Positions 1 through 64,000 of a stretch of DNA of 64,000 bases are shown piece after piece (position 1 is the stretch's first letter; each line of letters starts with the position of its first letter). A program made the position numbers and the translations under genes. The DNA is taken from positions 1-64,000 of the IMG/VR virus record IMGVR_UViG_3300048583_000043. The stretch is one strand, 5' to 3'. The stretch is from a virus. The notes beneath the pieces are model-generated. The model made no database searches, was not told the DNA's origin, and was given only the letters and a program-made list of their open reading frames with translations.

Positions 1-51
1 ATGCGTTCTGGACGTTTTATTTACGACCTAACCGGGGGCGGAAGAAACTAG
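1..51 (+). CDS. C-terminal end of a gene cut by the window edge, probably the scaffolding protein
   Basis: Frame 1 is open from the first base and ends in TAG after 16 codons (ending TGGGRN). It lies just before the capsid gene, where a podovirus scaffold gene ends. The scaffold gene that starts at 63,460 runs off the right edge, so this is probably its last part on a circular map. It could also be the end of another small gene. Confidence 0.5.
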   Translation: MRSGRFIYDLTGGGRN

Positions 52-89
52 TAATTTAGTTTCATAACACAAGATCACCCGATAAAGGA

Positions 90-132
90 GCCGGGGAGGG
101 GCTTTGCTCTTCCCCCTCCCTCTTGAGTCGGC
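90..132 (+). terminator. GC-rich hairpin between scaffold and capsid
   Basis: An 8-bp stem (GGGAGGGG, 94-101, with CCCCTCCC, 113-120) is enclosed by a GCC/GGC pair. No clear U-run follows, so it is more likely a partial terminator, RNA-processing or stability element that sets capsid mRNA level than a full stop. Confidence 0.45.
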
Positions 133-178
133 CCTATGTGTTGGTGGTCGGTAATTTTCCATCAACAATGAGGATAAA

Positions 179-1249
179 ATGGCTTTTAAAACTGCTGCCG
201 GTCACGGCAACCTACCTAATGGCAACTTCTCGCCAGTAATTTTCTCGAAGAAGGCACAGCTTGCTTTTCGTCGGGCCTCTGTTGTAGCCTCGGTTACAAA
301 CAGCGAATACATGGGTGAACTGAATAGCTACGGCGACGCTGTTCGTATTATCCGTGAACCCCAAATTCAAATCCGCGACTATTCACGCGGTAAGGTAATT
401 CAGCCTCAGGATCTGATCGACGAAGATTACACCCTCGTCATCGACCAAGGCCAAGAGTTTGCCTTCAAGATCGAAGATGTTGAAAAGGCTCATTCGCACA
501 TCAACTGGATGGCTCTCGCAACTGATCGTGCTGGTTTCAACCTTCGTGATCGTTACGACGCCGAAGTCCTTGGCTATATGAGCGGCTTTAAGTTTGCCAC
601 TGTTGACGCTTCTTTTGCAAGCGTTGCTCGTGTTCTTGCTGACATGCCCGGCACCCGTGCTGTTGCTGCTGCTGGTGTAGACGAACTTCTGACTTCGATG
701 AAACTCAACCGTGGTTCTTTCATCTCAGCCGGTGGTGACAACTCAATTCCTGTCGCTCCTCGGTTCCCCGGTGCTCAGACCAAACCCACTGACAACGTTT
801 CTCCTCTTACTATTATGGCTCGTATGGCTCGTCAGCTTGACCTGCAAAACGTTCCTAAAGAGGGCCGTTGGCTCATCATCGACCCAGTGTTTGAAGAGAT
901 GCTGAAAGATGAAGATAGCCGCGTAATGAACAACGACTTCGTTGAAAAAGGTGGTCTGAAGAATGGCATGATCGCCAAGAACCTGCATGGTTTTGACATC
1001 TACATGTCCAACTCCCTGCCTCGCGTTGGTACTGGTCCTGCCACTGTCGGTGCAACCGCTCAGAACGCTAACTATGGTGTTCTCATTGCCGGTCATAAGG
1101 GTGCTGTTGCCACTGCCGAAAACCTGACCAAAACTGAGACTCTTCGTGCTCAAGATTTCTTCGGTGACATTGTTCGTGGCCTCCACATCTATGCCCGTAA
1201 GATTCTTCGTCCTGAGGGCATCGTAACCGCTAAATACAACGTAGCCTAA
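179..1249 (+). CDS. Major capsid protein
   Basis: Predicted head shell protein of 356 aa, the usual size for podovirus capsid proteins of the T7/P22 type. The order scaffold, capsid, small glycine/alanine-rich head protein, tail-tube adaptor is the standard podovirus arrangement. The start ATG follows AATGAGGATAAA, which contains a GAGG ribosome site. Codon use is visibly different from the neighbours: strongly biased and GC-richer (many GGC, CGT, AAC, CTG), as expected for the most highly expressed gene. Family assignment rests on position and overall character; I did not align it. Confidence 0.88.
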   Translation: MAFKTAAGHGNLPNGNFSPVIFSKKAQLAFRRASVVASVTNSEYMGELNSYGDAVRIIREPQIQIRDYSRGKVIQPQDLIDEDYTLVIDQGQEFAFKIEDVEKAHSHINWMALATDRAGFNLRDRYDAEVLGYMSGFKFATVDASFASVARVLADMPGTRAVAAAGVDELLTSMKLNRGSFISAGGDNSIPVAPRFPGAQTKPTDNVSPLTIMARMARQLDLQNVPKEGRWLIIDPVFEEMLKDEDSRVMNNDFVEKGGLKNGMIAKNLHGFDIYMSNSLPRVGTGPATVGATAQNANYGVLIAGHKGAVATAENLTKTETLRAQDFFGDIVRGLHIYARKILRPEGIVTAKYNVA

Positions 1250-1261
1250 TAGGAGAAATGA

Positions 1262-1720
1262 ATGCCAACAATTAACATTCTTAACCGCGTCGCCTCGGGC
1301 CAGCTTGATGCTGGCCATATGGCTAACGCTCGTGTCATCGATTTTGTGATTGCTCACGGTGTTGATGCTACCATGGGCACTGCTACTGACGATATCGCAC
1401 TAGGTCTTCTGCCAGAAGGTGCAATTGTCGTAGGTGGTACAGTGCAACAGGTTGTTGTAGGTACTGGTACTGGCACCCTCGCGCTCCGTGTGGGTACTAC
1501 AGCCATCACTGGCACCCTAGCTTCCACAGCCGCTGTAAACACTGTCGCAGCCAGCGTTCCTGCTGCTATCCCTCTGGTTGTTCCCGCAGGTGGTGCAGAA
1601 CTCAACCTGCTTGGTGCTACCGCCGTTCGTAACGATGGTGTCACTCGTGTCAGCGTTGTTATTGTCGAAGGTGATCGTTCGCCTCGTAGACCCTCTGTAG
1701 CCGCAAGAGACGCAGTGTAA
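1262..1720 (+). CDS. Probable head decoration protein
   Basis: A 152-aa protein rich in Ala, Gly, Val and Thr, without Cys, and with a beta-rich pattern in its middle (repeated VGTGTG/GTLA-like runs). It follows the capsid gene by 12 bases, is preceded by GGAGAAATGA, and shares the capsid gene's biased codon use. A strong terminator follows, so it closes the capsid transcript. Position and composition suggest a head decoration or fibre protein; no catalytic motif is visible. Confidence 0.55.
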   Translation: MPTINILNRVASGQLDAGHMANARVIDFVIAHGVDATMGTATDDIALGLLPEGAIVVGGTVQQVVVGTGTGTLALRVGTTAITGTLASTAAVNTVAASVPAAIPLVVPAGGAELNLLGATAVRNDGVTRVSVVIVEGDRSPRRPSVAARDAV

Positions 1721-1728
1721 TAAGAAGG

Positions 1729-1759
1729 GGGGCAGGGGGACGCCTCCTGCCCCTTTTTT
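1729..1759 (+). terminator. Rho-independent terminator after the capsid genes
   Basis: GGGGCAGG (1729-1736) pairs with CCTGCCCC (1746-1753) and six T follow (1754-1759). It lies between the highly expressed head genes and the tail genes and probably limits read-through. Confidence 0.88.
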
Positions 1760-1775
1760 CTTGAATGGAGAGAGC

Positions 1776-2462
1776 ATGTACAACTTCCTTGAACTGACAA
1801 ACGCTGTAAATAAAAGAATGAATGAGGTACTGCTCACTGCTGCTAATTTTGACAGTGCAACAGGAATTCATTCAGATATTAAAAACTACATCAATCTGGC
1901 TATCAACCGTATTGGTCGTGAAGAGATTGAATGGCCTTTCTATCATCAGAAGTTTACTGAAACACTAGTAGCTAATTCAGATGGTAACGTGGCTTTCCCC
2001 GCGAGTGTTACAAACATCGCCCTTGATACGTTTATTTTGCCAGCAAATGACACATTAAACGTAGAAACAAAAAAATTAAAACCCCTCGACTACGAGGAAT
2101 ATCTGGAAAAACATTCTTACCAGAATTTGGAACCTGCAAAATATGCAAGCGTACCAGAGTTTGTAGTAAGAACCCGCAATCTAAGCTATATAGTAACTCC
2201 ACCCCCTGACTCTGCCTACAACATTATTTTTGAGGCATACGTAAATCCATCCGACCTTGTGGCATGGGACGATGTTCCCGTGTTACCAGAAAGTTTTAAA
2301 TGGGTTATTGTAGAGGGGGCTATGTATTATGCCTACACCTTTAAAGGGGCTATTGAAGAAGCAGGGGCTTCAAACACTTTGTTCCAAGAAGGTATTAAAC
2401 AACTAAGAAAAACTTATATTAACAGAACTGAGTACGTACGTTCTGCTGTCATTGGGAGGTAA
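1776..2462 (+). CDS. Tail tubular protein A-like head-tail adaptor
   Basis: Predicted adaptor of 228 aa that joins the portal to the tail nozzle, the role of T7 gp11. Visible features fit that family: an N-terminal helix with EVLLTAANFD, then INLAINRIGREEIEWPF, a central beta region, and a C-terminal helix ending in an Arg-rich tail. ATG at 1776 is chosen because GGAGAGAGC lies directly before it; a TTG at 1761 would add five residues. The nozzle protein follows two bases later. Confidence 0.78.
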   Translation: MYNFLELTNAVNKRMNEVLLTAANFDSATGIHSDIKNYINLAINRIGREEIEWPFYHQKFTETLVANSDGNVAFPASVTNIALDTFILPANDTLNVETKKLKPLDYEEYLEKHSYQNLEPAKYASVPEFVVRTRNLSYIVTPPPDSAYNIIFEAYVNPSDLVAWDDVPVLPESFKWVIVEGAMYYAYTFKGAIEEAGASNTLFQEGIKQLRKTYINRTEYVRSAVIGR

Positions 2463-2464
2463 AT

Positions 2465-3979
2465 ATGCCCATCAATTGGCAAACCTACCCAGTGAAGTTG
2501 GAAGGTGGTTTAATCCTTAATGAAGGCAGGATTGAACAGGGCATTAATAAGCCAGGAAGTGCTATCTCCTTAGTTAATTTTGAATCTGATGTTGAAGGTG
2601 GCTATTCCAAAATTAAAGGGTTTATCAAGTTTGATGATGCTGCCGTTCCGGGCACTGGACAAATTTGGAGTTCGATTGCTTTATCATCTACAGAAACTCT
2701 CGCTTGCAGAGGAAACCAGCATTACTATTCAACAAGGGCAGGGTGGACTTCTAAATTAACTCTTAGTTCAACACCCATTGGTAAAACTCGTCATTGTCAT
2801 TATAAATGGTCATCTGCTAGACGTACGGTTATTGTAGACAGTACAAATAACCCAGTGTTTTTTGATCATGTAGCAAAAACAATGTCAAGTATGGCCAGCC
2901 CTCCTACAGAGGTTCAATCAGCGCAAGGTGTTGTAGAGTTTAAAAACCATTTGTTCTTCTCAAAGAATAACTATTTGACATTTACAGCCCCTTTCACTGA
3001 AGATGATTTTGATGTGGGAGATGGAGCAGGGCAAATCAATATTGGTGACGATATCATTGGTATGATTGTTTTTAGAGAGCAGTTATTTATTTTCTGTGCT
3101 AACAGCATCTATCGAATTTCAGGCACCAGTTCTTCAAATTTTAATTTGGACCCAGTCACCACAAACACAGGGTGCGTTTCAGGAGACACTATTCAAGAGG
3201 TAGGTGGAGATATTGTTTACCTTGCTCCTGATGGTGTGCGCTTTCTCAGTGCATCAGAACGAAATAATGATTTTGGTTTAAGCAGGGCCTCTGAAGCAAT
3301 CCAGAAAAAAGTTGTAAATCTGCTGAAAAACAATAGTGTTTTTTCATCTATTACATTGCCTGGCAAAAATCAATACAGGTTGTTCTCTTTTTCATCTTCT
3401 ATCCCCGCTTCAGAAGCTCTGGGCTATCTTGGTGTGTTTTATTCCAACCAAAGCAGTTCAATGGTTAGTTGGTCAGAACTTTTAGGATTAAAAGTTTACA
3501 ACGTAAGCAGGTTTCAAGAAGGTAATAGTGATTTGATTGTGTTTTGTTCTGATCTAGGGTTTATCTATCAGATGGAAGTGGGTTTTGCTTTTGATGGAGC
3601 TCCTATTTCTTGTGAGTTTCAAACTCCTTACATTCCTATTTCAGACCCTTTAATTAGGAAAACAATCTATTCTCAAACCCTCTATACAAAAACAGAGGGG
3701 TTGTTTAGTTTAGATCTTCAACCTTTATTTGATTACAATGTTGGTTCAATTATACCACCCTCCGTGAGATTTGAGAATTTTCAAGACTCTTCTTTCTGGA
3801 ATGGTTTTAATTGGAACTCAGGAGTTTGGTCAAGTTCTCAACTAAATCAGGTGGATTTTAAAACCAAATTGCTAGGCAGTTTCTTTACCATCTCTTTCAA
3901 ATACAGTGAAAGTTCGGTCAATCCTGCTTTTAACTTAAACTTTATAATGTTAGAATACAAAGACAACGATAGGAGATAG
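2465..3979 (+). CDS. Tail nozzle / tail stabilization protein
   Basis: A 504-aa protein that opens with a tail nozzle-like segment (GGLILNEGRIEQGI, then VNFESDVEGGYSKIKG) and continues as beta strands with aromatic residues, as in P22 gp10/T7 gp12-like nozzle proteins. It follows the adaptor gene by two bases after GGGAGGTAA. Its predicted role is to form the lower tail tube through which DNA leaves. Assignment is by pattern and gene order. Confidence 0.7.
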   Translation: MPINWQTYPVKLEGGLILNEGRIEQGINKPGSAISLVNFESDVEGGYSKIKGFIKFDDAAVPGTGQIWSSIALSSTETLACRGNQHYYSTRAGWTSKLTLSSTPIGKTRHCHYKWSSARRTVIVDSTNNPVFFDHVAKTMSSMASPPTEVQSAQGVVEFKNHLFFSKNNYLTFTAPFTEDDFDVGDGAGQINIGDDIIGMIVFREQLFIFCANSIYRISGTSSSNFNLDPVTTNTGCVSGDTIQEVGGDIVYLAPDGVRFLSASERNNDFGLSRASEAIQKKVVNLLKNNSVFSSITLPGKNQYRLFSFSSSIPASEALGYLGVFYSNQSSSMVSWSELLGLKVYNVSRFQEGNSDLIVFCSDLGFIYQMEVGFAFDGAPISCEFQTPYIPISDPLIRKTIYSQTLYTKTEGLFSLDLQPLFDYNVGSIIPPSVRFENFQDSSFWNGFNWNSGVWSSSQLNQVDFKTKLLGSFFTISFKYSESSVNPAFNLNFIMLEYKDNDRR

Positions 3980-3980
3980 T

Positions 3981-5408
3981 ATGGCTGGTTATACAAGGAG
4001 AGACATCTCTAACAACATTGATGCTGGAAAATCTGCTAATGCTGAAGACCTTGATTTAGAATTCAATGGGGTTGAGGAGGCTTTTTCTGCGTTAAGTGGT
4101 CATAAACATGATGGTAGTGTAGGTGAAGGTGCTCCTATCACAGTAATTGGGCCTGCTCAACAATACGTTGCTTCTGCTAACAGTTTGTCCCCTGCATCAA
4201 ATAACAGCAGGGATTTGGGAACTACAGGTACAAGGTGGAAAGACCTTTGGCTTGCAGGTGTTGCAACAGCCACCTCTTTTATTGGTAATATCACCTCTGC
4301 ACTAGCTACTATTACAGGCGGTACAATCAATGGGACGAGCGTAGGAGCCACTACAGCAAGTACGGTGAGGGGTACTACCATCACAGCCACTACAGGCTTT
4401 GTAGGGCCCCTTACAGGCGCTGTAACAGGGGATACTACAGGGGCTCATAACGGAGTTGTAGGCAATGTAACCCCTGCGGCGGGCACATTTACCACTGTCA
4501 ATGCCTCAGGAGCCATTACTGGAAACTTAACTGGAAATAGCACAGGCAACCATAACGGATTGGTCGGCAACGTAACACCAGCCGCAGGGACTTTTACTAC
4601 CATCAACGCATCAGGTGCTATTACAGGAAACACCACTGGTACGCACAACGGAGCTGTCGGGAACGTTACACCTTCCACAGGTGTTTTTACCACTCTTTCG
4701 GCCTCTGGTGCATCTACACTCACTGGCTTAGTTACTGGCCCTGGGGGTTTTACAGGCCCTGTAAACGGCACAGTGGGGGCTACGACACCTAGTACAGGGG
4801 TGTTTACTACAATCACCTCTTCGGGCACTGTTACAGGCTCCGGTTTCTTTGGGCAACTTGGCACCTCTGGGTCAAGACAGCCTGCTTTTGTAAGCAGCAT
4901 TAATGCCTCCTTGCCATCCACTTTTCAAGACTCTGTGGCTGTCTCCTCTGGTGATCTGTCTGTCTCCTCTGGCAACCTTATTATGGCATCCGGGACGGTC
5001 ACAGCTAACACAGCAAACTTTTCTACAAACATCACCGTAAATAGCCGTACAGCATATCACAGAGGTAATATTGTTGCAACGGTCGGAGAGTCTGGTGGTA
5101 TTCCCACAGGAGGTGTTGTCCAAAAAGGTTCAAACGTAAACGGGGAATTTGTAAAATTTGCTGATGGCACCCTTATTTGCTGGCACTCACTTCTCACTTC
5201 TGCCTCGGCAGGTGTTACTTGGACCTACCCAGAACCTTTTATAAATAACAGCACTCTCTCAGTTGTAGCAAGCCCTGCTGCCACGACCCCAAGAGTTGCT
5301 TGTACGACAGCAATCACTGCTACAAACATTGAGGTGTCTGGTTGGGACTTAGCCAGTGCAAGACAGTCTTTCACTGTTAGAATGATTGCGACAGGCCGGT
5401 GGTTCTAA
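3981..5408 (+). CDS. Tail fibre protein with glycine-rich repeats
   Basis: A 475-aa fibre. The N-terminus (about 1-60) has the pattern RRDISNNIDAG, DLDLEFNGVEEAF and GHKHDGS often seen in virion-anchoring domains of podovirus fibres. Residues about 120-290 hold repeated units of the type VGNVTPAAGTFTT followed by ASGAITG, probably a slender shaft. The C-terminus ends in MIATGRWF. The start overlaps the end of the nozzle gene region closely, behind GATAGGAGATAGT. A second stretch ending VAVGRWF at 56,988 has a related terminus (see there). Confidence 0.8.
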   Translation: MAGYTRRDISNNIDAGKSANAEDLDLEFNGVEEAFSALSGHKHDGSVGEGAPITVIGPAQQYVASANSLSPASNNSRDLGTTGTRWKDLWLAGVATATSFIGNITSALATITGGTINGTSVGATTASTVRGTTITATTGFVGPLTGAVTGDTTGAHNGVVGNVTPAAGTFTTVNASGAITGNLTGNSTGNHNGLVGNVTPAAGTFTTINASGAITGNTTGTHNGAVGNVTPSTGVFTTLSASGASTLTGLVTGPGGFTGPVNGTVGATTPSTGVFTTITSSGTVTGSGFFGQLGTSGSRQPAFVSSINASLPSTFQDSVAVSSGDLSVSSGNLIMASGTVTANTANFSTNITVNSRTAYHRGNIVATVGESGGIPTGGVVQKGSNVNGEFVKFADGTLICWHSLLTSASAGVTWTYPEPFINNSTLSVVASPAATTPRVACTTAITATNIEVSGWDLASARQSFTVRMIATGRWF

Positions 5409-5409
5409 A

Positions 5410-5634
5410 ATGGAATTGTTTCAGTTTATTCTTGATTACTATTTTATTCCTGTTTTAGCATGGCTCGCCTTTCTTCACATGAAACAACAGCAGCATGATG
5501 TAATTCTTAGCGTTCTTGAAAGACAAATCAAAAATGATAAAGAGTCTCATGCTAGTGATATGGACAAATTAAATGAGATGGTTAACCGCATTTATACAAA
5601 ACTTGACAAGATCGAAGACTTCCTTCGTAAGTAG
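5410..5634 (+). CDS. Small membrane-anchored coiled-coil protein, possible holin or spanin
   Basis: A 74-aa protein with an N-terminal hydrophobic segment (about 5-22, FILDYYFIPVLAWLAFL) and then a charged, helical coiled-coil-like region to the end. It lies between the fibre and the endolysin. The topology fits an XhlA-like haemolysin/holin accessory or an inner-membrane spanin; no lipobox partner was found, so the exact role is open. ATG at 5410 directly follows the fibre stop. Confidence 0.6.
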   Translation: MELFQFILDYYFIPVLAWLAFLHMKQQQHDVILSVLERQIKNDKESHASDMDKLNEMVNRIYTKLDKIEDFLRK

Positions 5635-6433
5635 CCCTTTCATTAATGCTATCAACACATCGTTGTTTGCAGGGAAAGCCACTAGTAAACAGATTGAGGG
5701 CCTGACCAACCTTTTTCAAGAAACCTCTCATCTTCCTGTAAATCAGAGAGCTTATCTTTTTGCCACCACTTATCATGAAACAGCTCGAACAATGCAACCT
5801 ATTACAGAGTATGGCAGTGTTCGTTATTTTGATAAGTATGACACAGGCAGGTTGGCTGCGGCCCTTGGTAATACTCCTCAAGCTGATGGAGATGGTTACA
5901 TGTACCGGGGTCGTGGGTATGTACAAATCACTGGTAAAGCAAACTATAGTAAAGCCTCAAAAAAACTAGGCGTAGATTTGGTTAAAAATCCTGATCTTGC
6001 TCTCAACCCTTCTCATGCTGCTAAAATTTTGATCAATGGTTGTTTAGAAGGTTGGTTTACCGGGAAAAAACTTTCTGACTATTTAAATAGCAGAACTACA
6101 GATTACATCAACGCCCGGAGGGTTGTTAACGGAACTGATAAAGCTTCGTTAATTGCAGATTATGCAAAACAATTTGAAAAGGCTTTATTAGGGAGTCCTA
6201 AAATGGGTTTAGTTAAACAAGCGAGCCTTCGTCCTACAAGAAAGGTGGCAGCAGTGGGTTGGTCAGCAATCTTTGGCCCCATTATCGCTGCAATTGTTGC
6301 TCCATACCTTCCCGGTATGTCAGAGGCATGTGGTGGTGAGCTAGGTGCTGCAATTGTTGGAGCTGGCGTTGCTGCCTCTCAGGGTGTGCTTTCTTTCATT
6401 TTTGGTTATAAAACACTCGAAAGAGCAGAATAA
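5573..6433 (+). CDS. GH19 chitinase-like endolysin with a C-terminal membrane region
   Basis: Predicted cell-wall hydrolase for lysis. The catalytic part (about 30-205) has the family 19 pattern: YHETARTMQPITEYGS with the catalytic Glu, RYFDKYD, then GDGYMYRGRGYVQITG and the NPDLALNP segment. After residue about 215 comes an unusual tail with two hydrophobic stretches (GWSAIFGPIIAAIVAPYLP and LGAAIVGAGVAASQGVLSF), which look membrane-spanning. The ATG at 5573 overlaps the previous gene by 62 bases and has a weak ribosome site; a TTG near 5603 is an alternative start. Confidence 0.82.
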   Translation: MRWLTAFIQNLTRSKTSFVSSPFINAINTSLFAGKATSKQIEGLTNLFQETSHLPVNQRAYLFATTYHETARTMQPITEYGSVRYFDKYDTGRLAAALGNTPQADGDGYMYRGRGYVQITGKANYSKASKKLGVDLVKNPDLALNPSHAAKILINGCLEGWFTGKKLSDYLNSRTTDYINARRVVNGTDKASLIADYAKQFEKALLGSPKMGLVKQASLRPTRKVAAVGWSAIFGPIIAAIVAPYLPGMSEACGGELGAAIVGAGVAASQGVLSFIFGYKTLERAE

Positions 6434-6444
6434 TAGAGGAATAG

Positions 6445-8025
6445 ATGGCTATTTTCAAAGGCTTTAACGATGCACAGAAAGAGGTTTTAGCCAGGAAAAT
6501 GGGCTATAAAGGAGATATGTCTGAATTCCCCTCTTTTATCCAGAGTAATCCTAAAGCTCAGGAAAAATGGACTGAGTACGAAGACATTGCTAAGAAAAGA
6601 ATTGAAAGAAAATTTGCATCAGGGGGGGATGTGTCAGGAGGTGATACATGGTTTGAAGATTATCAAAATCGTCAAAACCCCTCCGTCCCTGATCAACGCC
6701 CTCCTACAACTGAGGATACTACCCCGCCTAAACCTAGCACACCTTCTAAACCTAACACCACCCCCATCCAATCAGGGTCAATTAACGAGTCGACACAGTT
6801 TATTGCTCCTAATATGAATTCTACGGGCTCTCAGTTAGATCAACGTATGTTGAACAATCCAGAATCTTTTGTTCCTAACGTAGAAGTTGAGAGAATGAGG
6901 GTCAGTCAAAACGAAATCATTAACCCTGCCACTGGGGATGTGCAAGCTAGAAATCCTATTCAAGCCTCTACAGCTCAAACAGCGACAGCTACAAGTTCTC
7001 CAAAGACTGATGCACAAACAGTTACTACAGCCACTAGTACACCAGAGGTGAGACAAGAACTAGACGGGCTCCAAGCGGCTAAAGGAACCGTAAGTCAGCA
7101 GGCTCAAGTAGAGGCTGCCACTGCTTTGCCATCTGCTAATGCCACTGTACAAGGGCAACTTGAAGGGTTGATGAAGCAGTTTGAAGGGGGCCAAACCCCT
7201 GCGTGGGCTGCTGGCGCTATGAGGATGGCTAACACTATCATGGGAGATAGAGGCATGGGAGCCTCCACCATGGCTGGAAGTGCCATTACACAAGCTGCTA
7301 TGGAAAGTGCTATTCAGATTGCTGCTCAAGACGCTGCGACATTCTCAGCTTTTGAGATGAAGAACTTGGATAACAGACAACAAGCTCGTCTAATCAATGC
7401 TCAAAGTTTTCTCCAGATGGATTTGGCCAATCTTGAAAATGAACAGCGCACTACGTTGTTTAAAAGTCAAGGGATGATCCAATCTATCCTTAGTGATACA
7501 GCAGCAGAAAATGCTTCTAAGCAGTTTAATGCTTCTAGCCAACAGCAAAACGATCAGTTCTTTGCTAACATGAAGACGCAGGTTAGTCAGTTTAATGCTG
7601 GTCAACAAAACGCTATGAGACAATTTAACACTGATCAGGTTAATAGTGTTAAAACTTTTAACGCTCAGATGTTAGCTCAAAGAGATCAGTTTAACGCCTC
7701 TAATAGATTGATCATTGCCCAATCAAATGCTCAGTGGAGACGCTCTGTAACTACAGCTAATAATGCTACAGTTAATGAAGCTAACAGGATAGAAGCTCAG
7801 GCGGCTGTTGGGATGAGCATGGCTGCATACGAGAACATGCAACAAAGAGAAAGAGATTTTTATTCTTTTGCTTTTACAGCAGGTGAGAACGCACAACAAA
7901 GGGCAGCTAATCTTTTGGAAGCGCAAATGGGGGATAGGAACGACCGAAGGAGTGCTATGTACGGAGCCTTAGGTAGTTTGGCTGGTACAATTATACAAAA
8001 CGTAGCAAGCAAGTGGTTTGATTAG
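6445..8025 (+). CDS. Internal virion / ejection protein, coiled-coil rich
   Basis: A 526-aa protein with a Pro/Thr-rich linker (about 80-115) and a long helical C-terminal half rich in Gln, Asn and Ala, with recurring QFNAS/QFNAGQQ/QFNTDQ-like heptads (about 350-430). It is the first of five tightly packed genes before the terminator at 13,984. That position and composition match podovirus internal core proteins that are ejected into the host. No enzymatic motif is visible. Confidence 0.65.
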   Translation: MAIFKGFNDAQKEVLARKMGYKGDMSEFPSFIQSNPKAQEKWTEYEDIAKKRIERKFASGGDVSGGDTWFEDYQNRQNPSVPDQRPPTTEDTTPPKPSTPSKPNTTPIQSGSINESTQFIAPNMNSTGSQLDQRMLNNPESFVPNVEVERMRVSQNEIINPATGDVQARNPIQASTAQTATATSSPKTDAQTVTTATSTPEVRQELDGLQAAKGTVSQQAQVEAATALPSANATVQGQLEGLMKQFEGGQTPAWAAGAMRMANTIMGDRGMGASTMAGSAITQAAMESAIQIAAQDAATFSAFEMKNLDNRQQARLINAQSFLQMDLANLENEQRTTLFKSQGMIQSILSDTAAENASKQFNASSQQQNDQFFANMKTQVSQFNAGQQNAMRQFNTDQVNSVKTFNAQMLAQRDQFNASNRLIIAQSNAQWRRSVTTANNATVNEANRIEAQAAVGMSMAAYENMQQRERDFYSFAFTAGENAQQRAANLLEAQMGDRNDRRSAMYGALGSLAGTIIQNVASKWFD

Positions 8026-8034
8026 GGGGCTTAA

Positions 8035-8844
8035 GTGGATTACAAAAAAGCACTAGATAAGCTCAGACAAGAGGTGTTTACAGAGTCTCCTGTCACACAA
8101 CAGGTTAGGCAATCATCTCTCATCCCGATGAGGACAAAACAATCTGCCCCCACAGAGGATATTCTAGCAACGTCTAAAGAATGGTTGCGTTCTATCAGAG
8201 CTTCGTCTGAACAACTGAGCAAGAAAAAAGAACGCCCTACTGGCGGCTTTGCTCAGGGGTTAGCAGACTCAATTAGTAAGCCTGTTACAGAACAACGAGA
8301 GGGCAATCAGCCTCCTGAGCAACCTCGACAAGAGGGCCCTAGTTTTGAACGTCAAGGTAGGAGCCCTTCTCCTGAGGCTCAGTCTTTCCTTTCCATCATG
8401 GATAAGCACGAAGGAGGCGGTGACTACGACACCCTATTTGGTCATTCTCAAAGAGAAGGCCGCACTTTTAATGGTGTGAGAGTTAGTGAAATGACTATTG
8501 GCCAGATCAAACAATTCTCTAACCCCTCGGGGGAATATGGCCAATGGGTAAAGGGGGAATTGGGTAGAATGGGTCTTAGAGCCAGAGTTGCCACCCCAAT
8601 GGGTCGTTATCAATTTGTAGGGTCTACATTGTCAAATGTTGCTAAAAGCATGGGGTTGTCAGACGACACTGTATTCACCCCCGAGGTTCAAGACCAAATG
8701 TTTGAATACTACTTAAGACAAAATATCAACGAAGCAGATACAATCGAAGGAAAGGTTGCTGCTGTCAGGGGCGCTTGGGAAGGTTTTAAAAACGTTCCTA
8801 CTGAAACCTTAGCCAACCTTATCCAACAATATGAGAGGTCTTAA
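8035..8844 (+). CDS. Virion-associated lysozyme-like protein
   Basis: A 269-aa protein with a disordered N-terminal third and a C-terminal muramidase-like domain (about 120-269): FLSIMDKHEGGGDYDTLFG, then GQIKQFS, TPMGRYQFVGSTL and QDQMFEYYL. This matches phage lysozyme/muramidase proteins of the GH24-like type, with the Glu of KHEGG as likely catalytic residue. In the internal-protein block it probably opens the wall during DNA entry, while the GH19 protein acts at lysis. The start is GTG behind AGGGGGCTTAA. Confidence 0.72.
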   Translation: MDYKKALDKLRQEVFTESPVTQQVRQSSLIPMRTKQSAPTEDILATSKEWLRSIRASSEQLSKKKERPTGGFAQGLADSISKPVTEQREGNQPPEQPRQEGPSFERQGRSPSPEAQSFLSIMDKHEGGGDYDTLFGHSQREGRTFNGVRVSEMTIGQIKQFSNPSGEYGQWVKGELGRMGLRARVATPMGRYQFVGSTLSNVAKSMGLSDDTVFTPEVQDQMFEYYLRQNINEADTIEGKVAAVRGAWEGFKNVPTETLANLIQQYERS

Positions 8845-9374
8845 TGAATTTCATGGCCCCAATCCCAGGTCAATCTCTAACGGTAGAACCCGGGAGTGTT
8901 CCTTGGGAACAGCCCCCTCAATACGCCTCTGTTGAGGAGGCTCTTGGGTTTTATCTTGAAATGTTTGACGATGAGGATGTCATTGATGATCTAATGTTTA
9001 TGCCTCAAGCTGATTTGACATTAGAAGCTATTGTTGATTTTATCACTTCTGCAAGTGTAATGAATGGTAAGCACACTCTAGATGTTAAAGTTTTAATTGC
9101 TCCTGTTATTCATGACTACCTAAAAACACTATTTGATTCTGCTGGTGTTGAATACACTGAATTTGAAGGGCCTACTAAAGAAGAGGCAAAGAAAACAAAA
9201 GAAAAAGATCGTGTTAAATTTCTTGTTGCTAAGTCTCTTATGGGGGCATCTGATCCTTCTCAAGAAAATGTTGCCGAGGTAAAAGAAAAAATGTCTGAGG
9301 GGAAACAAGAAAGTGTTCAGGAGTCTCTCCCCCCTCCTTCTTCTAATGGGCTAGTTCCAAGACGAGGTGTATAA
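8844..9374 (+). CDS. Structural-module protein of unknown function
   Basis: A 176-aa acidic protein in the internal virion block; its start overlaps the muramidase stop (TAATG) and its stop overlaps the next start. It has an acidic N-terminal half (MFDDEDVIDDLMF) and a Lys/Glu-rich helical region (about 110-160). I do not recognise a family. Because it is translationally coupled to internal virion genes it is probably a virion protein or an assembly factor. An internal ATG at 8853 is a possible start. Confidence 0.6.
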   Translation: MNFMAPIPGQSLTVEPGSVPWEQPPQYASVEEALGFYLEMFDDEDVIDDLMFMPQADLTLEAIVDFITSASVMNGKHTLDVKVLIAPVIHDYLKTLFDSAGVEYTEFEGPTKEEAKKTKEKDRVKFLVAKSLMGASDPSQENVAEVKEKMSEGKQESVQESLPPPSSNGLVPRRGV

Positions 9375-10594
9375 TGGCTTGGGAATCTTTTGTAGAGGGT
9401 TTTGCTAATAGTCTTAATGAAGGCACTAAAAGACGTGGTCAAATTGCAGATGAATACTTTGCAAAACAATACGAATATGCTACTACTCAAGGATTGGAAA
9501 GTCGTAGACGTGTGCAAGAGTCTGTTGCTAATAATGTCAGGGTGGCAAGACAACTTGAGCAGATGGGGGTTCCTAAAAATGTCATTATGGCCCAAGCTAA
9601 CGCCAACCCAGATGGTTTGGTAGATTTTTATAACACAGCCCTTGAACTACAAACTAATGCAACTACCCCCATCACTTCTGATGCTTGGAACGAAATGTAT
9701 AAAATTGGAGGCTCCTTTCAAGCCCCTGATGAAGATTTTGCTACATTCTTTAAAAAGATGTATGGCCCTGCTCTTGAAGCGGCTAACACTGACCCAGAAG
9801 GTTTTAAAAGAGACCCGGGTGGTAGTGTTTGGGCTAGGATGTTCATGTTCAATCCTATTGCTCAAGCACAGGCTCAGTTGGAAGAGACAGAGGTGGCAGA
9901 TGGTATGAGTGCTGCTGACCTTGTTCGTTATGGGGATCAAGGGCCTCGTCAAGTAGGTGGGGAAGCTATTGTCACCCCTAATGTTGATGTGATGAGAGAT
10001 CTTACAGGGGTAGATGAGGTTCTTTCCCCATCTGTTAGACAAAGTATCGGAGAGGATGTAAAAGCTCGGGTTATTAGCAATATTGACCTTCTTAATGGTG
10101 AGTTTACAGAGGAATCTTTTGCTGCTTTAGAGGAGAGGTTGTTAAAAGACCTTGGGGACATCTATGTCGGTCAAGGAGAGATGGATTTTGTTCAAACTAT
10201 TCTTAAGCAAGAACTTGACAACCTTAGGAGGGCAAAAGGTCTTACGGTAGCAGATTCTACAGATGATGAAATTACCGAAGAGGTATTACCTCCGCCCCCG
10301 GGTGAAGAACCACCTCCTACAGAAACACTTACACCCCCACCTTTTTATGATAGGGGATCGGCAGAAAGAAGTATTGAAGAGGGTGAGGCAAACATGAATG
10401 AACCCATCATGCCTGATAGTGAACCTGGGATGTCTGTAATCAACTTCTTGCATCCTGTAGAAGGCACGCCTATTCAACTACATTGGGTTAGAAACAACCC
10501 AGACGGCACTTCTACTTACATTGATGTAGATACTGGTGAAGAGGTCACAGACCAGCCTTCTAAGTTTAGAGAGATTTCACGAAGGAGTAAGTAA
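9374..10594 (+). CDS. Internal virion protein, probable
   Basis: A 406-aa protein that begins WESFVEGFANSLNEGTKRR, an amphipathic helix with a GF/AN pattern common at the start of podovirus core proteins, and ends with a Pro-rich linker (about 290-310) and an acidic segment. It overlaps both neighbours at the start/stop codons (TAATG, TAATGA). No catalytic motif is visible. It is called internal virion from context. Confidence 0.6.
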   Translation: MAWESFVEGFANSLNEGTKRRGQIADEYFAKQYEYATTQGLESRRRVQESVANNVRVARQLEQMGVPKNVIMAQANANPDGLVDFYNTALELQTNATTPITSDAWNEMYKIGGSFQAPDEDFATFFKKMYGPALEAANTDPEGFKRDPGGSVWARMFMFNPIAQAQAQLEETEVADGMSAADLVRYGDQGPRQVGGEAIVTPNVDVMRDLTGVDEVLSPSVRQSIGEDVKARVISNIDLLNGEFTEESFAALEERLLKDLGDIYVGQGEMDFVQTILKQELDNLRRAKGLTVADSTDDEITEEVLPPPPGEEPPPTETLTPPPFYDRGSAERSIEEGEANMNEPIMPDSEPGMSVINFLHPVEGTPIQLHWVRNNPDGTSTYIDVDTGEEVTDQPSKFREISRRSK

Positions 10595-13500
10595 TGAACT
10601 TATTTGAGCGATATGGGTTAAAGGAAGAAAGTTCTGAGGAGACTATCCCTACAGAAAGTCCTATTGCTCAAGTTCCTGTTCAACAGGAAGTCCCAACACG
10701 GCCTTCTGTTGTTTCTGATACAACATCCCCTTTGTTTTCAAAATACGGGATTACTGAAGAAAGTAACATCAGTACAAAAAAACCTACAATCACACAACAA
10801 GATGTTCTAGCTGACCCTGCCAGAATGCAAGCTATCAGAAATATGATGGTGGCATCTAAAGATGTGTATTATGAGACAGCCCCTGATGAAGAGGTGTATG
10901 ACGATTTCATGACACACATGCGTTGGTTTAACACTAACGAACTATCTACAGCTTCTACAGCCTTGGCTGTTGCAAATGCCGATGATGAAACTAAAGAAAA
11001 ATACGCCAATGCTTTTCGTGTTTATGATGAGATTGGAGGTCTTTATTCAGGCGGTGGCAACAGTGTCATGGAAAAAATTAGTGGCACAACAGATTATGTT
11101 GCCGCTGCAATTTTTGCCCCTTCTACATTACTCGGGGGTATTGTAGGAAAATTTGCAGGGAGGGGGGCTACAGTTGCAGCTCAAAAAGCTGTAATTGAAG
11201 CTGTAGGAACAGAAGTGGTAAGACGTACAGGCTCTGCTGCGGCAGGTCAAACAGTTAGACGGCAAGTGGTAAACGCAGGCATTAGGGGGAAAGCCTCTGT
11301 AGAGTTTGCGGGAGCTCTTGCTGTTGAAGCCCCTGCTGCGGGTCTACAAGATCACCTCTATCAGAACACTATGTTAGAAGTGGGTGTGCAAGAAGAAAGA
11401 GATATTGTTCAAACAGCACTTAGCACTCTATTGGGTGGTGTTGGTGCTTCTATTATTCCAGCCACTAACTTAGGCCGGGCTACGAATATTACAGGACTTA
11501 ATAACACTGCTGGTGCTATCAGTGAAGGTAGGGCGATTAGAAGAGGAAAATCTTCTGACTTAGTCATTCAAGAAGTTAGGGAGTCTGTTCGCGCTGTAAA
11601 CTCTGATTGGATGAAACTTGTCCAAGAGGGCAGAGATATAAATGCTGATGTAAAGGTTCGAGGGGCTGTTGTAGATTGGTTTACTAATGTAGATGATCCT
11701 AACAGTTTTTTTAGAATGCTTCTTAAATCTGGTGCCGAACTTGATTTAGAAGGAGAAGGTTTAGCAAAATCCATGACAGATTTTGCTGAGGGGTTATCAG
11801 ATGCCCAGAGAAAATCTTTAGATGAGGCTTTTGAGCCCATGGGTGTTACTTTCCATCAAGTGTCAAGGATCTTTGCTAACTGGGCGGCGGAAGACTTTGG
11901 TGGAAGGGGTAATCAACTTTCAAGAGCATCAAAACTTTACAGAGAGTTTCAAAACATCTCTGTGGCTAATAGGATCTCTTCAGAAGAGATCCTAAAAACA
12001 ACACAAGACGCACAAATTGATAAAAATGTAAAAGGAACTAGAGGGCTGGCTTATGTTCAGTCTGTATGGAAGAGGTTTCTCATCTCTCACCCGGGCACAT
12101 CTATTCTTAACGTAGCAGGGTGGGGCATTAACATGACAGCCAGAACTATGGCTGAGATGATGCAATCTGTTTCAATGTATGGGATTGGTGCTGTTCAAAA
12201 ATTGTATGATGGAGAGGCTTCTAAGGTGACACTTGGGGCTGCAAGAGCCAGTGCTAATAATATGTTGTTTGCAGCAAAAACTCTCATGGACCCTTGGACT
12301 TCTGTAGATTCTTTTTTTGCTTATGCAGAAGCTGCTCCTAAAAAATACAGAGAGGCTCTTGAGCAACAATTCTTTCAAGGAGTGAGCAATAGAGGGGCCG
12401 CAGCTTATGGACTTAATCCTGATAGTCTAGCTATTAGGGGTACTGAGCGAATGATGGAATTTGCTCAAAACATCTCTTTTGTTACCATGCAAGACACTGT
12501 TACAAAATCTATGTCAGGTCTTAAAGAGTTGGATAAACAGGCAAGACTACGACTTGGCATGGGGCTTGCTGAATTAAACCAAAGGAGAATGACTCACCTC
12601 CTTGATGATGAAGCTTGGGACCATACGATCAGAGCTTTACAAGAAGATACCTTTTCTAAAAGCTGGGTTGGTGAAAAAGGGTATATGGCAGAACTCGCTC
12701 GTATCTCTCAACAAGTGTCAGAAATTCCTGGTTTAGGTGTGATTTATCCCTTCGGTCAGTTTGTAAATTCTGTATTTTCATTTACTTGGAGACACAGTCC
12801 TCTTGGGATGATTAACGTCGCCTCTGCTATTGCTAAAAAGAAAGGGGTTGACTACGACATTGGGTTGGCAGCTTCTCGTTCTATCGTAGGGACCGCAGCC
12901 CTTGCTTGGGCAACTTCAAGAGAGGCTCAAAAAGAACAAGATGGCTTACAGTGGTATGAAGAAAGAAACGACAGGGGGGATGTTTATCGTGTAGATAATT
13001 TGTTTCCTATTGGGTTGTATAACCTAGGTGGTCGTATTGCTCATAGAATGATGCAAGGCGATGGTATGGAAAGGGATCTGGTTGCCAGAGATTTGGCACG
13101 TCAACTCTCTGTTCCTGCTGCTCTACAAGATGTTGCTGGTATTTCTGCTGTTTCAGAGATTATCAACTACATTACAGATGGAGAGACTTCTGATGATGAC
13201 AGGAACGGTTTCTTTGACATTCTAGGGATGGCTATGGAGGGTGTACCGGGGGTTCTTTCAGGCTTCACCCGTCCTCTTGATCCATTGAATGATGTTGTAG
13301 GAGCTGTTGCTGACTATAGAGGAATGATTGATCAAGTTGCTGTTGATCGTCGCATCTACGAAGACAGCACTGAGAAAGCTGTGTTAGAGTTGTCACGTTA
13401 CACAGATTCTTTGTTCTCCATTATGCTAGGAGAAGAAGGAGAAAGTGGTGCAAGAACATTCGGAACTCCTAAAAACTCTGCTACAGAAGAGGGACTTTTA

Positions 13501-13977
13501 AGAAACCCTAGCCCTGTTGCAGCAACACTTGGTAGACAATTTTCAACCCCACGGACATATATTGATCGTCTTCTTGCTAAAGTGAACAAGGCTCCTTTTA
13601 GAGCAGATTCATATACTTCAAATCCTCAATATGACAGTTTTGTCAATAACTACGTCTTTCCCATTCTAGAAGCTAATGCTGAAACCCTCCTCAACTCGGA
13701 CAGGTTTGAAAACGCTAGTATGAGAATGCGTCTTGAAATGGTAAACTCTCTCTTAACTGACGCAAAAAAACGTGTTAAAGATGCTATTGAAGGAAATCCT
13801 GCTAGGTATTCAAACGAATACTTAGAAAATGAACGTAGAAAATTTATGTCTAGGGACAGACAGATAAGAATTCAAGCTAAAGAAGATTTGCAGATTAGTA
13901 CACCAGATGATGAAATGACGTTGTATCAAATTCAGATTGTCATTGAGAGAATGAAGTTTCTAGAACAAGGACTGTAA
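10594..13977 (+). CDS. Large internal virion protein
   Basis: The 1127-aa product is the last gene of the late operon and sits where T7 places gp16, the large ejected core protein. It has Ala/Gly-rich segments that could enter membranes (about 165-240 and 495-530, including HPGTSILNVAGWGINM), long helical regions and a charged C-terminus. A repeated LFxKYGxxEESN-like phrase occurs twice in the first 55 residues, which may be a short binding motif. No lytic domain is evident here; that activity is in the separate gene at 8035. Confidence 0.68.
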   Translation: MNLFERYGLKEESSEETIPTESPIAQVPVQQEVPTRPSVVSDTTSPLFSKYGITEESNISTKKPTITQQDVLADPARMQAIRNMMVASKDVYYETAPDEEVYDDFMTHMRWFNTNELSTASTALAVANADDETKEKYANAFRVYDEIGGLYSGGGNSVMEKISGTTDYVAAAIFAPSTLLGGIVGKFAGRGATVAAQKAVIEAVGTEVVRRTGSAAAGQTVRRQVVNAGIRGKASVEFAGALAVEAPAAGLQDHLYQNTMLEVGVQEERDIVQTALSTLLGGVGASIIPATNLGRATNITGLNNTAGAISEGRAIRRGKSSDLVIQEVRESVRAVNSDWMKLVQEGRDINADVKVRGAVVDWFTNVDDPNSFFRMLLKSGAELDLEGEGLAKSMTDFAEGLSDAQRKSLDEAFEPMGVTFHQVSRIFANWAAEDFGGRGNQLSRASKLYREFQNISVANRISSEEILKTTQDAQIDKNVKGTRGLAYVQSVWKRFLISHPGTSILNVAGWGINMTARTMAEMMQSVSMYGIGAVQKLYDGEASKVTLGAARASANNMLFAAKTLMDPWTSVDSFFAYAEAAPKKYREALEQQFFQGVSNRGAAAYGLNPDSLAIRGTERMMEFAQNISFVTMQDTVTKSMSGLKELDKQARLRLGMGLAELNQRRMTHLLDDEAWDHTIRALQEDTFSKSWVGEKGYMAELARISQQVSEIPGLGVIYPFGQFVNSVFSFTWRHSPLGMINVASAIAKKKGVDYDIGLAASRSIVGTAALAWATSREAQKEQDGLQWYEERNDRGDVYRVDNLFPIGLYNLGGRIAHRMMQGDGMERDLVARDLARQLSVPAALQDVAGISAVSEIINYITDGETSDDDRNGFFDILGMAMEGVPGVLSGFTRPLDPLNDVVGAVADYRGMIDQVAVDRRIYEDSTEKAVLELSRYTDSLFSIMLGEEGESGARTFGTPKNSATEEGLLRNPSPVAATLGRQFSTPRTYIDRLLAKVNKAPFRADSYTSNPQYDSFVNNYVFPILEANAETLLNSDRFENASMRMRLEMVNSLLTDAKKRVKDAIEGNPARYSNEYLENERRKFMSRDRQIRIQAKEDLQISTPDDEMTLYQIQIVIERMKFLEQGL

Positions 13978-13983
13978 AACAAA

Positions 13984-14012
13984 AAGGGCGCCCTCGAAAG
14001 AGGAGCGCCCTT
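13984..14012. terminator. Bidirectional terminator where late and early units converge
   Basis: A perfect stem AAGGGCGC/GCGCCCTT with an inner CCTC-GAAA-GAGG helix (one unpaired A) is followed by TTAATTTTT on the plus strand and preceded by AACAAAAA, which gives a U-rich tail on the minus strand. It separates the convergent genes ending at 13,977 and 14,022. Confidence 0.9.
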
Positions 14013-14021
14013 AATTTTTAT

Positions 14022-14702
14022 CTATAGCCCTTCATCATGAAAAGCGATAATCCAGTTTTTACATGCTTCGCTTCTTACAATGTCATCAATATCAAATTCG
14101 ATAACAGGAATGTCCATGTTATATTTTTTGATTAGATGAATAATTTTAGCCAGTCCTGACTGAACATTAATGTCAGATTGTTTTACATCACCATTAACAA
14201 CCACCTTAGTATTTCTACCAATTCGTGTCAAAAACATTTTGATTTCCGCAACACTAGTATTTTGCGCTTCATCAAGGATTACAAACGAATTGTCAAACGA
14301 TCTGCCTCTCATAGTAGAAAGGGGAGCTAGTTCAATATTATTGTTTTTAATTCCGGTTTCTAACACACCGTCTCCTAAATGTTCTTTAAGAACATCAAGA
14401 ACAGGGGCAGCCCAAGGAGCAAACTTTTCATTAAGGGTTCCGGGGATGTAGCCCAAGTCTTTACCTACAGAAATGTTTGGTCTTGTAAGGATGATGCGAT
14501 CAATCTTTTTAGTTAGGTAAAGGTTTGCAGCATAGGTAGCTGCAATGTAAGTCTTACCTGTTCCAGAGAAACCACACACAACGGTTTGATCGTGATTTTT
14601 AAGAGCTTTAATGTACAGATCTTGTTTAGAATTTAAAGCTACTAGAGGTACAAGTTTCGATGCAGACTCAATTGTTGCGTTTTTGTACGTAGTTTTTCTC
14701 AC
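14022..14702 (-). CDS. phoH: PhoH-like ATPase
   Basis: A 226-aa P-loop protein of the PhoH family. Walker A is GFSGTGKTY (about 45-53), Walker B is SFVILDEAQN (about 137-146), and the GDVKQSD segment (about 172-178) is the family's conserved post-Walker motif. PhoH is common in marine and other environmental phages; its role is unsettled (RNA-related ATPase or helicase). It is the last gene of the minus-strand unit, 13 bases after the reductase gene. Confidence 0.92.
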   Translation of the reverse strand: MRKTTYKNATIESASKLVPLVALNSKQDLYIKALKNHDQTVVCGFSGTGKTYIAATYAANLYLTKKIDRIILTRPNISVGKDLGYIPGTLNEKFAPWAAPVLDVLKEHLGDGVLETGIKNNNIELAPLSTMRGRSFDNSFVILDEAQNTSVAEIKMFLTRIGRNTKVVVNGDVKQSDINVQSGLAKIIHLIKKYNMDIPVIEFDIDDIVRSEACKNWIIAFHDEGL

Positions 14703-14714
14703 TGAATTCCTTTA

Positions 14715-16460
14715 TTATTCGCAGGTTCTTAGTCCTGTGCTTGGATCATAGTAACAAGCGCCACCTTCTTCGATGAAGTCATCTTGTGGCTCCACTGTTT
14801 TTTCTGCTACATCTTCTACAGCAGAGGCGTTGAGAATGCCATAGCGTTTACCTGATACACGGAAGGTTGTGCATCCCGAAGACCCGCCTTCCCAAGCTTT
14901 CATATAAACCTCTTTAAACTCTTCCCACGTAACATCGTCACCAACGTTACAAGTTTTAGAGCAAGCACTGTCAACAAACTGACTAGCCAGGTTTAACACT
15001 TTAAGATGGTCAAATACAGAAAGTTCGTTTGCTGTTTTTCCTTTGACACCAAAAACTCTGTAGCCATAATCTTGTACAATTTCTTTTACAGGGCCATCAA
15101 AAGTTTGGATAGTACGCTCATACTGGTGAGAAAAGACAGGTTCAATACCAGAGCTCACATTATCAGCAGATAGACTGATTGTGCCTGTAGGAGCTACTGA
15201 CAACAGATGGCTGTTACGAATGCCAAACTCTCTAATCTCTTCTTGGATGTAGTTGGGCAATCTTTTAGTAAAACCAGACTCTAGATATTTATCTTTATCA
15301 AAGAGGGGGAAACTCCCTTTTTCTCTAGCCAAGAAACTTGAAGCGCGATAAGCACACTCCATGATGAGGCTCATTAAGTATTTTTGATAGGAAAGAAAAC
15401 TATCTGATCCGTACTCAAACCCCATCGCTTCGAGAGCATTAGCCAGTCCTGTAATACCCAAGCCCATTCTACGTTTATTTTGAGCTTCAATCTTCTGAGA
15501 TTCGAGAGGGTAGACAGTTCTGTCAATTACATTATCCATTGCTCTGACAACAACGTAAATATCTTTAATCAACTGTGTTGTGTCAAAAGTGTAATCACCA
15601 TCAACCAGTTTAAGATATTTTACAAGGTTCCAAGAACCAAGCAAACAAGCCCCATTAGGGGGAAGGGGCTGTTCGCCGCAAGGGTTGGTCGCTGCAATAG
15701 TTTCAATATACCATAGGTTGTTCTTCTTATTGATGGTGTCAAGAAACAAGACACCAGGCTCTGCCCAATCCCATGTGGAACGTAGAATACTATCCCACAA
15801 CTTACGAGCATTCACTGTCTTATAGACACGCCCTTTAAAAACAAGATCAAAAGAGGTGTTGTTTTTAACAGCTTCCATAAACTTATCAGTTACACCAACA
15901 GAAATGTTAAACTGAGTGAGGTTGGTTGTGTTATTCTTGGCTTTAATAAACTCTTCAATGTCTGGGTGATCAACACGAAGAACAGCCATCTGTGCCCCAC
16001 GTCGATGGCCAGCAGATGCAATAGTTTTACAAATGCTGTCAAAAATTCCCATAAAGGATACAGGGCCGCTACTTTTTGAATTTAAGGATTTAATGTGATC
16101 ACCACGAGGACGTAAAGTGGAAAAGTCATAACCAACCCCTCCTCCTAAACGCATAGTTTCAGCAGCCTCTTTAGCAATCTCCATGATGCCATCCATACTA
16201 TCTGGAATAGTATTCATCACAAAACAGTTAAATGCTGTTACAGCCTTGGGGCTCCCCATTGCTGCTTGCACTCGTCCAGCAGGCAAGAACCGTTGATGCA
16301 AGAGAATATCTTTTAGTTTTTCATAATGCTCTTTGTTATCAGAAAGAGAGTCAGCAACTCTAATCATTGCCTCTCTAAATGTTTCTCCCTCCCCTCTATA
16401 TTTCATAGCATGAATTTCTTCACTAATAGCGAGAGTAGGTCCGTAAGTTTGGTCTGTCAT
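14715..16460 (-). CDS. nrdJ: Class II (B12-dependent) ribonucleoside-diphosphate/triphosphate reductase
   Basis: A 581-aa reductase that converts ribonucleotides to deoxyribonucleotides for phage DNA synthesis. The active-site features are visible: the first redox Cys in AFNCFVMN, the NPCGEQPLPPNGACLLGS motif with the radical Cys and Glu, and a Cys pair near the C-terminus (ACYYDPSTGLRTC) for re-reduction. The single-subunit form without a separate small subunit gene indicates the cobalamin-dependent class. It works with ThyX, MazG-like and deaminase-like genes in the same unit. Confidence 0.92.
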   Translation of the reverse strand: MTDQTYGPTLAISEEIHAMKYRGEGETFREAMIRVADSLSDNKEHYEKLKDILLHQRFLPAGRVQAAMGSPKAVTAFNCFVMNTIPDSMDGIMEIAKEAAETMRLGGGVGYDFSTLRPRGDHIKSLNSKSSGPVSFMGIFDSICKTIASAGHRRGAQMAVLRVDHPDIEEFIKAKNNTTNLTQFNISVGVTDKFMEAVKNNTSFDLVFKGRVYKTVNARKLWDSILRSTWDWAEPGVLFLDTINKKNNLWYIETIAATNPCGEQPLPPNGACLLGSWNLVKYLKLVDGDYTFDTTQLIKDIYVVVRAMDNVIDRTVYPLESQKIEAQNKRRMGLGITGLANALEAMGFEYGSDSFLSYQKYLMSLIMECAYRASSFLAREKGSFPLFDKDKYLESGFTKRLPNYIQEEIREFGIRNSHLLSVAPTGTISLSADNVSSGIEPVFSHQYERTIQTFDGPVKEIVQDYGYRVFGVKGKTANELSVFDHLKVLNLASQFVDSACSKTCNVGDDVTWEEFKEVYMKAWEGGSSGCTTFRVSGKRYGILNASAVEDVAEKTVEPQDDFIEEGGACYYDPSTGLRTCE

Positions 16461-16471
16461 AATCCCCCTTG

Positions 16472-16723
16472 TTAATAACCAGGTTTCATTCCTGTTCGTC
16501 CAGTAATATCTAATCTTCCGTCTGAAGCAATAAACCTTACAAAATCTTCGGCCTCATCTTTGGTTTCAAAACGTTTTGCTTTTAAGATGTTGTAGGTGTA
16601 GACTACCCAATCTCTTTGATAGGGGTCGATTCCCTTAATAAAAGACCAGAAAAACCGCCCTTTTTCAGCGATTACAAAAACATCAAGTTTGGGCATGTAT
16701 CGAATTTGCAATTTACCCATCAA
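16472..16723 (-). CDS. Small protein of unknown function
   Basis: An 83-aa basic protein rich in aromatic residues (FFWSF, DWVVYTY), with a C-terminal segment KAKRFETKDEAEDFVRFIA. It overlaps the MazG-like gene start by 11 bases and precedes the reductase gene by 11 bases. I recognise no family. Confidence 0.6.
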   Translation of the reverse strand: MMGKLQIRYMPKLDVFVIAEKGRFFWSFIKGIDPYQRDWVVYTYNILKAKRFETKDEAEDFVRFIASDGRLDITGRTGMKPGY

Positions 16724-17132
16724 CTAAGTCTTCCAAATCAACAGGACGATAATTTGGTCCCTTAACCACTTTACCATCCTCTCTGTAAATAGGATTACCA
16801 TCGTCATCTAATTTACTCATATTGCTTTTATGAACCCTGTTGAAGGCTTGTTCCAAAGGCAAACCTAGACGAACTGCAAATCCAGAAACAACATACTGAA
16901 GATCGGCAAGTTCTTTAAGAAGACGCCCTTTAGTTTTTACAGAGATTCTCTCGTGCATATTAATCTCTGCTAAAGCAGATGCCACTTCATCTCTGAATTC
17001 TGCATACTCTTCTGCAATAAGTTTAAAACCCAGTTCGACAGTTTTAGTCTTAATAGGGTCTTCATTAATGGGCTGTTTCATAGCAAAATGAAACTCAGCC
17101 ACTGAATTCTCTCTACTCATCGGTCTCATCAT
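16713..17132 (-). CDS. MazG-like nucleotide pyrophosphohydrolase
   Basis: A 139-aa all-alpha NTP pyrophosphohydrolase. The metal-binding pattern is visible: AEEYAEFRDE (about 45-54) and ELADLQYVVSGFA (about 90-102), then LEQAFNRVHKSNMSKL, which is typical of the phosphoribosyl-ATP pyrophosphohydrolase-like branch. Family members hydrolyse (d)NTPs to monophosphates, so it may adjust nucleotide pools or alarmones. ATG at 17,132 overlaps the previous gene's stop; an ATG at 17,120 is also possible. Confidence 0.85.
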   Translation of the reverse strand: MMRPMSRENSVAEFHFAMKQPINEDPIKTKTVELGFKLIAEEYAEFRDEVASALAEINMHERISVKTKGRLLKELADLQYVVSGFAVRLGLPLEQAFNRVHKSNMSKLDDDGNPIYREDGKVVKGPNYRPVDLEDLVDG

Positions 17133-17365
17133 TCACCATTAAAAATCATAGCATCAATCCTCGCTTCAATCATTCTTTTAAGAACATAAAGATTTACAAC
17201 AAGATCCTCTGGATCTTTAAACTTTGTAACAAGGCTAGTCTCTCCCGATTCAAATTCAACAATTCCTGCAAAAGTTGTGGTATTGTCTTTTAAATCTTCA
17301 ACAAAAGATTCCCATTGCTCCTCTGAATCATCATCGTCTTTGTTAATACTAACAACGTTTGTCAA
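17129..17365 (-). CDS. Small acidic protein of unknown function
   Basis: A 78-aa protein beginning TNVVSINKDDDD. I chose the TTG at 17,365 because AGGAGAGAAG lies directly upstream and the TTG overlaps the methyltransferase stop as TTGA. The C-terminal helix (LVVNLYVLKRMIEARIDAM) is followed by a stop overlapping the MazG-like start. No family is recognised. Confidence 0.62.
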   Translation of the reverse strand: MTNVVSINKDDDDSEEQWESFVEDLKDNTTTFAGIVEFESGETSLVTKFKDPEDLVVNLYVLKRMIEARIDAMIFNGE

Positions 17366-17895
17366 ACTTCTCTCCTGTGAAAAGCAGTGTCTTGTCCACC
17401 AAAAGAATAGGGTTGGAACAAGTACCATGCGTAATTTTCTCTTCCTGTAGTTTTGCTACCTTCAATCCACTTAACCCTGCCAATAGAATAGATATTAGAG
17501 CATTGTCTCATAAAAGGACTAAATCTTTTATTGTGCATATAGTCAGCGGGCAGCAAAAGTAGTGTAGTTTTAAGAGTTAAGAAATGATGCAGCATTGGAC
17601 ACAAAACAGACCAAGTGAATGGAGGATTGGTCACAATCATATCACATTCTAAATAGTCTTCAAGAAGCATGGCGTCAAATTTAAACACTTTTTCATCTTG
17701 AGGTTCAATATCAAATGCCATTTCACAATGCCAACCCATAATATTTTCTAAATGGTTGACTAAAGCACCATTTCCTGCGCAAGGTTCAATGAATGTCATC
17801 CCCGGGCTAAACTGAAGAATTAAAGGGGTGACAGCTTCTTGAGGGGTTGGATAAAAATCCCTAGGTTGTTTTTCGTAAGTTCCTCTTTTAGACAA
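17362..17895 (-). CDS. SAM-dependent DNA methyltransferase-like protein
   Basis: A 177-aa compact methyltransferase. It has the SAM-binding segment TFIEPCAGNGALVNHL (about 34-49), an acidic strand end (FDIEP, about 61-65) and the catalytic NPPF motif (TNPPFTW, about 88-94) typical of N6-adenine or N4-cytosine methylases. The N-terminal RDFYPTPQEAV phrase is characteristic of phage N6-adenine methylase-like proteins. It has no partner nuclease nearby, so protection of phage DNA against host restriction is the likeliest role. Confidence 0.82.
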   Translation of the reverse strand: MSKRGTYEKQPRDFYPTPQEAVTPLILQFSPGMTFIEPCAGNGALVNHLENIMGWHCEMAFDIEPQDEKVFKFDAMLLEDYLECDMIVTNPPFTWSVLCPMLHHFLTLKTTLLLLPADYMHNKRFSPFMRQCSNIYSIGRVKWIEGSKTTGRENYAWYLFQPYSFGGQDTAFHRREV

Positions 17896-18085
17896 CTTTC
17901 ACCTCTTCTATATTTCGCTCATTTTCTTTGCTTTTTAAAAAAGACAAAATTAGGGTTTCTAATGTTACAGAAACCTCTTTGTCTCTATGATTAAATTTTA
18001 ACAAACAATCTTCTTCAAAAGGAAGGTAGAAGACATTTATTTCAGGGATTCTAAGGGTGTGAAGAATAGTTACAAGTACCCTCAT
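17888..18085 (-). CDS. Small protein of unknown function
   Basis: A 65-aa protein with a hydrophobic N-terminal half and a charged C-terminus (KSKENERNIEEVKVV). Its ATG overlaps the stop of the upstream 26-residue membrane peptide (ATGA), and its end overlaps the methyltransferase start. Not recognised. Confidence 0.55.
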   Translation of the reverse strand: MRVLVTILHTLRIPEINVFYLPFEEDCLLKFNHRDKEVSVTLETLILSFLKSKENERNIEEVKVV

Positions 18086-18162
18086 TTAATTTGCCTGATT
18101 ACATAGTAGACAAGAGCTATGTAAATTGTAACAATAGACCAAACTATAAATCCTTCAAACAT
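18082..18162 (-). CDS. 26-aa membrane peptide
   Basis: ATG directly follows the ThyX stop (TAAATG) and the stop overlaps the next start (ATGA). The peptide is almost one transmembrane helix (FIVWSIVTIYIALVYYVI) with a basic end (RQIK). Tight start/stop coupling on both sides argues that it is translated. Confidence 0.6.
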   Translation of the reverse strand: MFEGFIVWSIVTIYIALVYYVIRQIK

Positions 18163-18819
18163 TTATTTACCCATCATTTTCATCACAACAGGAAAAGCAG
18201 GAAGCAAAACTTTCTTAATCTCTCTAGCCATTAAAACATGCTCCCATTGTGTAACGCCCGGGTCATCTCTCACTTCTAGATAGTGAATCCAAGAGCGGAG
18301 AGTACCATTTACATAAAGAGTAGACATAGTCAACCCTTCTGGGAGAATTACACGGGCACATTCTTTAGCAACACCTGCTGCCCTAAGCTTTTTGTAGCAG
18401 TTTGAGATATTTTCCCTGGTGTCTTTAGCAATGAGATTGAACAATTCCATAACACCACCGGACAAAGTGTCTGTGCTGTTTTGTCTATTTTTGGTATCTT
18501 GCTCTCTGGCTTCCCTTTCAGTAAATTCAATTTCATCTGAATAACGTTGTGAGAATTCTTGAAACGAGAAACTGCGATGACGCAATAGTTGACGTGTAAT
18601 ATCTCTAGGGGCTTTTACTTCTACTACAGCATTTACCATTTCAAAAATGGACCAGTGCTTATTACGGATGCAGTATGACAGGAGTCTTTCTGTATCAGGA
18701 TTAAGTTGATTAGAAGGGTTGCTTACACGAGCACAGAAAGCCACCAGCCCTTCCGGGCTGGCAGCAGGGATGTCAATAACAGGCTGGGTGAGCCCAACTA
18801 GTTTAGCACTAACTTGCAT
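18163..18819 (-). CDS. thyX: Flavin-dependent thymidylate synthase ThyX
   Basis: A 218-aa ThyX, which methylates dUMP to dTMP using folate, FAD and NAD(P)H. The signature RHRSFSFQEFSQRY (about 80-93) fits the ThyX motif RHRxxSxxxxSxR, and LPEGLTMSTLYVNGTLRSW (about 155-175) is the second conserved block with the substrate-binding Arg. It is translated from ATG overlapping a 47-codon upstream ORF. It supplies dTMP together with the reductase and deaminase-like genes. Confidence 0.94.
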   Translation of the reverse strand: MQVSAKLVGLTQPVIDIPAASPEGLVAFCARVSNPSNQLNPDTERLLSYCIRNKHWSIFEMVNAVVEVKAPRDITRQLLRHRSFSFQEFSQRYSDEIEFTEREAREQDTKNRQNSTDTLSGGVMELFNLIAKDTRENISNCYKKLRAAGVAKECARVILPEGLTMSTLYVNGTLRSWIHYLEVRDDPGVTQWEHVLMAREIKKVLLPAFPVVMKMMGK

Positions 18820-18952
18820 TTAAAACTTTCTCAATTTCATCTTTTAAACGTACAAGGGTTTGACGAAATTCTTCTTCGGCACTTTTAATTCTAGGGGCAG
18901 CCCCGTTAATTTCTTTAAGAACGAGAAATAAAGGTTTGTATTTACGTTTCAT
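18809..18952 (-). CDS. 47-aa basic helical protein
   Basis: Begins MKRKYKPLFLVLKEIN and continues as a charged helix to its stop, which overlaps the thyX start. Its ATG lies inside the end of the upstream membrane peptide gene. Small size and coupling to thyX suggest a real gene of unknown role. Confidence 0.55.
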   Translation of the reverse strand: MKRKYKPLFLVLKEINGAAPRIKSAEEEFRQTLVRLKDEIEKVLNAS

Positions 18953-19013
18953 CAAGCATAAACCACACTACTACAATTCCTAAAATAACGAGAATTAGAA
19001 AAACTGAATCCAT
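18942..19013 (-). CDS. 23-aa membrane peptide
   Basis: ATG overlaps the exonuclease stop (TAATG). The peptide is a single hydrophobic helix (VFLILVILGIVVVWFML) with an acidic end (DET). It is one of several very short, start/stop-coupled ORFs in this unit. Confidence 0.5.
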   Translation of the reverse strand: MDSVFLILVILGIVVVWFMLDET

Positions 19014-19786
19014 TAATTAACCTGATTTGTGAGAATTTTTTCATTTTTCTTAGCGACACTATACCTACCTCTACCCCAACTACCACAGTTGTTACACTGA
19101 TAACGATGATAAACACCAGAATTGGTTCTGGCATAACCACGCCATTGAATGTCATGTGAGCCACATTTAGGGCAACTAACTTCAGTAGTTTCACTAGCAT
19201 AAATAGTAAGATTGGGGTGCTTTGTGTCCCAAGGTCGGAGACGATAATAAAGTTCTTCAAGAGCAAGAACATCAACAATGTTATACTCTTTCATCTCTGC
19301 CCATGCTGCATCATTGCCACGAAGGCATTCTAGCCACAGTTCAAAGCCGGGAAACTTCTTATGCCCTCCTTTTTTTGTGGTTAGATTAAGAACATTAGAA
19401 AGGTATTCAAGAGAATTGGACGGGAATCTAAATTCTCTCTTAGCAATTTTATAGGTGTCAATAACTTTTACAGGAGAAGGGGGTTTGATACCATGAACCA
19501 AAGCTCTCGCTCTAATTTCTTTCATATCAAATTCTTCACCATTATGTGCAATTACAATATCAGCTTGATCAATAAAATAGCATAGTTTCTGAATGATGTC
19601 TTTGTCGTTTTCTTTACGATTTTCTTCGTAATGAATAACACCATCATCTAACCACTTAGCACAGAAAGACATGATGTGACCATGTTCCTTCACTTGCTTA
19701 GGGGAAATGTTTTCTTTAAAGAATTTCCAAACTAGCGCCACCTTAGGCGCCACCTCAATATCTAGAAATAAAATTTTACTTGCCAT
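19013..19786 (-). CDS. DEDD-type 3'-5' exonuclease with C-terminal zinc ribbon
   Basis: A 257-aa RNase H-like exonuclease. The catalytic motifs are visible: LFLDIEVAP (about 6-14), IVIAHNGEEFDMKEI (about 76-90) and YNIVDVLALEELY (about 172-184). A zinc ribbon follows (CPKCG at about 207 and CNNCG at about 231). Such proteins process nucleic acid ends, possibly RNA primers or host DNA. It is followed on the minus strand by the 23-aa membrane peptide, and a free HNH gene precedes it. Confidence 0.85.
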   Translation of the reverse strand: MASKILFLDIEVAPKVALVWKFFKENISPKQVKEHGHIMSFCAKWLDDGVIHYEENRKENDKDIIQKLCYFIDQADIVIAHNGEEFDMKEIRARALVHGIKPPSPVKVIDTYKIAKREFRFPSNSLEYLSNVLNLTTKKGGHKKFPGFELWLECLRGNDAAWAEMKEYNIVDVLALEELYYRLRPWDTKHPNLTIYASETTEVSCPKCGSHDIQWRGYARTNSGVYHRYQCNNCGSWGRGRYSVAKKNEKILTNQVN

Positions 19787-20237
19787 AAAGTCTCCAGCCT
19801 TTGTGATGCGGCCTTTGCTTAAGAATAACTTTGCTTATGTTAGCTTGTGTTAAACTATTTAATCTACAAAACTCGCTTAATCCTGTGAACGTATAAATCT
19901 TTCCTTCTGGACTTATTAAAGTGTAAGTACCTCTCCCTGCCCTTCCTGCATTGTCTTCTCGGCTAAGCCATCTAAGATTAGACAGGTCATTGTTTAATTT
20001 ATTATTGTCAATGTGGTCTACAGTTTCAAGATTTAAAGGGTTTGGTATAAATGATTGTGCTAGTAACCTGTGCAACAGAGTTGCTTTATTATCAATTTTA
20101 ATTGTCAAATACCCAAACATGTTAGGCCAGGGTTTTAAAAATTTTTGTCTTTTCTTAGAAAAGACTTTTCCATTTGAGTACACTACATAGTTTTCAATGT
20201 CTAGGATGAGAATTCTAGAATGTGGGTGCAATATCAA
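19776..20237 (-). CDS. Free-standing HNH homing endonuclease
   Basis: A 153-aa protein with a NUMOD4-like beginning (VVYSNGKVFSKKRQKFL), the HNH core TVDHIDNNKLNNDLSNLRW (about 74-92) and a C-terminal helix-turn-helix-like part (TGLSEFCRLNSLTQANISK). It lies between the nucleotidyltransferase-like gene and the exonuclease, overlapping both ends, and looks like a mobile insertion between them. The TTG at 20,237 is the first possible start; the true start may lie further in. Confidence 0.82.
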   Translation of the reverse strand: MILHPHSRILILDIENYVVYSNGKVFSKKRQKFLKPWPNMFGYLTIKIDNKATLLHRLLAQSFIPNPLNLETVDHIDNNKLNNDLSNLRWLSREDNAGRAGRGTYTLISPEGKIYTFTGLSEFCRLNSLTQANISKVILKQRPHHKGWRLYGK

Positions 20238-20733
20238 CCTCTCTTTTCCAAGGACTCTTTTTGTAAGAGTAATACCCCATACTTAACCAGACAAGATGGT
20301 TTAAATACATTGAAATGTCTTCTTTTGGCATGACATTAGGAGAACGTTTATTAATATATTTTGCGTAGAACCAGTCAGGGATGCTCATCCAAGCAGCTTT
20401 AAAATCTAAGTATTGCTCTCTTAAAGAAATTTGGATTTTAGTGTTTAAGAATGATTTCTCTAAAATACGAACAGTTGTGCAATCTTGATAGTCTTTATCT
20501 TCTAAGATTCTCCAACCTTCTGCAACAAGTTTTTTTAGTAGAGGTTTAGAATACTCTACAGCTACATCCCAGTCAGAACTTTGTAGGTGAATTTTTTCTA
20601 AATTTTCACCCCATTTACTACGACTCCCATAGACAAAATAATCATGCCCCTCTAGAGATTTTCTAATAATTTCTGTCACCCTTGTGTCAGGCAAATACAT
20701 TTCAAAAGAGATGTCATCTAAATTGTCGATCAT
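20215..20733 (-). CDS. Nucleotidyltransferase-fold protein
   Basis: A 172-aa protein with the pol-beta-like nucleotidyltransferase pattern: YFVYGSRSKWG (about 32-42) followed by SDWDVAVEY (about 53-61), where the two Asp would bind metal. A third acidic position may lie in KIQISLREQ. Relatives are seen in large phages without firm function; target and nucleotide are unknown. Confidence 0.6.
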   Translation of the reverse strand: MIDNLDDISFEMYLPDTRVTEIIRKSLEGHDYFVYGSRSKWGENLEKIHLQSSDWDVAVEYSKPLLKKLVAEGWRILEDKDYQDCTTVRILEKSFLNTKIQISLREQYLDFKAAWMSIPDWFYAKYINKRSPNVMPKEDISMYLNHLVWLSMGYYSYKKSPWKREVDIAPTF

Positions 20734-21070
20734 TTAAAATCCCTTCTAATGTTGATCGAAGTTCTTCCTTGCCAGCATATTTCATAAGGAGTCTGCACCC
20801 TGAATAGATGATTTTACGAGCATCGTATGTCTTATCAACTCCGACCTTAATCCCCCATCTCCAACAGGCTTTAAGAATGTTAGCTAGGTGAAATGAATCA
20901 CCTAGCCAATGCTTGTCTGATTTGTATTCAATCAGGTCATTAAGGGTTTCAGAGAAAAGAGGAAGGTCGTAATAAGATTGCGGGCCCCCATCAGGGACGT
21001 TAGGTGACAACGTCTTCTGAGGCTCTGTAGAACGGAAAGTCGACTCCTTTAGTAACTGCGTCTCTGACAT
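20714..21070 (-). CDS. Protein of unknown function, DUF3310-like pattern
   Basis: A 118-aa protein. Residues about 60-105 (FHLANILKACWRWGIKVG, then YDARKIIYSGCRLLMK) resemble the small phage family that includes DUF3310 (leucine/Asn helix, R-G-K, then a D-x-x-K-A helix), but the match is loose. It overlaps its neighbours by short stretches. Confidence 0.5.
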   Translation of the reverse strand: MSETQLLKESTFRSTEPQKTLSPNVPDGGPQSYYDLPLFSETLNDLIEYKSDKHWLGDSFHLANILKACWRWGIKVGVDKTYDARKIIYSGCRLLMKYAGKEELRSTLEGILNDRQFR

Positions 21071-21263
21071 ATTTTACACCTTTACGTTTTACTAAGGAAA
21101 CAATACGAGCCATGTTGGTTCTGTCTTCCATAGAGAATTGATCTGCATATTCCTGAGCAGCAGCAGGGCCCTGGTCTTCATACGTGTTATAGAACATTAC
21201 AGCACGATTATAAGCTTGGAGGGGTTTGTGAGCGATGTCGTCAAAACGATCAACTTTGTTCAT
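21000..21263 (-). CDS. Small protein of unknown function
   Basis: An 87-aa protein beginning MNKVDRFDDIAHKPLQAYNR. The ATG at 21,263 follows AAAGGTGCTA and lies within the end of the HNH gene. It overlaps the next gene by 71 bases, which is long but still plausible. No family recognised. Confidence 0.5.
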   Translation of the reverse strand: MNKVDRFDDIAHKPLQAYNRAVMFYNTYEDQGPAAAQEYADQFSMEDRTNMARIVSLVKRKGVKYVRDAVTKGVDFPFYRASEDVVT

Positions 21264-21639
21264 TAGCACCTTTCATTAAGCGTTCTTGTTTAGTCTTTTC
21301 ATTATGGCATGAAGAACACAGAACTTGCAAATTCTCTTCTTCACAGTATAACCTGTTTACAAAATCATCCCATCCACTAAACCCTGTAACAGGGTCTACA
21401 ACAGGGATACGATGATCTACAAAGACATTCTTTTTTCTTTTCCCATCAACAATAATACTGTTAGTCACTGTTTCTTTACAACCATTGCAAAGATAGTATC
21501 CACGAGATACACGGGCTTTTTTTAATGTCTCTGATATTGGCTTCCAAAATCTAGAAGCCCTCCTTAAATGCCCTTTGACAAAAGCTACAAATTGGGCTTC
21601 GGTCATTGTATTAGAAGATCTAGTCTTCTCTTTTGTCAA
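21250..21639 (-). CDS. HNH endonuclease
   Basis: A 129-aa protein with a complete HNH/zinc finger arrangement: CNGC (about 50), VDHRIPVVDP (about 74) and LQVLCSSCHNEKTKQER (about 104-120). It differs from the NUMOD-type homing nucleases in this genome and resembles short phage HNH proteins that may act in recombination or host DNA breakdown. The TTG at 21,639 overlaps the previous stop (TTGA); an ATG at 21,606 is an alternative start. Confidence 0.8.
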   Translation of the reverse strand: MTKEKTRSSNTMTEAQFVAFVKGHLRRASRFWKPISETLKKARVSRGYYLCNGCKETVTNSIIVDGKRKKNVFVDHRIPVVDPVTGFSGWDDFVNRLYCEEENLQVLCSSCHNEKTKQERLMKGANEQS

Positions 21640-21818
21640 AACAAGTCTTTACGAACCGAAGGAGAAACATAAAAAGGGCTTTGTGTAACCACTGTGTACA
21701 TTTTCTTTTCTTTTAATGCAAAGAGGATTTCTGCAAGAGACTCAATAGAATGAGTTTCTTTGTTCCAACTATTTAAAAGCATGGTTAAGTCTTGTAAGTC
21801 TAAGTTTTTTAAGTTCAT
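21636..21818 (-). CDS. Small protein of unknown function
   Basis: A 60-aa protein (MNLKNLDLQDLTMLLNSW) with leucine-rich helices. It begins inside the metallophosphoesterase stop (TTATGAA) and ends in a TTGA overlap with the HNH gene. Not recognised. Confidence 0.5.
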   Translation of the reverse strand: MNLKNLDLQDLTMLLNSWNKETHSIESLAEILFALKEKKMYTVVTQSPFYVSPSVRKDLF

Positions 21819-22459
21819 AACACTCTTTCCATTTTATCAAAATCAAAATCAACCCAATCTAGTTCTCCTAGACATTGGAAGGTAGTTCCGTTAATCTTTT
21901 GCGTTTTGGTTTTATGCCAATGACCAAAGAACCAATATTTAGGCTGATGAAGACGAAAGATTTTTTCTAAACGATAACCAGTTCGTGTAATCACCGGACC
22001 ACCAAATTCAGGGTTGTGTAGCCCCATAGCAATTGGAACAGTGTGTGGGGCATCATGAGAGATGATTACTTGAGGTTTATTTTTATAAACAATTTCCTCA
22101 ATTTCGTCAAACTCATTTTGAGATAATTCTTCGTTAAACCACCAAGTTTCCTTTTCCCTGCGATGAAAATAGTCAATGGACCAAGCTCCGCTAATGTAAA
22201 CAAGAGATTGACTTTCAATATAACCTTTTCTACCTAAAAAGTTTGGAAAATCATCTTGACAAATCCTAGGGGCATCGTGATTTCCATGAATAAATTTATG
22301 AGAGGGTTTTTCATCAAATTCATACATAAGCGTGTGATCTTTTTCGGCATCAAATCCTACACCCATATCTCCTAATTGGATTGAGGAATCTGAGTGTTCA
22401 ATTAGATTTAGATATTGCCTGTACAACCCATGAACATCACCAATAATTCTAGTGATCAT
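21815..22459 (-). CDS. Calcineurin-like metallophosphoesterase
   Basis: A 214-aa phosphoesterase. The metal-binding motifs appear in order: IGDVHG (about 5-10), LGDMGVGF (about 30), FIHGNHDAPR (about 57), VIISHDAPH (about 132) and WFFGHWHKTK (about 178). Substrate is unknown; phage members can act on phosphoproteins, nucleotides or tRNA ends. The ATG at 22,459 is chosen because AAAAAGGGACCGGAA precedes it and the domain begins immediately. Confidence 0.88.
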   Translation of the reverse strand: MITRIIGDVHGLYRQYLNLIEHSDSSIQLGDMGVGFDAEKDHTLMYEFDEKPSHKFIHGNHDAPRICQDDFPNFLGRKGYIESQSLVYISGAWSIDYFHRREKETWWFNEELSQNEFDEIEEIVYKNKPQVIISHDAPHTVPIAMGLHNPEFGGPVITRTGYRLEKIFRLHQPKYWFFGHWHKTKTQKINGTTFQCLGELDWVDFDFDKMERVL

Positions 22460-22637
22460 TTCCGGTCCCTTTTTCTGACACGTAATTTTGCCAGAAATCT
22501 TTGATGTGTTGTGGCACTTCATCATAAGTAGAAATAATCTCTACAAACCTTTTAAGAGAAATCCTACGCTGCTCTTTAAGGGCATGAATCTCTCCATAAC
22601 GTTCTTTAATATATTCAGTGGCAATTTTATTGCTCAT
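22449..22637 (-). CDS. Small protein of unknown function
   Basis: A 62-aa helical, charged protein (IKERYGEIHALKEQRRISL) overlapping both the exonuclease end and the phosphoesterase start. Not recognised; coupling suggests it is expressed with them. Confidence 0.5.
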   Translation of the reverse strand: MSNKIATEYIKERYGEIHALKEQRRISLKRFVEIISTYDEVPQHIKDFWQNYVSEKGTGNDH

Positions 22638-23983
22638 CGTTTTTAGGCACCTTCCATTTTACATAACCGTTGTCATCTTTTTCTCTAATCATCCACATTA
22701 AATCTGCTTGTTCTCTAAAAACATCTTGCCAATTGTCTTGATAAAAATTAACATACAACTCAGCTACAGATTCATAACATTCTCTAGATGATTCGCAATC
22801 TTTTAACCTAGTGTAGGCGAAAGCAGCGCCACGTCCTTTTAAACCTCCTACATTATCTACAGAGTCTCCCATGATCATTTGGGCATAGAAAAATTTATCT
22901 CCTGTTCCAAATAACTTTTTAGGAGATTTAAGATCTAGAGTGCCTAAGGGTTCTACAAATATAGGGCCAATTGAGGCTTGTTTTCCACATTCCCACGAAT
23001 AGTGCCATCCTGGGCATTGTCTCACATCTTTATCTCTAGAACAAATTATAGTCTCTTTAAAAGGTTTTACATAAGGTGGCTCAAAGTTTAACCTAGCAAA
23101 TTCTTTAAAATAAGTTTTTGCTGCTGTATCGTAAGCAAGGGCAGCTTCTTCGATGTTGAGGAAGTTACCTAAAAATAAAAGTTTATTATCAACCCTTATA
23201 GAAGATTCCCATTTATTTTTTCCAGAGTGCCAAGATACGCCTTTATAACCAGATTTAGAATTTTTTTGTCCTGCGCTATTATGCCTATTTTGTTGTTCTG
23301 TGCAGATGCGAAGGTTGTATTTTCTGTTATCTAATTTATCACCATTAATATGATCGACTACATAACCTTGTGGATCTCCTAAAATAAGACGATGAAGAGC
23401 AGTAACCTTACGAGTTTCGTTTCTTCCTGTATCATTGACTAAATATCCATTTGACAATGACCAATTTATAGAAGAATATTTTAGCCAGTCTTCATAGTCT
23501 ATGAGAAAGTGTCCCCCACTAAAAGGAACTTTTACACCATATTCTTTAGCTGTGTCAATTTGATACACACAAAGAGCATCGTCTGCTTCAATACCCTCTT
23601 CATTTACTACAACATTGTAATTAGTCATTGCATGGGTGATAAGGTTTTTGAAGTGGAAGGGTTTGGTGGTTTTTCTATTTCCTTTGTAATCTTTTTGTTT
23701 TGCTGCTTCAAACCTAAAATTGTCTACAAAGGGAACAGGGGGTTTTTCTTCCCGCTGTCTGTTTTTATTCAGAACAGAATTAATGTATTTGGTGTTTGTC
23801 ATGAAAAGGAGGGGGGCTTGTGTCCCCCCTACCTCATCACAAATTTGAGCAATACGATTATCAAATAACTCTTTACAAAAATCCCATTCTGATACGTCTA
23901 ATTGTCCATCCACGGTTTTTTCTGACGAAAAACCAATCTCGTAAAGAAGGACATCAACAGTCTACCAATGGCGTCATCGTCAT
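22627..23983 (-). CDS. 5'-3' exonuclease (FEN/T7 gp6-like) with in-frame HNH-AP2 insertion and a frameshifted start
   Basis: Flap-type exonuclease for primer removal and DNA breakdown. Core motifs are EGIEADDALCVYQ, ETIICSRDKDVRQ and MGDSVDNVGGL. Between TAKEYG and ETIICSRDKD an HNH-AP2 unit of about 160 residues is read through without a stop (23,056-23,535). The best start, ATG at 23,983 after GGAGGTGAACA, reads MTMTPLVDC and then meets TGA; skipping one T continues as DVLLYEIGF, the expected N-terminal Asp motif. Without a shift the first in-frame start is GTG at 23,913, which would lose that motif. The shift may be real, programmed or a sequence error. Confidence 0.82.
23056..23535 (-). 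mobile_element. HNH-AP2 endonuclease unit inserted inside the exonuclease gene
   Basis: The inserted segment looks like a whole free-standing HNH-AP2 protein: a start-like VKVPFSGGHFLIDYEDW, the HNH core YVVDHINGDKLDNRKYNLR, and an AP2 DNA-binding region SGYKGVSWHSGKNKWESSI ending in EFARLNFE. It keeps the host frame on both sides. I see no intein signs (no Cys/Ser at the left edge, no His-Asn at the right edge) and no room for a group I intron core. Boundaries are estimated to within a few codons. Confidence 0.75.
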
Positions 23984-24120
23984 TGTTCACCTCCATTTCT
24001 TTCGTACCCGGTTAGCCAAGACCAATTATATCCACGTTGAATACGAAAAATGGCGTGGTTGGTCACTTTAAAACCTTTTACAGGTCTCCATTCTTCATCA
24101 GTATCAATGAGAGGGGTCAA
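23980..24120 (-). CDS. 46-aa protein between ssDNA-binding and exonuclease genes
   Basis: TTG at 24,120 follows GGAG at about nine bases; the product reads TPLIDTDEEWRPVKGF and ends YERNGGEQ, with its stop overlapping the exonuclease ATG (ATGA). A TTG at 24,135 would add five residues. Tight coupling and sensible composition support translation. Function unknown. Confidence 0.5.
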   Translation of the reverse strand: MTPLIDTDEEWRPVKGFKVTNHAIFRIQRGYNWSWLTGYERNGGEQ

Positions 24121-24138
24121 ATGTTTTTGCTCCAAAAA

Positions 24139-24798
24139 CTACCATTCTTTTTCATCGTCTTTTAACACCTCTTCTTTTGTTTCTCCAAGGGCCATTTGCA
24201 GAGCACTACCCGGATAGTCTACAGCCTTCTTAATTTTGTTCTGTAGCCATTCAGGGAATGTGTTAAACACTTCTACATTAGGTTGGTAGAAGTCAAAAGT
24301 GATGGCAGGGTTTTTAAGCTCTACAGCCTTCTGTGCATCTTTAGGACGCATGGCTGTAACATCACTAACACGATCATAAATACGATCAACATCAGGACGT
24401 TTATCAGGACTATTGATCACAGTGACTACACAGGGTGCGCCTAGTAGTTGCGACCAATCTCCTTTGTGTTTGCCCTCAGCATCAAGGGCATAGTAACGTG
24501 CTGTAGATTTAGCCTTGTCTGCTTTTAGTGACAGGAAGGTGAAATTTTCACTGATCCAACGTGGTTTGGTCTCATCAGGTTCACCATCTTCACCGGGCAT
24601 GAACTCATCAAGAAGTTCGTAGGTGAGGTCAACCTCTAGAGCAGGAGGCTTCTCTTGCCCCTTGTAGGGGCGCTGTGGCTGTGTTCCTAGGAGGACAATA
24701 CGAACCAGACGGGCTGGATAGGCTCCCGGAGGAATGTTGGGAGCAGGGGGTCGGTTGGAGGCAGGGCTTGGGAGTTTTGATGCGTTTAATCCGAGCAT
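24139..24798 (-). CDS. Probable single-stranded DNA-binding protein
   Basis: A 219-aa protein beside the polymerase and exonuclease genes, where podoviruses carry their ssDNA-binding protein. It has a Pro-rich start (NRPPAPNIPPGAYPARL), an OB-fold-like beta region (YELLDEF through CVVTVINSP) and a very acidic C-terminus (EVLKDDEKEW) like the tails of SSB proteins that recruit replication partners. The call rests on context and composition. Confidence 0.6.
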   Translation of the reverse strand: MLGLNASKLPSPASNRPPAPNIPPGAYPARLVRIVLLGTQPQRPYKGQEKPPALEVDLTYELLDEFMPGEDGEPDETKPRWISENFTFLSLKADKAKSTARYYALDAEGKHKGDWSQLLGAPCVVTVINSPDKRPDVDRIYDRVSDVTAMRPKDAQKAVELKNPAITFDFYQPNVEVFNTFPEWLQNKIKKAVDYPGSALQMALGETKEEVLKDDEKEW

Positions 24799-24806
24799 AT
24801 GTTTCC

Positions 24807-25403
24807 TTAATTATTCATTTCATTGTTGTAAGCTTCTAAAGCTTCTTGTTCTGTGTTAAATCTTCCTATAAAAATATGTTTTTTATTTCTTTTAATTTGA
24901 GCCAGCCACTTATTTCTCCTCTTGTCCCAAGAAACTCCTTTATGACTTGAAGAATAGAAAACTGGTCTTACAACCTCTGTAACACCTGTAATGTCTTTCC
25001 ACCTAAAACCGGACCTGATGTTTGAGACTGTTTGAGGAGATATGTTATATTTTTTAGAAATCTCTCTGCCTGTTAGAAGAGGCAAGTCTTTTAACAATTC
25101 TAAAAGGTCTTCGTCTTTTAAAATTCTATTACCTTTTCTACTGTTTTCGCCTCTTGACAAGAGTTGGAGATTATTAATCTTATTATTTGTTTTGTCCCCG
25201 TCAATATGGTCTACAGTCATTTTAGGAGGAATTGGTCCTTTAAAGAACTCCCAAATAAACCTGTGTAACAAAGTTTGATTGGGTTTTCCGTAACCTTCGG
25301 AAAGAGATACACAAAGATAGCCACTTTTTTTAGGAAAACTTTTTAAAATTTTCCCCCTATGTCCTATAACTTTTCCACATAATGTTGCTGAGTAATTACC
25401 CAT
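24807..25403 (-). CDS. Free-standing HNH-AP2 homing endonuclease next to the polymerase
   Basis: A 198-aa protein with HNH core MTVDHIDGDKTNNKINNL (about 60-77), a helix-turn-helix (LTGREISKKYNISPQTVSN, about 113-131) and a C-terminal AP2 domain (SSHKGVSWDKRRNKWLAQI). Its ATG overlaps the polymerase stop in ATGGGTAA. It is probably a mobile gene that cleaves intron- or gene-less alleles of the polymerase locus in competing phages. Confidence 0.85.
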   Translation of the reverse strand: MGNYSATLCGKVIGHRGKILKSFPKKSGYLCVSLSEGYGKPNQTLLHRFIWEFFKGPIPPKMTVDHIDGDKTNNKINNLQLLSRGENSRKGNRILKDEDLLELLKDLPLLTGREISKKYNISPQTVSNIRSGFRWKDITGVTEVVRPVFYSSSHKGVSWDKRRNKWLAQIKRNKKHIFIGRFNTEQEALEAYNNEMNN

Positions 25404-27237
25404 GAATCTCCGAATAACGATGACCTGTGTGAGAATCTATTTTTAGTGTCACATTAAGTTTCAATTTTTTATTGACAGTGTCAATGGCCTGTTCTTGCTT
25501 AATTTTTACATCTTCTACCTTATTTTCTGAGACTCTCAAAATAATTTCGTCATGAAAACTGGCGATAAGTTTTAATCCAAGTCTTCTACATTCCCTCACC
25601 CATGAATCAAAGCAATAAACACCTGTGCCTTGATTAAGGGTGGAGAATACATCCTTCATGTAACGAAGGGAATACCAGAATTTACTAACTGGATTGAACA
25701 GCCACATCTGTCCTTCGACAGTTTTAACCGTGGCTTCTTCGACAATCTTCTTGACAGCCCAATTTCTTTTCCAATAAACATCAAGAAGAAGGGCTGCATC
25801 TGAAACAGATGTTTTGAGTTCTCTGGCCAGTTTGGCTTTACCAACACCGTACAAAGCAGAATAATTAACTACTTTGTAAGGCTTTCTAATTTTACCAAAA
25901 TCTGCTTCACCTTTCTTATGAGCGATCATTTGATCTTTAGTGATCTTCTTATGGATCACTGCAAGATCAAGATGGGGATCATAAAAGGGATCTTCCATGT
26001 CCCTCACATAATCTGGGTCATGGAAGTAAATGTAGTGTTTCTTTGTAGTGTCTTCAAGAGACACCATATCAGTTCCTACAAGAACTGTTCCTTCATCTGC
26101 CACAAGGCAGCCTCTGATTTCCAAGCCATAAGGCTTGTCTACACCTGGGAGATTTACAATCTCTGTGTGTTTAAATCTTAATGTATTTGTTAGCCCATGA
26201 ACACGGGCTTTCACATAACCATTGTTTGCGTTAGTTAAGAATCCCTTGAGGATTCCGAGTCTATGCTGAATAACTGACACCCCCTGTAGTTCAAGGATTT
26301 CTGGGGTGGTATCAGCCAAAGCCAGAACAGAAGGGCAAATGTCGGGGCTGTTAGGGATTTTGACCTGTGGGATTTTTCTTTCTGATCCATCATCCTCTTT
26401 TTCATATTTGAATGTTTGAGGAACCCATCCCAATTTAAACAACCAATTCTTAATTTGAACAGGGCTTGATGGGTTGGGTTCTTCAATAGTGTCTAGAACA
26501 TATATAGGTGCTGAATGGTCTTTTGTCAAGCCCTGTTCAGATAAATAATTTTGCCATTTAGCACCTTCTACAGATAATGTGCCATCTTTCTTAAAAGGCT
26601 TCGCAGGTTTTTCCTTAACTTTATATTTTTCTACATTAGGCATGGCACTCTTAAGACTAGCTAATTTAGGAACAAGTTCGTCTTCTAAGCGTTTATAAGC
26701 CTCTTGACACCAATCAACATCTAATTTCCAACCTTGCTCTTCCTGCTCTCTGGCACATTTAGCCTTAAATGTCAGATAGTCGATAATAGGAAGATCTTGT
26801 GCATCGTTTGTTTCATAAATACGAGACAACAATGCTACTTGTTTTTTCCACAATTGATTGTTAATTTTAACATCTTCTTCGCATCGAAAAATGTAATCTT
26901 CCAAAGGCAGGTCTTGCCAATTAACAATCTTAGGTTTTGGGATGTGGAATGTTTCTCCCCAAGATTCTAAGCCATGAAAAGGTCTCTCAGGATAGAGATA
27001 CCAAGAAAGGTACAGAGTGTCTATCAAACGTGCTTTTATCTTGACACCTAGTAATCTTTCTAAACTAGGAATGTCGTAGCTAACAATATTATGACCAATG
27101 AGGGTGGATTGTTTTGATAACCAATCCTTCATGGAAGCATAATCTGTTAAGGTTTTTGGTCCTGTTTCGTCATAGAAAGAAAGGCAATGTATTTTAGTTG
27201 GAAAAAGACCATCGGTCTCAATGTCAAAAACTGCCAT
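25396..27237 (-). CDS. Family A DNA polymerase with 3'-5' exonuclease domain
   Basis: A 613-aa replicative polymerase of the PolA/T7 gp5 family. Proofreading domain: AVFDIETDGL (2-11), LIGHNIVSYDIPSLERL (about 48-64) and CEEDVKINNQ. Polymerase domain: motif A GTDMVSLED (about 390), motif B RKPYKVVNYSALYGVG (about 445) and motif C FHDEIILRV (about 563). It is shorter than T7 gp5 but carries all catalytic motifs. It follows a sigma factor gene by one base and is followed by an overlapping HNH gene. Confidence 0.95.
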   Translation of the reverse strand: MAVFDIETDGLFPTKIHCLSFYDETGPKTLTDYASMKDWLSKQSTLIGHNIVSYDIPSLERLLGVKIKARLIDTLYLSWYLYPERPFHGLESWGETFHIPKPKIVNWQDLPLEDYIFRCEEDVKINNQLWKKQVALLSRIYETNDAQDLPIIDYLTFKAKCAREQEEQGWKLDVDWCQEAYKRLEDELVPKLASLKSAMPNVEKYKVKEKPAKPFKKDGTLSVEGAKWQNYLSEQGLTKDHSAPIYVLDTIEEPNPSSPVQIKNWLFKLGWVPQTFKYEKEDDGSERKIPQVKIPNSPDICPSVLALADTTPEILELQGVSVIQHRLGILKGFLTNANNGYVKARVHGLTNTLRFKHTEIVNLPGVDKPYGLEIRGCLVADEGTVLVGTDMVSLEDTTKKHYIYFHDPDYVRDMEDPFYDPHLDLAVIHKKITKDQMIAHKKGEADFGKIRKPYKVVNYSALYGVGKAKLARELKTSVSDAALLLDVYWKRNWAVKKIVEEATVKTVEGQMWLFNPVSKFWYSLRYMKDVFSTLNQGTGVYCFDSWVRECRRLGLKLIASFHDEIILRVSENKVEDVKIKQEQAIDTVNKKLKLNVTLKIDSHTGHRYSEIHG

Positions 27238-27238
27238 G

Positions 27239-27676
27239 TCATGTAATATCTTTCCTAAATCGTCTTACAATTTGACGAACATTCGATTGCTTAATTTCAA
27301 ACATCTTAGCAGTTTCTTGGTATGTATACCCCATTACTAATTTTGCAAACAAGATTTTTTTATGAAAAGGTGAGAAATTTGTTTCTTGAATGTTTTCTTG
27401 GAGAGAGACCTCTTCATAAGGAGCGTCTGCAAAATCATTATGAACGAAAAAGTTTTCTTTTTTCTTGATTCTAAACCAATCCCAAATCTGAGACATTAGT
27501 ATAGACAAGAACCAATTTTGCATTGACCCTTTCTTTGAGGAGAAGGATTTTGATCTGATAAGGGCTTTACAAAAAGCATTGTGTAAAACATCTTCATATG
27601 AAGGGTCTTTAACATATTTTTTAACAATACTAAGATATTGATTTTTGTTTTGTCTGTATAGATTTTCTAGAGACAT
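27239..27676 (-). CDS. ECF-like RNA polymerase sigma factor
   Basis: A 145-aa protein with the two ECF sigma domains. Region 2 covers about 25-70 (YEDVLHNAFCKALIRSKSF, then MQNWFLSILMSQIWDWFR). Region 4 is a C-terminal helix-turn-helix (KLVMGYTYQETAKMFEIKQ, about 112-130). It would redirect host RNA polymerase to phage promoters. phiEco32 likewise carries its own ECF sigma and also the amide-ligase genes seen here; no phage RNA polymerase gene was found in this window. Confidence 0.85.
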   Translation of the reverse strand: MSLENLYRQNKNQYLSIVKKYVKDPSYEDVLHNAFCKALIRSKSFSSKKGSMQNWFLSILMSQIWDWFRIKKKENFFVHNDFADAPYEEVSLQENIQETNFSPFHKKILFAKLVMGYTYQETAKMFEIKQSNVRQIVRRFRKDIT

Positions 27677-27987
27677 TCTTCTTCTTTCTCATAAAACCAT
27701 TTTACAGGTTTTTTCTTGTAAAGCCACCAATCAAAAATGGTTTTAAAGATTGGATATTTTTGACGCAGCTCATCTTGATGAGGGCCTTCGTAAGGAAAGT
27801 CAGAAAAAGCCACTGTAATTTTTATACGATCTTCTTCGTTAGTCGTTATAAGAGAGGAGGCTGTTCCCCAACCAAAAGCTATGTTTAATCTGTCCTGGCT
27901 TAATATCTCAAAAGGTGTGGTGTCAAGATAACCGATAGCTTTAATATACTTAGCAAAGAACTCTGTTAAGATTTGTTGATCATTCAT
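27667..27987 (-). CDS. Unknown protein with the shared aromatic-acidic C-terminus
   Basis: A 106-aa protein coupled to the sigma gene (10-base overlap). The body (LNIAFGWGTASSLI, WWLYKKKPVKW) is not recognised. It ends FYEKEEECL, the same kind of tail found on five other small proteins here; the GAAGAAGAA stretch that encodes it also serves as ribosome site for the sigma gene. Confidence 0.6.
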   Translation of the reverse strand: MNDQQILTEFFAKYIKAIGYLDTTPFEILSQDRLNIAFGWGTASSLITTNEEDRIKITVAFSDFPYEGPHQDELRQKYPIFKTIFDWWLYKKKPVKWFYEKEEECL

Positions 27988-28352
27988 AGCATCTCTTCTT
28001 CTTTTTCATAATACCGAGGACTAAAATCCTTTCCTCCCCATACAAGAGCAATATCACGCATAAACGAAGGAATGTCTGATACTCTAAAATACACATTAAC
28101 ATAAGGGTTTGTTTTCCAATCTGGATCATCCCTCATGTATTCAAAAATTTTACGATGTTGAGACGTATGTTTACAAATGTGTAATTCAAGAAATGTATCC
28201 CAGATAAAAGCTTTATTAATATTTGTTTCTTGAAAAATACGAGAGACACTTCTTGGCATAGAAGGACATTTATCTTTGGCTATTACTAAATCACAATATT
28301 TTTGAAAGTAGGGTGTAAGCCTCTCTTTGGCTTTTTCAACATTAGGCTTCAT
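27984..28352 (-). CDS. Unknown protein with the shared aromatic-acidic C-terminus
   Basis: A 122-aa protein beginning MKPNVEKAKERLTPYFQKY; ATG at 28,352 is chosen because GGAAAATACT precedes it and it overlaps only the last codons of the helicase gene. It ends YYEKEEEML directly before the next ATG. Not recognised. Confidence 0.58.
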   Translation of the reverse strand: MKPNVEKAKERLTPYFQKYCDLVIAKDKCPSMPRSVSRIFQETNINKAFIWDTFLELHICKHTSQHRKIFEYMRDDPDWKTNPYVNVYFRVSDIPSFMRDIALVWGGKDFSPRYYEKEEEML

Positions 28353-30042
28353 AGTATTTTCCAGTTTTATCGTTATAAAAAATGGGAAAGCTCTCACTAA
28401 GTCCAAATTCTCTATCTTCGAGAATAGTCAGCCAACGCATATTTCTCACTTCCTTTTCTAATTCAGTGTCCTTATTACCTTCTAAGCCAAGCATCATGTT
28501 GCAACTTCTCATCATAGAACGTGAGCCAGCAAATTGATTAGAAAGAACATCTCCTCCCATCTCATGAGGGCAATTACCAAGCCGATGAAACTTTCCTTGT
28601 TTGTACTTATTTAGTCTTTGGTCCGCAGAAATGTTTCCTTCTGGCGCTTTAAGATGACAGAAAATGAAAACGGCAAGATTATGATCTAGTGCCATTCTTG
28701 ACAAGTCTTGTGAAATTTCTTGAAGCATGGTGTTGGTTGAAGCCGCATCAATACCATTGGTAAGGTTGGTAATAGGGTCGATGAAAACAGCTTTTGCTCC
28801 CCAGTTGGCAGCTTCTACAATATCTTTTTTGAGGCTCTCCCAACCAATGTGTTGGTAGAGATTAACCAAGGCAAGATTGTCTTTTAGCACTTCTCCTGCA
28901 CGGTCGTAGGCTTTTTCATCAAATTCAATTTTAGGGTCGTGGAAGATTTTTTCTACAACCTGACCAGCCAAGAGTTTGTATGTTTTAGAATTAGATTCTT
29001 CAGGGGAAGCCATAAAGATTTTAGAACGATTTTGTTCAATAATGTGGGTGGCAATTTGGTTACGTAGTGTAGTCTTGCCCATCTTCACGCCGCTACCAAG
29101 ATAGTAGGTTTCTCCTAACCTAATACCTCTTGTGGCGTCATTCATGGCAGGAAATGGCCAAGACAACTCCCCAAATTTGGCAGGGGCCCGGGCTTCATAA
29201 TGAAGGGTGCTACCAAATACAAGGCTTGTATTCTTAGGTTTGGACGCTGAGAAAAAAGCATTGAACAGGGCCTTGCCTTGGCCATTTACTAGGCATTCAT
29301 TTGCATCTTTAGAAGGAAGCGTAACAGACAGTGCCTTAGGGATGATAGACATGGCATTTTCAACAGCCGTTTGTCCTGCTTTGTCATTATCAAAGCAGAG
29401 AATAACTTCTTTGAAAAACTTATTGATTTCTTCTGAGTGTTTTTGTAAAACACCTTTTGCACTGCCTGCTCCATGTGGAAGGGACACTACGGCAGGTTGA
29501 TACTCCTCTTTCCCGTAAAGTTGGTATACACGTCTAACAGAGGCCATGTCTTCTGGGCCTTCTGTGATAATTAAACGATAAGCCCCTGATCCTTTAGCCT
29601 GCACCCAATTGAGCAGGTCTGCCCCTCGGGTATCTCCTACGGAGAAAGGTGCAAACTGTTTGTTTAAACTTTTTACATGATACCCTGTGAGAGTGCCATC
29701 TTTTGTTACGGGCCAATAGATGGCAGTGGGTGTAACACCATCTGTCTCTGACATACTTGTTTTGGCCCCAAAAGAATCTAAAACATCAGCTCGAAGCTTT
29801 CTCTCAGGAACATCTGTGACAGGATAGGTTTGAACCTCTGCGATTTCAGCCTGAATATCTTCAGAAGTTTTTTCTTTTCTTTTTGGGATGTCAAGTTTTA
29901 CATCTTCTCCGTAAGGATGTTTTACAAATGTCCCACAAGAAAAACAATAACCAGTGATTGTGTCATCGTCATTAGAAAAAACTTTTAGCCCCTTTTTAGT
30001 TCCACAAGAATGTGGTAAGGCATCAATTTGTCTGCCCGTCAT
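28342..30042 (-). CDS. DNA primase-helicase (T7 gp4-like)
   Basis: A 566-aa fused primase and replicative helicase. The N-terminus has a zinc-binding motif (SCGTKKG and YCFSCGTF, about 12-40). The TOPRIM region carries LIITEGPEDMASV (about 155-167) and CFDNDKAGQ (about 218-226). The RecA-like helicase has Walker A GSGVKMGKTTL (about 318-328), Walker B-like AVFIDPITNL (about 412) and an AGSRSMMRSCN segment near the end. It works with the polymerase at the fork. Confidence 0.93.
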   Translation of the reverse strand: MTGRQIDALPHSCGTKKGLKVFSNDDDTITGYCFSCGTFVKHPYGEDVKLDIPKRKEKTSEDIQAEIAEVQTYPVTDVPERKLRADVLDSFGAKTSMSETDGVTPTAIYWPVTKDGTLTGYHVKSLNKQFAPFSVGDTRGADLLNWVQAKGSGAYRLIITEGPEDMASVRRVYQLYGKEEYQPAVVSLPHGAGSAKGVLQKHSEEINKFFKEVILCFDNDKAGQTAVENAMSIIPKALSVTLPSKDANECLVNGQGKALFNAFFSASKPKNTSLVFGSTLHYEARAPAKFGELSWPFPAMNDATRGIRLGETYYLGSGVKMGKTTLRNQIATHIIEQNRSKIFMASPEESNSKTYKLLAGQVVEKIFHDPKIEFDEKAYDRAGEVLKDNLALVNLYQHIGWESLKKDIVEAANWGAKAVFIDPITNLTNGIDAASTNTMLQEISQDLSRMALDHNLAVFIFCHLKAPEGNISADQRLNKYKQGKFHRLGNCPHEMGGDVLSNQFAGSRSMMRSCNMMLGLEGNKDTELEKEVRNMRWLTILEDREFGLSESFPIFYNDKTGKYYEA

Positions 30043-30043
30043 A

Positions 30044-30301
30044 TCACTCCTTTAAAAAATATTCTTCATCATCTGTAAAATAATATTTAATCTGAAAACA
30101 CAAATCAAATCTTTCTTTTGATACGGAAAACAAATGCGTTTCTTTTCCTGTTTTACCTAAAACATAGACATGACATTTATGCATCATTAGAGAGTTTTTC
30201 ATAACATACTCTCTTTTTACCCCCTCGCTGTAGTCTCTGTAAACAGTATAACTGTAAGGTAGTAAATGAATAGGGCATAATCTTTTTAGTGTGTAGTTCA
30301 T
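30044..30301 (-). CDS. Small unknown protein with a related acidic C-terminus
   Basis: An 85-aa protein rich in Tyr, Lys and Cys, ending KYYFTDDEEYFLKE, a looser version of the shared aromatic-acidic tail. It is one base upstream of the primase-helicase start. Not recognised. Confidence 0.55.
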   Translation of the reverse strand: MNYTLKRLCPIHLLPYSYTVYRDYSEGVKREYVMKNSLMMHKCHVYVLGKTGKETHLFSVSKERFDLCFQIKYYFTDDEEYFLKE

Positions 30302-30322
30302 ATAATGCTCTTTTCTCGTTTG

Positions 30323-31171
30323 TCAAGAGTTTAGGAAGACATTTTTTTGTTTTTTGAAGATGTTTAAGTCTGACTTGGTCCAATCAATCGAATAGATAGC
30401 ATGTTGAATGTTTCTAATACCGTTGTAAAAAGTTTCGTAAGTGATCTGGTCTTTAATCACAGGATAGAAAAGCCCAAACACTTGTTTACTAAACCCTTCA
30501 GGGCCAGTGCCACTAGCCTGAGCAAACAGGTCTGTAGGATTTACGACAGTTTTAGCATACTCCCTGAGGCTAATGAGCATGGCACACCAATTGTAAATTT
30601 TATCTTGGTCAGGGGTTGATTCCAAAGCACGGAACTCTACAGAACCATATTTAGAGAGTGACGTAACATTCATGGAAGCATAACGAAGATCATCGTCAAC
30701 AAAGCCACGAAGGTCTCCCTTGGTCAGAACCTCACGAATTCTGGTAATCAGATATGAAGCGTCTGACATAGACAGACAAAAGTGATTCCCTTTTCTAGAA
30801 GGAGCGCAAAAATTAATAAAGCTCTCTTCGTAAATAGCATACAATGTCAGAAACGACACCAGTTGTCTAAGAGTGAGGTTTTGTACATTGATGTGACAGT
30901 GGATGCCTGCACGGTGGGAGTAGTCTACTTCACTGTCAAATTCTTTAAAAAGACCTTCCAACTCTTTTAGGGCATCTCGGATATAACTTAGAGAAAGGGG
31001 TTTTTTGAATACAAATTCTCTGTTGTCAACCCCTCTCAAAGAATTATCTTTTGTGATTCTCCAATAGGTTGAGCCGGTATTTGTAGGAGGTAGATCAGAA
31101 CCCTCTACTTCAATCTCCAACCCCACGTCCCCGGGCATAGGAGTTCTTTTAAACGCATCAACTACTAGCAT
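30323..31171 (-). CDS. Amidoligase (glutamine-synthetase-like COOH-NH2 ligase)
   Basis: A 282-aa member of the putative amidoligase family. Visible marks are DVGLEIEVEGSDLP (about 15-28, metal/ATP Glu residues), ITKDNSLRGVDNREFVFKKP (about 39-58), HRAGIHCHINVQNL (about 86-99) and YGSVEFRALESTPD (about 179-192). Such enzymes join a carboxyl to an amine with ATP. It is the last gene of a block with another ligase family, two glutamine amidotransferase types and an ATP-grasp enzyme. Substrate unknown. Confidence 0.83.
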   Translation of the reverse strand: MLVVDAFKRTPMPGDVGLEIEVEGSDLPPTNTGSTYWRITKDNSLRGVDNREFVFKKPLSLSYIRDALKELEGLFKEFDSEVDYSHRAGIHCHINVQNLTLRQLVSFLTLYAIYEESFINFCAPSRKGNHFCLSMSDASYLITRIREVLTKGDLRGFVDDDLRYASMNVTSLSKYGSVEFRALESTPDQDKIYNWCAMLISLREYAKTVVNPTDLFAQASGTGPEGFSKQVFGLFYPVIKDQITYETFYNGIRNIQHAIYSIDWTKSDLNIFKKQKNVFLNS

Positions 31172-31715
31172 TTGCTACATCCTTGTCTAAATGTTCTTGA
31201 AGATAGAAAAAAGGTTCTTTAAGAAAAATTCCTTTCTTGTTCCACTCTCCTACAACATCTGTACGATAGAAAAGATTTCCATCTTTGTCAATCCCAAAAT
31301 CTTTTGAGAATGCAATAGAAACTTTCTGAGAATTTTTCATAGAATTGTAGCAAGTAGATAGTTTAGGAAAATTTTCTGAAAGGGTTTGAATAAGAGAGTG
31401 GGGGAAAGAGAACCGACCTAGAGGGTCTTTGGAAACACGAAGGCTGCCAAGAGACAGCCCTTGTTTCCAACTATTCCTCATAGGTTTTCGTTCTACATAA
31501 ACTGCATAAGGGGTGATATTTGTCAACCCAAGTTTAAAACCTTCTAATTTGATATCTGAAGCAGGGATATGACCAGAAATCTTAGACTTAAGATTGAGAC
31601 AATGCACTTGCCAGTTAGCAAGGATATCGTGAACGTAGACAATTTGGTTATCGTTAGTAAAAACAATTGTGTCTTTTAAACGTTTTTTTGCATATTCTAG
31701 ATCATTGTAATACAT
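31158..31715 (-). CDS. Unknown protein inside the amide-ligase operon
   Basis: A 185-aa protein between the two ligase genes, overlapping the first by 14 bases and sharing the TAATG-type junction with the second. It has beta-like segments (DTIVFTNDNQIVYVHDIL, ITPYAVYVERKP) and no visible catalytic motif. Fixed position between ligases makes it a candidate substrate carrier or partner. Confidence 0.6.
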   Translation of the reverse strand: MYYNDLEYAKKRLKDTIVFTNDNQIVYVHDILANWQVHCLNLKSKISGHIPASDIKLEGFKLGLTNITPYAVYVERKPMRNSWKQGLSLGSLRVSKDPLGRFSFPHSLIQTLSENFPKLSTCYNSMKNSQKVSIAFSKDFGIDKDGNLFYRTDVVGEWNKKGIFLKEPFFYLQEHLDKDVANASS

Positions 31716-32611
31716 TATTTATAACTCTGGATGGTTGGAATTTCTGACTTATTTGCAAACATCTCTTGAATCATATAAAAAGCTTTGGTGACTTTAGACT
31801 CTCTGCCATCAATAGTAATAATGTCTACCATTTCTTTAGTAAAATCATCATAGTTATTGATGAAATCTTGTACTGAAACGCCACCACTTAGAACTTCATT
31901 GTAGAAATTCTCGTTAGCAAAGCACATTTCTACAGCTTTGAGGCTGTTATGATAAACAAATTTACGCAGCAAAGCACGATCTAGCCACTTGTTACTAAGA
32001 ACACGGTATTCCATGCCGTAAGGTTTTGGACGGAAAGATCCTGCTTTGCCATAAAGAGTGCGGCGTTTTGAATCTTTATCCCACAAAAGAGAAGGGATAC
32101 CAATAAAAACATCTAACATCTTAGCAAGAGACTTACAAGCTTCCATGTGCCCGGGATCATTGGGATCTACAGGTTCTTTGTGCCAACCAATGTGTACATG
32201 ACCACTGGCAGTTCTGAAAGGCATAGAGGCTTGAGGGGTGGGATTAAAAGTGTTAGTCCAAGCATTGAAGTCAGGTTCGCAGCCTAGTTGTTTAGCAATC
32301 TTAGGCTGTGCTTGAATATAGTCATTACCGAATTCAGCAACAGATTCAATAAAGATCTCATAGCCCGGAACCATATCGGTCAGTTGTTCAAGAACTGATG
32401 TAAGGTTACGTTCCCATTGATCATAATCTGAAGCAGGGGAGATGTTAAATTCTAGCGCCATCCCGTCTACTTGTACAGCACCATTAACAACCTTATAAGG
32501 GTTTTCTTTTGTTCCTGGGATAAGGCCATGAGCGGAAACATGAACACCATTACGTTTTACAAAAACCTCAGGGTCTGCACCCACAAGGAAGTCATGCCCA
32601 TTGATTTTCAT
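31715..32611 (-). CDS. phiEco32-type COOH-NH2 ligase (type 2), copy 1
   Basis: A 298-aa ligase of the phiEco32-like type. Characteristic phrases are FLVGADPEVFVK (8-19), GLIPGTKENPY (about 29-39), VQVDGMALEFNISP (about 46-59), ASGHVHIGWH (about 134-143), LYGKAGSFRPKPYGMEYRVL (about 186-205) and the helix after it. It probably adds an amine to a carboxyl group. A second copy lies at 39,325, with the same motifs in the same order. Confidence 0.85.
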   Translation of the reverse strand: MKINGHDFLVGADPEVFVKRNGVHVSAHGLIPGTKENPYKVVNGAVQVDGMALEFNISPASDYDQWERNLTSVLEQLTDMVPGYEIFIESVAEFGNDYIQAQPKIAKQLGCEPDFNAWTNTFNPTPQASMPFRTASGHVHIGWHKEPVDPNDPGHMEACKSLAKMLDVFIGIPSLLWDKDSKRRTLYGKAGSFRPKPYGMEYRVLSNKWLDRALLRKFVYHNSLKAVEMCFANENFYNEVLSGGVSVQDFINNYDDFTKEMVDIITIDGRESKVTKAFYMIQEMFANKSEIPTIQSYK

Positions 32612-33942
32612 AGTGACACTCCAATTTTATCAAGGGTTTCTTTATCTACTTTGCACTCTTTGCACAAGAAAGCGTCTTTATCTAGCCAATGAATTTCTTT
32701 ATTATCCTCCCAATCAGGGATTTTTCCACACAAGCCGCATCCACAATTTACTTTATGTTCCCAAGCATCTTTTGTAAGAGATTGGTGAGGACTATGCCAA
32801 GGAGCAAAAGTAGGAAAAGGTAGAATAGTTTTTGATGACAGGATTTTATAACCTTTATCATCAACAATTAGTTTCTCACCTTTCTTAAGAGGCTGCCATT
32901 CGATATTTGGCCAACTAATCGTGTAGTCAAAATCAAGCTCAAGAGCAGAGAACATGGTTTTCTTAGGAATCCACAACCCATTTTTAAGACCTTTGCCTTG
33001 AAATTGATTCTTGGCATTTAGTGAGTCTTGATAAGGGATGTTAATCTTAACCATCTCACCATCGGATGTTACACCTTTGGCATACTTAAGAACAGGGCTG
33101 CCTGCATCAGTGTGCAAAGAAAGGATGGCAAACGCATCATCAGAGTCTCCCCAGTGATTGCTTTGCCCTTTGAAATTGTTTTGCCACCCCCCGTAAAAAT
33201 TTCCTTTTGCTGCCGGAACAGGAGGAGGGACATACTCTTTTAAAACAGATGACTCAATCACAACCTTGGTATGAGATTCTGGATGAATTGAGAGGAGTGT
33301 GTTTTCTTTAAGGCTACCAACTTCACCAATCTCTACAGAACAACGACTAGTAGCAACTCTGATCATCCAAGGTTCAGAGGCCCAAAACATGGCACTATTA
33401 TCTTTAGACTGAGCAATAAAAAGAGGACGCTCTTTATTACGAATAAGATGTACACGATCAGTGCGTTTGTCATACCAAGACAATGCCATTGCACCGTTAG
33501 TCTTAGCCCACACATCTTCAATACTAAAAGTGTCAATCTCATTGTAAAGGATTTGACTGTCGATATCAAACTTAGAATAGCCTTTGAATTTAAGAAGGTT
33601 GTGTGTTGGGATGGTGCCATTGTGGGCACCTACAATATTCTCAAACTCAAAAGGGTGAGCATTTTCTGGAACAATTTTACCTTGGGTGGCTTTACGATTG
33701 TGACCAATCAATGCAAAAGGGTTGTTCTTAAAATGACTAAAAGGACGAGCATTGTAGCCCGACAATTCTAGAAATTCTGCGGCTGTTAAGACTTCTTTTT
33801 CTACTACCCAGCCACTTTTCCCAATAGCTGCAATTCCTGTACTGTCAAACCCCCTTACTGTGTCAAATACCAGCATTTGCTGGAACACTTCATGATGTTT
33901 GAAAGAAAGATTTTTAGATACAACGCCTACAAGGCCGCACAT
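32608..33942 (-). CDS. Class II glutamine amidotransferase with C-terminal zinc fingers
   Basis: A 444-aa protein whose N-terminus begins MCGLVGVVS, with Cys2 as the Ntn-type nucleophile that releases ammonia from glutamine. Supporting motifs are RGFDSTGIA (about 30), IGHNRKATQG (about 79) and VGAHNGTI (about 104), as in GlmS/asparagine-synthetase-like domains. The C-terminal part is unrelated to GlmS and ends in CGCGLCGK plus CKEC, a probable zinc site. It may feed ammonia to the neighbouring ligases or act as a gamma-glutamyl transferase. Confidence 0.85.
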   Translation of the reverse strand: MCGLVGVVSKNLSFKHHEVFQQMLVFDTVRGFDSTGIAAIGKSGWVVEKEVLTAAEFLELSGYNARPFSHFKNNPFALIGHNRKATQGKIVPENAHPFEFENIVGAHNGTIPTHNLLKFKGYSKFDIDSQILYNEIDTFSIEDVWAKTNGAMALSWYDKRTDRVHLIRNKERPLFIAQSKDNSAMFWASEPWMIRVATSRCSVEIGEVGSLKENTLLSIHPESHTKVVIESSVLKEYVPPPVPAAKGNFYGGWQNNFKGQSNHWGDSDDAFAILSLHTDAGSPVLKYAKGVTSDGEMVKINIPYQDSLNAKNQFQGKGLKNGLWIPKKTMFSALELDFDYTISWPNIEWQPLKKGEKLIVDDKGYKILSSKTILPFPTFAPWHSPHQSLTKDAWEHKVNCGCGLCGKIPDWEDNKEIHWLDKDAFLCKECKVDKETLDKIGVSL

Positions 33943-33948
33943 ATGTCA

Positions 33949-34557
33949 TTAAACTCCTAGAAAATGGTTGAGGTAATAAAAGTAGGTGTCTTGATCCTCT
34001 TCTGAAGTGTTATACTCAGGATGAGGCTGATAACAGAGGCAACGTGTGCTGGCATAGTACACAGCTTCTGTGTCAATAGATGGGCCTTGTTCTCTCGTGT
34101 TTTCTCCCTCTCTAAGTGTTGAGCAGTTTGCAGTGAGGAGAACAATAGCATCAGAAGATGGGATCATCATCTGATGATGAGAAGAGGATGTCAAAATTTC
34201 TAAATTACGAACATGACATTTAGAAGCATGTCCTTGCCAAAGATTGTGGTTATTGACATGTTGCCACATCTTACCCCCATTAGCGATATTTAGTAGTTGT
34301 CCCCCTCTACAAATACCCGCCATAGGGATTTTACCTACATATTCGTGGTAATAAAGGAATTCTCTTTCATCCCTAGCAGGATTGGTAGATGTCGCAGCGT
34401 GTTTTGTTTCTCCATAATAATGTGGGGATACATCAGCACCCCCTGTAAATTGAATTAGATCAACATCATCATCAAGACCAGTTGCAATTTGCCAACCTCT
34501 CTGCAAGAACATACGATCTACAAGAAGATCGGAAGAAAAGATTTTAACTTTTGGCAT
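33949..34557 (-). CDS. Class I glutamine amidotransferase / gamma-glutamyl hydrolase-like (C26)
   Basis: A 202-aa protein with the C26 pattern: FTGGADVSPHYYGE (about 36-49), the nucleophile elbow MAGICRGGQLLNIANGG (about 77-93, Cys in the centre) and CYQPHPEYN (about 180-188) carrying the His and Glu. Relatives cleave gamma-glutamyl bonds. Within this block it may trim or recycle gamma-glutamyl products. Confidence 0.82.
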   Translation of the reverse strand: MPKVKIFSSDLLVDRMFLQRGWQIATGLDDDVDLIQFTGGADVSPHYYGETKHAATSTNPARDEREFLYYHEYVGKIPMAGICRGGQLLNIANGGKMWQHVNNHNLWQGHASKCHVRNLEILTSSSHHQMMIPSSDAIVLLTANCSTLREGENTREQGPSIDTEAVYYASTRCLCYQPHPEYNTSEEDQDTYFYYLNHFLGV

Positions 34558-35398
34558 TTTGCATTTCCTTTTTCATTTCATCTACTAAAAAATGTAAATC
34601 TTCTGCATTTTTTATTACTAGTTCTGTTGTAGGTTGCTTCTCAAAGACGTTTAACGAACGCTTTTTCAGGCTAGAAGGGAGTTTTACTTTCTTAAAAAAC
34701 CCATCAAGATGGTGATTGTATCTAGTTTCACCAAAATAACTAAACAGATACCCAGGACGCCAACCCAACTCTATTTTATAAGATCGTTCTAGTTTAGGTT
34801 TGTAACCCGGGTCAAAGAAATTCTTTAATGCCATCCAAGTAGTAGAAGAGGCATTAAAAATTGTATGGGGTGAAGATAGCGGAGAGTAGGTGTAAAACCC
34901 GTCATTGTCTTTGTTAAGAAAATGAGCGAGAAGGTAAGACCAAGAAGGAGAAAATCCGTAGTCTAACATATTATCGAAAACTTTATTTCTTTCACCCAAC
35001 GATTTACAATATCTGTCAAAAGTAAATCTGGATGCAACACAGGCCCCAAAGAAGGTATTCCAAGGTTGATCAACATCCATGACAAAACCTTTTGAATTGA
35101 TATAATCAACATCTTTGCTAAAGAAACATTTAGCAAAAGGGCTGTCATTTACAAGCCAGTGATTATAAACATCGGCTGATTTTTGTTTATACACAGGCTT
35201 TCTAATACGAGTCATAAAGACAGTAGGGAGCCAACTAATTGAAGCAGCCCTGCCGTGACATGGTTGAACACCTAAATCGTCTAGTTTGTCATTGTCATAC
35301 ACATAACCGTAACTAACTTGAGAATAGCGGTCTCCATAAGTTACATTTTTATCCTTAAAGAACTTAAGGACAGTAGGGTGATTAAGATAATCAGACAA
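34544..35398 (-). CDS. Unknown protein inside the amide-ligase operon
   Basis: A 284-aa protein, aromatic-rich, not recognised. TTG at 35,398 is chosen because GAGGAGG lies seven bases upstream and it overlaps the ATP-grasp stop. Features seen: several Trp/Tyr/His-rich stretches (SWSYLLAHFLNKDND, YFGETRYNHHLDGFF) and a charged helix at the C-terminus. Its strict place between ligase-type genes suggests a role in the same pathway. Confidence 0.62.
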   Translation of the reverse strand: MSDYLNHPTVLKFFKDKNVTYGDRYSQVSYGYVYDNDKLDDLGVQPCHGRAASISWLPTVFMTRIRKPVYKQKSADVYNHWLVNDSPFAKCFFSKDVDYINSKGFVMDVDQPWNTFFGACVASRFTFDRYCKSLGERNKVFDNMLDYGFSPSWSYLLAHFLNKDNDGFYTYSPLSSPHTIFNASSTTWMALKNFFDPGYKPKLERSYKIELGWRPGYLFSYFGETRYNHHLDGFFKKVKLPSSLKKRSLNVFEKQPTTELVIKNAEDLHFLVDEMKKEMQNAKS

Positions 35399-36242
35399 GG
35401 ACAGCCTCCTCAGAAAGAGCCGGATGAATAAATTTCTTCCAACCACCTTTTTCAGTAGTTACAGGGATTCTATCAGCACCATGTTCAATAAGATAGTCAA
35501 AACACTTAGCCATGCATTCTTGACGATAAGGGGAGGTTTGAGAAGGGGCGGAGTTGATTTCTAGAACATAAGGAACCCCCTCTGCATCAACCATCACATC
35601 AACAGCACCAAAATCCAATGATGACAGGAGGAAGGCTTCACGAGCCACTTTAACGGCTTTAAGAGGCCAATCGGACCATGATACGTTGTCAAAGCGCCCA
35701 CCAAGGGCAACATTCCATGCCACAGCTTGAGGGTTGCCGGGGGTTTTTCTAGCCACCCATGCAACACGTCCTTGAACAAATGTCACACGATACTCAGCCA
35801 CCTTGTTAATGAACTTAGATGCATACCATCCAGGACCACAACGTTGGATGGCATTGTTCATTTCTTGATGATTTAAAACAAGGTAGAGGCGACGACCTTG
35901 AGCATGAACACGAGGACGAACAACTAGAGGAAAATCTTGCTCATCATAATCATCTCCAAAGAAAGAATCAGGTACAATACGCATATCAGTGTCAAGGTAG
36001 TGTTCAAATAGCTTTTTACGAAACTCGCTTTTATCATTCACTTCATGAATAGCCGAAGATTTGTTGATGATTGTGACACCATTAGGCACATCTGTTGTGC
36101 AACCCCAACGAATAACCATTGTAGGCGGGGAGGGCCAAGGACGATCATTACGAACAGCGCCATCAATCTTATTAGAAAAACGGGCAATCTCACGGGCAGA
36201 TGTGCGCCCTAGTTTACGACGACGAAGAATGTAGATGGACAT
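35391..36242 (-). CDS. ATP-grasp ligase (RimK/YheC-like)
   Basis: A 283-aa ATP-grasp enzyme that would form amide bonds through an acylphosphate. The nucleotide-binding part has PLVVRPRVHAQGRRLYLV (about 109-126), the central part YRVTFVQGRVAWVARK, and the metal-binding end VDVMVDAEGVPYVLEINSAP (about 215-234; Asp and Glu-x-Asn). It is the first gene after the intergenic promoter-like region, so it opens the amide-ligase operon. Confidence 0.85.
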   Translation of the reverse strand: MSIYILRRRKLGRTSAREIARFSNKIDGAVRNDRPWPSPPTMVIRWGCTTDVPNGVTIINKSSAIHEVNDKSEFRKKLFEHYLDTDMRIVPDSFFGDDYDEQDFPLVVRPRVHAQGRRLYLVLNHQEMNNAIQRCGPGWYASKFINKVAEYRVTFVQGRVAWVARKTPGNPQAVAWNVALGGRFDNVSWSDWPLKAVKVAREAFLLSSLDFGAVDVMVDAEGVPYVLEINSAPSQTSPYRQECMAKCFDYLIEHGADRIPVTTEKGGWKKFIHPALSEEAVLV

Positions 36243-36450
36243 ATATACTCCTAGAGGCTGTAGGAAGGCCGTACAGGGCCTTGATGAGTTTTTGTAGGGG
36301 TGGGTGGCCTAAACAATAGATGGGCCTGTAGGGCCCTTCCTATGAAAGAATAAAAATATTTTCTAACACCCCTTGACAAGAGGATTTTTTAGCCTATATA
36401 TAAGAAACTCCCTTTCGTTTTAAAAAATTGTTCCAGGGGTTTCTAATATA
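36243..36450. promoter_or_regulatory. Intergenic region with promoter-like element and inverted repeats
   Basis: This gap separates the amide-ligase operon from the upstream small genes. Plus strand 36,382-36,404 contains TTTTTTAGCCTATATATAAG; nearly the same element occurs at 46,795-46,817. A TTGACA lies 16 bases before the TATATA on the plus strand; on the minus strand TTGTCAAGGGG and AT-rich blocks point toward the ATP-grasp gene. GGAAGG/CCTTCC repeats flank 36,250-36,342. The direction of activity is not clear. Confidence 0.5.
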
Positions 36451-36831
36451 CTATCTATAATTATAATACCATGTATATGTATTATCTACTACGTCAGATA
36501 GTGGACCAGAGGGTTTTTTATCCTGAGTGTACATCCAACATTCATCACCACCTAGGGTTTTGACTAGTCTTCTGCAATACCAATTAGGGTGTCCTTCTAG
36601 TCTATCTGTTCTTGCTAGAGTTTCATCATCTACTCTCCACACTTCTCCTGCTACAGGAAGGGAGATATAATGACCCTCTTCATTTTCTTTCTCTACAGCT
36701 ACAGGGAAAGAGGGGGAGAGGAGAATAAACCTCTCTACTGTAACATCCCTTCTTACAAATTCAGAATCTTTAAGAAGGTGGTTATTACCATAACCTTTTT
36801 TTAGTGTGCCGTAAACAAATAGGTTATTCAT
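36451..36831 (-). CDS. Gamma-glutamylcyclotransferase-like (AIG2 family) protein
   Basis: A 126-aa protein starting NNLFVYGTLKKGYGNNHLL, the YGTL-K-G motif of the GGCT/AIG2 family, with the catalytic-type Glu in DRLEGHPNWYCRR (about 80-92). Family enzymes release gamma-glutamyl groups as 5-oxoproline. It lies just upstream of the amide-ligase operon and may act on its products. ATG at 36,831 follows GAAGAAGA, which is also the end of the preceding gene. Confidence 0.82.
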   Translation of the reverse strand: MNNLFVYGTLKKGYGNNHLLKDSEFVRRDVTVERFILLSPSFPVAVEKENEEGHYISLPVAGEVWRVDDETLARTDRLEGHPNWYCRRLVKTLGGDECWMYTQDKKPSGPLSDVVDNTYTWYYNYR

Positions 36832-37018
36832 ATAAGTCTTCTTCTCTGTCAAAATATTTTCTTTTTTTGAAAGCAATTTCTTTCCAATTTAACTCCATAA
36901 AGGGTGTAGAATAATATTTAGAGATCGTATCGTATGTTGCATTACGCTTTCTAAGATCCGTGTAGCAATTCTCTTTGAAAGTTACCCATTGTAATTCATC
37001 TTTATGTGGACTGCTCAT
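36824..37018 (-). CDS. Small unknown protein with the shared aromatic-acidic C-terminus
   Basis: A 64-aa protein starting MSSPHKDELQWVTF. The ATG at 37,018 is chosen because it follows the stop of the previous short gene by one base. It ends KYFDREEDLYE, whose GAAGAAGA codons form the ribosome site of the next gene. Confidence 0.6.
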   Translation of the reverse strand: MSSPHKDELQWVTFKENCYTDLRKRNATYDTISKYYSTPFMELNWKEIAFKKRKYFDREEDLYE

Positions 37019-37019
37019 G

Positions 37020-37139
37020 TTAAAAAGACTCCCAGTCTTTAATGTCAATTATTGAATGAATAGGGTATGCAATTTGAAATTCTTTAAGGGTGTCAATAGG
37101 AACTTTACAAAATCCTAGAGAGGGAGTGTAAGCATACAC
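37020..37139 (-). CDS. 39-aa unknown peptide
   Basis: GTG start directly behind the previous gene; reads YAYTPSLGFCKVPIDTLKEF and ends IKDWESF, with the stop one base before the next ATG. It fills the gap between two coupled genes in the right phase. Confidence 0.5.
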   Translation of the reverse strand: MYAYTPSLGFCKVPIDTLKEFQIAYPIHSIIDIKDWESF

Positions 37140-37140
37140 T

Positions 37141-37338
37141 TTATCGTAACATTTCTTCTTCGGTCTCAAAGAAAGATTGTTTAACAATTTCAAATCTCCA
37201 TGGAAAGTACATCATACCGGGTTTTCTTTTTAGATAGACACGACCATTTTTTTCATAACCTAAATAAATTTGGCCAGCCTCCACTTTCATATTATTAAAC
37301 CCCTGATCTTTATCATTAATACATCTAAATTTGATCAT
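37141..37338 (-). CDS. Small unknown protein with the shared aromatic-acidic C-terminus
   Basis: A 65-aa protein, SH3-like in pattern (KVEAGQIYLGYEKNGRVYL), with ATG overlapping the previous stop (ATGA). It ends SFFETEEEMLR. Function unknown. Confidence 0.58.
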   Translation of the reverse strand: MIKFRCINDKDQGFNNMKVEAGQIYLGYEKNGRVYLKRKPGMMYFPWRFEIVKQSFFETEEEMLR

Positions 37339-37619
37339 AACATATCTTCTTCTTTATCAAAGAATACGTCATTATGAACTTCTACTAAACCCTCTCTGAT
37401 TGTATTATAGTGACAACCAAGTTCATTGTTAAAACATCTAAACAACCCTTCAGATTTTGTTTGTGTAAAATGGTTATAATGACCATGATATGCGGCTTTA
37501 AATCTTACAGGAAAACTTGTAACTCTAAAATATTTTTTTAGCCCTTCTAAAGATTGTGATTTGCTTACCCCAGGGTTTACACTAATAATGTAAACTTCAC
37601 CGTCTTTTAGAGATTTCAT
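37335..37619 (-). CDS. Small unknown protein with the shared aromatic-acidic C-terminus
   Basis: A 94-aa protein that begins MKSLKDGEVYIISVNPG and ends VFFDKEEDML. The last codons overlap the next ATG. His/Tyr-rich centre (YHGHYNHFTQTKSEG). Not recognised. Confidence 0.58.
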   Translation of the reverse strand: MKSLKDGEVYIISVNPGVSKSQSLEGLKKYFRVTSFPVRFKAAYHGHYNHFTQTKSEGLFRCFNNELGCHYNTIREGLVEVHNDVFFDKEEDML

Positions 37620-37806
37620 TGATTTGATCCTGAACTGTATTTCTATCGTTCGGGTTCCCCCTAGTTTCTTTTTGTTGATGAAGGGAACGACGATATTCTA
37701 CATTCTCTCTTGACCTAATTTGTTTACGTTTATTACGTTCAAGAGAACGTCCTACATTAAGAGGGCTACGGCCAGCTTTCTGAGCTTCAATCCAAGACGT
37801 GTACAT
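37597..37806 (-). CDS. Small, very basic protein
   Basis: A 69-aa Arg/Lys/Asn/Gln-rich protein without hydrophobic core (RSLERNKRKQIRSRENVEY), likely nucleic-acid binding. It overlaps the next gene by 23 bases. Confidence 0.5.
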   Translation of the reverse strand: MYTSWIEAQKAGRSPLNVGRSLERNKRKQIRSRENVEYRRSLHQQKETRGNPNDRNTVQDQINEISKRR

Positions 37807-37814
37807 ATTAATCC

Positions 37815-38084
37815 TTAAAGATTGGGGGGAAGATCAATCATAACACCCTCTTCTCCACTAGAGACGAGGCAAGTTTGACCATTAGTTGAAACAGTGGCAG
37901 TCCATGTACCAGTGATATCATTAATCCATAGTTGGACTAAGCCTTGTGCTGTTGCACCTTCAAAAATTACCACCTCTCCATAACGAGAGAGGAGGAGTTC
38001 TTCAACCTCTTTGTCAGGGGCACATTGTGCTGCTTGAGCAAACAGGGGAAATGATGACAGGAGAAGAGCGAGAGCGTATTTCAT
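37815..38084 (-). CDS. Secreted small protein with signal peptide
   Basis: An 89-aa protein with a clear Sec signal (MKYALALLLSSFPLFAQA, cleavage after AQA), then a small domain with two Cys (QCAPDKEV and GQTCLVS) that could form a disulfide. It would act in the periplasm. Its start overlaps a two-helix membrane protein gene, so the pair may act on the host envelope. The signal resembles that of the protein at 42,117. Confidence 0.7.
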   Translation of the reverse strand: MKYALALLLSSFPLFAQAAQCAPDKEVEELLLSRYGEVVIFEGATAQGLVQLWINDITGTWTATVSTNGQTCLVSSGEEGVMIDLPPNL

Positions 38085-38245
38085 AGGTATTTCCTTTCAA
38101 GGTCGTCAATAAGATTGAGAATGATTAGGAAGAGAGAAGTGGCAGTTATAATAGTCCACAAAACATCTCCTCTTGAAATGCTATAGTAAACAGAATGAGG
38201 TGCAAGAAGGATTAAAAAGATTTGTAACGATAAGATAAATTTCAT
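38081..38245 (-). CDS. Small membrane protein with two hydrophobic helices
   Basis: A 54-aa protein (LSLQIFLILLAPHSVYY, then LWTIITATSLFLIILNLI). The stop overlaps the ATG of the secreted protein (ATGA); AGGAAAATGT precedes its start. A holin-like or superinfection-exclusion role is possible but unproven. Confidence 0.58.
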   Translation of the reverse strand: MKFILSLQIFLILLAPHSVYYSISRGDVLWTIITATSLFLIILNLIDDLERKYL

Positions 38246-38421
38246 ACATTTTCCTTTCCAATAGGAAGCTCTACAATTTCATAATAATCATACGCGGAGT
38301 ATCTTTGTCTATGAAATTCATACCACTTTTTACACTCATCATAAGACAAATTAGTATACTTAATTCCCCACGTTGAACCTTCGTTATCGTATTTATCCCA
38401 AGCACATACACAATATAGCAT
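38242..38421 (-). CDS. 59-aa unknown protein, Tyr/Trp rich
   Basis: Starts MLYCVCAWDKYDNEGSTWG and ends in ENV with the stop overlapping the following ATG (ATGTATGA). Composition and coupling favour this frame over the longer open frame on the same strand. Confidence 0.55.
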   Translation of the reverse strand: MLYCVCAWDKYDNEGSTWGIKYTNLSYDECKKWYEFHRQRYSAYDYYEIVELPIGKENV

Positions 38422-38424
38422 AAA

Positions 38425-38694
38425 TCATTTCCTATACAATCTAAATTGCCAATAGGCAAAGTAGTCTTGAAATTTTTTATCACTTACTTCGTTAAATTGC
38501 TCTTCACTACTAAAACAAGCTTCTCCTCCGGGATAACCTGCTTCGTAGTCAGCAATACCTAAAGCAATTCTCACTTGTGATCTTAATGAGATGTCTCTGT
38601 CTACAAGGAGGTGTTCGTAACCGAGAAAGAGATTTTGCATTCTTGGAGACGGTTTGATTTCTTTTAGAAATTGTAGATACTGTTCATGTGTCAT
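38425..38694 (-). CDS. 89-aa unknown protein
   Basis: Starts MTHEQYLQFLKEIKPSP just downstream of the tRNA-Leu gene (minus direction). Contains LRSQVRIALGIADYEAG and ends YWQFRLYRK. An apparent longer start would run into the tRNA. Not recognised. Confidence 0.6.
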   Translation of the reverse strand: MTHEQYLQFLKEIKPSPRMQNLFLGYEHLLVDRDISLRSQVRIALGIADYEAGYPGGEACFSSEEQFNEVSDKKFQDYFAYWQFRLYRK

Positions 38695-38709
38695 GTTAAA
38701 ACTTTTTAA

Positions 38710-38792
38710 TGGTGCCCCCGGTCGGATTCGAACCGACACGCATTAAGCATTCCTTTTTAAGAGGAACGTGGCTACCGTTACACCACGGGGGC
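38710..38792 (-). tRNA. tRNA-Leu (anticodon UAA)
   Basis: The 83-nt gene folds with acceptor GCCCCCG/CGGGGGC, D stem GTG/CAC, anticodon stem TTCCT/AGGAA with loop CTTAAAA (anticodon TAA), a 12-nt class II variable arm, and T arm GTCGG-TTCGAAT-CCGAC. CCA is encoded. It reads UUA, common in this AT-leaning phage. Confidence 0.93.
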
Positions 38793-38793
38793 G

Positions 38794-39105
38794 TTAAGTG
38801 TGAATGAGAAAAGGGATTTTCAAGGCATCAATAGCTGCTTGACAAATAGGACAAGGCTTTGCTGATACAGGGTTGCCTTCATTGTCATACCTTTCTACCT
38901 TAATAGTATGAGCAAGCCAAGGCTTTTTTAGTTTGACAATGGCTGCCATCTCGGCATGTAGATAAATTTGTTCTGGTCTACCATACATTGCTGCGTATTT
39001 AGCTTGCATTGGATGAGTTTTCACATAGCTATTCACTCCAATTGAAAGGGGCCTTCCTTTTTTATCGTAAATGGTAGCAATGATGTGAAAACGTTTTTTA
39101 GACAT
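38794..39105 (-). CDS. Deoxycytidylate/cytidine deaminase-like protein
   Basis: A 103-aa zinc deaminase fold. The HAE motif (YLHAEMAAIVK, about 48-58) and KPCPICQAAID (about 83-93) give the zinc ligands and the catalytic Glu. It is short for a dCMP deaminase but carries the complete core. It would provide dUMP for ThyX, or act on another cytosine compound. Confidence 0.78.
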   Translation of the reverse strand: MSKKRFHIIATIYDKKGRPLSIGVNSYVKTHPMQAKYAAMYGRPEQIYLHAEMAAIVKLKKPWLAHTIKVERYDNEGNPVSAKPCPICQAAIDALKIPFLIHT

Positions 39106-39324
39106 TTAGTCTAAATCCTCTACCCACCCAGTTGTTACGTCAATGTCGTAGTAGCTCTTATCATGAATAAGGTTGGGACGGTTAATACTTACATAACCTT
39201 TATCTTTTTTAACTACTTTGTGAACAGCTACATCGAGAAGAAGCAAATCTCCAATGGCTTGATTCACTTGTTCTTTATCTTTACAGACAGTCAGACCACC
39301 TTCGCTATCGTAAAGAATGTACAC
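39106..39324 (-). CDS. Small unknown protein
   Basis: A 72-aa protein with alternating beta strands (MYILYDSEGGLTV, GYVSINRP) ending in an acidic TGWVEDLD. It directly follows the ligase copy 2 gene. Not recognised. Confidence 0.55.
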   Translation of the reverse strand: MYILYDSEGGLTVCKDKEQVNQAIGDLLLLDVAVHKVVKKDKGYVSINRPNLIHDKSYYDIDVTTGWVEDLD

Positions 39325-40128
39325 TTAAGCCTCCTTGGCTACTGCGAAATACTTAACCACTTTAGCTGTTGGGTTGTCAAAGAACAAAGAAGTTCTATTT
39401 CCTTGATCAATGATATTACGATAGTAATTATCTTGTGAGACGTATTCACCTGAACGAAGGGCGCGGACAGCTTTCATTGTTTGAAGAAAAACAAATTTAG
39501 TAATTCTTTTGTTGAACAACCATTGGTTGCTCAACACTCTGTATTCCATACCATAGGGCTTTAGTCGAATTGATCCAGCTTTGCCATAGATAGCCCTTCT
39601 GCTATCGTCTTTATCCCACAGTAGGGAATACACCCCTACATATTTATCCATAAGTTTGCCTAGTTGCAGGCAATTTTTGTAGTTAGTGTGGGCGTCTGTC
39701 GAAAGAAAACCTCCAATATGGATGTGCCCTCCCGCAGCACGAATGTTAGTATCTGCGGGAGGGGGCGGGTTTGATTCTTCTGTATATACATTCAGATCAG
39801 GAGAGCACCCCATGATTTTCTGATCTTCTGGGATATCTTCTGGTAATGTGATGACAGGAGAAGTGTTCACTTCATAACCATCTACCATCTTCATCAATGT
39901 TTCATACACTTTGTCTAGTTTATATTGAAACTGATCATAAGTTGTGACGGGGTCAATGTTGAATTCCAACGCCATGCCATCTACTTGAACAGCACCGCCC
40001 TCAACAAGGTGAGGAGCCTCTTTTGTCCCGGGGATTATTTGAAAAGGGTTGACAAATCTCCCCTGTTTATGAATAAAAATTTCTGGGTCAGCACCAATTG
40101 TTACAGGCTCTCCATTAATCAGAATCAT
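39325..40128 (-). CDS. phiEco32-type COOH-NH2 ligase (type 2), copy 2
   Basis: A 267-aa paralogue of the ligase at 31,715. Shared phrases: IGADPEIFIHK, IPGTKEAPH, VQVDGMALEFNIDPV, AAGGHIHIGGF, IYGKAGSIRLKPYGMEYRVL. It is shorter at the C-terminus and lies about 3.3 kb upstream of the main block with an unrecognised 141-aa partner gene. Divergence within the shared core suggests a different substrate. Confidence 0.85.
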   Translation of the reverse strand: MILINGEPVTIGADPEIFIHKQGRFVNPFQIIPGTKEAPHLVEGGAVQVDGMALEFNIDPVTTYDQFQYKLDKVYETLMKMVDGYEVNTSPVITLPEDIPEDQKIMGCSPDLNVYTEESNPPPPADTNIRAAGGHIHIGGFLSTDAHTNYKNCLQLGKLMDKYVGVYSLLWDKDDSRRAIYGKAGSIRLKPYGMEYRVLSNQWLFNKRITKFVFLQTMKAVRALRSGEYVSQDNYYRNIIDQGNRTSLFFDNPTAKVVKYFAVAKEA

Positions 40129-40550
40129 TTTTCTTCCTCAAGAATTTGTTCAGAGAGGGGGGCACGAACATAAATGTAATTGGTTTCCCCAATAGTATTC
40201 CCTGTTTTGTGAACGAGGGCAAATCCCCAACGTTTAAACTCCTTATCCCAATATTTATCTTTAGAAAAGAATTGAGACTGGTTGATAGTAAGAATGGTAA
40301 ATTTATTTTTCAAACTTGTCTTGTCAATATCTTCCATAAGTTTTTGAAATGGCAAGTCTTTTGACCGACCAAGTTTTTGTTCTGTGGGGTACAGAATTTT
40401 ACTATAAAACTCTGCGGGGGTGTACCCGTCAGACAGAGGAACGGTTCCTGATTGTTTGTAGGAATCATTGATTTCAATCTGACTCCCCTTAAATCCACCA
40501 ATTGCAATGGTAGCACAAGAACTACATCCCATAGTTGCAACGTATGCCAT
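40125..40550 (-). CDS. Unknown protein coupled to ligase copy 2
   Basis: A 141-aa protein that begins MAYVATMGCSSCATIAIGG, a Cys-x-x-Cys near the start that could bind metal or be redox active. The rest is mixed alpha/beta (FTILTINQSQFFSKDKYWD, NYIYVRAP). Its stop overlaps the ligase start (ATGA). Not recognised. Confidence 0.6.
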   Translation of the reverse strand: MAYVATMGCSSCATIAIGGFKGSQIEINDSYKQSGTVPLSDGYTPAEFYSKILYPTEQKLGRSKDLPFQKLMEDIDKTSLKNKFTILTINQSQFFSKDKYWDKEFKRWGFALVHKTGNTIGETNYIYVRAPLSEQILEEEK

Positions 40551-40551
40551 T

Positions 40552-40770
40552 TTACTCTCCGTTAACAGCTTTTACAAGCATGTCTGCTAGTTTCAATGAA
40601 TAAACACTTTCATAATGACTACCATCGTAGTCTTCACCTTCTCTTTCACTAGGAGGCCCGTGAGGTATCCAAATCTCTACAATTCCTGACCCAGTTTCTG
40701 TGGAGATGTCTACATAGGTTCCATAGTATTTTTGTACGCTTGAGTCATAGGCAACAAGTTTAGCTTTCAT
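40552..40770 (-). CDS. Small unknown protein
   Basis: A 72-aa acidic protein (VAYDSSVQKYYGTYVDI, GEDYDGSHYESVYSL). It sits between two other small genes with one- to three-base gaps. Not recognised. Confidence 0.55.
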   Translation of the reverse strand: MKAKLVAYDSSVQKYYGTYVDISTETGSGIVEIWIPHGPPSEREGEDYDGSHYESVYSLKLADMLVKAVNGE

Positions 40771-40773
40771 AAC

Positions 40774-41091
40774 CTACTCCCCGTTGTAAGGACGCCAGCC
40801 AAACTCTTTAATGGCGTCAGGGTGAGGGGCGAACAAGGTATCCATTACAGCATACTTATTACCGTAATGATCAGTGAACCAATGATCTTGAAAACCAATG
40901 GGTTCTTTAGGGGCTGGACGTGTCCAGAGACAACCTTCTTCTCCTTCCCCGTTAGTTACATCAACAGAATGACCCCATTTAATAGGGTCATTGTCTGTGA
41001 TGTGAGCATACCTCTTGACTGAATCGTAACAATCAATGGTGAGGTATACACCTTTTTCAGTCAGATACTCTTCATACCCTTCATACGACAT
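40774..41091 (-). CDS. Unknown acidic protein
   Basis: A 105-aa Trp/Tyr/Asp-rich protein starting MSYEGYEEYLTEKGVYL; AGGAGATCTAAA precedes the ATG. It is the first gene after the tRNA cluster. Not recognised. Confidence 0.6.
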   Translation of the reverse strand: MSYEGYEEYLTEKGVYLTIDCYDSVKRYAHITDNDPIKWGHSVDVTNGEGEEGCLWTRPAPKEPIGFQDHWFTDHYGNKYAVMDTLFAPHPDAIKEFGWRPYNGE

Positions 41092-41112
41092 TTTAGATCT
41101 CCTGTGTTAAAA

Positions 41113-41205
41113 AAGTGAAGATTGGGGGAGTTGAACCCCCATCATCTAAGCCCTGTAAAGGGAACTAGCTTTGCTATCAGAGATGACAGCCCCGGCTTTT
41201 CTTCA
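41113..41205 (-). ncRNA. tRNA-like RNA element, identity undetermined
   Basis: The minus strand has a perfect T arm (GGGGG-TTCAACT-CCCCC) and short end pairing (TGAAGA with TCTTCA), next to true tRNA genes. But no canonical D arm is seen; instead GCTGTCA-TCTC-TGATAGC forms a hairpin, and the middle hairpin CTAG..CCC-TTTACA-GGG..TTAG would give an odd anticodon loop. No CCA is encoded. It may be a decayed tRNA or a tRNA mimic. Confidence 0.45.
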
Positions 41206-41315
41206 TTGTCTATCGTGAGTGCCTCTGGTAGCACCCACACCAACTCGCAATCAGAGGGGCGCTTGGCCCCAACAGGGAGAACTCCCTCATAGCCAGAACT
41301 TCCAACCAGTTGTTA
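41206..41315. other. Gap in the tRNA cluster with a possible 26-codon ORF
   Basis: The minus strand holds short GC hairpins (GGGAGTTCTCCC; GGGGC-CAAG-CGCCCC) and an ORF at 41,210-41,290 starting MREFSLLGPSAPLIASW. I cannot tell whether the RNA structure or the peptide matters. Confidence 0.3.
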
Positions 41316-41402
41316 TGGTGGGGACGGCTGGATTTGAACCAGCGACAGGATTGCCCTAACGGATTTACAGTCCGCCGCCATTGACCACTCGGCCACATCC
41401 CC
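41316..41402 (-). tRNA. tRNA-Tyr (anticodon GUA)
   Basis: An 87-nt gene with acceptor GGGGATG/CGTCCCC, anticodon stem GCGGA/TCCGT and loop CTGTAAA (anticodon GTA), a long class II variable arm, T arm GCTGG-TTCAAAT-CCAGC and encoded CCA. It is typical of bacterial tRNA-Tyr. Confidence 0.94.
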
Positions 41403-41407
41403 AATAA

Positions 41408-41484
41408 TGGTGCATCCGGCAGGACTCGAACCTGCAACCTCGAAATTAGAAGTTTCTTGCTCTGTCCAGTTGAGCTACGGATGC
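41408..41484 (-). tRNA. tRNA-Arg (anticodon UCU)
   Basis: A 77-nt gene with acceptor GCATCCG/CGGATGC, D arm GCTC/GAGC, anticodon loop CTTCTAA (anticodon TCT), T arm GCAGG-TTCGAGT-CCTGC and encoded CCA. The base of the anticodon stem has one A-G mismatch. It reads AGA. Confidence 0.93.
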
Positions 41485-41504
41485 AAAAGCTTTACGCAGT
41501 AAAG

Positions 41505-41852
41505 CTATTCAATCCCCGGATAAACTTTTTTATCTCCGATCCAAGAAATAAACTCATCCAAATCTTCATTTGTAACAAATGAAGGCATGTACCTAAAGAT
41601 GAGGGCTTGGTATGACAGGGTTTGAGGACGTGTGTTCTGTTCTACCTCTTCAACAGTTCTGCCTTTAAGGAACATTTGGTAGAGGTGAAGAAAACGACTC
41701 TCACGAGACAGAACAACTTTTCTACGTTGTGTCTCCGACATCCAAGTGTCTGAATTGCTTGGCTTTCTTCTTAGACTCTTTTCATAATTTTTCAGTAGTC
41801 TTTGTTGAATCACCGTTGAAAGGTGAGCAATTCGCACAAGATTGTAGTTCAT
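41505..41852 (-). CDS. Unknown basic protein
   Basis: A 115-aa protein starting MNYNLVRIAHLSTVIQQRL; the ATG overlaps the stop of the membrane protein gene upstream (ATGA) after GGAGAATGGCA. Mostly helical with many Arg/Lys (KSLRRKPSNSD). Not recognised. Confidence 0.6.
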   Translation of the reverse strand: MNYNLVRIAHLSTVIQQRLLKNYEKSLRRKPSNSDTWMSETQRRKVVLSRESRFLHLYQMFLKGRTVEEVEQNTRPQTLSYQALIFRYMPSFVTNEDLDEFISWIGDKKVYPGIE

Positions 41853-42115
41853 TGCCATTCTCCATATTGAACGCAATAGCGCACAGGCATTACGGTTTTA
41901 GTTGTTTGATTGTATTGCATCATTGTATCCCATTGAACACAAGGAGGGGATTGAGATACCGCATATAAAAGAGTTGAAAACACTAAGATTGTATACACAA
42001 TTGTTATCAGTTTCCAAGGCCCCCCTTCATCAAGCCATTTATCCATTAAGAAGAAAAACAGCCAAAAAGCGCCAACAACAATAATGGCGAAGATAATTGC
42101 ACCAATAAACGTCAT
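41849..42115 (-). CDS. Membrane protein with two transmembrane helices
   Basis: An 88-aa protein: FIGAIIFAIIVVGAFWLFFFL, then KLITIVYTILVFSTLLYAV, followed by a polar C-terminus with two Cys (SPPCVQWD, VRYCVQYG). It lies directly after the secreted protein gene. The pair could modify or guard the host envelope; this is inference. Confidence 0.65.
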   Translation of the reverse strand: MTFIGAIIFAIIVVGAFWLFFFLMDKWLDEGGPWKLITIVYTILVFSTLLYAVSQSPPCVQWDTMMQYNQTTKTVMPVRYCVQYGEWQ

Positions 42116-42116
42116 A

Positions 42117-42476
42117 TTACATCCCCACATAAGGAAAAAGATAGATTGTCACAGTTTCACCATCCACTACTTCAGCTTCAGATGGGATGGCAATTAGCCC
42201 ATCAGGCGGGTAGACATAAATCAAATCTGCTTCAAGATTGCCCAAGACTAGATTGATTACTACATCTCCGTCAATTCCTTCGTTTAAAGTGAATTGATGT
42301 TCAAGTCTGATGCTATCGTCGTCACGTCTGTTGTCAAAAAAGATTTCGGCAACAGCCCCGGGTTCATTTGTCTCTTGTAATACGACATAAGACCCTCTTT
42401 CAGTGTATTGCCACATCTCTGCATAGGCAGGGAATGATGACAGGAAGAGGCAAGATGCTAGGGCAAGGCGGATCAT
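42117..42476 (-). CDS. Secreted protein with signal peptide
   Basis: A 119-aa protein with an N-terminal Sec signal (LALASCLFLSSFPAYA, likely cleavage after AYA) and a beta-rich mature part without Cys. The LxLSSFPxxA stretch resembles the signal of the protein at 37,815. The mature parts do not look alike. Likely periplasmic; function unknown. Confidence 0.68.
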   Translation of the reverse strand: MIRLALASCLFLSSFPAYAEMWQYTERGSYVVLQETNEPGAVAEIFFDNRRDDDSIRLEHQFTLNEGIDGDVVINLVLGNLEADLIYVYPPDGLIAIPSEAEVVDGETVTIYLFPYVGM

Positions 42477-42805
42477 TCGTAATCACGGACGTTGATGGGC
42501 TGCAAAACCAGCGGAACGAAGCGAGTGGCCGCCCAAGAATACAGCTTCTGCTGCAAATGAATTGCGGTCGCTTGTTCCGAATTACACTGCGGGCTTGCTT
42601 CTTTTAGGCTGGCCGTCCTACTAGGTTTCAGCCCGACATGCACGAAAAGAACAGCCTGCGTTTCGGGGTGGCAGACCCACCAGCGATTGTGGTAGGTGAT
42701 GCAGATGCCAGTGGCTTTCAGCCAGTCTTGCTCCGGCATCCAGATCAAGCGCGGATCAAACATCTTCGCCACGTCCTCCAGCGACTTCACGCGGTAGGTT
42801 TTCAT
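42473..42805 (-). CDS. Unknown protein, GC-rich block
   Basis: A 110-aa protein starting MKTYRVKSLEDVAKMF, with Trp-rich middle (NRWWVCHPETQAVLF). ATG at 42,805 overlaps the previous stop (ATGA). Codon use is much GC-richer than upstream genes, marking the left side of a GC-rich block. Not recognised. Confidence 0.6.
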   Translation of the reverse strand: MKTYRVKSLEDVAKMFDPRLIWMPEQDWLKATGICITYHNRWWVCHPETQAVLFVHVGLKPSRTASLKEASPQCNSEQATAIHLQQKLYSWAATRFVPLVLQPINVRDYE

Positions 42806-43188
42806 TCGTCGGCCTCGCGGGGTTGAAGGGCGGTGCGGGCGCGGCGAAAGTCGCCAAGCGGCAGAACCCACCGCAGATCATCTTTGCCGCTCCCCATGCT
42901 GATTTTCAGGTTGTCGGGCTGGTGAAAGTAGTTACCCTGCAATGCCTCAGCGAATGGCCGCAGCGCATCCCGCAGCCGCAGCACCTCGGCGGCAAGGTCG
43001 GGGGCGAGGGCGATGAGGCGGGCGTTGTCAGCGACATTCGGCCATCTGCACTCTGCGATGATGTCAACAACCATGCCCCATGTCTGATCATCCGCATCGC
43101 TGCGGATGCCCACCTCGCCGACCGTATTCCAGCCCCACGGCCCCTTCGTCGCCCGCGCCAGCAGGTCGCGCAGTTCTTCGTCGGTCAT
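42802..43188 (-). CDS. Unknown protein of a common phage/prophage type
   Basis: A 128-aa protein starting MTDEELRDLLARATKGPWGW, with ADNARLIALAPDLAAEVLRL (about 55-74). This phrase set (KGPW..., NARLIALAPD) is common in ead/Ea22-like and related prophage proteins of Proteobacteria. The function is unknown. Strong GC-rich codon use suggests recent origin from a GC-rich prophage or host. Confidence 0.7.
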   Translation of the reverse strand: MTDEELRDLLARATKGPWGWNTVGEVGIRSDADDQTWGMVVDIIAECRWPNVADNARLIALAPDLAAEVLRLRDALRPFAEALQGNYFHQPDNLKISMGSGKDDLRWVLPLGDFRRARTALQPREADE

Positions 43189-43325
43189 TTCATTCTCTCA
43201 CAGACAGAGATTTGCGATTGAACATCAAGGCACCCTGCCATCATGTTGACAGTCCACACCATTGATGAGACGTAAAGAAGGCACGTCAAAACTGATGCGC
43301 CTAGGATTATGACAGGAAGGGGCAT
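43185..43325 (-). CDS. 46-aa single-pass membrane peptide
   Basis: GGAGGAATA precedes the ATG and both ends overlap neighbours (TAATG and ATGA). The first half is one hydrophobic helix (PVIILGASVLTCLLYVSS), then a polar tail with Cys. It is very likely translated; role unknown. Confidence 0.6.
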   Translation of the reverse strand: MPLPVIILGASVLTCLLYVSSMVWTVNMMAGCLDVQSQISVCERMK

Positions 43326-43579
43326 TATTCCTCCACAGGGCTTGCGTCAAACCCCACACCTGGGTTGAATGGTGTGAGTTTCTTTGCAAAAGAAAGAGCT
43401 TCTTCGTAGCTGTCGTATGTTTCTTTGTATTCGTTTCTAAGACCAGCAATGTCCAATGTTGCTCCTGTGTAAGAAACATCACCAGGAAGTCTACTGTTTT
43501 TGTGAACAACATACTTCATCATCTTCTCCATAAAGTTGCCTTCCACAAGAAACTTCCTAAGGGCGCTAGAAAGTTTCAT
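43325..43579 (-). CDS. Small unknown protein
   Basis: An 84-aa protein starting MKLSSALRKFLVEGNFMEK; mixed composition ending DASPVEE, with GTGGAGGAA at its end serving the next gene. Not recognised. Confidence 0.55.
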   Translation of the reverse strand: MKLSSALRKFLVEGNFMEKMMKYVVHKNSRLPGDVSYTGATLDIAGLRNEYKETYDSYEEALSFAKKLTPFNPGVGFDASPVEE

Positions 43580-43616
43580 GAAGAAAGGAGCAGTTTAACG
43601 TCATGCTCAGGACAAC

Positions 43617-43663
43617 AAAGACTTTTCTGCCATCAACAAACAAGGTTGATGGTTCTAGTCTTT
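43617..43663 (-). terminator. Hairpin downstream of the 43,655 gene
   Basis: CCATCAAC (43,630-43,637) pairs perfectly with GTTGATGG (43,645-43,652), and AAAGACT/AGTCTTT flank it. The outer arm overlaps the end of the gene at 43,655-43,900. Terminator or mRNA 3'-end stabiliser. Confidence 0.5.
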
Positions 43664-43900
43664 GTTTTTCAAAACCACGTCATACCCCATGCTGTTGGCC
43701 ACTTCTGTCAGATAGCGGACAGCAAACTCAAAGGTGACTTCCTTCCTATGGAGGAGCCCATTTTCGTCCAAGATATTGTATTCCGTGATTTCCTTGGCCA
43801 AGAACATGGCAGCGATGGAATTGGGGCGGCGGTCGGGCTTTTTTGTAACCTTGGCCAAGATGTCGCCGAGGTTCTGCTCTTGCGGTTTGATAACGAACAT
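43655..43900 (-). CDS. Small unknown protein
   Basis: An 81-aa protein; ATG at 43,900 is chosen because AGGAGGACAAAAA precedes it. It reads MFVIKPQEQNLGDILAKV and contains SIAAMFLAKEITEYNIL. Not recognised. Confidence 0.62.
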   Translation of the reverse strand: MFVIKPQEQNLGDILAKVTKKPDRRPNSIAAMFLAKEITEYNILDENGLLHRKEVTFEFAVRYLTEVANSMGYDVVLKNKD

Positions 43901-44018
43901 TTTTTGTCCTCCTATGTTTTGCTTAGTATAAACACGCTCAATCCTTTGGGACATTTTATGTCAGCATTGGTAGAGGATGACGTGTTTATACAAAACAAAT
44001 GATGCGGGAGGGCTTTTG

Positions 44019-44116
44019 TGACAGGAGGGGAAGGCTTTCACCTTCCCCCGCTAACACAATTGACGTTGTGTTAGCTAAAGGGGGCGGACTGATGTAAGGG
44101 CCAAACGCCCCCCTTT
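44019..44116. terminator. Three consecutive hairpins after the 44,125 gene
   Basis: GGGGAAGG/CCTTCCCC (44,027-44,048), CTAACACAA/TTGTGTTAG (44,051-44,074, perfect) and AAAGGGGGCG/CGCCCCCCTTT (44,077-44,116) follow one another. On the minus strand they lie directly after the gene ending at 44,125 and would stop or process that transcript. A copy of TGACAGGA is at 44,019. Confidence 0.6.
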
Positions 44117-44124
44117 GTTGCAGA

Positions 44125-44730
44125 TCAGTGGGCAGGTTCACCGTCGATCAGGGCAGGCGCACCAGTGCGGCCTTCGACAGAGCGACGAGTCACCTCTTTC
44201 GTGATGGCGTTCAACAGGTCGGCCATGGTGAAGTCGGCAGACGTGATCCGCTCCAACGAGTCGACAACAGAGGCAGCCTTCTTTGCAACAGCCTTGTCAT
44301 CGACAAGCTTCTTGGGGGCAGCCGGGGCCTTCGGGTCAAGGTCTTTCAGGTCTTTGTAGAGTCCGGCATCGTCCCACCCCTTGCCAGCCTTGACAGCGTC
44401 GCGGATCTTCGCATAGCTGTTGCTCTTGGCCAGGTTGACATGATGACCGTCCACCTTGGCCGGGAAATTGTCCCAAACAATCGACAGCTTGTCCTTGCTG
44501 GCCTTCACACCAACAGTGCCATTGAAGGCAATGCGCAGCATCCTTGCCACCCTGCCCCGCAAGGCTGCATCATTGCGGATGTGCCCGACAAAACGCAGGA
44601 ACGGGTCGGCGTTCTTGTGGCTGCCAATTTGGGCAAAGCAGTCATTCAAAACTGCCAGCCCTGTTGCGCTGTTTTGTTTCCGTTCGGAAAACAGGGTGTC
44701 AACGCGCCCCATAAGATCAACCTTCGCCAT
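44125..44730 (-). CDS. Unknown protein of the GC-rich block
   Basis: A 201-aa protein with GC-rich codons, starting MAKVDLMGRVDTLFSERKQ. It has helical segments with many Ala/Lys/Asp (LKDLDPKAPAAPKKLVDDK) and a Gly-Arg-rich end. Flanked by hairpin clusters on both sides, it appears separately transcribed, possibly early. Not recognised. Confidence 0.65.
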   Translation of the reverse strand: MAKVDLMGRVDTLFSERKQNSATGLAVLNDCFAQIGSHKNADPFLRFVGHIRNDAALRGRVARMLRIAFNGTVGVKASKDKLSIVWDNFPAKVDGHHVNLAKSNSYAKIRDAVKAGKGWDDAGLYKDLKDLDPKAPAAPKKLVDDKAVAKKAASVVDSLERITSADFTMADLLNAITKEVTRRSVEGRTGAPALIDGEPAH

Positions 44731-45416
44731 TTGGGAATCTCCATATCTGGCAACCGGGAATTGCCCGGCTCAATCAAGGGAAAACCCTTGCAATGGGAAC
44801 GGGCAAAGCACGTCCACCCGTTCCGCATAAAAGGATTCTCATTGCACAATGACATGCAACGCCACCAATAGGCAGCGCCATATCCTAAATCAGTTAGCCT
44901 TTAGCCTTAGCTATGGTAGCATACTAGCGTATGCCACGGCCTGTCTGACGACAGCCAGCCTTGTCCCGATTTATTTGATTGTGTCAATCTGTTTTGAGTC
45001 AAGGCTTTGATATGCCTTAACGTCAAGGGCGATTGCCCCCTTTCCATGTCACGGCGCATTGGCCGATTCCCCCCTTTAATGAAAGGCTTGCTGTCCGGCT
45101 TATGTGACAGGAAGTCACAGCGAATCTTACACAAGCCTAACCTATCGGCTGGACATGAGGCTTTTATCTAGGCTTCCCCCTAGGGCAAATAACACTAGCC
45201 GAGTCTGTATCAATGGACAGCATAACACTTGGCTGTTGCAGGGGCTAATCCGTCAGGATTGCACCTAGCCTTATGTCACGCAGGTGCGTTCTGTTGAACG
45301 CTTCCCCCATGATACAGCATGACTCGGCATTGAGTCACCTGCGGATTATCAATGGCCTTCTAGGTTTGCGCCTAGTCAACCGTCATGGCAAACCGTATAA
45401 CGATTCGCCAAAAGAG
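44731..45416. other. Gene-poor, hairpin-rich region
   Basis: No convincing gene is seen. The stretch holds a series of short perfect inverted repeats: GCATAC-TAGC-GTATGC (44,919-44,934), TGTGAC-AGGAA-GTCACA (45,103-45,119), GCGTTC-TGTT-GAACGC (45,286-45,301) and CTAGG-TTTGCG-CCTAG (45,360-45,375), plus repeats of TTAGCC/CCTAGCC. It could contain promoters or operators for the early unit, or an origin. Confidence 0.5.
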
Positions 45417-45791
45417 TCAACCAATCTTGCGCCGTTCGATTATCACGGCGCGCGGTTTCTTGCTTGGCCATGGGGTGGCCTTGCCTGTCGGCGGAAGGGC
45501 CTTGCGGCTTTCCCCCTTGGGCTGATTCGCAACATAGCGAATTGCGCCGTCATTGTCAATCGTCTTGACCGTGCCAGCATCCGGCCCTTGTTCCCCCCGC
45601 CATGTCACAATCCTGCGATTGACGCGGATGGACTCAAGCTTGCCTTCCTCATTGCGGATCAAGGCTTCCTCGCCATGATCCAAAGTGTGCCCGCGACCAC
45701 GGCCGTTGCCATGCCAGACAGATAGCTTGTCAGCCGATGACCTTGCGCGGCCTATGCGTTGGGCTTCAACGGCCCATTGATTCTGTTTCAT
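45417..45791 (-). CDS. Unknown basic protein, first gene of the minus-strand unit
   Basis: A 124-aa GC-rich gene starting MKQNQWAVEAQRIGRARSS; GGGAAAGGGAC precedes the ATG. The middle looks like a small beta domain (RIVTWRGEQGPDAGTVKTI, a KOW- or SH3-like pattern) and the end is Lys/Arg/Pro-rich. As the promoter-nearest minus gene it may be an early host-takeover protein. The function is not recognised. Confidence 0.5.
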   Translation of the reverse strand: MKQNQWAVEAQRIGRARSSADKLSVWHGNGRGRGHTLDHGEEALIRNEEGKLESIRVNRRIVTWRGEQGPDAGTVKTIDNDGAIRYVANQPKGESRKALPPTGKATPWPSKKPRAVIIERRKIG

Positions 45792-46656
45792 GTCCCTTTC
45801 CCGTTCCGTTGTCTGTTTCCATGGCCCTTTATCCCCCGAATCGCCAAGGGATGCAACCCCTTGAAACAATTATCACGAAAGCGTGATAACGCCCCCCTCG
45901 CGCGTGACATGCGCGCGCAAGCGCACACACATGCACACATTTTCGGGCATATAGATTCGCACGCGCGCGTTGCACGAATGAGCTTGCAAAGCAAGCGATA
46001 AATTTTTGATGAAAAAACAGGCATGGTAACGCATTGTGACAGGAAGGTATGATTCAATGAAATGTCGTGATGTAATGTTATGAGGTAACACACAAGGGCT
46101 AGTGGGTGGAGGGGGGAGAATCACATATGAAAAACCGATTCCCGTCACCAGCATGTCAAGGCGATTTTTTACAGGGGTGTCCCGCCCAAACCGTTAGACG
46201 CGCTGTAGCACCCCTGCCATGAAGCCTGCGAAGGTATGCGTTAGGGTCATGCCAGCTATGCACCCAGGACATAGAACGAATCAGGAACATGGTGTGCAGA
46301 AATGAATAAATAATTATTTGTCAAGGGGTTGACACGATTTTCCTAGTGAGTGTTGCTGATTCGCAACAGGGAAACGACCGGGGGTATGGGCCAAGGGGGG
46401 TAGGGGCGTTGTTGTATACAACCTCCGCCAAAAAATTTGGAAAAAATAGTGTTAACCACTCTCGTAAAAAGGAGCAGATAGTACATCCCCCTCCCCTTTC
46501 CAAGAAGAATGCCCCGTAGAGGCCGTGGGAGGGCCCTTAGAGAGCCTCTGAGCGTCCAGATAGGGGGAGATAGCCCAAACATTTAGAGGCCCTCCTAGGG
46601 GCATTTTTAGAGGGACAGAGGAGAAAACTAAAATCTTCCTTTTTTCATCTTCTTTC
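45792..46656. other. Long non-coding region between the divergent units
   Basis: No gene is supported. It contains the perfect hairpins TTATCACG-AAAG-CGTGATAA (45,870-45,889) and GCTTGC-AAA-GCAAGC (45,982-45,996), an alternating purine-pyrimidine tract (about 45,908-45,940), CAGGGGTG/CACCCCTG arms (46,172-46,216), TTGTCAAGGGGTTGACA near 46,319, and long imperfect GC-rich arms around 46,508-46,610 (AATGCCCC with GGGGCATT). It is probably regulatory and may hold early promoters. Confidence 0.5.
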
Positions 46657-46675
46657 TGTCGCCTTTTGGGCGACA
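46657..46675. terminator. Short GC hairpin
   Basis: GTCGCC pairs with GGCGAC across TTTT. It is the first of four hairpins in 200 bases upstream of the late genes. Confidence 0.5.
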
Positions 46676-46684
46676 TTATGAGGA

Positions 46685-46706
46685 AAAAGGACATTTTTGT
46701 CCTTTT
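46685..46706. terminator. Bidirectional terminator hairpin
   Basis: AAAAGGACA pairs perfectly with TGTCCTTTT across TTTT; A- and T-runs on both sides allow termination in both directions. Confidence 0.75.
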
Positions 46707-46756
46707 GACGATTATTATCTAAAAATAGTTTTATTAAAAATCAGTTAGTTATAAAA

Positions 46757-46782
46757 AAGGCGTAAATAAATTTACGCCCTTT
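46757..46782. terminator. Bidirectional terminator hairpin
   Basis: GGCGTAAA pairs with TTTACGCC across TAAA; AAAAAA lies to the left and CTTTT to the right. Confidence 0.78.
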
Positions 46783-46794
46783 TGTCACAAACAG

Positions 46795-46817
46795 GGTGTT
46801 TTTAGCGTATATATAAG
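46795..46817. promoter_or_regulatory. Promoter-like element shared with 36,382-36,404
   Basis: GTTTTTAGCGTATATATAAG lies here. Over 23 bases it matches the element at 36,382-36,404 at 20 positions. TATATATA resembles a -10 box and is palindromic, so direction is unclear. On the plus strand it would fire toward the late genes, with a terminator-like hairpin starting about 18 bases further on. Confidence 0.5.
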
Positions 46818-46834
46818 TGAAAGGGAAATTTTTT

Positions 46835-46855
46835 GCGTTCTTCGGAACGTTTTTT
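46835..46855 (+). terminator. UUCG-loop terminator in the late leader
   Basis: CGTTC-TTCG-GAACG is followed by six T. A terminator-like hairpin this soon after a promoter-like element and before the first late gene could attenuate late transcription. Confidence 0.7.
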
Positions 46856-46859
46856 ACCC

Positions 46860-46990
46860 TCCTCCGGTTCCATATATAATATAATATGAGTGAGCGTGAT
46901 GCGAACCATATAAGGAGCTATAGGGCGACGTGATATATACGAGCGCAGCGAGTATATATAATACATTATTATACGGCTCTTCCACGGGCT
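46860..46990 (+). promoter_or_regulatory. AT-rich leader with inverted repeats before the late operon
   Basis: Perfect 8-bp arms ATATATAC/GTATATAT lie at 46,933-46,959, with GAGCGCAGCGA between them. A second block has GGTTC...GAACC around CATATATAATATAATATG. AT-rich boxes spaced this way could hold late promoters or a repressor/sigma binding site. Confidence 0.45.
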
Positions 46991-47005
46991 TTCAAGGAGA
47001 ATAAT

Positions 47006-47422
47006 ATGGCGACATTCAAGGAAGCCTTTAGAGCGGCTAGAAACGCAGGGAAGGCAACATTCACATGGAATGGGAAAAAATACACCACCGAAATGGCTGG
47101 TGAAACACAGACATCCTCAAATCGTCCTCGTAGACGACCTGCTTCAGCCCCCACCTCTAGTCCCCGTCCTAGGGCTCGTCCTTCAAGAGCTAGTGGTGAA
47201 GCAAGAGGACGTAATGCTTCTCCTCCTGCTTCGGCTTCCCGTTCACAATCAAAGAGCAACTATGCCACTGGTGGTAATTCTCTTTTGAACAGGGCATTGG
47301 CTGCTGTTCGTAGAGGGGGCACTAGTGGAGATATCCAGACAGCAAAAGATGCTTCCTCTGGTCGTAGAGAGCAAACATCAGCCGCCCGCTATCAGCGTGG
47401 AGCTACAGGGCCTCGGAGATAA
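47006..47422 (+). CDS. Basic late protein, possibly DNA-associated virion protein
   Basis: A 138-aa protein. The first 30 residues (FKEAFRAARNAGKATFTWNG, then KKYTTEM) form a short domain often seen at the N-terminus of small phage late proteins. The rest is Arg/Ser/Ala/Pro-rich and disordered. AAGGAGAATAAT precedes the ATG. Probably binds DNA or heads; function not established. Confidence 0.62.
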   Translation: MATFKEAFRAARNAGKATFTWNGKKYTTEMAGETQTSSNRPRRRPASAPTSSPRPRARPSRASGEARGRNASPPASASRSQSKSNYATGGNSLLNRALAAVRRGGTSGDIQTAKDASSGRREQTSAARYQRGATGPRR

Positions 47423-47424
47423 TT

Positions 47425-47694
47425 ATGAGAGCACCAACTAAATACAAAAGGCCTGTTCCAGCAGCGGCAGTTAGAGCCGGGCAAAGAATTAAAGCTCGTC
47501 AAGGGGCTGCTATCAGCGATCTTACAAGGGTTTCTCCTGAAAATGTAGGAAGGGCTAGGGCACGAGCAGGAATGAGAGCTTCTAGAGAAGGGGGCACTTA
47601 TGGAGAAGGTCGTAATCTCTCTCCTAATTCTGCAAGACGTAGGGTAGAAGCTAGAGCAGAGGCTAGGGAAGCTTTTAGTAAAAAGAAGAAATAA
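47425..47694 (+). CDS. Basic small late protein
   Basis: An 89-aa Arg/Ala-rich protein (AAVRAGQRIKARQGAAISD, ending EAFSKKKK). It starts two bases after the previous gene and abuts the next. Not recognised; composition suggests nucleic-acid binding. Confidence 0.58.
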   Translation: MRAPTKYKRPVPAAAVRAGQRIKARQGAAISDLTRVSPENVGRARARAGMRASREGGTYGEGRNLSPNSARRRVEARAEAREAFSKKKK

Positions 47695-47961
47695 ATGGCC
47701 ACCCCTGCATGGACAAGAAAAGAAGGGAAAAATCCTAAGGGTGGATTAAACGCCAAAGGAAGGGCTGCTTATAATAGAGCCAATCCGGGAAAGCCTGGAT
47801 TAAAACCTCCCGCTCCCAATCCTAAGACGAAGAAGGATAGTGGGAGGAGAAAAAGTTTTTGTGCCAGAATGTCTGGAATGAAAAAGAAGCTTACCAGCGC
47901 AAAGACAAGGAATGATCCCAATTCTCGTATTAACAAGTCTCTTCGTGCGTGGAATTGCTAA
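47695..47961 (+). CDS. DUF6321-like small basic protein
   Basis: An 88-aa protein with the phrase KEGKNPKGGLNAKGRAAYNR (9-28), RRKSFCARMSGMKKKL (about 51-66) and the end LRAWNC. This pattern is widespread in podovirus and other phage structural regions (DUF6321-type) but has no known function. It directly precedes the long fibre gene. Confidence 0.75.
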   Translation: MATPAWTRKEGKNPKGGLNAKGRAAYNRANPGKPGLKPPAPNPKTKKDSGRRKSFCARMSGMKKKLTSAKTRNDPNSRINKSLRAWNC

Positions 47962-50900
47962 ATGAATGACACCCTTCCATCAGCCTTTTCCAGTGTAGGG
48001 CTACACAATCCCATCTGGAGACCCCCTTCCTTCATCAACTACCCAGACAAGTTTTTGAGAGAAGATGGAGAATGGGCTGTCCCTCCGGGAACGGGGGGAG
48101 GAGGTGGCGGAGGGGTGTCAGATGGTGATAAAGGGGACATCATTGTCTCTGGTTCATCATCTATCTGGACTATTGACAACGGAGTTGTTACGCTGGCTAA
48201 AATGGCCAATGTATCATCTGGTGTCCTTCTTGGTAGAAACACAGCAGGTTCTGGTGTTGTAGAAGCTCTTGCCCCCGCTACGGTGAGGGGATTGCTTCTC
48301 CTAGGAACTGCTGCTCTTTCAGCCACTACAGATTTTGCCACAGCCGCTCAAGGGACATTGGCTTCTACAGCAATGCAGCCCGGGGCTTTTGGTCTTGGTG
48401 CCAATTACCCAGATTTGGATTCTGATAGCACCACCAACAGGACACAGTTTTTTAGAGCTTCAACAGGAACACGTCCTACAGCAGATAATTATCATACCAT
48501 CCATATGACCAAAGCGGCTCCTAACCAATCTGCTCAGATTATGATCAGGGATGGTGCTGTAACAGACAGACAAAGGCTCTTCTATCGTACTAGAAATGGT
48601 TCAGGGGTTTGGACACCCTTTGCTGAAGTTCAGCCTATCCAAAGTGGTTCTACAAGGGTAAATAGCGGATTGGTTACAGGGTTGGAGTTTTATGACACCA
48701 CCCTCAATCAACCTATTTGGCGTAATGCTGCTAACAATGCTTGGTTGACATTTGGTGATATTGTCACCACCACAATCAACACCACATCAATTAACGCCCT
48801 TTCTGATGTCATCATTACGTCAGCCACCAATGGTCAGGTTTTAAGTTATGATGGAACTAACTGGGTGAATGTCACTTTGGACACCAGTGTTCCAGATGGG
48901 GACAAGGGTGATGTAACAGTTAGTGGTACAGGCACTGTATGGACCATTGATAATGGTGTTGTGACATTGGCTAAAATGGCTAACGTTGCTACAGGAATTA
49001 TCTTAGGAAGAGCAACAGCAGGTACAGGGCAAGTAGAAGCCCTTTCTGCATCTTCAGCAAGAACTGTTTTAGGACTGGCAAACATTGCCACGTCTAGTAG
49101 TGCTTCAGATTTATCAACAGGCACCCTTCCATCATCTGTATTTGATGACACATCTCATGGGAGCAGGGCAGGCGGAATTCTTCATCCAGATGTTACTACA
49201 TCTGTGTCAGGGTTTATGTCACCTCTTGATAAAATCAAGCTGGACGGGGTATCCGCAGGAGCCACGGTTAACGCCAGTGACGCTGCTTTGCGTGATAGAG
49301 CAACGCACACAGGAACACAGAGTGTTTCAACAATTACAGGGTTAGCACCAATTGCCACCTCTGCAAGTGCCACGGATTTGTCTGTTGGCACTTTGCCCGC
49401 TGCTCGCTTTAGCGATGTTTCTCACGGAGCAAGAGTAGGTGGCACATTACATGCAGATGCTACAACAAGCGTCTCAGGTTTTATGTCGGGCGCTGACAAG
49501 ACAAAACTTAATGGTATTGCAACAGGGGCCACAGCAAATGCCACTGATGCTGCTCTTAGGGACAGGGCTACACACACTGGTACACAAGCTGTTGGAACCA
49601 TCACTGGTTTGGCCGCTGTAGCCACGTCAGCAAGTGCTTCTGATCTGACAGCAGGAACCTTGGCAGCAGCTAGGATGCCTGCACACACAGGGGACGTGAC
49701 ATCCGCTGTAGGGACAGTTGCTACCACCATTGCAACAGGTGTTGTATCTAATGCCAAACTTGCTACGGTTGCAACAGCTACAATTAAAGGCAGAGTGACA
49801 GCAGGTACAGGAGCCCCTGAGGATCTAACCCCTGCACAAGCCAAAACAGTTTTGGCTATTGCAGAAGCAGATGTGTCTGGTTTGACAGCATCCCTTGCAG
49901 GGAAAGCTAACACAACTCACACCCATGTTATTGCGGACGTAACAAGCCTTCAAACCTCATTGGATGCTAAGGCTCCTCTAGCCTCCCCCGTCCTTACAGG
50001 CACGCCGACAGCTCCTACAGCAGCTAATGGTACAAACACTACACAACTTGCCACCACAGCTTTTGTTCTTGGTACACGTCTTGATCAACTTGCTGTCCCA
50101 ACAGCTAATGTTTCACTTAATGCTCAAAAGATTACCAATCTTGCTGAACCAACTGCTCTAACTGATGCAGCAACAAAGAACTACGTAGATTCCCTTGCTA
50201 CGGGGTTGCAGGCAAAAACACCAGCAAGAGTTGCTACAACAGCAAATATTGCTACATTGTCAGGATTATTGACAGTTGATGGTGTAACTCTTGTAGCAAC
50301 AAACCGTGTTCTCGTAAAAGATCAGACAACACAAAGTCAAAATGGTATTTATGAAGCATCGGCGGGGGCTTGGACAAGGACTACAGATGGTGACACTTGG
50401 AACGAACTACGTTCTGCTTATGTCTTCATTACAGAAGGTACAGTTAACAGTCAAATTGGATTTGTGTCAAACATTCCAGCGGCTGGTACATTAGGCACTG
50501 ATCCTGTAACATTTGTTCAGTTTTCAAGCGCAAGTCAACCTATTGCTGGTAATGGTTTAACCAAAACCGGAAACACTTTTGACGTTGTTGCTAACTCAGG
50601 TATTACAGCCACTGCTGATGCTATTGCTCTAAATGGTCAAGCTCTCGCCTTGCACAACCTAGCTACAAACGGGGTTATTGCTCGGACGGCAGCAGGAACG
50701 TTGACAGCAAGATCGGTTGCTTCATCTGGTACAGGTGTTTCAGTTACAAACGGGGATGGTGTTGCTGGCAACCCAACTGTGACATTAACGGCTGCTCTTA
50801 GCACCGTAGGTGGTCTCACCCCTGCTGCTGATAGATTGCCCTATTACACAGGCGCAGGGACAGCGGCATTAGCGACATTTACAGCATTTGGTCGTAGCCT

Positions 50901-53760
50901 TGTTGATGATGCAACAAACACAGCAGCAAGGACAACTCTTGGGCTTGGCTCTCTTTCAACCTTAAGCACTATTGTAGATGCTAATATCACCGCTGCTACA
51001 ATTACAGATGCTAAATTGGCAAACGTTGCTACAGGTACAATCACTGGACGAGTTACAGCCGGGACGGGAAGTAGGGAAAACCTCACCCCCGCTCAGGTTA
51101 AAACTCTTCTAGCAATTAGTGTTGCGGATGTAGCCACGCTTCAAGCATCTTTAGATGCCAAAGCTGCTCTCTCTCATACACATGTTCAAAGTGAAATTAC
51201 AGGACTTGTAGCGGCTCTTGCTGCCAAGTCAGACACATCTCATGGTCACGCTGCGGCTACAGTTAGTGTTGATGGTTTCATGTCCAGTGTCGATAAGACA
51301 AAATTGGACACTGTGTCTACAGGAGCAACAGCTAATGCGACAGATGCAGATTTAAGAGATAGGGCCACACATACAGGAACTCAAAGTGTGGCCACTATCA
51401 CTGGGTTAGCAACAGTCGCCACTTCTGGTAGTGCAACAGATCTGACAACAGGCACATTACCCGCAGGTCGTCTACCTGCGCATACAGGGGATGTTACATC
51501 ACCACTGGGGAGTTCAGTTAATACAATTGCTGCGGATGCAGTGACAAACACTAAACTCGCTAACATGCCTTCTTTGACAATTAAGGGAAATAACACAGGT
51601 TCTGTGGGAGATCCGCTTGATTTGTCTGTAACACAAGTTAGAACGCTCCTTGGACTAGGTGCAGCAGCCCTTTTAAACACAGGGACATCTGCTGGTACAG
51701 TGGCCACAGGCGACCATACACATGCTCTTGCGACTGTCTCTTCAAGCGGTTTTATGTCTGCCACAGACAAAACCACTTTAAACACAGCATCTAGCGATGC
51801 TACTGAGGCTGTTGGTGTTACACGAAGGGTGTTTAATGATCTAAGTGGACTACTTGCTTCTACGACATCTTTTAGTGTCGGAACTTTAATTTTTGTTATC
51901 GCCCAAGAAGCTTCTTATGTTGTTATCACAGGCCCTGCTCTTACACGCCACCTTACAACGGCTGGGGGTGTAATCCTAGAGGTTCAACCAGGTGTTGGCA
52001 ACAGATACTACGCTTCCCATTTTGGTGCTGTAAAAGACGTTGCCTTGGACCAACAGCCTTCATTGGCTAAGATGGTCTCAGCAGTTAAGTTTAGTGTTGA
52101 TAACAATATTCCTGCATCAGGGGTTTTTGACGGCACTTACAGTCTTAACCAAACCCTCGCTCTTAACACTCGTGCTCATTGGTATTTTGAGAATTTCTTA
52201 AAAGCCATGGATACGTTCCCCCTCAATGATTATATGCTTAATATTCAAGCTTTGAATGGGGATTTGCACGAAGTTAAGTTGGCTTGTAATTACAGGGCTG
52301 CTGGTATTCTTCAAAGTTCTGGTCAAACTCTCATCCACAACCCAGTTATTGAACGGTATAAGGTTGTAGGAATTGACCTAAATGGTACAGCAGGTGATAC
52401 AAAGGTTATTCAACCTTTCATCACTCAAATTTTTAATTCTGATAGTGTTCTTTTTGAAGATGACGCCAGCTTTGATGGTATTGGTATCAGAATGTGGAGG
52501 GCCGATGATGAAGTTATCGGTGGTATCACTAGGTACACCGGAACTTGCATCCTTGTAAAATCCACAGGTAAAACCACTTGGATCTCTGGTCATCACCCCT
52601 ACAATGGGAGACCAAAACTTGTAGGAGAGCCTGCTAACCCACGTCTTAATGCAAAACTTATTGTCGTTGAGAATGGGGCTGCTGGTATTAATATTCAAGA
52701 CTGCTATCTTGACAATGGCCAATGTGAATTCTATTCCCCCCTAGTCTCTATGCGGAATTGTCGCTTCTTGGCAAACCCAGAAGCTGTCACTCTCCCAGGG
52801 GACGCTCTTCTCAGAATCTACCATAATGGTCAAAATGCTCCTTGGCAGTTTGATTATGATTGTAAGGTGATTGACAGAACAATGTATTCAGGTCTTCAAG
52901 ACATTGAATACATGTCTGGCTTCTCGGGAGTTTATGCAGGGTTTGTTGCAAACATCCCTGACGGCGCTGCTTTAATGGCAAATGGTGGGAAGTTTACCAT
53001 TTTCCATAGAGACTCCACTGAAAATGATTTTGAAACAGTTTATAAACCAGAGGGGTTTATACGTTACAATTATCGTATCGGGGCTGTAGCAAATAATTTT
53101 GCTTACATGGATTGGGGGCCTAATCAAACCACTTTTGCTAACGAGAATTTTCGTTTTAGGCCCAGAGCAGGGGTTACAGACACTGCTATTTATCTAGGAA
53201 GCACAGGTTCTAACGGGATTTCACACACAGGGACTGACATTACAGTGGCAAGTTCCTCTAATCTCTCGTTAGATGGAGATTTAGTCACCTTTAAAACATC
53301 TGGCGTTAGCCGGGTTGAAATTCCTACAGGAGGGTTGTCTTTCCGACCTGTTGCAAATAACGTAACTAACTTAGGTGCTGCTGGTTTTAGATGGAAAGAG
53401 GTTTTTTCTGTCAATGGTGTTATTAACACATCTGATGCTCGTTTAAAAAGAGATGTCAGAGATGTTAATGAGGTGGAAAAGATTGTCGCAAAGAGGATAA
53501 AAAAGGAACTCCTTAAAGCATACAAATTTAAAGATGATGACAAGATCCATTTTGGTATTCTTGCTCAAGAGCTTGCTCAAATTTTTGTAGAAGAAGGTCT
53601 TAATCCATTTGACTATTCAATGCTTGACTACCAAACATGGAAAGAAGAGCCTGCTGTTTATGACAGCGAAGGTAATTTAACACGAGAAAAAGTGGAAGCA
53701 GGAGATGCTTGGGGTGTCCGTTACACCGAACTCTTTGCTTTTATACTATCATCTGACTAG
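47962..53760 (+). CDS. Giant tail fibre/spike with C-terminal chaperone domain
   Basis: A 1932-aa receptor-binding fibre. The N-terminal third and middle hold long repeats (units with SGFMSxxDKTKLxG, ATANATDAALRDRATHTGTQ, ATSASASDL, and DVTSxxGxxxxTIA). Around 720-830 lies a domain with NYVDSLATGLQAKTPARV. A pectate-lyase-like region follows (about 1290-1560; HFGAVKDV, NSDSVLFEDD). The last 110 residues form an S74-type chaperone (INTSDARLKRDVRDVNE), which trimerises and is often self-cleaved before DARLKRDV. Confidence 0.85.
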   Translation: MNDTLPSAFSSVGLHNPIWRPPSFINYPDKFLREDGEWAVPPGTGGGGGGGVSDGDKGDIIVSGSSSIWTIDNGVVTLAKMANVSSGVLLGRNTAGSGVVEALAPATVRGLLLLGTAALSATTDFATAAQGTLASTAMQPGAFGLGANYPDLDSDSTTNRTQFFRASTGTRPTADNYHTIHMTKAAPNQSAQIMIRDGAVTDRQRLFYRTRNGSGVWTPFAEVQPIQSGSTRVNSGLVTGLEFYDTTLNQPIWRNAANNAWLTFGDIVTTTINTTSINALSDVIITSATNGQVLSYDGTNWVNVTLDTSVPDGDKGDVTVSGTGTVWTIDNGVVTLAKMANVATGIILGRATAGTGQVEALSASSARTVLGLANIATSSSASDLSTGTLPSSVFDDTSHGSRAGGILHPDVTTSVSGFMSPLDKIKLDGVSAGATVNASDAALRDRATHTGTQSVSTITGLAPIATSASATDLSVGTLPAARFSDVSHGARVGGTLHADATTSVSGFMSGADKTKLNGIATGATANATDAALRDRATHTGTQAVGTITGLAAVATSASASDLTAGTLAAARMPAHTGDVTSAVGTVATTIATGVVSNAKLATVATATIKGRVTAGTGAPEDLTPAQAKTVLAIAEADVSGLTASLAGKANTTHTHVIADVTSLQTSLDAKAPLASPVLTGTPTAPTAANGTNTTQLATTAFVLGTRLDQLAVPTANVSLNAQKITNLAEPTALTDAATKNYVDSLATGLQAKTPARVATTANIATLSGLLTVDGVTLVATNRVLVKDQTTQSQNGIYEASAGAWTRTTDGDTWNELRSAYVFITEGTVNSQIGFVSNIPAAGTLGTDPVTFVQFSSASQPIAGNGLTKTGNTFDVVANSGITATADAIALNGQALALHNLATNGVIARTAAGTLTARSVASSGTGVSVTNGDGVAGNPTVTLTAALSTVGGLTPAADRLPYYTGAGTAALATFTAFGRSLVDDATNTAARTTLGLGSLSTLSTIVDANITAATITDAKLANVATGTITGRVTAGTGSRENLTPAQVKTLLAISVADVATLQASLDAKAALSHTHVQSEITGLVAALAAKSDTSHGHAAATVSVDGFMSSVDKTKLDTVSTGATANATDADLRDRATHTGTQSVATITGLATVATSGSATDLTTGTLPAGRLPAHTGDVTSPLGSSVNTIAADAVTNTKLANMPSLTIKGNNTGSVGDPLDLSVTQVRTLLGLGAAALLNTGTSAGTVATGDHTHALATVSSSGFMSATDKTTLNTASSDATEAVGVTRRVFNDLSGLLASTTSFSVGTLIFVIAQEASYVVITGPALTRHLTTAGGVILEVQPGVGNRYYASHFGAVKDVALDQQPSLAKMVSAVKFSVDNNIPASGVFDGTYSLNQTLALNTRAHWYFENFLKAMDTFPLNDYMLNIQALNGDLHEVKLACNYRAAGILQSSGQTLIHNPVIERYKVVGIDLNGTAGDTKVIQPFITQIFNSDSVLFEDDASFDGIGIRMWRADDEVIGGITRYTGTCILVKSTGKTTWISGHHPYNGRPKLVGEPANPRLNAKLIVVENGAAGINIQDCYLDNGQCEFYSPLVSMRNCRFLANPEAVTLPGDALLRIYHNGQNAPWQFDYDCKVIDRTMYSGLQDIEYMSGFSGVYAGFVANIPDGAALMANGGKFTIFHRDSTENDFETVYKPEGFIRYNYRIGAVANNFAYMDWGPNQTTFANENFRFRPRAGVTDTAIYLGSTGSNGISHTGTDITVASSSNLSLDGDLVTFKTSGVSRVEIPTGGLSFRPVANNVTNLGAAGFRWKEVFSVNGVINTSDARLKRDVRDVNEVEKIVAKRIKKELLKAYKFKDDDKIHFGILAQELAQIFVEEGLNPFDYSMLDYQTWKEEPAVYDSEGNLTREKVEAGDAWGVRYTELFAFILSSD

Positions 53761-53782
53761 GGGGAGGATCTTTTCCTCCCCC
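53760..53782 (+). terminator. Hairpin terminator after the giant fibre gene
   Basis: GGGGGAGGA pairs with TCCTCCCCC across TCTTT; the following T-rich stretch is short. It lies directly after the fibre stop. Confidence 0.65.
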
Positions 53783-53801
53783 TCCTTATTAAGGAGACAA
53801 T

Positions 53802-54041
53802 ATGCCAGTGGCAAACATTTCCCCCGGTGCTTGGACGGCTCTTGTCACCACAGCAGCGGACACAGTTATTCAAAATCAAAGTCAGCGTGAAGTTTATATC
53901 ACTACGGAGGCTACAGGTGGTTTAGGTGCTAAAGATGGCACTTGGCTAAAGCCTTATGAAGAAGTGGTCATCTCTACTGGTAAAAACGTAGCGATTTACG
54001 CTCATCTTGGGACAGCACGTATTCACTATATGGATGCTTAA
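53802..54041 (+). CDS. Small beta-rich protein upstream of the tailspike
   Basis: A 79-aa protein (SPGAWTALVTTAADTVIQNQ, EVYITTEATGG) after TTAAGGAGACAAT. Small proteins of this type are common beside fibre genes. The next gene begins directly after its stop. No function recognised. Confidence 0.6.
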   Translation: MPVANISPGAWTALVTTAADTVIQNQSQREVYITTEATGGLGAKDGTWLKPYEEVVISTGKNVAIYAHLGTARIHYMDA

Positions 54042-56858
54042 ATGCCATTAACAAACAGGGCAAATGCCAAATTCAAGGGCCTCTCTGCCCTGTTTTCTAG
54101 CAGGGCGGGGGGTGGTGGGGGGCCGCCCGATGCACTGAGAACCATCGGCGCGCTTACCCGCGTTGGCGCGGGCGGCCGGGCCATCCCTGCGGCCAATGGC
54201 ACCTACGGCCCGTACACGGTCGCCAGCGGCATCATGACGCCGAACACGGCCCCTGTGACGCCCGGCACCTACAATGTGGGCGGCGTGACGATCACGGCTG
54301 AGGCGGATACCTATGATGTGGGCACGGGGCAGCTTGCGGCGGTCATCGCGCTTGGGTCTGCGGCGCTGGACGGGAAAACGATCAAGGTGCTGCCGGGCGC
54401 GGATGCCTGCGGGGCGGCGACGGGCAGTTCGGTCAGCCTTGGCACTGGGATCAGTCTCACCAATCCCCTGACGATCACCTCCCGCGACACGAGCAACCAA
54501 GGTTTTGTGCGGCGGTTTGTTCTGACGCATGGCGGGCAACTGATCCTGCGGCAGGTCAAGGTGCGGGATACCTTTGTGCTGGCGGCGGATACCTACGGGG
54601 CTACGCGGATCATCAACTTCGGGAATAACGCTGGCGGACGGTCGCGGCTTTGGCTGGACGAGTGCGAATGCTATTCCAACGACATCGGGACAATCAACAC
54701 GACGCTCCTGGCGTCGGGCACGAATGCGGCGACCGCATCAGGCACGTTGATCAGCTTCTCCAATTCGCCTGACCTTTCGAGCGTTCCGACTGATCGCAGC
54801 GCGACAATTCTGGTCGGCGGCTCACTGCGCACCATCGTCGGCGTGGATAACATCGCAAAAACCGTTACGGTCAGTAGTTCGATCACGGTGACCAGCGTCA
54901 GCTACACCATCGGCTTCACCCCGCAAATCCTGCGGATCACGGGCCAAGACGGCAGCATTACCAATCCCCCTGACCTGATGGTTACAAATTGCCACTTCCA
55001 TGATGTCGAAAAGGCGCTGACCGGCTTGCACAGGTCAGTTGACATTCAGGATACCCTGTTCGACACGGCCTATTCCGACCACACATCCTTCTCGGTCAAC
55101 GGGTCGGAGACCAAATTCGACATCATCAACAACGTCTTTGGGCGGGCATCCGGCCTAGGGGGCGATCCGCTCAATCCGCATGTGGACGACATGCAACTGA
55201 ATACCGGCCCGATGACAGTGGACAATACGGTGCCATACCGTTTCATCGGCAACGTATCGTGGTCCGGGCCAGATGGTCGGGCGCGGGACAAGCAATTCAT
55301 CTTTCTGGAAAACATCCCGTCCGGGCGGCGCGTTCTGGCGGAAATCGAACACAATATCACAATCACCAAGTCGGTGCATGGCGTGTCGGTCGAACGTCCA
55401 GCGGCGGGGACGGTCATTCGCGGGAACACCACGATCCGCGATGCTACCAGCGTGGACATCGTGGGGCTTGTGCCCGCAATCGCGACGATCAGCGGCACCT
55501 ACCCGACTGACGATCTTGCGGGTACGCTGGTCGAATACAACGTCAGCGGCTTCGTGGACAGGCTCAACGCAACCGAAGTCGGAAACTATGAGTTCGGATC
55601 GGCTTTGGCGAATAACGAGGCGGCGGACTATGCCGCTGTCTTTGCCGGGGCAGCGGCTGACTTCAACACCGACAACCTGACCACGGCGGCGCAGGTTCGC
55701 GCGGCTCTGACGCCCGACACGACGGCCCTGTGGCCCGTTGGCCGGGTGCGGCGCGGGGCGATGTCGGGCTACTATGACTACACGACAAAAGTTGAAGATG
55801 CGCCCTGGGATGAAGCCGGGTGGAGCGCCAGCAGGGCTTGGGGCAACGTCACCGGGGCCACGGTCAATACGCCGGTTGCCAGCAGCAAGATTCAGGTCAC
55901 AGGCGTCAGTGCGACCGGCACGGCGCTTGTCGTGTCGGGCGGGATCGCGCCGTCGATCACGATCTACGACACTGACGGCACCACGGTCATCGTCTCTGGC
56001 GTGCCGGATGCCTGTGCGCTGAACGGGCAGTGGGTCGAGGTGCGCGACACGGCTTCCGGCACCGGCCTGACGCTTTCAACGGTGACGATCCGCGCGGGGA
56101 CAACCACGGGCACATGGACGCATGAAACGGCGGCGGCGGCCTACTCGCCTGTTGCTGTCGAATTGGACGGCACAAATGACTGGATGGGGGTCGAAAGCGG
56201 CTTCACGTCAACGGGCGGGAAGCAAGCGCTGGTGGCGTTCAGCGTCTATGTGCCGACTGCATGGCCCTCTTCGGCGGCAACCGTGGTGCAGTTTGTGACC
56301 GCAGGCGGAAACATCCAACTCGCCGTCGAACTTACGTCGAGCGGACGCCTGCTGTGTAGCGCGAGGAACGCAACCAATACCGTGATCGGCGGCTTCACGG
56401 CCGCCGTCAGCAGCTTTGTTGCAGACACATGGTATACGATCCTCGTCGCCTTGGACACCAACACGGGCAAGGGCTGGCAGGTCTACAGCCGCCCGGCTGG
56501 CGGATCGTGGGGGGTTGTCGCCAGCAGTTCGGCAACCTTTACCGTTGACGGCATCATGGCGGCCTGCACCCGCTGCCGGGTCGGCGCGAGTAGTGCCGCA
56601 GGCGGCACCCGCCTGCCGAACAGCTATCTGGCGGATGTCTGGGCCACCATTGACGAAACGCTTGATCTGTCTGTCGGAGCCAACCGCGACAAGTTCCTGC
56701 CGCTGACCGACAAAGGCACAGGCGGCGGCATTCCGACCGGCACGGCCCCGCGCCTGTTCCTGTCCGGCCCGGTTGCGAGCTGGCACACCAACGACGGCAC
56801 GGGCGGCGGGCTGACGCTCTACGGCGCGCTTACCGCCGCGCCTAGCACGCCGACCTAA
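54042..56858 (+). CDS. Tailspike of foreign, GC-rich origin
   Basis: A 938-aa protein. The first ~20 codons look like the phage, then GC content jumps and stays high to the end (many GGC, GCG, CTG, CGG). The middle is parallel beta-helix-like (FLTHGGQLILRQVKV-type rungs; INNVFGRASGLGG; IEHNITITKSVHGVSVERP), typical of polysaccharide-binding or -cleaving spikes. The end (about 700-900) resembles a LamG/concanavalin fold (VELDGTNDWMGVESG, LPNSYLADVWATID). It looks like a swapped-in host-range module from a GC-rich alphaproteobacterial element. Confidence 0.78.
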   Translation: MPLTNRANAKFKGLSALFSSRAGGGGGPPDALRTIGALTRVGAGGRAIPAANGTYGPYTVASGIMTPNTAPVTPGTYNVGGVTITAEADTYDVGTGQLAAVIALGSAALDGKTIKVLPGADACGAATGSSVSLGTGISLTNPLTITSRDTSNQGFVRRFVLTHGGQLILRQVKVRDTFVLAADTYGATRIINFGNNAGGRSRLWLDECECYSNDIGTINTTLLASGTNAATASGTLISFSNSPDLSSVPTDRSATILVGGSLRTIVGVDNIAKTVTVSSSITVTSVSYTIGFTPQILRITGQDGSITNPPDLMVTNCHFHDVEKALTGLHRSVDIQDTLFDTAYSDHTSFSVNGSETKFDIINNVFGRASGLGGDPLNPHVDDMQLNTGPMTVDNTVPYRFIGNVSWSGPDGRARDKQFIFLENIPSGRRVLAEIEHNITITKSVHGVSVERPAAGTVIRGNTTIRDATSVDIVGLVPAIATISGTYPTDDLAGTLVEYNVSGFVDRLNATEVGNYEFGSALANNEAADYAAVFAGAAADFNTDNLTTAAQVRAALTPDTTALWPVGRVRRGAMSGYYDYTTKVEDAPWDEAGWSASRAWGNVTGATVNTPVASSKIQVTGVSATGTALVVSGGIAPSITIYDTDGTTVIVSGVPDACALNGQWVEVRDTASGTGLTLSTVTIRAGTTTGTWTHETAAAAYSPVAVELDGTNDWMGVESGFTSTGGKQALVAFSVYVPTAWPSSAATVVQFVTAGGNIQLAVELTSSGRLLCSARNATNTVIGGFTAAVSSFVADTWYTILVALDTNTGKGWQVYSRPAGGSWGVVASSSATFTVDGIMAACTRCRVGASSAAGGTRLPNSYLADVWATIDETLDLSVGANRDKFLPLTDKGTGGGIPTGTAPRLFLSGPVASWHTNDGTGGGLTLYGALTAAPSTPT

Positions 56859-56880
56859 GGCGCACCCGCCCCGATGATCA

Positions 56881-56988
56881 GCAGGAGGCAAAGCTGTAGT
56901 AGCTTTGTCTCCCCCTCTTAAATTAAAAGGAATCTCAATTGCTACATCAATTGGCCTTCGGGTAGTTGCAGTGGGTAGATGGTTCTAA
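56881..56988 (+). pseudogene. Remnant of a fibre C-terminus
   Basis: The frame reads AVVALSPPLKLKGIS and ends RVVAVGRWF before TAA. The end matches the terminus MIATGRWF of the fibre at 3,981-5,408 in style and base composition returns to the phage's own. It has no start and lies directly after the GC-rich tailspike, so it is probably what remains of a displaced fibre gene. Confidence 0.55.
56884..56912 (+). terminator. Hairpin after the tailspike gene
   Basis: GGAGGCAAAGCT pairs with AGCTTTGTCTCC (one mismatch) across GTAGT, followed by CCCTCTTAAATT. No strong U-run; weak terminator or scar structure. Confidence 0.45.
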
Positions 56989-57010
56989 TTAGCTTCACAA
57001 GGAAAATATT

Positions 57011-57373
57011 ATGGCTAAACGTTCTCTTACAAAACAACAGGAGCTTTTCTTAGAAGCCCTCTTTGGGGAGGCTGGTGGTGATTTGTATGCAGCAAAGCGT
57101 ATTGCAGGTTATTCCCCTAACTACTCTATGGCCGAAGTTATTAGCACTCTTAAAGATGAAATTGTCGAAAGAACTAAAACTTACTTGGCTCTTCATGCTC
57201 CTAAAGCCTCAATCAAATTGACAAAGGTGTTAGACACTCCTGAAAAACTAGGCAACGATAATATCCTTAAAGCTGCCAAAGAAATTCTTGACAGAGCAGG
57301 CGTAAATAAGTCTGAAACAGTGGAAATTGGTTCCGGGGGTATTTTCATCTTACCTGCTAAAAAGGCGGAATAA
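57011..57373 (+). CDS. terS: Terminase small subunit
   Basis: A 120-aa protein starting AKRSLTKQQELFLEALFGE, the typical TerS-like N-terminal helix-turn-helix (about 8-60) that binds packaging DNA, and a C-terminal helix. It is followed by an HNH gene and the large terminase, the common packaging order. It recognises phage DNA ends and passes them to the large subunit. Confidence 0.78.
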   Translation: MAKRSLTKQQELFLEALFGEAGGDLYAAKRIAGYSPNYSMAEVISTLKDEIVERTKTYLALHAPKASIKLTKVLDTPEKLGNDNILKAAKEILDRAGVNKSETVEIGSGGIFILPAKKAE

Positions 57374-57615
57374 TGTATAAGCGTGATCTTGCAAAAGAAT
57401 ATAGAGAGCACGGAGGCACCCCTGAACAGATTAAGAGGCGGTCTGCAAGAAACAAAGCAAGGCGGCAAGCTATCAAAGAAGGTCGTGTCAGAAAAGGGGA
57501 TGGAAAAGAAATTGACCACAAAAACTTTAACCCCCTTGATAACAGAAAATCTAATCTTCGTGTTATTAGTAAAAAAGCCAATAGAACAAAACAGCCCAAA
57601 AGAGGCAAAGGATGA
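57373..57615 (+). CDS. Small HNH-type endonuclease of the packaging region
   Basis: An 80-aa, very basic protein with the phrase EIDHKNFNPLDNRKSNLRVI (about 51-70), an HNH-like D-H...N...N pattern. It overlaps both neighbours by one to four bases. Small HNH proteins beside terminases often nick DNA to assist packaging; a homing role is also possible. Confidence 0.72.
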   Translation: MYKRDLAKEYREHGGTPEQIKRRSARNKARRQAIKEGRVRKGDGKEIDHKNFNPLDNRKSNLRVISKKANRTKQPKRGKG

Positions 57616-57995
57616 CTGAACAACTCTCTCTTTTCTTTGCAGAGGACTATTACACCCCTATTCCTCGTCTTTCTAAAACCATCCCCTTTGGTTATAAAGA
57701 AGACCCCAATGATCCTGACATGCTCCTACCAATTGAATATGAACTTCTTGTCCTTGAAAAAGCCAAAGAGTATTTAAAAAACTATTCATACCGTGTTGTA
57801 GCTAATTGGGTTACTGAGACTACAGGGCGTTATATTTCTCATGTGGGACTCAGAAAGAGGTTTTTAGATGAAAAGGCCAGAGCTAAAAAACTTGCCGCCC
57901 TTAGAACCTGGAATAGGCGTAACCAAGAAAGATTGGAAAAAATCCGCGCTTATGAGAGAACAAGGCTTGGGGCCAAAGACACCTCCTACAATTAA
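57612..57995 (+). CDS. HTH-like protein before the large terminase
   Basis: A 127-aa protein with an acidic N-terminal half and the helix-turn-helix-like phrase YRVVANWVTETTGRYISHVG (about 59-78), then an Arg/Lys-rich helix. Similar proteins lie before terminase genes in other podoviruses. It overlaps the terminase start. DNA binding is likely; role unknown. Confidence 0.62.
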   Translation: MTEQLSLFFAEDYYTPIPRLSKTIPFGYKEDPNDPDMLLPIEYELLVLEKAKEYLKNYSYRVVANWVTETTGRYISHVGLRKRFLDEKARAKKLAALRTWNRRNQERLEKIRAYERTRLGAKDTSYN

Positions 57996-58143
57996 AGATA
58001 TTATTGAAGAGGTTGAAAAGCAGGTGGTTGAAGAGGCTGTTGCTCAAGAAGAAAATGTAGTTTTCCGCCCCAACCCCGGCCCTCAGACAGAGTTTCTTGC
58101 GTCTCCTGAGAGAGAAGTGTTGTATGGCGGGGCTGCCGGAGGT
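57952..58143 (+). CDS. terL: Terminase large subunit, exon 1
   Basis: The N-terminal part of the packaging ATPase. It ends LYGGAAGG at 58,143, the first half of Walker A, and is interrupted by a group I intron. Unspliced translation stops at 58,182. The spliced product continues at 58,987 with GKSYAILA, restoring GGAAGGGKSY. I chose ATG at 57,952 because a longer start (57,868, with AGAGG upstream) overlaps the preceding gene by 128 bases; both are possible. Confidence 0.85.
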
Positions 58144-58986
58144 GAACCTAAGTCTTGGTTTACTGCCTCCTTTCCAGAGTAATCTGGTCAAAATAAAATT
58201 CGTGAATTGCTGGGACATCCTTATTCTAGAAGCACTACAACGTGGGCAGAAACGCCGAGCGTGAATGTTTAAAAAGCTTTTTAGTTGGAAAATCAGCAGC
58301 CAAGCACCGTAAAGGTGAAGGTTCAGAGGCCATCCCGTAAGGGAGTAGGGGTTAATCCCCGAAGCGCGAATCCCCTGAAAAGGGTGAAGATATGGTCCAC
58401 AGCATTGTTTAGCCGTTTTCATAAAACGAAGTCCAAAAGGAAAATATGACTTACATTCTTTATAAGGCCACTTCACCAAGTGGTCGTATGTATATTGGCA
58501 TTACCAATAACTTTAAACGACGAATGAAGGAACATAGACAATCAAACTGGCCTTTTGGGCAAGCTTTGAGGAAATATGGTCAAAACAATTTTACATTTGA
58601 ATTTGAAACTTTCTCAACTGTTGAGGAAGCTTTGGATAGAGAACGTGAGCTTGTCACCCCTGAGTTGTTAAAAAGTAAAAAGCTCTACAATGCTTGCGTC
58701 GGAGGCATCTTGTCAGATGTCTTAGCACACAGCAACCCTATGCACAACCCAGATATAGTTGAATCACATCCAAACATGTGGACAACTACTAATAACCCCA
58801 TGAACAATGCAGACAGCAAAAGACGTATGATTGAAAATCAAAATCGTCGTCCGGTTTGTATTGATGGCGTTATTTACCCAGGAGTTCGGGAAGCTTGTAG
58901 ACAGCTTAACACATACAGACAATTTATGATACACAGAATTAAGTCACCTAATTACCCTACATGGACTTATGCTAAATAATGCTGTG
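58144..58986 (+). other. Group I intron in the terminase gene
   Basis: 843 nt. 5' splice: exon GGAGGU (58,138-58,143) pairs with the guide GCCUCC (58,165-58,170), giving the obligatory U-G pair. P10: the next bases UUUACU (58,159-58,164) pair with the 3' exon GGUAAA. P7 is AGAGGCCAT (58,325-58,333) with ATGGTCC (58,392-58,398), in the conserved AAGATATGGTCC context. The intron ends with G at 58,986 and joins codons in frame. It carries a GIY-YIG gene. Confidence 0.93.
58446..58979 (+). CDS. GIY-YIG homing endonuclease in the intron
   Basis: A 177-aa enzyme. The GIY-YIG core is YILYKATSPSGRMYIGITNN (3-22) with RRMKEHRQ, the Arg/His of the active site, and the Glu near 66-70 (EEALDRERELV). The C-terminal half contains NPM-N repeats (SNPMHNPDI, NNPMNNADS), a NUMOD3-like DNA-binding motif, and a NUMOD1-like helix (VREACRQLNTYRQ). 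AAAAGGAAAAT precedes the ATG. It spreads the intron by cutting intron-free terminase genes. Confidence 0.92.
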   Translation: MTYILYKATSPSGRMYIGITNNFKRRMKEHRQSNWPFGQALRKYGQNNFTFEFETFSTVEEALDRERELVTPELLKSKKLYNACVGGILSDVLAHSNPMHNPDIVESHPNMWTTTNNPMNNADSKRRMIENQNRRPVCIDGVIYPGVREACRQLNTYRQFMIHRIKSPNYPTWTYAK

Positions 58987-60279
58987 GGTAAATCTTACGC
59001 CATTCTTGCCGACGCTCTTAGAGACATCTCTCATCCTCAATTTCGTGGTCTTATTCTTCGTAGGACAACTGAAGAACTGAGGGAACTTGTACAAAAAAGT
59101 CAAGAGTTATACCCTAAAGCCATCCCCGGTTTGAAATGGACCGAAAGAAAAATGGAGTGGAAACATCCTAACGGTGGCACTCTTTGGATGAGTTATCTTG
59201 AAAGGGATGAAGATGTCACTCGTTACCAAGGACAGGCTTTTAGTTACATTGCTTTTGACGAATTAACACAATGGCCCACCCCATACGCATGGAACTACAT
59301 GCGATCTCGTCTAAGAACCACTGCACCTGATCTCAAACTCTATATGAGAGCAACAACTAACCCAGGTGGTAGAGGGCATTGGTGGGTTAAAAAGATGTTT
59401 ATTGATCCCGCTAAGTGGGGCAAATCATTTTGGGCCACAGATATTGAGACGGGTAAAACCTTGTGTTGGCCAAAGGGTCACTCAAGAAGCGGTCAGCCGC
59501 TATTTAAAAGACGCTTTATCCCTGCAAAACTTTCAGACAACCCCTATCTTTATGAATCAGGGGATTATGAAGCCAACCTGCTCTCTCTTCCAGAAGCTGA
59601 AAGACGCCGTCTCCTTAGTGGAGACTGGGATGTCTTAGAAGGTAGCGCCTTCCCAGAATGGAACAGAGACATTCATGTAATCGAGCCTTTTGAAATTCCT
59701 CATAATTGGAGGAAGTTTAGGGCTTGTGACTATGGTTATGGTTCCTATTCTGGTGTTCTCTGGTTTGCTGTTACACCCGAAGAAGAACTTATTGTCTATA
59801 GAGAGCTATATGTATCGAAGGTTTTGGCTAAAGATTTGGCTAATCAAATTCTTGATTTAGAATATGATGACGGTCTTATGTCATACGGAGTTCTTGACAG
59901 TTCTTGTTGGAGCAAAAGAGGAGACTCTGGCCCTTCCATCGCTGAGACAATGATTGCAGAAGGTTGCTATTGGCGACCCTCAGACAGAAGCAAAGGTTCA
60001 AGACAATCTGGTAAAAACGAAGTTCATAGAAGGTTGCAAGTGGATGAATACACTGAGCGTCCTCGTTTACAAGTTTTTTCTAGTTGTGTCAACCTGATTG
60101 CTCAACTTCCCATCATCCCTTTGGATAAGAATAACCCAGAGGATGTAGATACAAAAAGTGAGGATCACCTTTATGACGCTCTTCGTTATGGCATTATGTC
60201 TCGCCCTCGTTCTTCAAACTGGGATCGGGAAAGACCTGCGGACACCTACAAACCTGCTTCAATTATTTTTGGTTACTAA
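58987..60279 (+). CDS. terL: Terminase large subunit, exon 2
   Basis: 430 codons continuing the ATPase with GKSYAILADALRD, LILRRTTEELRELVQ, the Walker B-like YIAFDELTQWPTP, the coupling TTNPGGRG and the nuclease region (CDYGYGSYSGVLWF, YGVLDSSCW, DHLYDALRYGIM). Together with exon 1 the protein is about 494 aa (522 with the longer start), the usual size. The nuclease cuts concatemers at the end of packaging. Confidence 0.93.
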   Translation, partial: GKSYAILADALRDISHPQFRGLILRRTTEELRELVQKSQELYPKAIPGLKWTERKMEWKHPNGGTLWMSYLERDEDVTRYQGQAFSYIAFDELTQWPTPYAWNYMRSRLRTTAPDLKLYMRATTNPGGRGHWWVKKMFIDPAKWGKSFWATDIETGKTLCWPKGHSRSGQPLFKRRFIPAKLSDNPYLYESGDYEANLLSLPEAERRRLLSGDWDVLEGSAFPEWNRDIHVIEPFEIPHNWRKFRACDYGYGSYSGVLWFAVTPEEELIVYRELYVSKVLAKDLANQILDLEYDDGLMSYGVLDSSCWSKRGDSGPSIAETMIAEGCYWRPSDRSKGSRQSGKNEVHRRLQVDEYTERPRLQVFSSCVNLIAQLPIIPLDKNNPEDVDTKSEDHLYDALRYGIMSRPRSSNWDRERPADTYKPASIIFGY

Positions 60280-60296
60280 TAGTATAAAGGATAAAC

Positions 60297-62333
60297 ATGG
60301 AACAAACAGACGTAATCCCAGAGGTTGAAGAGGGTATTTCTCTTGAAGCCCCTCTGGATGAATTAGCTGGTTTTGTTCAAGAGAGATTTAAAAGAGCAGA
60401 GGATAAAAAATACTCTGATGAACAAAGGTTCTTAAAAGCCTATCATAACTATCGTGGAGTTTACGGGCCCGACACACAATTCACCTCAAAAGAAAAAAGC
60501 AAGGTTTTTATCAAAGTTACAAAAACCAAAGTGCTTGCTGCCTACGGGCAAATTATTGAGGTTTTGTTTGGTAACAGCGATTTTCCGATTTCTGTTGACA
60601 GAACAAAACTTCCTGAAGGTGTTGTTGAGTCCGTCAGCTTTGACCCTCAAATGCCCCCCGGTAAGTCTCCGCCCCTTTTTGGTACAAGAGATGGCCCGCC
60701 CCTTCCTCCCGGGGCGACAGCTTTAAATCTAGGGCCACTGGAAAAGAAACTAGAGCCTATTAAAGATCGTCTTCAGATTGGTGCTGGAACTACACCCACT
60801 GCCGTATCTTTTCATCCAGCAGATGTTGCTGCTAAGAAGATGGAAAAGACTATTAAAGATCAGTTGGAAGAGAGCGGAGCTTCTAAACATCTTCGTCTTA
60901 CATCATTTGAAATGGCGTTGTTTGGCACAGGGGTTGTAAAAGGCCCTATGGTTGTAGACAAGGAATATCCTAAATGGGGCCCTAAAGGCGAATATGCTCC
61001 TGTCATCAAAACAGTGCCACAACTAGCCCATGTATCAGTTTGGAACTTCTATCCAGACCCAGACGCTTACAATATGGAAGAGGCTGAATACGCTGTTCAG
61101 CGTCATAAGATGAGCAAGAAAGAACTTCGTGATCTTCGTTCTCGTCCTATGTTTAAGAAAGACAAGATTGCTCTCTGCATCGAAAACGGTCCCAACTACG
61201 TTAGAAAGTATTGGGAAACCGAAATGGAAGACTATACCAACTCGTCTGATGTAGAACGTTGGGAAGTGTTGGAATATTGGGGGTTTGTCGAAGCCCGTCT
61301 TCTCAGAGAACACTCAGTTAAAGTCCCAAGAAACATTAATGATGAGGACATTATTCAAGCCAACATTTGGCTATGTGGTCATGAAATTATTCGTGCTGTA
61401 ATTAATCCTTTCCAACCATCTCGTGTCCCTTATTACGCCATTCCTTATGAAATCAACCCTTATAGCTTCTTTGGTGTAGGTGTTGCTGAGAATATGGACG
61501 ATACACAACTTCTCATGAATGGTTTTATGAGAATGGCTGTGGACAATGGTGCCCTCTCAGGCAACCTTGTTTTTGAGATTGATGAAAGCAATCTAGTTCC
61601 CGGCCAAGATTTAGAAATGTACCCGGGTAAAATTTTTCGCAGACAAGCAGGAGCCCCGGGGCAAGCATTATTTGCAACAGAGTATCCTAACGTCTCTAAC
61701 CAAAACATGATGCTTTTTGACAGAGCACGAGCTTTGGCTGATGAAAGCACTGGGCTGCCTTCGTATGCTCATGGTCAGACAGGTATTCAAAGCATTGGTA
61801 GAACCTCTTCTGGGTTGTCAATGCTAATGAATGCTGCAAGTATGACCATCAAAACAGTCATTAAAAATGTTGATGATTACCTTTTAGCCCCGCTTGGTAA
61901 ATCTTTCTTTGCTTTTAATATGCAATTCAATTTTGATCCCGAGATTAAAGGGGATTTGGAAGTGAGTGCGAGAGGTATTGAAAGTCTTATGGCTAACGAG
62001 GTGAGGAGCCAACGTCTTATGCAATTCTTGGGGGTTGTAGTAAACCCTGTACTCGCACCTTTTGCCAAATTGGATTACATCCTTCGTGAGATTGCTAAGA
62101 GCCTAGACCTTGATCCTGATAAAGTGACAAACTCAATGGCTGATGCAGTGCTCCAAGCTGAAATGTTAAAAGGTATGATGCCTCCACAAGGAGCAGCACC
62201 TTCCGGTCCTAATGGCCCTCCCGGCGTAGCAGATACGCAAGGCAGTGGTAATGGGAACATTGGAGTGGGGTCTGTTCCAACTCCCGGAGAGCAAGGTTTC
62301 TCAGCTAACACAGGTGGCATGAATGTCTCTTAA
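60297..62333 (+). CDS. Portal protein (head-tail connector)
   Basis: A 678-aa portal of the podovirus type. Recognisable parts are FIKVTKTKVLAAYGQIIEVLF (about 70-90), PVSVW-like VSVWNFYPDPDAYNMEEAE (about 247-265), EYWGFVEARLL, and GQTGIQSIGRTSSGLSMLMN (about 494-513), which is typical of connector proteins. The C-terminus is Gly/Pro-rich. It forms the channel at the capsid vertex and docks the terminase. Confidence 0.9.
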   Translation: MEQTDVIPEVEEGISLEAPLDELAGFVQERFKRAEDKKYSDEQRFLKAYHNYRGVYGPDTQFTSKEKSKVFIKVTKTKVLAAYGQIIEVLFGNSDFPISVDRTKLPEGVVESVSFDPQMPPGKSPPLFGTRDGPPLPPGATALNLGPLEKKLEPIKDRLQIGAGTTPTAVSFHPADVAAKKMEKTIKDQLEESGASKHLRLTSFEMALFGTGVVKGPMVVDKEYPKWGPKGEYAPVIKTVPQLAHVSVWNFYPDPDAYNMEEAEYAVQRHKMSKKELRDLRSRPMFKKDKIALCIENGPNYVRKYWETEMEDYTNSSDVERWEVLEYWGFVEARLLREHSVKVPRNINDEDIIQANIWLCGHEIIRAVINPFQPSRVPYYAIPYEINPYSFFGVGVAENMDDTQLLMNGFMRMAVDNGALSGNLVFEIDESNLVPGQDLEMYPGKIFRRQAGAPGQALFATEYPNVSNQNMMLFDRARALADESTGLPSYAHGQTGIQSIGRTSSGLSMLMNAASMTIKTVIKNVDDYLLAPLGKSFFAFNMQFNFDPEIKGDLEVSARGIESLMANEVRSQRLMQFLGVVVNPVLAPFAKLDYILREIAKSLDLDPDKVTNSMADAVLQAEMLKGMMPPQGAAPSGPNGPPGVADTQGSGNGNIGVGSVPTPGEQGFSANTGGMNVS

Positions 62334-62532
62334 GTCTTTTGTAACTAATCAACTAGATTATCAAGAGTTTGTTCAATTTTTGGAGACAGAGGCACATCTG
62401 CTACACCTTAGAATGGAAAATGCTCAAGAGCATGACAATATTTGCCGTCTTCAAGGGCAGTTGTTCATGCTTAGAAGGTTGCAAAAATTAAGAGAGTGGG
62501 TTATGAAGGAGGGGAAGAATGTTACCAACTGA
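62323..62532 (+). CDS. Small helical protein of the head module
   Basis: A 69-aa protein (DYQEFVQFLETEAHLLHLR, then LQGQLFMLRRLQKLREW), a helical pair with Leu repeats. It starts inside the portal stop and overlaps the next gene. Its place between portal and scaffold is typical for small head-assembly proteins. Confidence 0.62.
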   Translation: MSLKSFVTNQLDYQEFVQFLETEAHLLHLRMENAQEHDNICRLQGQLFMLRRLQKLREWVMKEGKNVTN

Positions 62533-63439
62533 ACCCGTTAGTGGTAATCCAATCCCTCCGGGAGCCCTGCCACAAGAAGTGAAAGATGACATCCCTGCCA
62601 AGCTATCAGAAGGGGAGTTTATCATCCCTGCTAATGTTGTTCGCTATTATGGGTTGAAATTTTTTAACAACTTAATGGATAAAGCTAAAAGTGAGTTGGG
62701 GGACGATCTTCCATTCTCTGATGATGAGTTAGAGACTGATGAGCCACGTAAGATGGCTCAAGGGGGTTTTGTCCCGGCACAGGGGGGTTTTACCCCTACT
62801 CCCGGTGTAGAAGTTGATCCAGTTGTTCCTTTATTCAGGAGACCTCAACCAATGCCACAAGACAACAATGAGAGTTGGCTAGATAAGTATGGTAGAGAAG
62901 GTAGAGAAGGTCCAACAGGTCTTGCTGGTAGCGTAGATAATTGGAGTGTTCAAAACTTTTCAGACTATGCTAAATCAGCCGACAGCTTTGTCAACAGAGG
63001 AATTGCTGCTGGCATCGCTTCTATCATCCCTATGGGTGGCAGATTGATGAACCATCGCTACAACTACCTTAATGAAACGGTGCCCACTCGTCTCAGAGAA
63101 ATGATTGAGAGTGGGAAAGATCAGAAAGGTGAGGTCATTTCTCAAGAGGATCTTGACCGTCTTAAACAAGCAGAAAAAGAGATCTTGGAGAGGGGTGAAA
63201 TTCGCCCCGGTGTACGAGGTTTGGTTCAAAAAGGAATGGACTCTCTCTTTGGTAAAAGAGAAGAGCCTGAAACCCCCTCCGCTCAAGAAGAGCGTCCTAC
63301 CGAGGATGCACCTCGTGAGACTGAAAGAGGGTCTAGCAACGCTGGTGGTGTAAAAGATAGTCAAGGGGATGGTCAGATGAAAAGCCAAACCTCTAGCACC
63401 TCAGGAACAAGTAAAACAGGATCGGCCACCCGCAAATAG
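62519..63439 (+). CDS. Structural protein of the head-assembly region
   Basis: A 306-aa protein. The N-terminal phrase VKDDIPAKLSEGEFIIPANV (about 20-40) is a widespread motif in marine podovirus and siphovirus head-region proteins of unknown function. The middle is Pro/Gly-rich (GGFVPAQGGFTPTPGVEV) and the end Ser/Thr/Glu-rich and disordered. It directly precedes the scaffold gene. Confidence 0.65.
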   Translation: MLPTEPVSGNPIPPGALPQEVKDDIPAKLSEGEFIIPANVVRYYGLKFFNNLMDKAKSELGDDLPFSDDELETDEPRKMAQGGFVPAQGGFTPTPGVEVDPVVPLFRRPQPMPQDNNESWLDKYGREGREGPTGLAGSVDNWSVQNFSDYAKSADSFVNRGIAAGIASIIPMGGRLMNHRYNYLNETVPTRLREMIESGKDQKGEVISQEDLDRLKQAEKEILERGEIRPGVRGLVQKGMDSLFGKREEPETPSAQEERPTEDAPRETERGSSNAGGVKDSQGDGQMKSQTSSTSGTSKTGSATRK

Positions 63440-63459
63440 CGGCCCCGGAAAGGAATATA

Positions 63460-64000
63460 ATGAGTTTAGTACCACGTTCAATCACCTCCCTCGAAGAGGA
63501 AATTGCAATTCTAGAAGAGCAAGAGAAACAGGCAAGGGAGCTACCAGATGAAACGCCAAAAAATCCCCGGCTTGAAAAAGCCAAAGATGACAGTCAGAAG
63601 GAAGACATCTCCGACAGCGGTGAAGAGGAAGAAAAGACTGACCCTACGGAAACTGTCGATAAAGAAAACTGGAAGAAGCGGTTTAGCGACCTAAGACGCC
63701 ACACCCAAAAGAAGGATGACAAGATCAAAGAGCTTGAACGCAAGCTTGAAGAAAAAGCAACCTCCCCCCTTCCCTCTGTTGAAGACGCCAAACAATGGGC
63801 AAAAGAAAACCCTAAGGCTGCTGAGATCATCCGTGCTTTGGCAGAAGATCAGGTGCAAGAACGAGTAAAACCTCATCTGGATGAAGTGGACAAGATTAAA
63901 CTCGAACTTCAAAAAGATAAAGACAAAATTAAAATCATGAAAGTGCATAATGACTTTGAAGAGGTCATTGAAGAAGACGCTTTCCATGATTGGGCAGAGT
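63460..64000 (+). CDS. Scaffolding protein, cut by the right edge
   Basis: The first 180 codons of a Glu/Lys/Asp-rich, helical protein (LEEEIAILEEQEKQAREL; KKDDKIKELERKLEEKA), typical of phage scaffolds that guide capsid assembly and are then removed. GGAAAGGAATATA precedes the ATG at 63,460. The capsid gene is expected directly downstream, which is found at the left edge of the window. Confidence 0.78.
   Translation, partial: MSLVPRSITSLEEEIAILEEQEKQARELPDETPKNPRLEKAKDDSQKEDISDSGEEEEKTDPTETVDKENWKKRFSDLRRHTQKKDDKIKELERKLEEKATSPLPSVEDAKQWAKENPKAAEIIRALAEDQVQERVKPHLDEVDKIKLELQKDKDKIKIMKVHNDFEEVIEEDAFHDWAE

Follow-up and report, generated by a model that had tools for sequence, protein, structure and literature searches.

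A further member of a widespread phage cassette predicted to build and trim amide bonds, with one additional ligase gene

A seven-gene 'peptidoglycan modification cassette' has already been described for the phages RIO-1, PSA-HP1, phiEco32, LUZ24, PA11, and CW02 (PMC5498523, PMC11945000, PMC10580990). It was first predicted for phiEco32-like phages (Iyer 2009, through citing papers), and a RIO-1-like podovirus cassette comprises ORFs 40-47 of PSA-HP1 (Hardies 2013, through a citing paper; Duhaime 2017, PMC5498523). The published hypothesis is that peptidoglycan peptides are modified against superinfection, or in preparation of the lysis site (PMC5498523, PMC11945000). In the Pseudoalteromonas phage PSA-HP1, cassette transcripts appear 'immediately' on infection (PMC7082346). 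The cassette has been predicted since 2009, many hundreds of tailed phages carry it, and its genes are among the earliest to be expressed. A literature search returned no experiment on its substrate, product, or phenotype, in agreement with a preliminary description of the present locus, which had held that the product has no established structure.

The window, the whole 64,000-nucleotide stretch analyzed here, comes from an IMG/VR record of 64,342 bases; its nearest nucleotide relative was sought in a phage collection, with no megablast match. The plus strand carries genes for capsid, terminase, portal, and endolysin, and the minus strand those for ribonucleotide reductase, ThyX, DNA polymerase, a sigma factor, and primase-helicase. 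The module genes follow one another in the transcription order H, G, F, E, D, C, B, A upstream of the primase-helicase gene, so that here too the cassette stands beside primase-helicase and DNA polymerase. The features are:

A, 30323 to 31171, minus strand: glutamine-synthetase-fold amidoligase (Amidoligase_2; PF12224, 5.8e-9; phrog_7469, 4e-68)
B, 31158 to 31715, minus strand: core accessory protein of 185 aa, nearly always between C and A (phrog_11055)
C, 31715 to 32611, minus strand: phiEco32-type COOH-NH2 ligase, type 2 (PF14395, 1.4e-6; phrog_3815, 1e-82)
D, 32608 to 33942, minus strand: class II glutamine amidotransferase (Cys2) with a C-terminal CxxC...CxxC segment (PF13522, GATase_6, 6e-15; PHROGs GATase II, 1e-69)
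E, 33949 to 34557, minus strand: Peptidase C26 gamma-glutamyl hydrolase-like protein (PF07722, 4e-20; PHROGs C26-type, 6e-48)
F, 34544 to 35398 (longest ORF to 35446), minus strand: conserved module protein, defined by a profile family of the surveyed loci
G, 35391 to 36242, minus strand: TTL/RimK-like ATP-grasp ligase (PF03133, 5e-5; phrog_2599, 1e-16)
H, 36451 to 36831, minus strand: gamma-glutamylamine cyclotransferase-like protein (GGACT/AIG2; PF06094, 1.7e-19; PHROGs GGCT, 6e-18)
I, 39325 to 40128, minus strand: second type-2 COOH-NH2 ligase, 47% identical to C (PF14395, 3.2e-9)

Families were assigned by Pfam and PHROGs profile searches of the window proteins, in which every enzyme passes one or the other. 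The ligases, amidotransferase, C26 protein, and GGACT-like gene of the preliminary description were all recovered in place with catalytic motifs intact, and its division of the chemistry into synthesis, nitrogen supply, and trimming holds at the level of Pfam, PHROGs, and motifs. The ligases retain E-x-E, H-x-H, and YG-x-EYR motifs. G, which matches both the TTL and RimK profiles of Pfam, keeps the ATP-grasp motif Glu228-x-Asn230 (E-x-N) in alignments, as E keeps the C26 triad Cys83/His179/Glu181 and H the GGACT catalytic residue Glu79. D resembles the GlmS glutaminase; its nucleophile Cys2 is kept in 29 of 32 aligned relatives, and the CxxC pair is present in 96 of 112 homologues. The solved chain nearest to E is 7d4r ('Probable glutamine amidotransferase'), which we take to be SpuA, a PuuD-type amidotransferase, while those nearest to H are YtfP and AIG2-like domain protein 1. 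Hydrophobic or transmembrane-like segments were sought in all module proteins and none was found, so the acceptor, like presumably the enzymes themselves, should be cytoplasmic.

PSA-HP1 resembles the window in having two amidoligases, an ATP-grasp protein, a glutamine amidotransferase, and a gamma-glutamyl cyclotransferase among transcription and replication genes. In contrast to PSA-HP1, the window adds a second type-2 ligase, some 3 kb upstream of the block, and has C26 as well as GGACT, C26 not being named for PSA-HP1 in the text consulted. In phiEco32 (gp77-gp86) and LUZ24 (gp16-gp22), profiles find C, B, A, D, G, and H beside primase-helicase, but GGACT occurs there without C26, D and G are placed differently, and F was not detected by profile. 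The Zobellviridae (PA11/TC6, CVT22, CW02) carry all or most of F-E-D-C-B-A-G in the same order and with the same replication genes; unlike the window, TC6, O4, and CVT22 are missing GGACT, and no second type-2 ligase was found in them. The gene set, first taken to be unusually complete, is normal for its phage group and corresponds to a cassette that is both published and widespread (PMC5498523, PMC11945000, PMC10580990). The window set is a further member of that cassette and differs mainly by one extra ligase gene.

Outside phages, the PuuA-PuuD (putrescine) and BtrJ-BtrG (butirosin) pairs carry out ATP-dependent gamma-glutamyl ligation, which a C26 hydrolase or a GGACT-like cyclotransferase afterwards reverses. 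Their likeness to the cassette is one of chemical analogy and not of membership, as they have one ligase each, no COOH-NH2 type-2 ligase, and neither B nor F. A PuuD-type C26 hydrolase with catalytic Cys-His-Glu is present in the module (E); a PuuA-type glutamine synthetase (Gln-synt_C) was also sought, and no module protein gave a Pfam Gln-synt match.

The distribution of the module was surveyed with iterative profiles from the window proteins against 32 IMG/VR loci, 8 further loci, and 4 annotated phages, and in a second survey with the same profiles against 137 loci bearing a type-2 ligase. Ranked by frequency among these 137 loci, D occurs in 129, A in 127, B in 125, G in 124, E in 112, F in 83, and H in 26; the counts are approximate because some loci are one contig fetched twice. 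The numbers for B and F uphold the earlier assignment of the two unrecognized proteins to the pathway, and co-occurrence in related phages is found in about 120 of the 137 loci, where the same genes lie in near-identical order beside primase-helicase and DNA polymerase. Most often the order is F-E-D-C-B-A-G-primase-polymerase, and C, B, and A are neighbors in almost all loci; H-G-F-E-D-C-B-A-primase-polymerase is common to the window and loci L039, L040, L074, L075, L076, and L108 (L076 and L040 being one contig). Inheritance of the genes as one pathway is supported, and the survey narrows the cassette core to C-B-A, D, G, and one gamma-glutamyl-removing enzyme. The type-2 ligase family extends to at least 509 IMG/VR contigs and at least 317 phage records. 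Bacterial genomes (a collection of 84,980 species) yielded only 14 loci, all from MAGs; those inspected looked phage-like or carried the ligase but not the other cassette genes, and so give no clue to a host pathway.

The gamma-glutamyl-removing enzyme differs from phage to phage. Of 29 whole records, 24 contain C26 and 9 contain GGACT; among the five without a C26 match, tf, Slicky01, L012, and L021 have GGACT, while in L015 the C26 gene is cut by the contig end. Twelve of 120 full modules have neither, all of them cut off within 3.1 kb upstream of C. phiEco32 and the first 20 kb of LUZ24 hold GGACT only, and CW02 has both. C26 and GGACT replace one another, with at least one in every sufficiently covered module, a regularity that is new here; it is drawn from related phages that are not statistically independent, which weakens any probability attached to it. 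Most simply read, the two enzymes would have one function, gamma-glutamyl removal, and some such step would be required, which suggests that the cassette intermediate carries a gamma-glutamyl group.

B is a core cassette member with a fixed place between the two glutamine-synthetase-like ligases C and A, which is also new here. It belongs to a PHROGs family annotated as function unknown and carries the motif R-x-P-x-R-Q-[WY]-x-R-G; gp85 of phiEco32 and gp17 of LUZ24 are B by profile. Its AF2 model (pLDDT 94) has an SH3/Tudor-like N-terminal part. Comparison with the PDB gave only SH3/Tudor-like partial fragments (E above 0.1), while a viral library returned 12 proteins matching the full-length fold (E no higher than 0.001), including the known cassette carriers CW02 (TM 0.85) and RIO-1. 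Across the two libraries, the confident model matches, over its full fold, phage proteins only.

The further type-2 ligase of the preliminary description, I, proved to be real, intact, and unusual. Every invariant column of the family is kept, and the type-2 ligase is present as a single copy in 19 of 19 relatives tested. In the tree, I clusters with the ligases of loci L063, L025, and L121 (support 0.957) and not with C, whose clade is L039/L040/L074/L075/L077/L108. Given this placement and the single copies in relatives, I has the appearance of a gene acquired from another phage with the module, not of a recent tandem duplicate. As far as sequence can tell, this gene, new here, is private to the window phage and derived from another module lineage.

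Together, these enzymes are expected to form unusual amide bonds, and to trim them, at an early stage of infection. ATP-driven activation of carboxylates, followed by coupling to amines, would fall to G and the C-B-A ligases and leave a soluble acceptor with amide or gamma-glutamyl (isopeptide) linkages, and D would hydrolyze glutamine to provide ammonia for amidating a carboxylate. B is probably a non-catalytic scaffold or substrate-holding subunit linking C and A. E or H may strip gamma-glutamyl groups in an editing or final unmasking step, a role proposed by analogy with BtrG (GGACT-like) and PuuD (C26), which finish the butirosin and putrescine gamma-glutamyl pathways. The likeliest acceptor would be a cytoplasmic cell-wall precursor peptide, altered early to adapt the envelope to the phage or to keep competitors out. 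This mechanism, with the wall precursor as acceptor, is the best explanation as a whole and is held tentatively, with slightly less than even confidence. The loci inspected showed no gene for wall synthesis next to the module, and C26 and GGACT act on gamma-glutamyl amines generally, so nothing in them is specific to peptidoglycan. As acceptor, a free metabolite or a host protein comes close in likelihood, and the order of plausibility runs from wall precursor through free gamma-glutamyl or amide metabolite to protein tag. The core set, the near-constant partner B, and the gamma-glutamyl intermediate make the function easier to test in LUZ24 or phiEco32 on laboratory hosts.

Alternatively, the cassette product could be a small metabolite with a gamma-glutamyl or amide bond, derived for instance from polyamines or amino acids, that would act in host takeover or counter-defense and not on the wall. 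The C26 and GGACT relatives PuuD, GGACT, and BtrG act on free gamma-glutamyl amines, and the closest solved relative of E is itself of PuuD type. The immediate expression in PSA-HP1 (PMC7082346) and the absence of hydrophobic segments from all enzymes also agree with a metabolite, but a TTL/RimK-type ATP-grasp enzyme and three ligases exceed the needs of a single gamma-glutamyl amine, which leaves this reading somewhat doubtful. A more elaborate and rather unlikely proposal is a phage assembly line that would operate at the very start of infection and yield a small molecule, not previously described, that is amidated or masked by a gamma-glutamyl group; in it, C and A would be complexed on scaffold B, C26 or GGACT would remove the mask, and the horizontally gained second type-2 ligase would add a building block.

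TTL and RimK modify acidic C-terminal tails. The match of G to both profiles is consistent with the cassette tagging a host or phage protein with an amino acid or peptide, as are five small window ORFs with similar acidic C-terminal tails, and a tagging role has been proposed for phage ATP-grasp enzymes (PMC4431377). However, GGACT and C26 relatives act mostly on small molecules, and the tails, considered as ligase substrates, recur in 0 of 19 other module-bearing sequences and so are not linked to the cassette, making a protein tag improbable. Least credible is the DNA target that the preliminary description had listed, hypermodification through amide bonds like that of CmoY on carboxymethylcytosine: the cassette adjoins primase-helicase and DNA polymerase, and amide ligation of DNA bases occurs in phages (PMC12783734), but the target is disfavored because 11 of 16 restriction enzymes digest the genomic DNA of U17, a cassette-bearing LUZ24-like phage (PMC11945000), and no base-handle enzyme was found among the window ORFs scanned (nor CmoA, the C5-methyltransferase CmoX, or the asparagine-synthetase-like CmoY), CmoY moreover being an asparagine-synthetase homologue of a ligase family other than A and C.

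F is a second conserved, fast-evolving cassette member, also new here. Both proteins, at 31158 and 34544, had been called unrecognized, which stands for F, with no Pfam match and no fold match in the PDB (AF2 pLDDT 73), but not for B, already a PHROGs family. Common ancestry of the two was not supported on comparison. From the sequence, F probably starts at a TTG at 35398, just behind a GAGGAGG ribosome site, and not at the GTG at 35446. The phiEco32/LUZ24 proteins gp87, gp88, gp14, and gp15 were compared with the F family, and membership was not supported (profile-profile E 0.06 to 0.6); gp87 nonetheless aligns with the family over the right segment.

Among the surveyed loci with a type-2 COOH-NH2 ligase, a phage-like locus on an archaeal MAG contig (JANQNF010000016.1, 3628-13554) carries a class II glutamine amidotransferase, an Amidoligase_2 and the COOH-NH2 ligase, without the core accessory protein B. 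The ligase gene is directly followed by genes for IMP dehydrogenase and an adenylosuccinate-synthetase homologue, and a uracil-DNA glycosylase and a sigma factor are also encoded there. A connection with purines is possible. In a Deltaproteobacteria MAG (JAFDED010000042.1, 9980-15429), two COOH-NH2 ligase genes are adjoined by DnaX-like, SSB and helicase genes, and the other cassette genes are absent.

The module's own class II amidotransferase, D (window 32608-33942), extends ∼240 residues past the glutaminase domain and ends in a CxxC...CxxC segment, retained in 96 of 112 homologues. Pfam assigns no domain to this C-terminal part.

Five small ORFs in the window, dissimilar elsewhere, have similar acidic C-terminal tails, [FY][FY]-[DE]-x-E-E-[DE]-x-L:

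Small ORFs with the acidic tail
end at 27667, - strand, acidic tail
end at 27984, - strand, acidic tail
end at 36824, - strand, acidic tail
end at 37141, - strand, acidic tail
end at 37335, - strand, acidic tail
30044, weaker instance of the tail

The codons of the five tails vary at third positions. The tail was found in none of 19 other module-bearing sequences and none of 20 Markov-shuffled windows. Its purine run may serve as the ribosome site for the overlapping next gene, which does not account for the aromatic pair.

Within the module, ∼200 non-coding bases (window 36243-36450) separate the ATP-grasp ligase G from the GGACT-like H. Two GC-rich inverted repeats, GGGCCCTACAGGCCC and AAGGCCCTGTACGGCCTT, lie in this gap; their sequences are related, and each strand has one that is terminator-like.
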